Shown: positions 1 through 37,394, numbered from the stretch's first letter. The stretch is DNA of 37,394 bases from Candidatus Nanohalalkaliarchaeum halalkaliphilum (GCA_022729315.1 JALDAF010000004.1:1-37394); one strand, 5' to 3'. The notes: generated by a model from the letters alone, not told the origin. Program-made: numbers and translations.

Positions 1-195
1 ATCAATCAAACGTAACTCATCAACTGCTTTCTTCTCCTTAAAGTACTGCGGTGGTCGAGTATCCGGATGGTCTGTCTCCATATCCTCCACGAAGGCACGT
101 GCTCCGGACACGTTCTCATACGGATGCTCCTCAAACTCTCCTAGCAGATATTCTTCATCTACGATCAGGTGACGATAATACTTTCCCGCCGTCAT
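1..195 (-). CDS. hypothetical protein, 3' end truncated by window edge
   Basis: Reverse-strand open frame from ATG (CAT at 193-195) running off the window: MTAGKYYRHLIVDEEYLLGEFEEHPYENVSGARAFVEDMETDHPDTRPPQYFKEKKAVDELRLID; acidic, no stop. Confidence 0.6.
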   Translation of the reverse strand, partial: MTAGKYYRHLIVDEEYLLGEFEEHPYENVSGARAFVEDMETDHPDTRPPQYFKEKKAVDELRLID

Positions 196-324
196 ACGGC
201 TGTTTCTAGCACGAAATTTTATACCGTCTTCGTTCCAACCAATGGAATATCTAAGACCGTGATGCTGGAGTTCAGAAAAAGATTTTTATCCGAACAGCAT
301 CAGCTGTTATACAGAGGGACGCGC

Positions 325-732
325 ATGGAACAACCCGACGATGCTGGATCAGATGACACATTCTATCAAACGGTTATCCGGTTTGCCGAAGATGTGGTCG
401 TTGAAGGGGGAATGCGCACAGATCCCGACGATGTATACGATATGGCGGGGCCGACACCTCCTCGCTGGGAGGCAGACTATAACGGCCTCCACATCACGTT
501 ACATCATGGGGCCCTGGGAAAACACGAACCAAAGCCCTATGGCCTGGATCATGCGTCCCAGAAACACGGTCGGAAAACTGTATGTATCCGGCCGGAAGAT
601 CAACTACTGGACGGTATAGTCCTCTCATACTGCCAGACGGTGTACGGTGAACTGGACTCGATCGACGTGAAAAAGAAAGAAAACGACCTGCTCCGCATGG
701 AATTACAGGAGTATGCCGAGGCATACCGCTAA
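325..732 (+). CDS. hypothetical acidic protein
   Basis: In-frame internal ATG at 325 (MEQPDDAGSDDTFYQTVIRFAEDVVV...) fits the acidic proteome better than the ORF start at 169; T-rich TATA-like element about 30-40 nt upstream. Confidence 0.6.
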   Translation: MEQPDDAGSDDTFYQTVIRFAEDVVVEGGMRTDPDDVYDMAGPTPPRWEADYNGLHITLHHGALGKHEPKPYGLDHASQKHGRKTVCIRPEDQLLDGIVLSYCQTVYGELDSIDVKKKENDLLRMELQEYAEAYR

Positions 733-736
733 CAAG

Positions 737-1903
737 TTATCGCTCCAAAAGCATCGCGATACCGCCACCGCCACCGACGCACATGCCGACGACGCCGTAG
801 TCCGCGTTCTCATCCTGCATGGTGTGGGCCAGTGTCGTGGTGAGGATGCCGCCGGAGGCACCGATCGGGTGGCCGAGTGCGATCGCCCCGCCACGCACGT
901 TCAGCTTCTCTGCGGGGACACCGACTTCGTCCTGGAAATGGGTCATGTGGCAGGCGAACGCCTCGTTGATCTCGAACACGTCCACATCGTCCACCGTCAG
1001 GTCGTTCGTATCGAGCAACTGTTGGACTGCGTCCTCGATGGCGAGCGGGAACCATTTCGGGTCCTTGTACGCAACGGCATAGTCCACGATCCGTGCCATC
1101 GGGTCCAGTCCCTGATCCTCCGCCGCACTCCTTGTTGATACGAGCGTTGCAGCGGCACCGTCGCTTAAATCCGAGGCGTTGCCCGCGGTGACTGTGCCCT
1201 CTTCTTTGAATACGGGGTCCAGCGCGGACAGTTGCTCCATATCCGTATCGGGTCGTGGACCTTCATCCGTGTCATACGTCTCATCATCGGCCGTGACCGG
1301 CACGATCTCATCGGAAAACAATCCGTTTTCCACGCTTTCGGCGGCACGCTGCTGACTGCGCAACGCGTATGCGTCCTGCTCCTCCCTGGAGATGTCGAAC
1401 CGGTCCACGAACTCCTCGGTGAGTTCGCCCATGTGCGCGTCGTAGAACATGTCCCACAGCGCGTCACGCACCATGGAATCGACAACCGTTGCATCACCCC
1501 AGCGGCGGCCCCGCCGCATCTCCGGCAGGAGGAATGGGGCGTTCGACATGGATTCGAGTCCTCCTGCCACGATCTTGTGTGCGCGCCCGCTCCGGATGCG
1601 GTCCACGGCCATCGTGATGGCGCGAAGTCCGGATCCTGACGCCTCGTTCACCGCGGTTGCAGGGGTGTCCTCCGGGAGACCACCGTTATACGCGGCCTGG
1701 CGTGCCGGGACCTGCCCCAGTCCTGCGGCGATCGAGTTCCCCATGATGACATGGTCCACCGTTTCCCCATCGATATCACTGCTGTCCAGCAGCCCCTGCA
1801 CCGCCGCTGCTCCTAGGTCTGGCCCGGACAGTTCGGCGAACTGACCAAGTAACACCCCGTGCGGGGTGCGTTTCGCATCCGCGATCACGATCTCCGTATC
1901 CAT
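737..1903 (-). CDS. thiolase family protein (acetyl-CoA acetyltransferase-like) with Cys-to-Ser at the nucleophile position
   Basis: 388 aa; NEAFA, GGAIALGHPIGASGG and C-terminal CVGGGGGIAM motifs; active-site loop reads VNEASGSGLRA. Confidence 0.93.
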   Translation of the reverse strand: MDTEIVIADAKRTPHGVLLGQFAELSGPDLGAAAVQGLLDSSDIDGETVDHVIMGNSIAAGLGQVPARQAAYNGGLPEDTPATAVNEASGSGLRAITMAVDRIRSGRAHKIVAGGLESMSNAPFLLPEMRRGRRWGDATVVDSMVRDALWDMFYDAHMGELTEEFVDRFDISREEQDAYALRSQQRAAESVENGLFSDEIVPVTADDETYDTDEGPRPDTDMEQLSALDPVFKEEGTVTAGNASDLSDGAAATLVSTRSAAEDQGLDPMARIVDYAVAYKDPKWFPLAIEDAVQQLLDTNDLTVDDVDVFEINEAFACHMTHFQDEVGVPAEKLNVRGGAIALGHPIGASGGILTTTLAHTMQDENADYGVVGMCVGGGGGIAMLLER

Positions 1904-1915
1904 ACCGTATCTCCT

Positions 1916-2719
1916 CTATTCCTCCGTGTCCTCACCGTTTCCCGTGAATTCCGGGTCGCGTTTCTCTATGAACGCTGCAACACCCTCCTGCTGGTCGTGG
2001 CTGCCGAAGATCTTGCCGAAGTAGGCGCGTTCCTTGGAGAGCGCATCTTTCAAGGGAAGGTCCCGTGTCCCGTGCAGGAGGCGTTTGGTGAGTTCGTACG
2101 CGAGCGGGCTCTGGCCGTCCATGGTTTTCCGCGCGAATGTTACGGCTTCCTCCCGTATATCATTGGTTTCTGGAACCACATGATCCACAAGCCCGATGTC
2201 CTCTGCTTCTGCCGCATCGATCTTCTCACCGGTCAGCAGCAGCCGTTTCGCCTGTGCCCAGCCCACGATACGTGGCAGCCGTGCTGTCGCCCCAAACCCC
2301 GGGATAAGCCCAACATGGACCTCCGGCTGGCCGAACACTGCGTCATCCGTGGCGATACGGAAGTCACAGGCCAGTGCAAGTTCGTTGCCACCGCCGATGC
2401 AGGGGCCGTGGATGGCAGCGACCGTCATCTTCCCGGTTTTTTCCAGGAACGCGGTGATCTCCTCCGCCATATCGGACCGATATTCGGCCTCGTCCGCGTC
2501 TATGTCCCGCATCTCGTGAAGGTCTGCGCCGGCGCAGAATCCGCGTCCCGCACCGGTCAGTACGACAGCGCGCAGGTCCTCCCTCTCCTCGAGGTCGTTC
2601 ACTGCGGTCTGCAGTTCTACAAGCATATCCTTCGTGATCGCGTTCAGTGCATCCGGCCGGTTCAACGTGACCACTGCAATGTCAGTATCCTGTTCAACGA
2701 TTACCTGGTCATCGGTCAT
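1916..2719 (-). CDS. enoyl-CoA hydratase/isomerase family protein
   Basis: Crotonase motifs LNRPDALNAI, GRGFCAGADL, AIHGPCIGGGNELALACDFRIA, FGQPEVHVGLIPGFG. Confidence 0.93.
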   Translation of the reverse strand: MTDDQVIVEQDTDIAVVTLNRPDALNAITKDMLVELQTAVNDLEEREDLRAVVLTGAGRGFCAGADLHEMRDIDADEAEYRSDMAEEITAFLEKTGKMTVAAIHGPCIGGGNELALACDFRIATDDAVFGQPEVHVGLIPGFGATARLPRIVGWAQAKRLLLTGEKIDAAEAEDIGLVDHVVPETNDIREEAVTFARKTMDGQSPLAYELTKRLLHGTRDLPLKDALSKERAYFGKIFGSHDQQEGVAAFIEKRDPEFTGNGEDTEE

Positions 2720-2830
2720 CCTGTAGAATACAGGTACACATCCGCTATTATAGCTTGGGGGAAACTGCTGTTTTCGATACAGAAGCCGGACGGCTGCGTG
2801 TATTCGGTATCTACAGACAGAGGCATCGTC

Positions 2831-3673
2831 CTATGCCGCGTGCTGTTCGAGGCGGTTGATCCGTTCCTGTGTCGGCGGGTGGGTGGAGAACAGTTTGGAC
2901 ATCCTGTCACCACGGAACGGGTTGATGATGAACATGTGGGACGCGCCGCGGACACCGTTCTGCATCGGGCGCTGGGAAACCGCTGTCTCGATGGACCGGA
3001 GTGCGCCAGCCAGGTGCTGTGGGTTGGTGTACCGTGCAGCAGTGGCGTCCGCAGTGTATTCTCGGCTGCGGGAGATCGCCATCTTCACCATGCTGGCCGC
3101 GATCGGTGCCAGCAGGACGCCGGCGAACATGAATGCGGGGTGCCGGTTCTGGCCGCTCATGCTGGAGAACCACATCATCTGTGCCAGGACGGAGATGGCA
3201 CCTGCCACGGTACCGGCCACGGTCTGGATGAGCGTGTCCCGGTTCTTGATGTGTGCGATCTCGTGTGCCAGTACGCCCTCCACCTCGTTGCTGGAAAGGT
3301 GGTTGAGGAGGCCGGATGTGACGCATACCACTCCTTTCTCCGGGTTGCGACCGGTGGCGAACGCGTTCGGGGTGTCTGTATGCATGATGTAGAGCCGTGG
3401 TTTCGGGATATCGGCGTCGCTCGCAAGCCGTTCCACCGTCTTATGGAGTCCAGGGGCGGCGGATTCGTCCAGTTTCTCCGCCTTGTGCATCTTCACGACC
3501 ATCCTGTCCGAGTAGAAGTATGTGACAGCGTTCATCGCACCGGCGAACAGGAGTCCCAGGATCATACCGGCGGTTCCGGCGAACAGGTATCCCAGAACGC
3601 CAAATAGGGCGATCAGGACGGCGAACAGTGTTGTCAGCCTGGCTGTGTTAAACAGTCGGGATGTGATGCTCAT
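2831..3673 (-). CDS. htpX: HtpX-like M48 family zinc metalloprotease
   Basis: N-terminal TM segments, HEIAHIKNRD zinc motif, PNAFATGRNPEKGVVCVTSGLL; start likely MSITSRL inside ORF 2831..3700. Confidence 0.93.
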   Translation of the reverse strand: MSITSRLFNTARLTTLFAVLIALFGVLGYLFAGTAGMILGLLFAGAMNAVTYFYSDRMVVKMHKAEKLDESAAPGLHKTVERLASDADIPKPRLYIMHTDTPNAFATGRNPEKGVVCVTSGLLNHLSSNEVEGVLAHEIAHIKNRDTLIQTVAGTVAGAISVLAQMMWFSSMSGQNRHPAFMFAGVLLAPIAASMVKMAISRSREYTADATAARYTNPQHLAGALRSIETAVSQRPMQNGVRGASHMFIINPFRGDRMSKLFSTHPPTQERINRLEQHAA

Positions 3674-3747
3674 CCATGCCACCTCATGTATGTACTCCAC
3701 TCTAAACCTTTAAAAGGCATGCCGGTCTTCCGGAAGGTCCAACGGCG

Positions 3748-4581
3748 TTATTCGTACGTGTAGAACCCGTCTCCCGTCTTCTTTCCAAGCAGCCCCTCCT
3801 CAACCTTTTGCTGCAGCAGGTTCGCCGGTCTGAACCGGTCTTCACCGGTTTCTTCATACATGCGTTCCATGATATCAAGACAGACGTCCAGTCCGATGAA
3901 ATCAGCGAGCCTCAGCGGTCCCATCGGGTGGTTGAAGCCGTTCTCCGCGATCTGGTCGATGTCCTCCTTCGACGCGATGTCCTGCTCCAGTGTCTTGATG
4001 GCCTCGTTGATGAACGGCATCAGGATACGGTTAGAGACGAATCCAGGCACATCCTGGACCGTACTTGCCGTTTTCCCTATTTCCTCAACAAGTGACTGTA
4101 TCGTTTCCAATGTTTCATCGCTGGTGTCTTCGGTCGCGACGACTTCGACGATGTCCATGACCGGTGCCGGGTTGAAGAAATGCATGCCCACGCACTTCGA
4201 TGGGTCTGGCGCGTATGTGGCAAGTGTTCCGATCGGGATGGATGAAGTGTTCGAGGCATAGATCGCGTCCGGGTTGTGGTCTGCGGACGTTGCAAATACC
4301 GTGCCTTTGATCTCCTCGTCCTCCGGGACGGCCTCCAGTATCAGGTCCGCATCCGCGACCGCGGCAGGGTCCGAGGCCAGCACAAGGTGTTCCAGTATAC
4401 CGTGATCCTGTTCACCGCTGTCCGCCCTGTTCAATCCGTCCCTGATCCGGTCCTGTGCCTCCTTCAACTGTTCCTCCTCCCGGTCGATCAGCGTGACCGT
4501 GAACCCGTGCTGGAGGAAGACCTGTGCGATGCCGCTTCCCATCGTCCCGGCACCGATGACCGCGATACTGTCGACGTTCAT
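3748..4581 (-). CDS. 3-hydroxyacyl-CoA (3-hydroxybutyryl-CoA) dehydrogenase
   Basis: MNVDSIAVIGAGTMGSGIAQVF, SNTSSIPIGTLA, GMHFFNPAPVMDIVEVV, PGFVSNRILMPFINEA; start placed at internal ATG 4581. Confidence 0.93.
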   Translation of the reverse strand: MNVDSIAVIGAGTMGSGIAQVFLQHGFTVTLIDREEEQLKEAQDRIRDGLNRADSGEQDHGILEHLVLASDPAAVADADLILEAVPEDEEIKGTVFATSADHNPDAIYASNTSSIPIGTLATYAPDPSKCVGMHFFNPAPVMDIVEVVATEDTSDETLETIQSLVEEIGKTASTVQDVPGFVSNRILMPFINEAIKTLEQDIASKEDIDQIAENGFNHPMGPLRLADFIGLDVCLDIMERMYEETGEDRFRPANLLQQKVEEGLLGKKTGDGFYTYE

Positions 4582-4667
4582 GTACGGGTAATGGGGCGAG
4601 CCTGGACTTAAACGTTTGTCCACTCCCTCCCCAACACATTTGAACCGGTATCCCCCATAGCTGTTCG

Positions 4668-5738
4668 ATGGATTTACTGGAGTGTCATGGCAAGCAGCTG
4701 TTCGAAGAGTATGGTATCCCGATACCGGACGGAATGGTGGCGACGGATGTCGCGGAACTGGACGCGCTTCCAGACAGTGAACAGGTCGCTGTGAAGGCAC
4801 AGGTCCCTGCCACGAAACGTGCGGAGCACGGCGGGATCGTTATCGTGGACGCGTCGGAGGCAGCGGATGCCGTTGCTGAGATGCTGGGATCCACGGTTGA
4901 CGGGAACCTGGTTGAGACTGTGCTGGTCGAGGAATGTGTGGATATCGCAGAGGAACTGTACGTGTCATTATCGTTGAACCGGGCGGGGAAGAACTACCAT
5001 CTCGTGTTCTCCGAGGAAGGCGGGTCCGGGATTGAGACGGTGGCCGATGCGGATCCGGATGCGGTGCACGTCGTGGATTTTTATGAGCTGGACCGGGACG
5101 CGCTCGCACGAGAGTTCAGTGATATCGAACAGTCCGGAAGGGTTATTGATGTGATCGAGCAGATGTACAGGATGCTGCGGGAGGAAGACGCGACACTGGC
5201 AGAGATCAACCCGCTGGTCGTAACCGCGGACGGTGAGGTGATCGCGGCTGATGCAAAGGTGCGGCTGGATGAGAACGCGCTGTACCGGCACGAGTTCGAT
5301 TTTGTGCCGGACGAGGATGATGAGACATTCGAGTTTGTCGAGCTTGAGGGGAACGTGGCCGTGATCGGGAACGGTGCCGGGCTGGTCATGGCCACGCTGG
5401 ACAGCATCCACCAGTTCGGGGGCGAACCGGCCGACTTCCTGGACATCGGTGGGGGCGCCGACTTCGAGACGATGAAGGTGGCGATGCGTGTGGCGATGGA
5501 GATGGATCACGTGGACGGGATGTTCGTCAACATCTTTGGCGGTATCACCCGGTGCGACGAGGTGGCGCAGGGCATCATTGATTTTGTTGAGGCCGAAGAT
5601 CTTGAGCTGCCGCTCGTGGTACGGATGGTCGGCACCAATCAAACGGAAGGGCGGGAGATGCTGGATGATCACGGTATCCACGCGCTGGACTCGATGGATG
5701 CGTGCGCCGAGAAGATCGTGGAACTGGTGGAGGGATAA
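4668..5738 (+). CDS. sucC: succinate--CoA ligase (ADP/GDP-forming) subunit beta
   Basis: MDLLECHGKQLFEEYGIPIPDG, AEINPLVVTADGEVIAADAKVRLDENALYR, NIFGGITRCDEVAQGI. Confidence 0.96.
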   Translation: MDLLECHGKQLFEEYGIPIPDGMVATDVAELDALPDSEQVAVKAQVPATKRAEHGGIVIVDASEAADAVAEMLGSTVDGNLVETVLVEECVDIAEELYVSLSLNRAGKNYHLVFSEEGGSGIETVADADPDAVHVVDFYELDRDALAREFSDIEQSGRVIDVIEQMYRMLREEDATLAEINPLVVTADGEVIAADAKVRLDENALYRHEFDFVPDEDDETFEFVELEGNVAVIGNGAGLVMATLDSIHQFGGEPADFLDIGGGADFETMKVAMRVAMEMDHVDGMFVNIFGGITRCDEVAQGIIDFVEAEDLELPLVVRMVGTNQTEGREMLDDHGIHALDSMDACAEKIVELVEG

Positions 5739-5740
5739 CG

Positions 5741-6586
5741 ATGCTGATCGATGACGATACGAACATACTGGTGCAGGGCATCACCGGCAGCCAGGGAAGT
5801 TTCCATACCCATCTGATGCTGGAGTATGGAACGAACGTGGTGGCCGGTGTCACACCCGGGAAAGGCGGGAAAGCTGCGCATGGTGTCCCCGTGTACGATT
5901 CCGTGGAAGACGCCGTGGAAGAGCACGATGTGGACTGGGGTGTCGGGTTCGTTCCCGCACCGTATGCGAAGGACGCGGCGCTGGACGCACTGGAGCACGG
6001 GCTGCACACCTGTGTTATCACGGAGCACGTGCCAGTGCACGATACCATCCAGGTGGTTCAAACGGCGAACGACCGCGGTCTGCACGTGGTGGGGCCGAAC
6101 TGTCCTGGTGTGACCGTGCCCGGATCGGGGAAGATGGGGATCATGCCGGCCGACATTTTTTCTGAGGGTAGTGTCGGCGTGGTATCCCGGAGCGGGACGC
6201 TGACATACGAGATCGTGGATAACCTGACGAGTGCGGGGTACGGCCAGTCGTGTGCGGTCGGGATCGGTGGCGACCCGGTGATCGGCATGGATTTCCGGGA
6301 CGTTCTGAAGCTGTACGATGAGGATGCGGGGACTGACCGGATCGTGCTGATCGGGGAGATCGGTGGCGACCTGGAAGAGCGGGCCGCAGCATTGATCGGG
6401 AACGAGATCGATACACCGGTCGTTGCGTACATCGCGGGCCGGACCGCACCAAAAGGGAGGCAGATGGGACATGCTGGCGCTATCGTGTACGGCGACAAAG
6501 GGACGGCGGATTCCAAGATCACGGCGCTGGAGGATGCCGGTGTTTCCGTTGCAGAGCTGCCGTCTGACGTGCCGGAACTGCTGTGA
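5741..6586 (+). CDS. sucD: succinate--CoA ligase subunit alpha
   Basis: MLIDDDTNILVQGITGSQGSFHT, GPNCPGVTVPGSGKMGIMP, SRSGTLTYE, active-site GHAGAIV; start 2 nt after the sucC stop. Confidence 0.96.
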   Translation: MLIDDDTNILVQGITGSQGSFHTHLMLEYGTNVVAGVTPGKGGKAAHGVPVYDSVEDAVEEHDVDWGVGFVPAPYAKDAALDALEHGLHTCVITEHVPVHDTIQVVQTANDRGLHVVGPNCPGVTVPGSGKMGIMPADIFSEGSVGVVSRSGTLTYEIVDNLTSAGYGQSCAVGIGGDPVIGMDFRDVLKLYDEDAGTDRIVLIGEIGGDLEERAAALIGNEIDTPVVAYIAGRTAPKGRQMGHAGAIVYGDKGTADSKITALEDAGVSVAELPSDVPELL

Positions 6587-6640
6587 CTGTGATACCTGCC
6601 GTGTTCTCTGAGAATACCTGTGATTCGGTCTTCTGGCCAG

Positions 6641-6862
6641 TTAGTCCCCATCTTCAAGGTAGGCGAAGACGTCGGCATCTTTATGCCGTTCATCCCTGAA
6701 GATGCTGTTCTCCATGATGCTGGGATACGGGTGGTCGGGCGCAGTATACGTGTTCTGTGATTCACGTAGCTCTACCGCAAGCCCTTCAGAATCTATAGAA
6801 CTATACATGTCACGCAACGTTTCGACCGTATCCCGTACTTCCCTTTCATCATATCGCGTCAT
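6641..6862 (-). CDS. small acidic hypothetical protein
   Basis: 73 aa, acidic composition (MTRYDEREVRDTVETLRDMYSS...). Confidence 0.55.
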   Translation of the reverse strand: MTRYDEREVRDTVETLRDMYSSIDSEGLAVELRESQNTYTAPDHPYPSIMENSIFRDERHKDADVFAYLEDGD

Positions 6863-6977
6863 GGTAACTCACTACCCTTCCTGCCAAAGCAACCTTTTAA
6901 ATCATCAGGATTTCATTATTGCGATCTGACTGCTGGAAACACCTGTCGGTGGTCCTGCCGGCCGCCTATATCCGATC

Positions 6978-7349
6978 CTATTCTTCGGTGGCGAACAGTC
7001 CATCGTCAGTTCCGTCGTCTACCCGGCAGACACAGACGAACTCGTCGTCCGCGTCACAGTAGTCGCCTGCGTAGGCGTCCTCACCACCACACACTAATCC
7101 GCAGGCCGCGTCACGTGTCTGCGGGTCGCCGTCGTCACCGAGCAGACCCCTGATGCTCTCCTCACCTTCCTCCACCTGTTCAACAAGGTCGCAGGATATG
7201 TCTGTCTCCACTGCTTCGAACTGGGGGTGGTGCGAAAGTACAGATGCCGGCAGTACTTCCTCTGCCACGCTGGGAGACAGGTATACCGCGCCTCCTGCAA
7301 CAGCGATCACGATGACAACGATCAACACCGGATTCCCTTTCCGTTTCAT
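6978..7349 (-). CDS. membrane-anchored six-cysteine protein, defensin-like (CS-alpha-beta-like) Cys pattern
   Basis: MKRKGNPVLIVVIVIAVAGGAVYL anchor, then C53-x29-C83-x3-C87-x10-C98-x7-C106-x-C108. Confidence 0.75.
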   Translation of the reverse strand: MKRKGNPVLIVVIVIAVAGGAVYLSPSVAEEVLPASVLSHHPQFEAVETDISCDLVEQVEEGEESIRGLLGDDGDPQTRDAACGLVCGGEDAYAGDYCDADDEFVCVCRVDDGTDDGLFATEE

Positions 7350-7435
7350 CCCTCAGTCACACTGTTCTGACCGCTTCTTTTTAGTCATTTCCTTTTTAGT
7401 AATGCTTTTTTAGGGAGCGTTCCCATCAACTCCTT

Positions 7436-8281
7436 ATGCGGTTAGACCCTCTTGTATACTGGTTTGCCCAGCGGTATATCGCGGGCACGACACAGGAAGA
7501 CGCTCTCGACCATGTTGATAGTCTGAACGAAAACAACGTGAAGGGCATCATCAACCGGCTGGGGGAGCATACCACGGATCGGGACACGGTGGAACAGTCT
7601 GTTCTGGCGTATGAGGACCTTTTGGAGGCACTGGACCGGACCGAGGTAACGGCAGACATCTCCGTCAAGCTGACACAGCTCGGGTTACTGGTTGATACGG
7701 AGTACTGCCGGGAACAGCTTGAACGGCTCGCGGAGCACGCCGATGCTCTGGAACGGTTCATCTGGATCGACATGGAGTCCTCCGACCACACGGAGGAGAC
7801 CGTTTCCCTGTACACCGACCTGTGTGCGGATCACGATAATATCGGGATCACGTTGCAGAGCGTGCTCCAACGGTCCGAGAACGACTTGAACCGTGTGCTG
7901 GACGTGAATGGTACGGTCCGGCTTGTGAAAGGAGCATACACGGAACCACCGTCGATCGCGTACCAGCGGCAGTCCGCGGTCAGGGAACACTATGAGGAAC
8001 TCCTGGATCAACTGTTTGATGAGGGCGGACACTTTGCTGTTGCCACGCACGACAGGATCATCATCCGGTACGCTCTACGACTGGCAGAAGAGTACGGACG
8101 GTCACCTGACGGGTTCGAGTTCCAGTCACTGAAAGGAGTGAACGACGGCCTGGCACATTCTCTAGCAGTGGACGGATACACGGTCGGAGAATACGTTCCA
8201 TACGGCGAGGAGTGGCGGTCCTATTACAGGCGGCGACTGATCGAACGGAAGAACCTTGCACTACGGGTTCTGCACCGGTAA
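7436..8281 (+). CDS. proline dehydrogenase
   Basis: SVKLTQLGL, RLVKGAYTEP, FAVATHD, EFQSLKGVND, YVPYGEEWRSYYRRRLIER. Confidence 0.92.
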   Translation: MRLDPLVYWFAQRYIAGTTQEDALDHVDSLNENNVKGIINRLGEHTTDRDTVEQSVLAYEDLLEALDRTEVTADISVKLTQLGLLVDTEYCREQLERLAEHADALERFIWIDMESSDHTEETVSLYTDLCADHDNIGITLQSVLQRSENDLNRVLDVNGTVRLVKGAYTEPPSIAYQRQSAVREHYEELLDQLFDEGGHFAVATHDRIIIRYALRLAEEYGRSPDGFEFQSLKGVNDGLAHSLAVDGYTVGEYVPYGEEWRSYYRRRLIERKNLALRVLHR

Positions 8282-8291
8282 AGACTCTGTA

Positions 8292-9242
8292 CTATACCTC
8301 GCTATGGCCGGTAAGCATACGGTGGATTGCCGTCATATCTTCTATGCGCTGGATATCCATAAATCGGGGATGATCCGTGTCCACCCCATCCTCGAACCGG
8401 TCGTGCTCCCAGTCATGGTAGTGGAAGTAGACCCGTCCAACTCCAGCCTCCTGCGCCGGCGCCATATCACTATTCAACGAGTTCCCAACCATCACGACCC
8501 GGTCCTCGCCATATTTCTCGGCAAGCTCCTCCAGCTTCTCCATCTTGTCATACTGTACCACGTACATGTTATCCTCGGGGATGAACCGGTACAGCTGCAG
8601 TCCTTCGACCTTCGGCCACTGCACCTTCTCAACACCTGCCGTTAGCAGATGGAGTTCGGCATCGTCCCGATCCGCAAGGTACGCAAGTGTCTGGTCCGCG
8701 CCCTGCACCGGCCCCTCCTCAGCAGTGACGATAAACCCTTCCATAGCGTACGTCTCCGGCGCCTTATCCACAACGTCCCACCCCAGCTTGAACGATTCAA
8801 CCGCGCCACGGTCAACCCGCTCCTCATCGAATACGGCATCCTGCTCCTCGTAAATCTCGTAAAACCGGTCCTGCAGATCATCCGGCACGTGCTTCTGTGC
8901 GAACGCCTCCAGCTCATCGTCCTCCAGATGGTCCGCGTACACCCGTTCTGCATGTGCCGCGATATCTCGGTAGGCGATTGCGAGCGACCCGCCGACCCGG
9001 TCCTTGCTGTAGTGGTGGCGTTTCTGCCGTTCCGTATCTATCGCATCGTAGACGGTGAGGAGGCCGTCCGCATCCCAGAACGGGACCATCGTCTCCTGCG
9101 TGTACCGCACCCAGTCATCCTTGGCCGCGATATAGTGTTCTGCCGTGGATATCAGCGTATCATCCAGATCGAACACGTACTGCACCGGTTCGTCCGCGGA
9201 GAACGAGTTCTCCAGCATCGGGTTGTCATCGTGAATGTTCAT
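8292..9242 (-). CDS. HAD superfamily hydrolase
   Basis: FDLDDTLI motif I, LLTAG motif II, Lys region and VMVGNSLNSDMAPAQEAG motif IV. Confidence 0.85.
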   Translation of the reverse strand: MNIHDDNPMLENSFSADEPVQYVFDLDDTLISTAEHYIAAKDDWVRYTQETMVPFWDADGLLTVYDAIDTERQKRHHYSKDRVGGSLAIAYRDIAAHAERVYADHLEDDELEAFAQKHVPDDLQDRFYEIYEEQDAVFDEERVDRGAVESFKLGWDVVDKAPETYAMEGFIVTAEEGPVQGADQTLAYLADRDDAELHLLTAGVEKVQWPKVEGLQLYRFIPEDNMYVVQYDKMEKLEELAEKYGEDRVVMVGNSLNSDMAPAQEAGVGRVYFHYHDWEHDRFEDGVDTDHPRFMDIQRIEDMTAIHRMLTGHSEV

Positions 9243-9268
9243 CTCCCTCCCCCTTCATAAATCCTGTG

Positions 9269-9697
9269 TCAGACGTGTTCCTGTAAGAACCGGGTAACCC
9301 GTTCACTCAGCAGCTCGTAACGCTTCACCGTTGGGTCGTAGGACAGGACGTATTCCCGCGTCGTTTCAAACTCCTCACGTTTCTCTGTGCCGCGCACCCG
9401 TTCCGCTTCATCCGGGAACTGCTGCTCCGTGAAGTCCACGACCACACCGTCGATATCGTTGAAGTAGTGGGACTCGGTCTCACCGTCCGGAAGCTCGTAG
9501 TCCACGTTCACGATTTCGCCGCCGAGATAGTCCTGTACCACGCAGGCGGATGCGGCACACTGCCCGTACGCCGGGTTGTCCTCCGTCCACTCCCCTGAAT
9601 CGTACACGCTCGTGTCCGCATCCCATCCATGCTCCAGCGCGTTCCGTAGAATATCGATATCGCTCTGTTCCGATAAAGAATAATGCTCCTCGCCCAC
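9269..9697 (-). CDS. YunG-like protein
   Basis: NPAYGQCAASACVVQDYLGGEIVN ... HYFNDIDGVVVDFTEQQF resembles YunG family; likely GTG start at 9697 (TATA-like TATTTAATG upstream) rather than the ORF ATG at 9829. Confidence 0.65.
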   Translation of the reverse strand: MGEEHYSLSEQSDIDILRNALEHGWDADTSVYDSGEWTEDNPAYGQCAASACVVQDYLGGEIVNVDYELPDGETESHYFNDIDGVVVDFTEQQFPDEAERVRGTEKREEFETTREYVLSYDPTVKRYELLSERVTRFLQEHV

Positions 9698-9868
9698 CGA
9701 TTTCCCCCATACCCATGACGTACTCCAAACATTAAATACATGGGCAAAACTGTCCACATATAAACATACGTTTATTTTTATGGTCTGTTTAAAATATTCG
9801 TTTGTTTCTCCGCGAGGATGGTGCGGCACGGAAGACTATTTAATATTCCTGCAGTAACGTAACGTGGT

Positions 9869-11908
9869 ATGGCGACCCTTCTCGTTGCTGAGAAGCCAAA
9901 AGTGGCGAAGCGTATCGCGGATTCTATCGGGGATTATGAGGTGGAGAGCAACCGCGGTGTCAAAAATTACATTGTGGATACGCAGTACGGCGAGGTGATC
10001 GTGGCTCCGTCCGTCGGACACATCTTCACGCTTGAACAGCAGGACGGTGAGTGGACCTATCCCGTGTTCGACATCGAATGGGTGCCGTCCCATACGACGG
10101 ATGACGGCCAGGACTACATGAAGAAATACTACCAGAACCTGCAGGACCAGTGCGAGAAGGCGGACGCCTACATCAACGGGTGCGACTTCGATATCGAAGG
10201 ATCTGTCATCGGCTACTCCTGCATCAACTTCGGCTGTAACGGCTCAGAGGACCGGATACAGCGCATGCACTTCTCCACGTTGACCACCAGCGACCTGCAG
10301 GAGGCGTTTGATGACCTGCAGCCGTTCGACCGCGGACAGACCGAGGCCGGGCTGACGCGGCACATCCTGGACTGGTACTATGGTATCAACATTTCCCGGG
10401 CGCTGATGCTGGCGGTGCGCTCCCAGAACCGTTACAAAACACTGTCGACGGGACGTGTGCAGGGACCGGCCTTGAAGATCGTGGCGGAGAAGGAGCGGGA
10501 GATCCAGGCGTTCGAGCCCGACCCGTACTGGGAGATCGTGATCACCGGTGGCGGTCTCGAAGCCATGCACGAGGAGGAACGGTTCTGGGAGGAGGAGAAG
10601 GCGACCGCCGTGTTCGAGACGTGCAAGGGTCATAACGCAACGGTCCTTGCATTGAACCGGAACCGGTACAAGCACAACCCGCCCATCCCGTTCAACCTGA
10701 CCGGGCTGCAGAGCGAGGCCAGCAGCCAGTTCAACATCAACCCGAAGAAGACACAGCAGATCGCGCAGAGCCTGTATGAGGACTCGTTGATCTCATATCC
10801 GCGAACGGAAAGCCAGAAGCTCCCAGCAAAGATCGGGTACAGCACCATCCTGAACAAGCTGAAGAACCAGGACAAATACAAAGAACAGGTGGACACCGTG
10901 TTGAAGAAGGACGAGTCCGGTGACATGTATCCACGACAGGGCAAGAAGAAGGATGATGCCCACCCGGCAATCTACCCGACCGGGATGGCACCGAGTAACC
11001 TGAACGATAAGGAGCAGAAGGTGTATGACCTGATTGTGAAGCGGTTCTTCGCCGTGTTCGGTGAGGCCGCGATCCGGGAGACACTGAAGATCACGCTGGA
11101 CGTGAACGGAGAGAAGTTCGCGGCGAAAGGGAAGCGGACCGTGGAACGGAACTGGTTCGACCTGTACGAACCCTATGTGAACGTGAAGACCATCGACCTG
11201 CCTGACGTGGAGGAAGGACAGGAGATCCCGGTTGACGAGATCGAGATGCTGGACAAGGAGACACAGCCACCGCGCAGGTACACACAGAGCTCACTGGTCA
11301 ACGAGCTGGAGAAGAAGAACCTGGGCACGAAGGCGACCCGGGCCAACATCGTGGACTCATTGTATAATCGGAAGTATATCACCGGGCAGAGCATCGAGGT
11401 CACCGATCTCGGTATGGCCGTGGTTGAGGCACTGGAGGATCACTGCCCAGAGATCCTGTCAGAGGAACTGACGCGGGCGTTCGAGAAGCAGATGGAGCAG
11501 ATCAAGGAGGAGAACTCGAGCCGGGACGAGGTGCTGGACGCGGCGAAAGACAAGCTGCAGGAGATCCTGGAGCAGTTCCAGAAGGACGAGGAGAAGATCG
11601 GCGAACAGCTTATCGGTGCCGTCGACGAGACCAGGAAAAAGGAGCGGCAGCTCGGCCCCTGCGACCAGTGCGACGGGACGCTCCGGATCGTGAAGACGAA
11701 GAAAGGATCCCGGTTCGTGGGATGCAACAGCTACCCGGACTGTGAGAACACCTACCCGCTACCCGGTAACGGCAAGATCGAGTCCACGGACAAGACCTGC
11801 GACGAATGCAAGACACCGTTCATCAAGGTCATCCGGAAAGGCCGGAAACCGTGGCGATTATGTTTGGACCCGGACTGCCCGACCAAGGACGACTGGGGCG
11901 ACGACTGA
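9869..11908 (+). CDS. topA: DNA topoisomerase I (type IA, archaeal)
   Basis: Toprim LLVAEKPKVAKRI, GCDFDIEGSVIG, catalytic SYPRTESQKLP, two C-terminal Cys4 zinc-ribbon-like motifs. Confidence 0.96.
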   Translation: MATLLVAEKPKVAKRIADSIGDYEVESNRGVKNYIVDTQYGEVIVAPSVGHIFTLEQQDGEWTYPVFDIEWVPSHTTDDGQDYMKKYYQNLQDQCEKADAYINGCDFDIEGSVIGYSCINFGCNGSEDRIQRMHFSTLTTSDLQEAFDDLQPFDRGQTEAGLTRHILDWYYGINISRALMLAVRSQNRYKTLSTGRVQGPALKIVAEKEREIQAFEPDPYWEIVITGGGLEAMHEEERFWEEEKATAVFETCKGHNATVLALNRNRYKHNPPIPFNLTGLQSEASSQFNINPKKTQQIAQSLYEDSLISYPRTESQKLPAKIGYSTILNKLKNQDKYKEQVDTVLKKDESGDMYPRQGKKKDDAHPAIYPTGMAPSNLNDKEQKVYDLIVKRFFAVFGEAAIRETLKITLDVNGEKFAAKGKRTVERNWFDLYEPYVNVKTIDLPDVEEGQEIPVDEIEMLDKETQPPRRYTQSSLVNELEKKNLGTKATRANIVDSLYNRKYITGQSIEVTDLGMAVVEALEDHCPEILSEELTRAFEKQMEQIKEENSSRDEVLDAAKDKLQEILEQFQKDEEKIGEQLIGAVDETRKKERQLGPCDQCDGTLRIVKTKKGSRFVGCNSYPDCENTYPLPGNGKIESTDKTCDECKTPFIKVIRKGRKPWRLCLDPDCPTKDDWGDD

Positions 11909-11957
11909 CGCCTGTAAGAATGTTGAATAAAGTTCTTCTTTGATGAATATACGATAA

Positions 11958-11979
11958 TTTTATCTCGTTAAAGATAAAA
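11958..11979. promoter_or_regulatory. perfect 8-bp inverted repeat TTTTATCT-N6-AGATAAAA upstream of AAA+ ATPase gene
   Basis: 11958-11965 and 11972-11979 are exact reverse complements; right arm overlaps a TATA-like ATAAAAATAT. Confidence 0.5.
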
Positions 11980-12022
11980 ATATCCGTTTCCAAATGGGAT
12001 GTAACAACGGTAGGGGAACACT

Positions 12023-13594
12023 GTGGGATCGGACAATAGTCATAGGGAACGGTTTGAGTACCGGCGGAAGAAGTTTGAAGGAGAGCTATCCGAATTTTCG
12101 TCGTTTCTTGAAGAGGTATACGGGGATGAGCTGGAACACGTTGAAGGCGATCTCACTGAGGCACTAAAGACGAAACATGACATTGATATCACCTACGAAC
12201 TGGAAGATGCACAGATCAAGCTCACCAGTGACGGCAGTAAACGGGATGACTGGGTTAACTTTGCTGTTGTCTCACAGGACCCGGATTACGCCCGGCGTAT
12301 CAAGAACAGGATCATGAATAAGGCGGAGGGCGAGTTTGACCGTGTCGTGGAGGGTAACATCACGTACGAAGGCAAGGTATCGGTCGAGCCGGAAAAGGAG
12401 AACTATGACAGCGTGGAGCCGTTCATCGACATCATGGACGTACTCTGTGACTGGTACAGTTCGGACGAGGGATACGAGTTGACGGTACGTCCGCTGGACG
12501 ACGAGATCGATACCAGTGCCGTAAAACGGAAAGAAGGGCGATACCATGGTAAAAAATACCCGAGCGAGGTCTCCGTAGATATCGAGAACGATGAGAAAGA
12601 GAAGACGCTTCATATCACCACGCAGAAATCTGACGGTGACGCTGCCATCCAGTGCCGGTTCGACGCAGAGGAAGACGACTGGATGCACGAACTCCGGCGT
12701 GTCGTGCACGGCCACTACCTGGCATCAACAGGCTTCGAACCGGAAACCGTGCAAAGCCAGTGGGACGAGTTTATCGTGGAATCACCGGATGTTTCGATGG
12801 ATGAGGTTGGCGGGTTAGATAATGTGAAACAGCGCATTACAGAGGACATCATTCACCCACTGAAATATCCAGAAGAATCCCGGCGGATGGGCGTCGCACC
12901 GACAACCGGTGCACTGTTCTACGGGCCGCCCGGCACGGGGAAAACATTGATGGCGCACGCTATCGCTGCGGAAGCGGATGCAGACCTGTACGAAATCGAT
13001 ATGAGCGAGATCGTCAGTAAATACGTGGGCGAAACAGAGAAACATATCAATGCGCTCTTCGACCACGTGGAAGAGAATGGGCCGGCTATCGTGTTCTTCG
13101 ACGAGGCAGATACTGCGATACCTGACCGAGAGCAGTCAGACAAGGACTACAACCGCCGGCAGACCAACGAAATCCTGCGACGTCTGCAATCCGACGATGT
13201 CATCACCATCGCAGCGACGAACCAGAAAGGCCACATCGATGACGCAGGGAAGCGATCCGGGCGGATAGATGATTCCTACACGTTCGCACCGCCGGACCAG
13301 GAGGGCCGGGAGGATATCCTCAAGATACACGTTGAGAAGAACGCCCGAACCGCGACAAAAGATGATCTATTCGCCGATATCGATTACACTGAGCTTGCCG
13401 CCGAGGCTGAGGGCGCGACCGGAGCCGACATCGAGACCTGGGTCAAGAAAGCTGTCAGGAACGCCGCATACGGTGAGGGAGCAGACCTGGATACGCCACC
13501 GGAGGTTACCAAGGTCACCGAGGACGACTTCTATGAAGCACTTGAACTGATGGAGTTCTCCACCGATACGGGAGACGATCCGATGATCCACTGA
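12023..13594 (+). CDS. AAA+ ATPase (Cdc48/PAN-like module) with unassigned ~250-aa N-terminal region
   Basis: GPPGTGKT Walker A, IVFFDEAD Walker B, pore loop KYVGE, VGGLDNVKQRI linker; GTG start with upstream GGGGA. Confidence 0.9.
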   Translation: MGSDNSHRERFEYRRKKFEGELSEFSSFLEEVYGDELEHVEGDLTEALKTKHDIDITYELEDAQIKLTSDGSKRDDWVNFAVVSQDPDYARRIKNRIMNKAEGEFDRVVEGNITYEGKVSVEPEKENYDSVEPFIDIMDVLCDWYSSDEGYELTVRPLDDEIDTSAVKRKEGRYHGKKYPSEVSVDIENDEKEKTLHITTQKSDGDAAIQCRFDAEEDDWMHELRRVVHGHYLASTGFEPETVQSQWDEFIVESPDVSMDEVGGLDNVKQRITEDIIHPLKYPEESRRMGVAPTTGALFYGPPGTGKTLMAHAIAAEADADLYEIDMSEIVSKYVGETEKHINALFDHVEENGPAIVFFDEADTAIPDREQSDKDYNRRQTNEILRRLQSDDVITIAATNQKGHIDDAGKRSGRIDDSYTFAPPDQEGREDILKIHVEKNARTATKDDLFADIDYTELAAEAEGATGADIETWVKKAVRNAAYGEGADLDTPPEVTKVTEDDFYEALELMEFSTDTGDDPMIH

Positions 13595-13634
13595 AGATTC
13601 TTACCCCTCACCACCGCCGACGAGTATTTATTAA

Positions 13635-14411
13635 ATGTCTGCCTCAACCAGCATGGACGGGGGTACACACGTGTCAGGGGAGCAGGGAGGCCACCTAACC
13701 GTTGCAACGGAGCAGGCAGACTATCTGCTGCATCCCGGAAACCATACGGTTACCAGCCGGTTCAGCGCGGAGACCGTTGAGTCAGTGGACACGGTCGTGC
13801 TGGAGAATGGTACGAAGCCGTTTGACGGGTTGACGCTGGACTGGTTCCGGGAGCAGGAACAGTACCGGGAACTGGTGGACCGGTGCCGTGACGTGGAAAC
13901 GCCTATCACAGTCGTGGACGTGCCGTATCCCGGGCCTGACACGCGGCTCTACCTGTCAGAGATCGCGGCGATCGGTATGCCGTGCGCCGCCGGTATTCTC
14001 GGCGTGCTCCATGGCCATACCGCGCTGGGGGTGCTGGCGCTGCCCGCGCTCGCGTTTTCGCTTGGCGGGAATCGCCACTCTGCCGGCATGAACCGGGCGG
14101 CTGGCTATCTGCAGCTCAGTGATGCGTACACGTGGTCCGGGTTCCGGAGCGCGGTGGCCGCGGAAAAGCTGGAAACCCGTGTCGTACCACAGCTTATCGA
14201 TGACGGTGTTGAGCGGCCGACGGTGCTGGTCGACTACGGCGCCGGCCACCTGGACATCGGACCGTACCTGCAGCATCCGCGACTCCGCTGCCACGTGATC
14301 CGCATGCACCGGTCGGTCCGGCACGTGGATGACGGCCTGCTGTCCCAGGTCTGTACGTTCCGGTTCGCGGAAGACGAGATGGAGAACACGGTGCAGACGG
14401 CAACGTTCTAA
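13635..14411 (+). CDS. membrane-associated hypothetical protein, C-terminus TraB-like (tentative)
   Basis: Central hydrophobic pair; FRSAVAAEKLETRVVPQLIDDGVERPTVLVDYGAGHLDIGPYL resembles the AEKL...GAGH pattern of TraB-like proteins. Confidence 0.55.
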   Translation: MSASTSMDGGTHVSGEQGGHLTVATEQADYLLHPGNHTVTSRFSAETVESVDTVVLENGTKPFDGLTLDWFREQEQYRELVDRCRDVETPITVVDVPYPGPDTRLYLSEIAAIGMPCAAGILGVLHGHTALGVLALPALAFSLGGNRHSAGMNRAAGYLQLSDAYTWSGFRSAVAAEKLETRVVPQLIDDGVERPTVLVDYGAGHLDIGPYLQHPRLRCHVIRMHRSVRHVDDGLLSQVCTFRFAEDEMENTVQTATF

Positions 14412-14438
14412 TAGCAGCGGTCCGCATCTGTTGTCACC

Positions 14439-14699
14439 ATGGATCCTGATGATGAGTACACGCCGCACCGGAACCGTCACAGGTTCCTGCTGCTCGCGGT
14501 GATCGGGTTCATCGGGCTGCTGGCAGAGACGCTGGGAGTCGGGCTACTGTTTGCGTGGTGGCAGGAGACGCCGCGTTCCCTGGACGATCCACGACTCTTC
14601 ATCGGTGCGGTACTGGCGGTCATCGGGTTTGTCATCATCATCCGTGGCATCTCCTGGATCGTGAAACAGATCATCCTGATGACGATCGCAGAGAACTGA
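14439..14699 (+). CDS. small two-TM membrane protein
   Basis: 86 aa, two hydrophobic helices, stop abuts the convergent radB. Confidence 0.65.
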   Translation: MDPDDEYTPHRNRHRFLLLAVIGFIGLLAETLGVGLLFAWWQETPRSLDDPRLFIGAVLAVIGFVIIIRGISWIVKQIILMTIAEN

Positions 14700-14700
14700 T

Positions 14701-15429
14701 TCAGAATATCTTCATCCGGTCCGCACCCGGAACGGACTCGTCCTGGGTACCTTCTGCCGACGTCAGGCTGTCCTGCGTGATGAAGAAATCTGTGGTGATG
14801 CCTTCGGGCCGGGACCGGTGTTTCTGGACGGTGGCGCGGCGCTTCCCATTCCGCACCTTCTCCAGTTCCAGCAGGGTCTTGCTCCAGTACGCAGGGATAT
14901 CCCGGCCGACCATCACGTTTTCATCCGAGTCGAACTGGGAGTACACCTGGTTGGTGACGATGACCGGGAGGTCGTGCTCTCGCGCCAGCTTGGAAAGCGT
15001 TGAGAACTGGGTGCTGAGTTCCGTGTTGATCTCCTGCGCGGTCTCTCCGTTCAGGTTCAACCGGTACAGTGAGACAAGTGAGTCCACCACGATCATATCC
15101 GGGAGCTCGTTGGCCACGACCTGCGGCAGGTCGTCGAACACGCCTTTCTGCTCCTCGAACGTGGTCGGCTCGTGCATGATAAGCCGCTCCAGCGCCGCCT
15201 CATCATCATGCATCTGCAGGAACCGTTCCGCGGAGAACCCTCCCTCCGTATCGATGAACACGGCCTTGCCGCCGCTCCGGATGCAGGACACAACAGCCTG
15301 GATGCAGAAGTTGGTCTTTCCGGATCCGGCCTCACCGTACACGTTCGTGATGATGCCGTGTTCGATACCGCCTCCCAACAGTTCGTCCAGTGCGTCGCAC
15401 CCGAGCTCCAGCCGTTGCGGCGTCTCCAT
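14701..15429 (-). CDS. radB: DNA repair and recombination protein RadB
   Basis: RecA-fold: YGEAGSGKTNFCIQ, VFIDTEGGFSAERF, MIVVDSLVSLYR, VTNQVYSQF; short form lacking the RadA N-terminal domain. Confidence 0.93.
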   Translation of the reverse strand: METPQRLELGCDALDELLGGGIEHGIITNVYGEAGSGKTNFCIQAVVSCIRSGGKAVFIDTEGGFSAERFLQMHDDEAALERLIMHEPTTFEEQKGVFDDLPQVVANELPDMIVVDSLVSLYRLNLNGETAQEINTELSTQFSTLSKLAREHDLPVIVTNQVYSQFDSDENVMVGRDIPAYWSKTLLELEKVRNGKRRATVQKHRSRPEGITTDFFITQDSLTSAEGTQDESVPGADRMKIF

Positions 15430-15568
15430 GCTCCATAATGGGTTCAGGAACCTTTTATAGGTCGTGACGGATACTGACGTTCCATAAGGGACGGAGCCTC
15501 CTCAACGTAACCAAGCGCACAACACCACGTCGGTCCGGCGAATCACCTGCCGCAGCACTGCGCCGTAA

Positions 15569-16174
15569 CTATTTCCGGCAGAAATAGTTCTGGAATCCGT
15601 GCCCGTTGTTGTTGACAGATCCAACAGTCTCTTCAATACTCAACCCAGCATCAGTCACCCTGTCCGCAAACTCCTCCGGCGCCACACGGTACTGCATTAC
15701 TGTGCTTCCAAAATCATCCCGCGGGTCTGGTCCGTCCCCGGTCTTCATCCCGATCACGGCTGTCCCCTCCTGACGGAGTACCCGGTACGTCTCATCCAGC
15801 GCATCACCCATCTCATCGTATGGTAACAGAAACAGTGTGGCCGGAGCCCAGACCGCGTCAAACGATGCATCATCGAACGGAAGTGAACGTACATCCGCCT
15901 GTACGTAAACCGTATCCTGCTCCAGGACACTATCGCTCGCTTCGGACAGCATCCCTGACGCAATGTCAACACCTACGGTATCGTATCCCTGTTCGGCAAA
16001 ATACCGCGTGTCACGGCCGTGACCACTCCCTATATCTATAACCCGGTCACCGTCAACACTCTCCAGAAACGTGTCACGGAGCGTCCTGAATATGTCAGTG
16101 AGCGATGCTTCATCATTCTTCTCCGCATAGTCTGATGCAATCTGCGAGTAATGAGTCCGCGGATCTGTTGACAT
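15569..16174 (-). CDS. class I SAM-dependent methyltransferase
   Basis: VIDIGSGHGRDTRYFAEQGYDTVGVDIASGML, DVRSLPFDDASFDAVWAPATLF, YRVLRQEGTAVIGMK. Confidence 0.92.
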   Translation of the reverse strand: MSTDPRTHYSQIASDYAEKNDEASLTDIFRTLRDTFLESVDGDRVIDIGSGHGRDTRYFAEQGYDTVGVDIASGMLSEASDSVLEQDTVYVQADVRSLPFDDASFDAVWAPATLFLLPYDEMGDALDETYRVLRQEGTAVIGMKTGDGPDPRDDFGSTVMQYRVAPEEFADRVTDAGLSIEETVGSVNNNGHGFQNYFCRK

Positions 16175-16224
16175 ACTGCGGTATAGGTCCTGTAATTCAA
16201 GAACCTATCGGTTGCCACTCCAGA

Positions 16225-17169
16225 CTACTGCTCGGACATGATACCCTGGAAAACCAGGATAGTGTAGTACTGGAGGTAGGTCTCGGCCGGGACACGGACA
16301 GCGTACAGCGTGATGACTAACCAGAACAGGGCAGCTACCCCGCCAAACACGCCGACAAGCACGGTTATGCCGCCAACAGCGTAATATATGGCGATAACCG
16401 GGATGATGAACACCAGCAGAACCAGAAGACTGGCGATACCGACAACGATCCCGATCCCCAGACCAAGCAGGAACCGGACCACGATATACGCCGCGGTTTC
16501 ACGCCACTCCCGCCGCACCACCGGATACAGCGTTTTCCAGGCCTGGAAGATGTTCATACGGCGATCGATCATCATCAATGGCACGAACTCCCGTGTCAGC
16601 TGCAGCGCAACAACGACCAGCAACAGGAGCGGCAGCACCAGCAGTACGACCGGGAGTATGACAACCGGGTGCAACACCGCCACACCTATTCTGCCCGCCG
16701 CGACACCGATCACCAGCGTGAGCAGACCCACCAGTGCCAGTACGGCCATCCCCGCCAGTAACTGTATGCCGTTCCAGAAGTGGCGTGACACATTAGCCCT
16801 GATACGGACCCGTCTGTCCAGAAGCGACTGATAGAACACGAACCGGAACACGGCGCCAAGGATGACAAACACTGCACCGAGCAGTACGGCAAGGATAACC
16901 GCTACAGCCTCAACCGTAGGGACCGTTACCATGCCCGTCGGGGACACACCACCTTCCGGATGCGGCTGATCCAGCGCATGCTCCCCGCCCGTTGTTCCTC
17001 CCGTCAGTGCGGATACCCCCTCTCCACTCGGTGCATTGAAGCCGCTGACAAAGAATACGATGACAGCAACCTTCGCCCACAGCCACCAGTCAAACGGCAG
17101 CAGCAACTCCTTCGTCTCCGTCACCGCTGCATCGATCGCCTCAACCGCGTGCCAGCCCATACCCGCCAT
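16225..17169 (-). CDS. multi-pass membrane protein similar to haloarchaeal-type uncharacterised membrane proteins
   Basis: AIDAAVTETKELLLPFDWWLWAKVAVIVFFVSG opening and repeated hydrophobic segments. Confidence 0.8.
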   Translation of the reverse strand: MAGMGWHAVEAIDAAVTETKELLLPFDWWLWAKVAVIVFFVSGFNAPSGEGVSALTGGTTGGEHALDQPHPEGGVSPTGMVTVPTVEAVAVILAVLLGAVFVILGAVFRFVFYQSLLDRRVRIRANVSRHFWNGIQLLAGMAVLALVGLLTLVIGVAAGRIGVAVLHPVVILPVVLLVLPLLLLVVVALQLTREFVPLMMIDRRMNIFQAWKTLYPVVRREWRETAAYIVVRFLLGLGIGIVVGIASLLVLLVFIIPVIAIYYAVGGITVLVGVFGGVAALFWLVITLYAVRVPAETYLQYYTILVFQGIMSEQ

Positions 17170-17227
17170 TGCGCTGGTCCGACTTAAATAGGATTAGGAT
17201 GCCAGAAAACAGTATCTCCGCTCCAGA

Positions 17228-17710
17228 TCAGCGGTCAGCTGCAGCTACGACAAAGACGTATCGCCGATCCTTCGTGCCTGACCAGAAACTGCTGTCAGTT
17301 CCCCATCGTCTGACCCTGCCTCGCAGAGAGACCGGCTCCTCGTAGACACCACCGACCAGCTGCTCCTCGGATAGAACGTCACGGATACCGTTATCGTCAT
17401 CATCGATCGTGATAAGTGATGGCGCCGTGTCGTCGGGATCCGGATCATCGTAGAGTTCAAACGTGTGTCGGGTGGCGGAGCAGCAACCGGTATACCACTC
17501 TCTTGTCCCAACGTACCGCGGATGGCCCTCCGTCTGCACGTCATCATACTGGAACTCATCGATATTAACCATCAACTCAGGCAGCGCTACTTCCACGTAT
17601 TCCTCCTCAGATTTTTCCTCTTCGCTCATACATCCAGCAAGAATCCCTGTTACGCCCACCGCTGATGCTCCCAGTACTTCACGCCGTGAAACCCTGTACT
17701 CGTCCTCCAT
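17228..17710 (-). CDS. Tat-exported lipoprotein, unknown function
   Basis: MEDEYRVSRREVLGASAVGVTGILAGC: twin-arginine SRREVL plus LAGC lipobox; start at internal ATG 17710. Confidence 0.75.
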   Translation of the reverse strand: MEDEYRVSRREVLGASAVGVTGILAGCMSEEEKSEEEYVEVALPELMVNIDEFQYDDVQTEGHPRYVGTREWYTGCCSATRHTFELYDDPDPDDTAPSLITIDDDDNGIRDVLSEEQLVGGVYEEPVSLRGRVRRWGTDSSFWSGTKDRRYVFVVAAADR

Positions 17711-17771
17711 GATCGTGCATGGTGCTGAATGCTTAAATTTGTAGGCCACCCACGCCCCGTTTTATCCACGT

Positions 17772-17814
17772 ACACAAAAACGTATTTAAAGTTTTGTGTG
17801 CACATACACAAAAC
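17772..17814. promoter_or_regulatory. operator-like triple half-site around the promoter of the 17815/Cdc48 genes
   Basis: ACACAAAA (17772-17779), TATTTAAA (17783-17790), GTTTTGTGT-N6-ACACAAAAC perfect 9-bp inverted repeat (17791-17814) ending at the base before the ATG. Confidence 0.65.
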
Positions 17815-18132
17815 ATGGTGGACGGGGAAAAGGCCGCGTTGATCTCGTACGATGCACGGAGCGACCGGTTCGACAGCATGTACGAGCGGAACAAGTTTTA
17901 CCGCGGCCTGTTCGGCTACAAGCAGACCGTCCGACGGAACGACAAAGTGTACCATTACGAAAAGGACGGCCTGTTAGATGAGGTTCCACATATAAAAGTA
18001 GAGGATTCGGTGTTCATCATTCACCGAGAGGACCTTAATAAGTTTCAAACATACTTTAAACAGTGGTCCGGGAGGGTCGATGTCCAGGTATTCCATATCA
18101 CCCTGGACGACGCCCGGATCAACGACACATAA
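17815..18132 (+). CDS. conserved archaeal-type hypothetical protein, probably co-transcribed with cdc48
   Basis: ATG at 17815: MVDGEKAALISYDARSDRFDSMYERNKFYRGLFGYKQTV...; 20 nt upstream of cdc48. Confidence 0.75.
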   Translation: MVDGEKAALISYDARSDRFDSMYERNKFYRGLFGYKQTVRRNDKVYHYEKDGLLDEVPHIKVEDSVFIIHREDLNKFQTYFKQWSGRVDVQVFHITLDDARINDT

Positions 18133-18152
18133 CTGCTGGAACGTGAACAACA

Positions 18153-20456
18153 ATGGCTGACAACGCTGGAGACACGGGAAACGGGAACGACCGCGTCAAA
18201 CTCAAGGTTGGGGAGATCCCACCGAACGCACAGGAAGATATCGGTAGCGGAGTCGTCCGCATCGACTCAAGCGTCATGGAAAAACTGGGTATCCGCGAAG
18301 GCGACGCGGTCGTCATCGAAGGAGACCGGAAAACCGTTGCCCGTGTGGCACGGTCCTACCCGGCAGACGCCGGTCTCGGCATCATCCGCATGGACGGATA
18401 CATCAGGAAGAACGCGGGCACCTCTCTCCGGGAGACCGTGAACGTGCACAAGGCCGAACTCCAGGAAGCGAAGAAAGTGGTGCTGGCACCTGCAGAGGAA
18501 GGTGTCACCATCCAGGTATCGTCTCCCAGCATATTCAAACGGACACTTACCGGACGCGCCATCACCAGCGGCGACCTTATCGTCCCATCCTCCGGCAAGG
18601 AGCGACGACGCAGCCTGTTCGAGGACATGTTCGACCTTGACGACTTCTTCGACTTCACGTTCGGCGAGACAAAGCTGATGGTGGTGTCCACGACCCCCGC
18701 CAGCGAACCGGTCGCAATAACAGAGAACACACAGATAGAGGTCCGGCCACAGGCCGTGGAAGAAAGCGACGAGATCGGTCCGCGCGTGCCGGAAGTAACC
18801 TATGAGGATATCGGCGGACTGGAAAGCGAGATTCAGAAGGTGCGGGAGATGATCGAACTCCCGCTGAAACACCCGGAGGTGTTCCAGCAGCTCGGTATCG
18901 ACGCGCCGAGCGGCGTGCTTCTACACGGCCCGCCAGGAACCGGTAAAACACTGCTGGCCAAGGCCGTCGCCAACGAGGCGGACGCCTGGTTCACCAGTAT
19001 CAACGGCCCGGAGATCATGAGCAAGTTCTACGGCGAATCCGAGAAAAAGCTCCGGGAGATCTTCGACGAGGCACGGGAGAACTCTCCGGCCATCATATTC
19101 ATCGACGAACTGGACGCGATCGCACCGAAACGGGAAGAGGCGCACGGCGAGGTGGAGCGCCGTGTCGTCGCACAGATGCTGTCACTCATGGACGGTCTCG
19201 AGGAACGTGAAGACGTGATCGTGATCGCCGCAACCAACCGGCCGGACGATATCGACGAGGCGCTGCGGCGGCCGGGACGACTGGACCGGGAAATCGAGAT
19301 CGGTGTCCCGGACCGGAACGGCCGGAAGGAGATTTTGCAGATCCACACCCGGAACATGCCGCTTGAACGGGAAGACGCGGGAGAAGTGGATCTGGACGAG
19401 ATCGCGGACCGGACCCACGGCTACGTCGGCGCTGATATCGAGGCGCTGGCCAAGGAAGCGGCCATGATCACACTGCGGCGAGTCCTTCCAGAGATCGATC
19501 TGGATGACCGTCAGTTAGACGAGGACATACTCGATAAACTGGTCGTATCCAAGGACGATTTCACCGAGGCCATGAAGGTCGTCGAACCCAGCGCCATGCG
19601 GGAAGTACTGGTTGAGGTCCCGCAGGTCACCTGGGACGATGTCGGTGGCCTGACCGAGGTACAGGAACGACTGCAGGAGATGGTGGAATGGCCGCTCAAA
19701 CAGCCGGAAGTGTTTGAACGGATGGGGATCGACGTACCGAAAGGCATCATGCTCTATGGTATGCCTGGCACCGGTAAAACACTGTTGGCCAAGGCCGTGG
19801 CCAACGAATCCGAGGCAAACTTCATCTCTATCAAAGGCCCACAGGTCTTCTCCAAGTGGGTCGGCGAATCAGAGAAGGCGATCCGGAAGATCTTCTCCAA
19901 GGCCCGGGAAGTCGCTCCAGCGATCATTTTCATCGACGAGATCGATTCGATCGCCCACCGGCGCGGCATGGACTCTTCCGGTGTCGGCGACCGTGTCGTG
20001 AACCAGATCCTGTCCGAACTGGATGGTATCGAGGACATGGAGGACGTGATCGTGATCGCCGCAACCAACCGGCCCGACATGATCGATCCGGCACTGATGC
20101 GGCCGGGACGACTGGACCGGCACCTGCATATCCCGGTCCCGGAGGAAGCGGCGCGGCGCAAGATCTTCGAGATCCATACCCGGGACATGCCGCTGGCCGA
20201 TGATGTGGACCTGGACCGGCTTGCCCGTGAAACGGAAAACTACGTCGGCTCCGACATCGAAAGCGTCTGCCGCGAAGCCGGGATGAGCGCACTCCGGGAG
20301 GACCAGGACTCTGACACCGTTACTATGGCACACTTCGAGGACGCACTCGAATCCGTTTCGCCATCCGCACGCGAGGACGACCTGGAAAACTTCCAGAAGC
20401 GTATCGAACGCATGGAACAGGAAGAAGCCGCGGAGACCGCAGACTACTTCGCCTGA
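18153..20456 (+). CDS. CDC48/VAT family AAA+ ATPase
   Basis: Double-psi barrel-like N domain, two AAA modules ([22 protein letters not shown] and [22 protein letters not shown]), RPGRLDR arginine-finger regions. Confidence 0.96.
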
Positions 20457-20610
20457 TTGGCTCCGTCGCATGCGGTGGTCATCAGAGAAGCCGCTTGCTG
20501 CTTCGGCAGGAGGATCACCCCCCTTCAGTTTCGGCATCGGCTTCACAAGAGATGGCTGTCAGAGCTACGTGGTAGCGGTGGCGGACACTTGATGGCACAA
20601 CTCTTAGAGG

Positions 20611-20919
20611 TTACAGGAGCAATCGGACCATTTGGAGGATGAAGAAGGCGAAAAACGCTACCCCGCCAATAATCACAAACCACAGCCATCCCGCATTCCC
20701 CGCCATATCTTCTACATCCGGACGTTCACCCTTGACTGTCATGGTACCGAACCGGTACATCAGCATCAATCCAACAAAGAGGAATACGCCACCACCGATA
20801 CGAACCATCGGATCGTCCACTGTCAGCAGCCGTATCACGCCTTCACCTGTCACTCCTACTCCTAGCAAAGCGAGTGACGTCGTGTACAGCTGTCCGACAT
20901 CGATATTATGGATATCCAC
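20611..20919 (-). CDS. small membrane protein
   Basis: 102 aa, three hydrophobic segments. Confidence 0.6.
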   Translation of the reverse strand: MDIHNIDVGQLYTTSLALLGVGVTGEGVIRLLTVDDPMVRIGGGVFLFVGLMLMYRFGTMTVKGERPDVEDMAGNAGWLWFVIIGGVAFFAFFILQMVRLLL

Positions 20920-20933
20920 TGTATCCTCCCTGA

Positions 20934-21218
20934 TTACAGGACCATATGGATCTTGAACAGGGTGCCGACAAGCATGAGTAACGCGAAACCGATCAACACC
21001 CAGATGTAGACCGGTTTGACCTCCTCCCGCTCGATGATGGTGTACTCACGGGCGAATAGGTCGTATCCTGATAGAACGGCTATCCCTCCACCAAGCAACA
21101 TGTACATCAGCGCAGGCACCACCTCACCTGCCTGCAGGAACAGTCCGCCCAACATAGCTGATGAGACACCCCATAACAGCATCAGGATATATGCCAGTAA
21201 TCCGGCCCGATGGTCCAT
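20934..21218 (-). CDS. small membrane protein
   Basis: 94 aa, three hydrophobic segments, 14 nt upstream of the previous CDS on the same strand. Confidence 0.6.
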   Translation of the reverse strand: MDHRAGLLAYILMLLWGVSSAMLGGLFLQAGEVVPALMYMLLGGGIAVLSGYDLFAREYTIIEREEVKPVYIWVLIGFALLMLVGTLFKIHMVL

Positions 21219-21357
21219 ATACTGCCGTTACCCTTGCCGCTTATAAATTTATGTATGGCAAGTGGTTCGACAGCGGTGCGGTAACTGCTACTTTACAGCG
21301 TTTGAACAACGCGGCAACTTCTAACTGTTAAAAGAGTGCATCGCATACAGGTAGTGC

Positions 21358-22398
21358 ATGAAAGAGCTACTGCAGGAGCTGGTCGAGACACCGGGCGTGT
21401 CTGGGAATGAACACCGGATCCGGGACGTGATTCGATCCCACGTAGAGGACGAGGCGGACAGTATCGAAGTTGATGATCTTGGAAACCTGATCGCACGGAA
21501 AGGCAGCGGCGACAAAACGTTGATGGTCGTTGCGCACATGGACCAGATCGGGCTCACTGTCCGCCGGATCGATGAGAACGGGTTCATCCACGTCAGCAAG
21601 GTCGGCGGCATGTTCGAGGTCGGAGCCAGTAACCAGCGCGTCACGATCCACGCCTCGGACGGTGACGATGTGACCGGGGTCATCGGGATGAAACCGCCGC
21701 ACCTGCAGAAGGGCGATGAGCGGAAACAGGTACCGGAGATGAAGAAGCTGTTCGTCGATATCGGGGCGGAAGACGCGGATGACGTGGAAGAGTTGGGTAT
21801 CCGTGTCGGCGACTATATCTCATACGACCGGGACTTCACCGAACTGGCAGGTGACCGTGTGACCGGGCCCGCGTTTGACGACCGGGTCGGCTGTGCGGTC
21901 GCGATCGACGCGTTCAACCGGTTCGATGAAGACTATGAACTGGCCGCTGTGTTCTCCGTTCAGGAGGAGGTCGGAACGAAAGGCGCGCGGACCTCTGCGT
22001 TCGGCATTGACCCGGACGTAGCGCTGGCGATCGACGTTTCCATGGCCGGTGACGTGCCTGCTGTGGAGCCGGATGAGTCAACGGACAGTATCGGTGACGG
22101 CGTCGGGATCGACATGATCCAGGCCGGTGGCCGCGGACTGATCACGCCGGAAACAGTGAAAAACTGGCTTATCGAAACCGCGGAAGACGGCGACCACAAC
22201 TACTACCGGTCCCTGTACGACGGTGGCGCCACCGACGCGGCAAGCGTCTACCTGGTCCGGGACGGTATCCCAACCGGATCCATCGGCGTACCAGCACGCC
22301 ACATCCACTCCCCCATCGAGGTCGTCAGCATCTCCGACATGGAGGACGCGGTCACCTTTCTCGGAGACGCATTCAGCACGCTGGACGAATACTTCTAA
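21358..22398 (+). CDS. M42 family metallopeptidase (tetrahedral aminopeptidase/endoglucanase-like)
   Basis: VETPGVSGNEHRIRD, VVAHMDQIGL, GPAFDDRVGCAVAI, SVQEEVGTKGARTS, PARHIHSPIEVVSISDMEDA. Confidence 0.94.
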   Translation: MKELLQELVETPGVSGNEHRIRDVIRSHVEDEADSIEVDDLGNLIARKGSGDKTLMVVAHMDQIGLTVRRIDENGFIHVSKVGGMFEVGASNQRVTIHASDGDDVTGVIGMKPPHLQKGDERKQVPEMKKLFVDIGAEDADDVEELGIRVGDYISYDRDFTELAGDRVTGPAFDDRVGCAVAIDAFNRFDEDYELAAVFSVQEEVGTKGARTSAFGIDPDVALAIDVSMAGDVPAVEPDESTDSIGDGVGIDMIQAGGRGLITPETVKNWLIETAEDGDHNYYRSLYDGGATDAASVYLVRDGIPTGSIGVPARHIHSPIEVVSISDMEDAVTFLGDAFSTLDEYF

Positions 22399-22480
22399 GA
22401 CACCTTGACCTCTCCTACCTGTCCGTTAACCGGAGTGTAATAGATCAGCATTTTTATTGGGTCGCCGTTAATACTGCCGT

Positions 22481-23386
22481 ATGCTTGAACCCTTCGTCAT
22501 ACTGGCGTTACTTGTGGCATTCGGATACGGTGCCGGCAATGTTATTGACAAGGCACTGTTTGCAGAGTATATTGATCACGCACGTACAATGCAGTTCCTC
22601 AGCGGGCTGTTCGCTCCGATCGTCGTACTTCCACTGCTATTAGTCGAACAGATTACTGTCTATGCGGCAGTCCCATTTCTCCTAACGATAATAAGCGGCG
22701 TACTCTTCTTCGGCGGCGGATACCTGCAGATGAAGGCAACAAAGATGGGTGAGGTGTCGGAGATGACGCTCTTGCTCAAGACCATCCCGATATTCACTCT
22801 CATCTTAGCCGCCCTGTTCCTCGGTGAACGCCTCACCATTGGAGAGTACTTCGGACTTTTACTGATCGTTGCCGGATCCGTCCTCGTTACACTGGAACCC
22901 CGACAAGGGTTACCTCGGATCGCACCGACCCTTCCAAACCTGATCACCGTATGCGCCGCGTTTTTGTTCGCGACCACCTTTGTTTTAACAAAATACCTCC
23001 TCAACTTCGCCTCATTCATAAACGTCTTTTTCTGGCAACAAGCTGGAATCTTCCTAGCCGCACCAGTCATGCTCATCTTCCTACCGGTCCGCCGCGAACT
23101 CAAGACATTCATCAAAAGACCGATCGACAAAGGCTTTCCTCTCTTCCTCTTCGGTACCATCATCTACGCCGCCGCAAACCTCATTAATACTCTTGCGCTT
23201 CGGGACGCTCCTGCATCACTCGTCACCGCGATAATCTCCTCAGACGCCTTCTTCGTCATCCTCCTCGTGGCATTCTTGCAGAAACTCGGCCTAGACCATT
23301 TCGAAGAAAAGATGACCCGGTCAGCACTTGTACTCAAAATTGCAGCAGTCATCCTCTTTATTATCGGCGCATTCATCATCGGATAA
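22481..23386 (+). CDS. EamA/DMT family transporter
   Basis: About ten hydrophobic segments in two halves; GEVSEMTLLLKTIPIFTLILAALFLGERLTIGEYFGLLLIVAGSVLV is EamA-like. Confidence 0.85.
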   Translation: MLEPFVILALLVAFGYGAGNVIDKALFAEYIDHARTMQFLSGLFAPIVVLPLLLVEQITVYAAVPFLLTIISGVLFFGGGYLQMKATKMGEVSEMTLLLKTIPIFTLILAALFLGERLTIGEYFGLLLIVAGSVLVTLEPRQGLPRIAPTLPNLITVCAAFLFATTFVLTKYLLNFASFINVFFWQQAGIFLAAPVMLIFLPVRRELKTFIKRPIDKGFPLFLFGTIIYAAANLINTLALRDAPASLVTAIISSDAFFVILLVAFLQKLGLDHFEEKMTRSALVLKIAAVILFIIGAFIIG

Positions 23387-23438
23387 CCTGGCAAAACACT
23401 ACCAACTTTTCATACGACGCGTTCACGACACTGGACGA

Positions 23439-23603
23439 TCACTTCTGAACGTATGCAGAGGTCGCTGCCGTCCAGTAGTCTTCACCCCATTCCTCCCAAT
23501 TGCTACCGATCAGCCAGAGCGCACCATCCACGACGTGTGAGATATATCGTGCTCCGTCGTCATCCGTTGCATCAGACTCCTCCATAATCTCACGGTCGTA
23601 CAT
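23439..23603 (-). CDS. candidate small acidic Trp-rich ORF (54 aa), below the ORF-track length cutoff
   Basis: MYDREIMEESDATDDDGARYISHVVDGALWLIGSNWEEWGEDYWTAATSAYVQK; acidic composition matches native CDSs. Confidence 0.4.
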   Translation of the reverse strand: MYDREIMEESDATDDDGARYISHVVDGALWLIGSNWEEWGEDYWTAATSAYVQK

Positions 23604-23680
23604 ACGGTCTTGGCGGGATTCCGCCGGCCGATCAGGATCAGGAATTCGAAGAATACATTATTGATCAGTGACCCTCAGAC

Positions 23681-25143
23681 TTAACCTTGCTCAACTTCCT
23701 GTGTAAACTGCTCCAACCAGTCCATCAAGCCTGTTGATGGCGGGTTCAGTGACCGTTGTGTTCGATCATGGTCCGGGTAAGCGTAAACCTGTGGACTGCT
23801 TTCGTCCCCATATCCATGTCCCGGAGCATTCATGTACAGGCTGTCACCGGCTTGCCTGTGCTGCTCTGAATTACGAAACTGTTCTATGATACGCTGATCG
23901 TCTTCATCCCGGTCTGCCGGCCGTGCCCCCACCACCGGTAGCAACGCCTCCTTTACCTCTGAAGACGGCATTACCTCCAACCCTTCTGGCCATATCGGGG
24001 GCTCATCAACGATCGTCACATCCGGACCTTCATCGTCCAGATCCCGCTGCATGTGCAGATTATCCTCAAGGTATACGATGGATGCAGACCGCGTCCACTC
24101 TGACTGATGGGTCACCCAGTCAGGCCCATCCTCATACACATTCCCGACGAAGGAGATCCGGGGCGGTTCATCTATATCACAGATGTCGGAAGTACCCATT
24201 CCTGCATGCAGTGGCCGTCCATAGTTAAACACATAGTTGTTCGCCCACACCAATTCCGACTCGCCACGCACACGCGGATTCCGCCGTCTGTGGTGTGCAA
24301 TCGCATTCCCAAGGTATACTGCGTTTTCGATGCATCGCTGGTTGTGTGCCCCTCTGCAGTGCGTATCATCTGCGTGGTCAGCGTGGCAGAGCCCCTCATA
24401 AATAAGATTGTTTGTCACAGTTATATCCTGAGCTGCCGACCGGATCTGGAACGTCTGGTTCGTTCCCCAGCTGAACGTACAGTGATCGATGACAACGTTA
24501 CGCGTATGGTTCCCGATCGCCATCGGATCACCCTGCTGCGGAGTTTCTGTCTCGTTTCCCGGCCGGACCCGGATGTGTTGGATAATAGCATTCTCTAACT
24601 CGGTCAGCCGGATACCCTGACCACGGGTAAGCGTGATTCCTGGTGACGGCGCAGTCTGTCCCGCAACGTAAAGATTACCCTGTCCTGACCGGGGACGGAT
24701 ATAATCGCCGACCTCCAAATCGATCACGCCACCCACCTCGAAACGATCAACCGTGGGAAATCCAGGTCCTCCATCGCCCAACGAAGCGATCCCTCCCCGC
24801 TCGCATCAAGATTGGTGACCTTCACAACTTCCAAATCCTGCTCCTGTACCCACGCTGTCGATGCAAACCCATCATCCGGACCAAACTGAGAAATCCCGCC
24901 ACCAATCAAGCCACCTCCACCTCGGGGTGCACACATATCTGACGATGAACGTGAGGCCCATCCCGTCAGCGCTCCAGAAGGCAACGAAAACGAACTATAC
25001 CACCCCGTATACACCGCACCACCCAACACACCCGCGCCCAGAACCTTCAAGAACCGGCGACGTGACATATGACGGGGAACCTCCTGCACCGACTTGGAAA
25101 CATCTTCTTCTGACGCATCCTCTTTCTTACCGGATTCCTCCAT
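23681..25143 (-). pseudogene. Tat-exported pectate-lyase-like beta-helix protein interrupted by an apparent -1 nt frameshift
   Basis: N-part ORF 24724..25143 (Tat signal MSRRRFLKVLGAGVLGG, VVKVTNLDASGEGSLRWAMEDLDFPRLIV) continues in another frame in ORF 23681..24781 (FEVGGVIDLEVGDYIRPRSGQGNLYVAGQTAPSPGITL). Confidence 0.8.
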
Positions 25144-25303
25144 ATTGCCCTTATACGCGTCGTATCTTAAATTATTTGCCTACCGCCGGGCAACGCCGGG
25201 AAACCTTCACATACTCCACTGCGAACCCTCTTTAACATGACCGTGCAGAACGCACGCCTCCGTACCCGCCGCTGATACGCGGAGAGTATCGGGCAGCTAA
25301 TAC

Positions 25304-27274
25304 CTACAGGTTTTCGACATTATACTCGTTGGTTTCCGGACTGCTGAATTCGAAGTCGAACCCGGTGTTGACCAGCGTGTTGTGGGTGAGATGCATTCTA
25401 TCTCCGTCGGTAGACCGGTGCCTGAATTCGGCATCGTCGATAAAGATATTGTTTTTCACGATGACATCTGCGTCGACGGTCTGCGTGTCATCCTCGTACC
25501 ACACGCGCCACGAGTCTTTCACGACGCAGTCCTTGATGATGAAGTGTCCGTGTAACGCTTCGCAGTCCTCGTCGTTCACACGGATAAAGTCCTCCCCGTT
25601 ACAGTCGACATGGATGTTGGACCAGGTGAAATCTTTCAAATGGTATACGCCGCCGTCCGTTGCGGATGAAATGCTGAACAGGGACGACGATCCGATCGTT
25701 CCCATGTTCCAGTTGTCGAATGTTACGTTTTCGATGAGCGGATCGTGTCCCTCTCCGGTTCCGGCAGGCCATATCCTGAGTCCGACACCGTCCAACCCGT
25801 CAGCGACAACGTTTCGGATGGTTAACCCGGAAAAATCGTACCGGACAAATCCGATGGTCCGTGTGGATTCAAGTGTCAGGCCATCCACTGTAACGTTCTG
25901 GGCCCGCACCCGGATCGCCCGGTTAGAGTTCGAGACCGTGCAGTCCCTGAAGTTTATGTCGTACGCATTGGGATGGGTGTTCAGCCCTTGACCACTCTGT
26001 TTTATCGAGCTGCCGACAACCGAGCAGTTCTTCAGCGGTGTCCACGGTTGGCCGCCGGATCCGCTGTCCGGCCCCGATGAACCGAACTTGTGGGCGTACC
26101 GGCCGACATTCTCCACGATACAGTTGGATACAAGAACGTGGTCGCCGAGTCCGATACAGTTCGTCCCGTAGTGGCCGGAGTGTTCGATGCGAAGATTGTG
26201 GTAGTGGTGGTTAAACGGTTCATGTGCCTGTGTGGCGCTGTCGGGCACCTTCCTTATATAGCAGTTCCGTATAGTCGTGTTCCGTGTCCGTGAGACAACG
26301 ATGCCGTCCTCACTCCACGGCCCCGTGTCCCCAACATCCTCAATCCGCATCGCTCCGACAACCTCGAATCCGTCGATGACAAGGTTCTCTGCGGGGAAGT
26401 TCACCTTCCACACCTCTCCACCGCTCGCTGAATAGTCAAATGTTACCCCGCTCTGTCCGTCCTTGATAATGAGACTGTTCGCACTCTCATCGACATCCGA
26501 AATGACAAGCATCTCGGCAGTCGTCCCTCCTTCTCTGCTGTGATTGACCCATTGCTGATCCCGGTCATGCAGAACGATCACGTCACCTGGTTCATATCCG
26601 CTCGCATCGTCCACGTCAATGGTGCCGTCATATCGTGACACCGACGACGACAGATCCGTCCGGTTCGTGTAGACATCTTCATTCCAGTCCGGATGGCTTC
26701 GTGGCTGATCGATGATATTATTCGAATCCGTGGAACCCTCCGGAAGTTCCGACCTGATCACGGCCCTGTTCGGCGACCAGAGGGTCAGGTTATCGGTTGG
26801 CGGTAGTGTGAACTCTCCCCATTCCCCGTTATTCGGCCCCTGCCCACGGAAGAAGATAACAAGATCACCGTCTCCCGCCGCATCAACAGCGTCCTGCGCC
26901 GTACTGTAATCATGTGCAAAGATGACATCAGCCTCAGACCATTTGCTCCCTCCGCCCCCGTTTCCGTTCGCCGTATTGTCAACGTACTCCTTGTTCGCAA
27001 TATCATTGGAATCTGTGGGGGTAGACGTGACCGTTCCTGTAGAAGCGTGTATAGCCCCGACATCCCCGATATCATTCCCCTGCAGATCCAGCGTCCCGTC
27101 CGTCCCGATTTCGAACTGTGTGTCTCCTGCGAGGTCCCGGTACCGGAACGCATTATCACTCCGGATGTCGAACGCGGCCGCGTTCTTTCCGACCATCGCA
27201 GCACCGAGTCCAGCCGCACCGAGCATCCCAGCCTTTTTCAAAAACTGGCGGCGATCGATACTGTGTTCCTTCAC
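25304..27274 (-). CDS. Tat-exported right-handed beta-helix protein (annotated core; probably extends to 27394)
   Basis: SIDRRQFLKKAGMLGAAGLGAAMVGKNAAAF Tat signal; parallel beta-helix-like repeats (NLVIDGFEV, NTTIRNCYI, VLVSNCIVENV, NVTVDGLTL). Confidence 0.85.
   Translation of the reverse strand: MKEHSIDRRQFLKKAGMLGAAGLGAAMVGKNAAAFDIRSDNAFRYRDLAGDTQFEIGTDGTLDLQGNDIGDVGAIHASTGTVTSTPTDSNDIANKEYVDNTANGNGGGGSKWSEADVIFAHDYSTAQDAVDAAGDGDLVIFFRGQGPNNGEWGEFTLPPTDNLTLWSPNRAVIRSELPEGSTDSNNIIDQPRSHPDWNEDVYTNRTDLSSSVSRYDGTIDVDDASGYEPGDVIVLHDRDQQWVNHSREGGTTAEMLVISDVDESANSLIIKDGQSGVTFDYSASGGEVWKVNFPAENLVIDGFEVVGAMRIEDVGDTGPWSEDGIVVSRTRNTTIRNCYIRKVPDSATQAHEPFNHHYHNLRIEHSGHYGTNCIGLGDHVLVSNCIVENVGRYAHKFGSSGPDSGSGGQPWTPLKNCSVVGSSIKQSGQGLNTHPNAYDINFRDCTVSNSNRAIRVRAQNVTVDGLTLESTRTIGFVRYDFSGLTIRNVVADGLDGVGLRIWPAGTGEGHDPLIENVTFDNWNMGTIGSSSLFSISSATDGGVYHLKDFTWSNIHVDCNGEDFIRVNDEDCEALHGHFIIKDCVVKDSWRVWYEDDTQTVDADVIVKNNIFIDDAEFRHRSTDGDRMHLTHNTLVNTGFDFEFSSPETNEYNVENL
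27120..27253. repeat. 134-bp perfect direct repeat, copy 1 (Tat signal and FDIRSDNAFRYRDLAGDT stem)
   Basis: Identical base-for-base to 29050-29183; flanks diverge immediately on both sides. Confidence 0.97.
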
Positions 27275-27394
27275 TACGTTCTGACGGGTATCTGCGTGCG
27301 CCGGTTCTCCTGTTAACTGCTGTAACAGTTCCTGTTGTTCCTGTACCTGGCGTTGAAGCTCTGCAACCGTTTTCTCCAGTTCGTCCCGTTTCAG
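27275..27394 (-). other. in-frame 40-codon coiled-coil N-terminal extension of the 25304..27274 CDS (putative CTG start)
   Basis: (L)KRDELEKTVAELQRQVQEQQELLQQLTGEPAHADTRQNV, in frame, preceded by GAGGTGA SD (27401-27407) 6 nt from CTG; same heptad register as the paralogue. Confidence 0.6.
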
Positions 27395-27440
27395 TATTGT
27401 TCACCTCTGCTGTCAGATATACGGCGCCTGTACATTTTCT

Positions 27441-29375
27441 TTAGCTGATGTCTATATTATCACGGATGACAGTATCTGTGTCGCCGTTACCGCGGATGCC
27501 ATCATTACCGTTTGGCAGGAAGTTGTCGACGATGAACCCAGAACTGGCGCCGTCCGTATTCCGGATGGCATCGTCGTCCCGGCCGACCAGTGTTGCCTCC
27601 TGTATTCGGAAATGATCGGCGCCTCCCCTGAGACGGACTGCGGTCTCTGGACCCTCTACATGGCCGCCTCTGAGGGTAAAGTATTCGCCGTCTGGTCGGA
27701 CGGCGTCGCTGTGACCGGATCCTCCCTCCGAGTAAATATTGCAGTCAATGACCTTGCAGTGGTCCGTTCCCAGCCTGACAAGGCCGTCAGAGTCGTACGC
27801 GTCCCCGGTCTGCTTGATGTCACAGCTTTCCAGCACCATCCAGACCTCGTCTGCGTCGTAGGGGTTGTCTGCGGTCCTGGAGTGCCGTATGATGCCGGAG
27901 TGGTCTGGAGGATCGTCAAGTTCAACAACCGTGTCCTCGACGCGTGCCGTCCCAGTTTCGCCACGGGACCGGATTATACGGCTGACCGTGTCCACATCGC
28001 TGGACACCTCAATGTAACAGTTCCGGGCGACATGACCGGTTCCGCCCTGGAAGTACAGGATGTCTGGAGAGAACAGGTGGTCGTCTTTCTCGTCCGTGAT
28101 ACCCATTCGGACCGAGTCGACCAGTGTGTTATCTGTACCGGATCGAACCTGTGAATTATTGTTGTTGTAGTACCGGCCGCCCTGGACGATAAGCCGTCCC
28201 GTTTCCTCGCCGAGATTCCGGCTGGACCGGAGGCCGTTGTCTTGCCAGTACTGGAGCTGGCAGTCTACGACGCGTACTGTGGCGTCTGGCTCAATCACCG
28301 ATATCAGGATACCGGCTGACCACTCGTCACTACTGGTAGACATGACCTGTCCCTCGTTCGCGATGAACCGTTCGATCCGTACCTGCGCCCGGTCGTATGC
28401 CCGGACACGAAGCGGACCCGAATCACCGTTATTGATCCGGTCGAGAACCCGGATATCCTGGACCACGGCCCGACCGTTGCCGTTCACCGCGAGAGTCAGA
28501 ACCCGGTCCCCTGTCGACCCGTCCCCGGTCACATCAATGTTCCGCATGACGAACGTGTCCATGTGCTCTCCGTCAGATGGATCACCGGCACGGACCATCG
28601 TCGTATCAGCGCCGAACCGGAACTCCGTCCCCGCGACTCCGACCAGTGCAACGTTATCATACCCACTCAGGTCTGCAGACCCGTCAAAACGGTACTCTCC
28701 AGATGGGAACACCATCAGTGTTTCATCGTCTATCACGTCCTCGATATCACTGGATACGTCAGAGTTCCCCGTATTATCGATCCCGCGTTCGACGGCATCA
28801 ATCACGTTCCAGCCTTCAAACGAAATCCTGTTTACGCGTACACCAGTATACCCATCGGGCTCAATCGTGTCGCTGTCGACCTCCCGCCACGCCGAATCTC
28901 CAGTACTACTGGTCTCCACGTCAGCGTTCAATGCTCCATCTTCAATGAAGAGGTTGTCGCCCGTGATTTCAGTAAGTTCCGTATTACCGGTAAGCCCGCC
29001 ATTGAGACCGTTGAGTGTGACGGTTCCGTCCTGATCCACTTCAAGCAGCGTGTCTCCTGCGAGGTCCCGGTACCGGAACGCATTATCACTCCGGATGTCG
29101 AACGCGGCCGCGTTCTTTCCGACCATCGCAGCACCGAGTCCAGCCGCACCGAGCATCCCAGCCTTTTTCAAAAACTGGCGGCGGTTTACTGTACCGGCGT
29201 CATGGGGCAGGTTCGAGGGAGAAGGAGTTTGCCGTTCCTCTTTCAACCGTTGAATCTCACCGGCCTGTGCGTCAAGCTTATCTTTTAGCCGTTCAACCTT
29301 TTTCTCTAATTTGTCCTGTCCTGTCAGCTCCAGCTCATCTCTCCGCTGTCTCCTTTCCTCATTATCTCCTCTCAT
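27441..29375 (-). CDS. Tat-exported right-handed beta-helix protein with coiled-coil cytoplasmic N-region
   Basis: MRGDNEERRQRRDELELTGQDKLEKKVERLKDKLDAQAGEIQRLKEERQ, then RRQFLKKAGMLGAAGLGAAM Tat signal, then beta-helix-like repeats. Confidence 0.88.
   Translation of the reverse strand: MRGDNEERRQRRDELELTGQDKLEKKVERLKDKLDAQAGEIQRLKEERQTPSPSNLPHDAGTVNRRQFLKKAGMLGAAGLGAAMVGKNAAAFDIRSDNAFRYRDLAGDTLLEVDQDGTVTLNGLNGGLTGNTELTEITGDNLFIEDGALNADVETSSTGDSAWREVDSDTIEPDGYTGVRVNRISFEGWNVIDAVERGIDNTGNSDVSSDIEDVIDDETLMVFPSGEYRFDGSADLSGYDNVALVGVAGTEFRFGADTTMVRAGDPSDGEHMDTFVMRNIDVTGDGSTGDRVLTLAVNGNGRAVVQDIRVLDRINNGDSGPLRVRAYDRAQVRIERFIANEGQVMSTSSDEWSAGILISVIEPDATVRVVDCQLQYWQDNGLRSSRNLGEETGRLIVQGGRYYNNNNSQVRSGTDNTLVDSVRMGITDEKDDHLFSPDILYFQGGTGHVARNCYIEVSSDVDTVSRIIRSRGETGTARVEDTVVELDDPPDHSGIIRHSRTADNPYDADEVWMVLESCDIKQTGDAYDSDGLVRLGTDHCKVIDCNIYSEGGSGHSDAVRPDGEYFTLRGGHVEGPETAVRLRGGADHFRIQEATLVGRDDDAIRNTDGASSGFIVDNFLPNGNDGIRGNGDTDTVIRDNIDIS
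29050..29183. repeat. 134-bp perfect direct repeat, copy 2
   Basis: Identical to 27120-27253. Confidence 0.97.
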
Positions 29376-29434
29376 GATTCCAGTATTAACTAATTTGAGA
29401 ATCTCACTATTAACGTTTCCTCCCTCTCACGCGT

Positions 29435-30319
29435 CTACCGCGTGGTCACGATCGGATCGTCCAGCACCAGTACGGTGTGTTCGGCCTGTGAGACCATGCC
29501 GCCTTCTTTATCTTTCAACACGTCGTAGGCGTGGAGGTTGCCAGCACGCACAAGTTTCGAGACCGTGGTCTCAACACGTGGTCTCGGGATGCCGGTGATC
29601 CAGCGGGCGGCGAACGGAAGGGTGCGGAACTCATTCTTGATCTCGCCCAGCACCTTCCGCTCCATGCGGCCACGAACCCTGTCGTTCTCCAGCCGGTAGA
29701 TGTTGCCTTCCTTGCCGTTCTTCACTTCGCCGGCACCGGTCGTGGCGAACGGTTCAATCGCGATCGCCTGCCCCGCCTTCAGCGTCTCCTCAGTGTCCGT
29801 CACGATGTTCGGGATGCTGTTACCGGCGTGCTGCACGTACTGCTCCACGCCGTGGCCGCTCAGGTTCCGGATCGGCTTGAACCCGTAGCCCTCGATCGTG
29901 TCCTGGATGACCTCGCCGATCCGGCCCACGTTCAGTCCTGGTTCGATGATATCCAGCGCGTTCTGCAGCGCCTCCTCGGATGCTTTGACAAGCTCATCGT
30001 GTTCGGCGGACAGGTCAACGGTCGCGGCCGTGTCACCGATGTAGCCGTCCACCTGCACACCGACATCGATGTTGACCACGTCGTCCTCTCCCAGTGTTGC
30101 ATCGTCGTGGATGGACGGCGTGTAGTGCGCCGCCACATCATCCACAGAAATATTGACGGGGAACGCCGGTTTCGCGCCCTCTTCACGGATATGGCCTTCA
30201 ACAGTCTCCACGATCTTCGTGAATGCGACACCCGGCTCCAGCAGGTCCAGCCCTTTCTCTCTGGCCTCCTTTGCGATCCGGCCGGCCTCCCGGTACTTCT
30301 CAATAGTATCTTCGTCCAT
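29435..30319 (-). CDS. map: type II methionine aminopeptidase
   Basis: MDEDTIEKYREAGRIAKEAREK, HYTPSIHDDATLGEDDVVNIDVGVQVDGYIGDTAATVDL, LSGHGVEQYVQHAG. Confidence 0.95.
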   Translation of the reverse strand: MDEDTIEKYREAGRIAKEAREKGLDLLEPGVAFTKIVETVEGHIREEGAKPAFPVNISVDDVAAHYTPSIHDDATLGEDDVVNIDVGVQVDGYIGDTAATVDLSAEHDELVKASEEALQNALDIIEPGLNVGRIGEVIQDTIEGYGFKPIRNLSGHGVEQYVQHAGNSIPNIVTDTEETLKAGQAIAIEPFATTGAGEVKNGKEGNIYRLENDRVRGRMERKVLGEIKNEFRTLPFAARWITGIPRPRVETTVSKLVRAGNLHAYDVLKDKEGGMVSQAEHTVLVLDDPIVTTR

Positions 30320-30362
30320 CCTAATCCACGTGTTAGCGTATTCAGGTACAGTATTATATGCG

Positions 30363-31532
30363 TTACATGATGCGGCATGCGCCGGTGTCCTGGCCTGTTT
30401 CTGTCACGGTCTGTGCCACGATGTCCACGACCTCGGGGTCGAGCGAGGACGGGATGATATTGTCCGGTGCCGGTTCGTCCACGAGGTCGGCGATGGCATC
30501 TGCAGCGGCCAGCATCATCTCCGTGTTCACCTCGGCCGCGTAGCACTTGAGGCAGCCGCGGACGATGCCGGGGAACGCGATCGAGTTATTGATCTGGTTC
30601 TGGAAGTCGGACCGGCCCGTGCCCACGATGTATGCTCCCGCGTCTTTCGCGTCTTCCGGCATGATCTCAGGCTCCGGGTTTGCCAGGGGGAACACGATCG
30701 CATCGTCGTTCATGCTGCGCACCATCTCCTTTGAGACAATATCTGGCGCGGACAGTCCGATCATCACGTCCGCATCTTCAAGTGCTTCCTGCAGTGTTCC
30801 TTCCACTTGATCCGGATTGGTCTGTTCGGCGATCTTGCGCTGCGTATCGTTCAGTTCGTCCATGCCGGCGTGGATGATGCCTTGCTGGTCCACCATGACG
30901 ATGTTGTCGGCACCTGCTGCCTGTAACAGTTTGGCGGTGCCGATCCCTGCGGCACCCGCACCGATGATCACGATGCGGGCCGTTTCAATATCTTTATCAA
31001 CCAGCGGAAATGCGTTCCGAAGTGCAGCCAGGACCGCGATGGCAGCACCGTGCTGGTCGTCGTGGAACACCGGTATCTTCAGCCGGTTCTTGAGTGCTTC
31101 CTCGATGTGGAAGCATTTCGGTGATGCGATATCCTCCAGCATGATGAACCCGAACATGGAGTGCAGGCGCGCCACCGTGTCCACGATAGCATCCGCATCC
31201 GTCTCGTCCAGCACCAGCGGGAACGCGGAGACGCCGCCCAGTTTCTCGATCAGGAGACACTTGCCTTCCATGACCGGGATGGATGCTTCCGGACCGACAT
31301 CGCCCATCCCCAGGACCGAGGTGCCGTCCGTTACAACGCCGACCATGTCGCCTTTCGCCGTGTACCCGTAGACGTTGTCAGGATCCTCCTGGATCTTCGT
31401 CACGACCTCTGCCACGCCCGGCGTGTACGCCTTGCTCAGGTCTTCCTCGGTTTCCAGCGGGACCGTTCCCTCCACCTTTATCTTTCCGTTGTTCCGGTGG
31501 TAGTCAAGCGGCATATCCAGTTGATTCTTCAC
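30363..31532 (-). CDS. NAD(P)-dependent malic enzyme
   Basis: AYTPGVAEVV, VVTDGTSVLGMGDVGPEASIPVMEGK, FHDDQHGAAIAVLAAL, GAGAAGIGTAKLL. Confidence 0.95.
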   Translation of the reverse strand: MKNQLDMPLDYHRNNGKIKVEGTVPLETEEDLSKAYTPGVAEVVTKIQEDPDNVYGYTAKGDMVGVVTDGTSVLGMGDVGPEASIPVMEGKCLLIEKLGGVSAFPLVLDETDADAIVDTVARLHSMFGFIMLEDIASPKCFHIEEALKNRLKIPVFHDDQHGAAIAVLAALRNAFPLVDKDIETARIVIIGAGAAGIGTAKLLQAAGADNIVMVDQQGIIHAGMDELNDTQRKIAEQTNPDQVEGTLQEALEDADVMIGLSAPDIVSKEMVRSMNDDAIVFPLANPEPEIMPEDAKDAGAYIVGTGRSDFQNQINNSIAFPGIVRGCLKCYAAEVNTEMMLAAADAIADLVDEPAPDNIIPSSLDPEVVDIVAQTVTETGQDTGACRIM

Positions 31533-31620
31533 ACAGGCACCCTTTTATGGTCTTCGCACTGACCGCCTCGGGAATGAACCATGATACTGGTCACGAATGC
31601 TTTTTATGCAACGGTTCCCC

Positions 31621-31815
31621 ATGAAAAGGCGTATGTCACTGCTTGGCGTGTTATCTTTGGAGTTTGTTGTTATCGTGTTCACCGCGATCCTGTCCGTAAT
31701 CGGTTACTACTTCCATCTTCTGCGGCGGTTCCTCCAGGCTATCCGACGCCTTCTGCAGGGCAAACATCCTGTACCAGAACACTCCGGGTATCCGGGAGAA
31801 TCGCGTGAGGATTAG
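31621..31815 (+). CDS. putative single-pass small membrane protein
   Basis: MKRRMSLLGVLSLEFVVIVFTAILSVIGYYFHLLRR...; TTTTTAT about 20 nt upstream; single TM and basic tail. Confidence 0.4.
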   Translation: MKRRMSLLGVLSLEFVVIVFTAILSVIGYYFHLLRRFLQAIRRLLQGKHPVPEHSGYPGESRED

Positions 31816-31841
31816 CAGTCTACCGTAACACAAGAATGGGC

Positions 31842-32900
31842 TTACAGCTGGTCGATGACCGCTCCTGTCATCTGTTCCGTCGATGCTGATCCACCGAGGT
31901 CGGCGGTGACGTGCTCGCCCTCCCTGATCACCGTAAAGAGCGCGTTTCGCAACCTGGCCGCTTCAGCGTCTTCACCGATGTGGTCCAGTAACATGGCCGC
32001 GGACCGCATCAGTGCGGACGGATCCGCTTTGTTCTCGCCCGCGATGTCCGGCGCGGTGCCGTGCACCGAGGCGAAGACGGCTGTCTCGTCACCGACATTG
32101 GCGGACGGGATCAGTCCGACCCCGCCGACCAGTCCAGCCGTGAGATCTGAGAGGATGTCGCCGTAGAGGTTCTGTGTCACGATCACGTCGAACCGTTCCG
32201 GCTCAAGCACCAGCTGCTGGGCCACGTTGTCCACCAGAAGATGTTCGTACGGGATATCGTACTCCTCGGCCACGTTCTCGGCCACGTCCATGAACAATCC
32301 GTCCGTGTACTTCATGATGTTCGCCTTGTCCACGGCGGTGACCTTTTTCCTTCCGTGGCGCTCCGCGTACTCGAATGCATGGCGGACGATACGTTCCGAT
32401 CCGGTACGGGAGATCGGTTTCAAGCTGTACGCGCTGTCTCCCCGTGTTTCTATATCGCGGCTGCGAAGGAACCGATGCATCGCGTCCGCATCATCCGTGC
32501 CCTGCTCGAACTCGATGCCGGCGTACACGTCCTCCAGGTTCTCCCTGACCACAACGGTATCGATCTGTTCCGGGTCGTTGATGCGGCTGGACACACCAGG
32601 AAGATATCGGCAGGGCCGGACGTTCGCATACAGATCCAGTCTGTTGCGGAGTGCCACGTTCACGCTGCGGAACCCGGATCCGACCGGTGTCGTTACCGGA
32701 CCCTTCAACGCCACACCCGCATCTCGTACCGTTTCAACCGTTTCGTCCGGGAGCGGTGTGCCGTGCTCCTCGATCGCGGTGTTTCCCATCGGCGCCTCCA
32801 CGAACTCGAGGTCAACGTCCAGTGCTTCAAGGCAGGTGCGGGCGGCGGACACGACCTCCGGACCGACACCATCTCCTTCGATCAGGGCGATCGTGGTCAT
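31842..32900 (-). CDS. icd: isocitrate dehydrogenase (probably NAD-dependent; isocitrate/isopropylmalate DH family)
   Basis: IALIEGDGVGPEVV, SVNVALRNRLDLYANVRPC, NLYGDILSDLTAGLVGGVGLIPSANVG, HGTAPDIAGENKADP; ATG at 32900 overlaps the upstream stop as ATGA. Confidence 0.85.
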   Translation of the reverse strand: MTTIALIEGDGVGPEVVSAARTCLEALDVDLEFVEAPMGNTAIEEHGTPLPDETVETVRDAGVALKGPVTTPVGSGFRSVNVALRNRLDLYANVRPCRYLPGVSSRINDPEQIDTVVVRENLEDVYAGIEFEQGTDDADAMHRFLRSRDIETRGDSAYSLKPISRTGSERIVRHAFEYAERHGRKKVTAVDKANIMKYTDGLFMDVAENVAEEYDIPYEHLLVDNVAQQLVLEPERFDVIVTQNLYGDILSDLTAGLVGGVGLIPSANVGDETAVFASVHGTAPDIAGENKADPSALMRSAAMLLDHIGEDAEAARLRNALFTVIREGEHVTADLGGSASTEQMTGAVIDQL

Positions 32901-33802
32901 AGCAGGGCTTCGGCCTCGCCGCACATCTCCTTCAGTGTTTCCGCGGACTCATCGAACGCCTCCTGTTCAGATCCGGTCAGGTCCCATTCCACGATCTCTT
33001 CGACACCGTTCCTCCCCAGCCTGCAGGGTACGCCGATGCTGACGTTTTTGTGGCCGTACTCGCCGTCGAGGATGGCGGAGCACGGGATGACGCGCTGCTC
33101 GTCCCGGACGATGGCGTCGATCACTTCTGCCACGCCGAGTGTCGGCGCCCACTGGGTGCCGCCTTTCCGGGAGATGACGTCCATCGCGCTCTGCCTGATC
33201 TGTTCCTTGATCTCCGGCTTGTCATCGTCCGGGATGTCTGCGGACTGGCCGTTCACGGTGACACGGGAGAAGACAGGAACCTGGGTTTCGCCGTGCGCCC
33301 CGATGACGTGGCCTTCGGTCGTGCTGGGTGCGGTGTCCAGCTGCTTTGCCAGCACGTACTGGAAGCGCGCCGAGTCCAGCCATCCGCCGAACCCCACAAA
33401 CCGTTCCCGCGGATAGTCGGATACGATCGAGTGGGTGTAGTTGATCGGGTCCATCGGGTTGGTGGTGGTGACAAATACGGCATCGTCACCGAACTCATTG
33501 TCGTGGATGGCGTCCATGATCTCGGCGTTGACCTCCAGCAGGTCGGCGCGGGTCATCCCCTCCTTCCGGGGTTTGCCGGCGGTCACCGCGACCACGTCAC
33601 TGCCGTCCGCATCCTCGTATGAACCCTGGCGGATGATCGTATCGGAAAAGGTGGCGGCCGCATGGGACATATCAAGTGCCTCGCCTTGCGCCTTCTCCTC
33701 GTTTAGATCAACTATCCTTATCTCGTCGAACAGGTCACGAAGCGCCACGTTGTATGCGACGCCCGCACCGATCGTTCCCGCACCGATCACTGTCAGCTTC
33801 AT
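32897..33802 (-). CDS. mdh: malate dehydrogenase (LDH-like family)
   Basis: LTVIGAGTIGAGVAYNVA, GKPRKEGMTRADLL, TTTNPMDPINY, GGWLDSARFQYVLA, GAHGETQVPVFSRV. Confidence 0.92.
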   Translation of the reverse strand: MKLTVIGAGTIGAGVAYNVALRDLFDEIRIVDLNEEKAQGEALDMSHAAATFSDTIIRQGSYEDADGSDVVAVTAGKPRKEGMTRADLLEVNAEIMDAIHDNEFGDDAVFVTTTNPMDPINYTHSIVSDYPRERFVGFGGWLDSARFQYVLAKQLDTAPSTTEGHVIGAHGETQVPVFSRVTVNGQSADIPDDDKPEIKEQIRQSAMDVISRKGGTQWAPTLGVAEVIDAIVRDEQRVIPCSAILDGEYGHKNVSIGVPCRLGRNGVEEIVEWDLTGSEQEAFDESAETLKEMCGEAEALL

Positions 33803-33844
33803 ACAACGGTTCATTGGCAGGCGCGATACATCAAGGTTACGGTA

Positions 33845-34861
33845 TTATACTAACGGGCAGCTCTGTCCACCCGGGATAATATCAGGCGGATAGTTCTTGA
33901 GCTGTGTCCACTTCCTGATGTTAGGAGCATCAATGACCTTTGGGAAGGTCACGTGGACATCAAATCCGTCGTTAAGACGGTGGAGATGGACGCTGTGATC
34001 CGTGCTGTCCACGTCTGCGCCAAGCATCTGTTGGTATGCTTCATCGTCCCTGACCTTCTTCAGTTCGTTGCGGAGTTCCTCGACGGCGATGATGTCATCC
34101 ACTGTAACAGTGTTCATCCCTGGAATGTCGCTCATGGGAATGTCGGGAGCCTGTTCCGTTGCACCTCGCTGTGGATTGATCCGTACAAGTGCCTCATCAA
34201 CGTTCCAGGTATCGAAATACAGTGACTGAACGTCTTCTGCCTCCGGAACGTATTGCCTGGATTCTGCGATGTCACACAGTTGGTCCAACGCATTCAACGA
34301 TGTCTCGGCTGCGTTATCAGACCTCCCGAGCGGTGAGGGGATATCGGGAACGTCCCCCGTCCGATACCTTGATTGGAGCATGTGCGTATACATATCGAGG
34401 TGGTCCGACCCCGTGTCACCACTGAACCCAGCATTGACCCCACTGTATGCACGAGATCCATAATGGCCCTGGTTTATCGATACTGTGATACTGTCCGCCT
34501 CCGCGGCAAGATTCCGGGCATAAGACATCCAGGCATCATCTCGAAGCGCATTCTCCACTGTCCCAATAATTACTTCCAGCGATCCCTCCGCATACACCTC
34601 ATCAAGCGACTCTGCGTATGCTTCTACGGATTCTTCAGAAACACCGTATACCTCCCTCACAGGCGGTTCTATAGGCTTCCCTGTATTGTCCATCGTCCAT
34701 TCCTCGTCCGTCTGGTCCGCCCACTCCCTGTCTACCAGTTCCGCTGATCCTCCGTATGTCGGTGCACCAACTCGGGTTTCGGGTGGCACACCTTCTTCAA
34801 CCAGTTTCTCTGCCTCCTCCGCAAGTGACTGTAACCGCTGCTCGTATGGCTCCCAGTCCAT
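33845..34861 (-). CDS. hypothetical acidic protein, no family recognised
   Basis: 338 aa open frame with acidic composition and no signal or TM segment. Confidence 0.7.
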   Translation of the reverse strand: MDWEPYEQRLQSLAEEAEKLVEEGVPPETRVGAPTYGGSAELVDREWADQTDEEWTMDNTGKPIEPPVREVYGVSEESVEAYAESLDEVYAEGSLEVIIGTVENALRDDAWMSYARNLAAEADSITVSINQGHYGSRAYSGVNAGFSGDTGSDHLDMYTHMLQSRYRTGDVPDIPSPLGRSDNAAETSLNALDQLCDIAESRQYVPEAEDVQSLYFDTWNVDEALVRINPQRGATEQAPDIPMSDIPGMNTVTVDDIIAVEELRNELKKVRDDEAYQQMLGADVDSTDHSVHLHRLNDGFDVHVTFPKVIDAPNIRKWTQLKNYPPDIIPGGQSCPLV

Positions 34862-34983
34862 ACCGCCCCCTACTCTCCGAATTTTAAATCTGTTCCGCTA
34901 CCGTGACGACATAACGGATAGGTAGACGTTTCACCGGGAACGTGTATTAACGGACCTCCCAGATATCTGTCGGTGTCTGTCGT

Positions 34984-35685
34984 TCAGGTGCGGGTGCCGC
35001 CCATGATGAGGTCCGGGTCACGGAGGATCTCCTCCCATGCCTGGCGGTCTCTCCGCGTTGGTTCATCCGCGATCACCGCGTCCACCCCCGGAACCGTGAT
35101 ATGGTATTTGCCGCCGCCGGTTCCATGCACCTGCAGCCGGTACGATCCCGGTGTCATAGTACGCATGCCCGGGGCGATGCGTTCACCGTCCAGACCCAGT
35201 TCCTGTACCCCGATCCGGGTGTGGCCGTTGATGATGCGTTCCACCTGTGCGACCGTGTCAAACCATTCATCGAAGAACACGCGCTCAAACGAGTACGCAT
35301 CCTCCCCGTGGTCGAACCGGGCGAACTCCAGGGGCTCGTCGCGGCCGCTTTCAAGGCGTGACAGGTCGTACGCGGCAAACTCCTCATTCGTCGGCCGCCA
35401 GTAGAACTCGAGATCCGTGTCGTACGTGACCACGACATCGTACAGCTCCTCTTCCTCATACCGTAACAGTGTGGTGTCCACATCACTGTACATGATCCTG
35501 TCATCGACCGGGTTGAAATCCACGATGATGTCCCGGGTGCCGGACAGCTCGAAATCCTCTGCCTCTGTTGCGCGGTCATCACAGTACGTCTCATCGTCCC
35601 CTGCTCCGTTTCCGCTGTACGCGACTACTGCGGGGGCCGTGGCTGCAGCGCCCAGTGCTCTGAGAACGTTTCGCCGGGTTTCCAT
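34984..35685 (-). CDS. Tat-signal-bearing secreted protein, unknown function
   Basis: METRRNVLRALGAAATAPAVVAYSG signal; start at internal ATG 35685. Confidence 0.7.
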   Translation of the reverse strand: METRRNVLRALGAAATAPAVVAYSGNGAGDDETYCDDRATEAEDFELSGTRDIIVDFNPVDDRIMYSDVDTTLLRYEEEELYDVVVTYDTDLEFYWRPTNEEFAAYDLSRLESGRDEPLEFARFDHGEDAYSFERVFFDEWFDTVAQVERIINGHTRIGVQELGLDGERIAPGMRTMTPGSYRLQVHGTGGGKYHITVPGVDAVIADEPTRRDRQAWEEILRDPDLIMGGTRT

Positions 35686-35804
35686 ACGCCACGGATACCC
35701 TGACGACCTTTTAACAGGCCACCATGTTTCCACAGGCAGCGGACACCTGGAAATACCTGTTCCCGGAACTTACATAAGCCGGTCCTGTACACAGACTATG
35801 TGTT

Positions 35805-36932
35805 ATGCCGGAGATACACAAGGGGCTTGAAGGCGTGTATATCGATGAGTCAAACATCAGCCGCGTGTTCGGTGATGAGGGGAAGCTGACGTACCGCGGG
35901 TACTGGATCGATGACCTGGCGCAGCACTCCACCTACGAGGAAGTGGTGTACCTGTTGCTGTACGGCGAGCTGCCGGACCAGGAGGAGCTGGATGCGTTCA
36001 CGAACCAGCTTGCAAGCCACCGTGAAATAAGCGATACAACCAGAAACGTTATCGACGGGATGGCCGATGCCGGGCCGATGGATGTGCTGCGGACCGCGGT
36101 CTCGTCCACAGCAGAAGCTACAGAAGGAGAATTCTCCGTGGAGGAGAACCGGCAGCACGGGATCGAGATCATCGCAAAGGTTCCGACGATCCTGGCATAC
36201 TTCAACCGGGTGCGGAACGGGGAGGAACCGATCAAGCCACGCGAGGACCTGTCGCATGCCGCCAACTTCTACTACATGCTGCACGGCGAGGAACCGACCG
36301 AGGTGCAGGAGCACGCGGTGAACACCGCGATGGTGCTGTACGCGGAACACGGGATGAACGCGTCCACGTTCACCGCGGTGACGATCGCGTCCACGCAGGC
36401 CAACATGTACTCCGCCGTCACCGGCGGGATCGGTGCGCTGCAGGGGCCGCTGCACGGCGGGGCGACGGAAACCGTCGTGGATATGCTGGACGATATCGGG
36501 TCTGCCGACAGCGTGGCGGACTGGGTGGACGCCCGGATAGACGCGCATGAAAAGATTCCGGGCTTCGGTCACCGCGTCTACAGGAGTGTGGATCCACGGT
36601 GTGCGCAGTTCGCCCGCGTCTACCAGGAGCTTGTTGATGAGGACGGTGAGTCAGCACGCCTGGAACTGATCGAGACGGTGCATGAGTATGTTGTTGAGGA
36701 GAAAGGGCTTGGTGAGAAAGGGATCTACCCGAACACGGACCTGTACTCGGGTACCGTGTACAGCGCGCTCGGCATCGATCCTGACCTGTACACGTGCATG
36801 TTCACGATGGCGCGTGTCGCGGGATGGGTGGCGCACGTCCTTGAACAGTGGGAGGACAACCGCATCCTCCGGCCCCGGGTAGAATACACCGGAGAGGTCG
36901 GAAAGGAGTTTGTACCGGTCGAGGAACGGTAA
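35805..36932 (+). CDS. gltA: citrate synthase
   Basis: GPLHGGATE, PGFGHRVYRSVDPR, PNTDLYSG catalytic regions. Confidence 0.96.
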   Translation: MPEIHKGLEGVYIDESNISRVFGDEGKLTYRGYWIDDLAQHSTYEEVVYLLLYGELPDQEELDAFTNQLASHREISDTTRNVIDGMADAGPMDVLRTAVSSTAEATEGEFSVEENRQHGIEIIAKVPTILAYFNRVRNGEEPIKPREDLSHAANFYYMLHGEEPTEVQEHAVNTAMVLYAEHGMNASTFTAVTIASTQANMYSAVTGGIGALQGPLHGGATETVVDMLDDIGSADSVADWVDARIDAHEKIPGFGHRVYRSVDPRCAQFARVYQELVDEDGESARLELIETVHEYVVEEKGLGEKGIYPNTDLYSGTVYSALGIDPDLYTCMFTMARVAGWVAHVLEQWEDNRILRPRVEYTGEVGKEFVPVEER

Positions 36933-36946
36933 CGGGTAGAACCCGA

Positions 36947-37318
36947 CTACTCCTTCATCGCGGTCGCCTCGATCTCGATAAGGGCGCCGGCAGGGAGTGC
37001 CGATACTTCTACTGCGACACGGGCAGGCGCGTGTTCGCCGACGTGGTCCGCATAGACCTCGTTCACGGTTTCGTAGTCTTGCATGTCGACCAGGTAGATA
37101 CGGGTTTTCAGCACGTGACGCCAGCCACAGTCTGCAGCGGCCAGTACCGCCTCCAGGTTTTCCAGTGCCTGCCGGGTTTGCTCCGTTATTCCGTCCACCA
37201 GGTCGCCGTCCGCGGTCAGCCCGATCTGCCCCGAGCATTCCACGGTCCCATTGTGTTCACGGGCCTGGACGTACGGACCGATCGCCGCCGGTGCATCCTC
37301 TGTCGTGATCTCCTTCAT
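36947..37318 (-). CDS. ridA: RidA family reactive intermediate/imine deaminase
   Basis: IGPYVQAREHNGTVECSGQIGL, TRQALENLEAVLAAA, ARVAVEVSALPAGALIEIEATA. Confidence 0.94.
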   Translation of the reverse strand: MKEITTEDAPAAIGPYVQAREHNGTVECSGQIGLTADGDLVDGITEQTRQALENLEAVLAAADCGWRHVLKTRIYLVDMQDYETVNEVYADHVGEHAPARVAVEVSALPAGALIEIEATAMKE

Positions 37319-37336
37319 GGTATCCTCCTCTATGAA

Positions 37337-37394
37337 TTATACGTGCAGCCGTTCCAGGAGCGTCTGGGCATCCATCTTGGTAAGATCGTTGGTC
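37337..37394 (-). CDS. C-terminal end of an unidentified protein, truncated by window edge
   Basis: In-frame ...TNDLTKMDAQTLLERLHV* with stop at 37337-37339, 18 nt upstream of ridA with a GAGGAGG SD between. Confidence 0.5.
   Translation of the reverse strand, partial: TNDLTKMDAQTLLERLHV

Follow-up and report, generated by a model that had tools for sequence, protein, structure and literature searches.

The window, that is, the whole stretch of DNA analysed (37,394 nucleotides, GC 57%), is one complete contig of the MAG NHA21 (JALDAF000000000). This genome represents 'Ca. Nanohalalkaliarchaeum halalkaliphilum', a member of the Nanohaloarchaeota from soda-saline lakes, and has a GC content of 56.09% (PMC9765267). 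Three genes in a row on the minus strand carry twin-arginine (Tat) type signals, and their neighbours in the window have metabolic or housekeeping functions (thiolase, hydroxyacyl-CoA dehydrogenase, citrate synthase, malate and isocitrate dehydrogenases, malic enzyme, topoisomerase and Cdc48). Imperfect direct repeats spaced by 831 bp (72-76% identical) on the plus strand at 18841-20143 are the two AAA modules of the Cdc48-type ATPase, an ordinary arrangement. The features of the Tat-type genes are as follows.

29184..29375, minus strand: P1 leader, 64 codons, predicted long helix or coiled coil ahead of the Tat motif (AF2, heptad pattern)
29050..29183, minus strand: tract copy in P1, comprising the Tat signal (29103-29183) and the first 18 stem codons (exact identity, TIGR01409)
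27441..29375, minus strand: gene P1, 644 aa, with leader, Tat signal, stem and a passenger related to that of the paralog on contig C29
27254..27397, minus strand: P2 leader, homologous to the leader of the C49 paralog and diverged from the P1 leader (blastp, heptad pattern)
27120..27253, minus strand: tract copy in P2, comprising the Tat signal (27173-27253) and the start of the stem (exact identity, TIGR01409)
25304..27397, minus strand: gene P2, with leader, Tat signal, stem and a predicted right-handed beta-helix; start at a non-canonical ATA/CTG or at the internal GTG 27274
23681..25143, minus strand: third Tat-type gene (RRRFLK); the ORFs 24724-25143 and 23681-24781 overlap, with an apparent frameshift near 24.75 kb

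The leaders of P1 and P2 are ~48-64 residues long and show heptad-like hydrophobic residues at the a and d positions. AlphaFold models built without an alignment reached pLDDT values of 38 and 40 (40 for P1) and are interpretable only for the P1 leader, in which residues 3-48 are drawn as a single helix (pLDDT ~70-80). The P2 leader matches that of the C49 paralog at 38% over 39 aa (blastp, E=2e-6). Both proteins then carry the motif RRQFLKK (RRxFLK), a hydrophobic stretch and an AxA-type end, and TIGR01409 scores above its cut-off in both. The signal leads into a short stem (AFDIRSDNAFRYRDLAGD..FEI.TDGTL), to which a long passenger is joined. The third Tat-type gene appears pectate-lyase-like by eye and has no Pfam match.

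The passengers of P1 and P2 are unrelated to each other. That of P2 is predicted to be a right-handed beta-helix, based on a match to PF13229 (2.5e-6, 27.7 bits versus a cut-off of 25.9); it also matches the tail-spike profile phrog_14558 (2e-9), has no relative elsewhere in the genome, and a sequence search of P2 against the PDB gave no match. The P1 passenger is related to that of the C29 paralog (25% over 500 aa). An initial reading of the locus from its sequence alone (hereafter the sequence-only reading) described two beta-helix passengers, which is borne out for P2, whereas for P1 the match is sub-threshold (PF12708, E=0.0018, below cut-off).

Two of the paralogous leaders are irregular. 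At the position homologous to the starts of its relatives, P2 has no ATG, GTG or TTG (window 27272-27397); an ATA at 27397, preceded by GAGGTGA, opens the reading frame, and no start codon follows until GTG 27274, immediately before the RR pair. The C63 copy carries an in-frame TAG about ten codons into its leader (L015:10102-10140). Judged from sequence, both oddities are compatible with silent stores, and also with alternative starts or sequence errors.

The segments 27120-27253 and 29050-29183 are identical base for base, and the match cannot be extended by a single base on either side. This confirms an exact repeat of 134 bp, placed in the same frame of two tandem genes, where it encodes RRQFLKKAGMLGAAGLGAAMVGKNAAAFDIRSDNAFRYRDLAGDT (45 residues). 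In the 169 kb of this genome examined, no exact repeat is longer, and no further identical copy was found in the whole genome (1,130,266 bases, 78 contigs). Given the same protein and independent codon choice, the probability that all codons agree is ~10^-18. The equivalent segment of the other paralogs is only ~65% identical to the tract in ungapped DNA comparison, with many silent differences, so that constraint at the DNA level fails to explain the identity. The recency claimed for the exchange is only loosely bounded, as 0 differences in 134 positions allow a divergence of up to ~2.2% (upper 95% limit, rule of three).

The sequence-only reading had described an abrupt divergence of both flanks of the tract, and this holds at the DNA level; at the protein level, codon comparison shows that the leaders upstream and the FEI.TDGTL stem downstream are still homologous, although strongly diverged. 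Because both flanks retain this homology, the segment looks like a conversion tract. Five other paralogs in the genome (C63, C72, C49, C29 and, in part, C9) have the same head, which includes the Tat signal and stem, at 44-73% protein identity and with many silent differences. In a permutation run test on six paralogs, the P1/P2 run comprised 97 concordant polymorphic sites (global p<=0.001), and 41 sites when third positions alone were used (p<=0.001); nothing comparable was seen elsewhere among the six. The segments of P1 and P2 also have different nearest relatives (C49 for the P2 leader, C72/C63 for the P1 leader and C29 for the P1 passenger), and the two genes are therefore mosaics.

We consider it probable that the tract arose by ectopic gene conversion between tandem paralogs whose heads had already diverged, within a modular family of surface proteins. 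The proposal of gene conversion or recombination is thus strongly supported by the exact tract, the ~65% identity of the paralogs, the diverged but homologous flanks and the run test. P1 and P2 would be tandem members of a family of the Nanohaloarchaeota in which a leader, predicted to form a cytosolic coiled coil, is followed by a twin-arginine signal, a short stem rich in beta structure and an exchangeable passenger resembling tail fibres or tail spikes. Long after P1 and P2 diverged, homologous recombination would have taken place within the conserved Tat and stem part, through events whose direction and number we infer. In its simplest form this would be non-reciprocal gene conversion within the tandem pair, with at least 134 bp of one copy replaced by the sequence of the other. 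The common head presumably does the same job in all members, delivering to the Tat translocase a protein that has already folded in the cytoplasm. The leader would oligomerise the protein, and its length, as read from the sequence, could also signify an uncleaved anchor. Outside the cell, each passenger would have its own target to bind or break down, in an adhesive or polysaccharide-degrading role.

Gene conversion is known to be efficient in Haloferax (PMC11276520). A close likeness is found in mtrA-1 and mtrA-2 of methanogens, operon-mates in which one domain is homogenised by gene conversion while the other, fused domain is different (PMC4632066). Both cases involve archaeal tandem paralogs with one homogenised part and a differing fused part. 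They differ in that the mtrA pair encodes a core enzyme with long-lasting, phylogenetically documented homogenisation, whereas here we observe a single exact 134-bp tract in the signal and stem module of surface proteins. The tract itself is an ordinary, clean example of conversion.

The best-surviving alternative is partial duplication, in which a single copying event placed one gene's head before or within another passenger gene, giving a chimera with no conversion between pre-existing heads. Heads and passengers do have discordant relatives, passengers are strikingly diverse across the head family, and on C29 long fibre-like genes carry the same stem after Sec signals, all of which suit such shuffling. 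However, the P1 and P2 leaders and distal stems, on both sides of the tract, are homologous but old, so that the tract apparently became identical only when each gene already possessed a leader and stem of its own. We therefore regard a simple partial duplication as unlikely. The conversion reading has its own limit in that P1/P2 is a single clear case, and one-off segmental copying of a head leaves a nearly identical trace.

An assembly artefact, with strain variants or separate loci joined at a common stretch, deserves consideration since the MAG was assembled with MEGAHIT from short reads (150-bp Illumina, 78 contigs), and the related heads in one other genome, G025, often lie near contig ends. 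The largest default k of MEGAHIT is 141, longer than the repeat. The 134-bp tract is also shorter than one read, so single reads can span it, and with two flanks and one internal segment the order X-R-Y-R-Z is the sole path that uses all segments once. Misjoining is therefore very unlikely, although the assembly could have collapsed several copies of the internal unit into one. Collapse of a repeat was also considered at C9, where the contig begins inside a head, and was not borne out, since no other contig matches the initial 200 bases of C9.

Finally, the tract could be the recombination site of a programmed or selected switch, by which the P1 leader acquires the P2 passenger in a form of phase or antigenic variation and P2 is a poorly translated or silent store. 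The geometry is in frame for such an exchange, and the claim that recombination between the copies would delete 1930 bp and fuse the first leader in frame to the second passenger is arithmetically correct; it describes geometry and is not evidence. The irregular start of P2 and the in-frame TAG in the C63 leader would fit, but GTG 27274 could be the normal start of P2. The multiple near-identical copies or silent stores of phase and antigenic variation were not found in the genome, where nothing beyond the P1/P2 pair exceeds 74% DNA identity, and the paralogs differ from one another instead of being maintained as identical copies. No integrase, transposase, invertase or other recombinase was found among the window genes scanned (Pfam), and a deletion fusion is one-way and irreversible. 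The simple switch envisaged in the sequence-only reading thus finds no support, and a programmed or selected switch is very improbable.

Gene conversion in the P1/P2 pair remains our preferred reading, and we looked for its recurrence in two other genomes, G025 and G006. In G025, contig C16 carries two heads, separated by 4 kb, whose stems have 50 bp in common without a mismatch, while their Tat parts differ. The run test for this tract gave p=0.08 genome-wide and p=0.73 on third positions, which is not significant after correction. Sequence comparison therefore suggests recurrence, at most.

Beyond the identical pair, the search for further copies of the cassette returned diverged heads with other passengers, both in this genome and in other genera. 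A head profile (A1) was compared with 28 genomes of the phylum and matched 8 at a loose threshold and 6 at E<=1e-6. Clear RR-bearing heads are present in 5 of the 28 genomes, weaker ones in two more, with up to seven copies per genome. A scan of GTDB contigs with the same profile gave a single match, to one Bacteroidetes Tat signal. TatC was detected in 8 of the 28 genomes and TatA in 7 of those 8; this genome encodes both (TatC at C23:25535-26149, TatA at C23:26353-26493). All genomes with a clear head have TatC, except G025, which is 77% complete. In five genomes, tatC has a head gene or a related gene with a Tat signal no more than ~5 kb away, and in G018 such a gene lies directly upstream of tatA.

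The passengers of the family include beta-helices, WD40-type propellers and proteins matching tail-spike and tail-fibre profiles (PHROG tail-spike matches of 1e-11 for the C63 paralog and 1e-10 for the C49 paralog). Three long fibre-like proteins with Sec-type signals are encoded on the minus strand at L019:6078-8936, 8954-12820 and 16378-19098, the first two with the stem motif of the Tat heads. Tandem repeats of 76-77 bp resembling a tRNA 3' end occur at the end of C29 (L085:8045-8224) and at the start of C63 (L015:1-76); these two contigs may adjoin each other in the genome, and an integration site is possible there.

Downstream of several short heads, at a spacing of -14 to +11 bp, lies a gene in which no N-terminal hydrophobic stretch is apparent by eye. 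These signal-less genes encode LamG, glycine-rich, beta-helix or virion-structural-like domains. The pairs of short head and signal-less gene are located as follows.

L023:3467-7054
L065:4749-6862
L069:6865-8003
L074:4595-6291
L077:3571-5222
L078:565-2248
L018:3-3370

From their gene order, such pairs are possibly a split form of the same architecture, co-exported as Tat 'hitchhikers'. The arrangement resembles known hitchhiker export, e.g., that of PaoABC, where a subunit with a Tat signal and a signal-less partner are encoded by adjoining genes (PMC4273604); unlike in PaoABC, hitchhiking is deduced here from gene order only.

The beta-helix passengers match profiles of phage tail spikes and fibres (PHROG 14558 and 7458), and the family shares with phage receptor-binding proteins a conserved N-terminal part and swapped C-terminal parts. 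Unlike phage tail spikes, P1 and P2 are cellular proteins that lie behind Tat signals and among metabolic genes. A phage virion context was not found for them: their neighbours are metabolic and no phage record matched at the protein level. A viral origin was considered and rejected, with no match in IMG/VR or in phage or plasmid collections.

Candidates for host interaction have been described within the same phylum, namely the SPEARE proteins and a LamG/TAA-like operon of 'Ca. Nanohalococcus occultus' (PMC10266531). The operon lies near tatC by locus number and shares LamG and pyocin-knob-like parts with the head family (PMC10266531), whereas the SPEARE proteins differ in being giant and membrane-anchored. 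We found no description of the Tat head family in the available part of that report, in which the Tat system of 'Ca. Nanohalococcus occultus' SVXNc is called a lone TatC that is likely inactive (PMC10266531). In G017, tatC (G017:C1:685901-686518; L069 corresponds to G017:C1:680000-692000) has as direct neighbours a gene for a TatA homologue and two genes with Tat signals. If G017 is the SVXNc genome, these genes question the published view of a lone, likely inactive TatC (PMC10266531).

The modular Tat and tail-fibre-like family is of more interest than the tract. It is conceivable, if rather unlikely, that a near-dedicated nanohaloarchaeal Tat system surfaces modular tail-fibre-like adhesins or enzymes that are folded in the cytoplasm and oligomerised by their leaders, some of them split into a Tat head and a hitchhiking signal-less passenger, and that recombination between heads re-pairs heads and passengers, by which these symbionts would change what they bind. 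The family consists of Tat-type, phage-fibre-like putative surface proteins, is coupled to the presence of tatA and tatC, and recombines in one clear case. It provides a concrete list of candidates for the attachment of nanohaloarchaea to their haloarchaeal hosts, or for the exploitation of these hosts.
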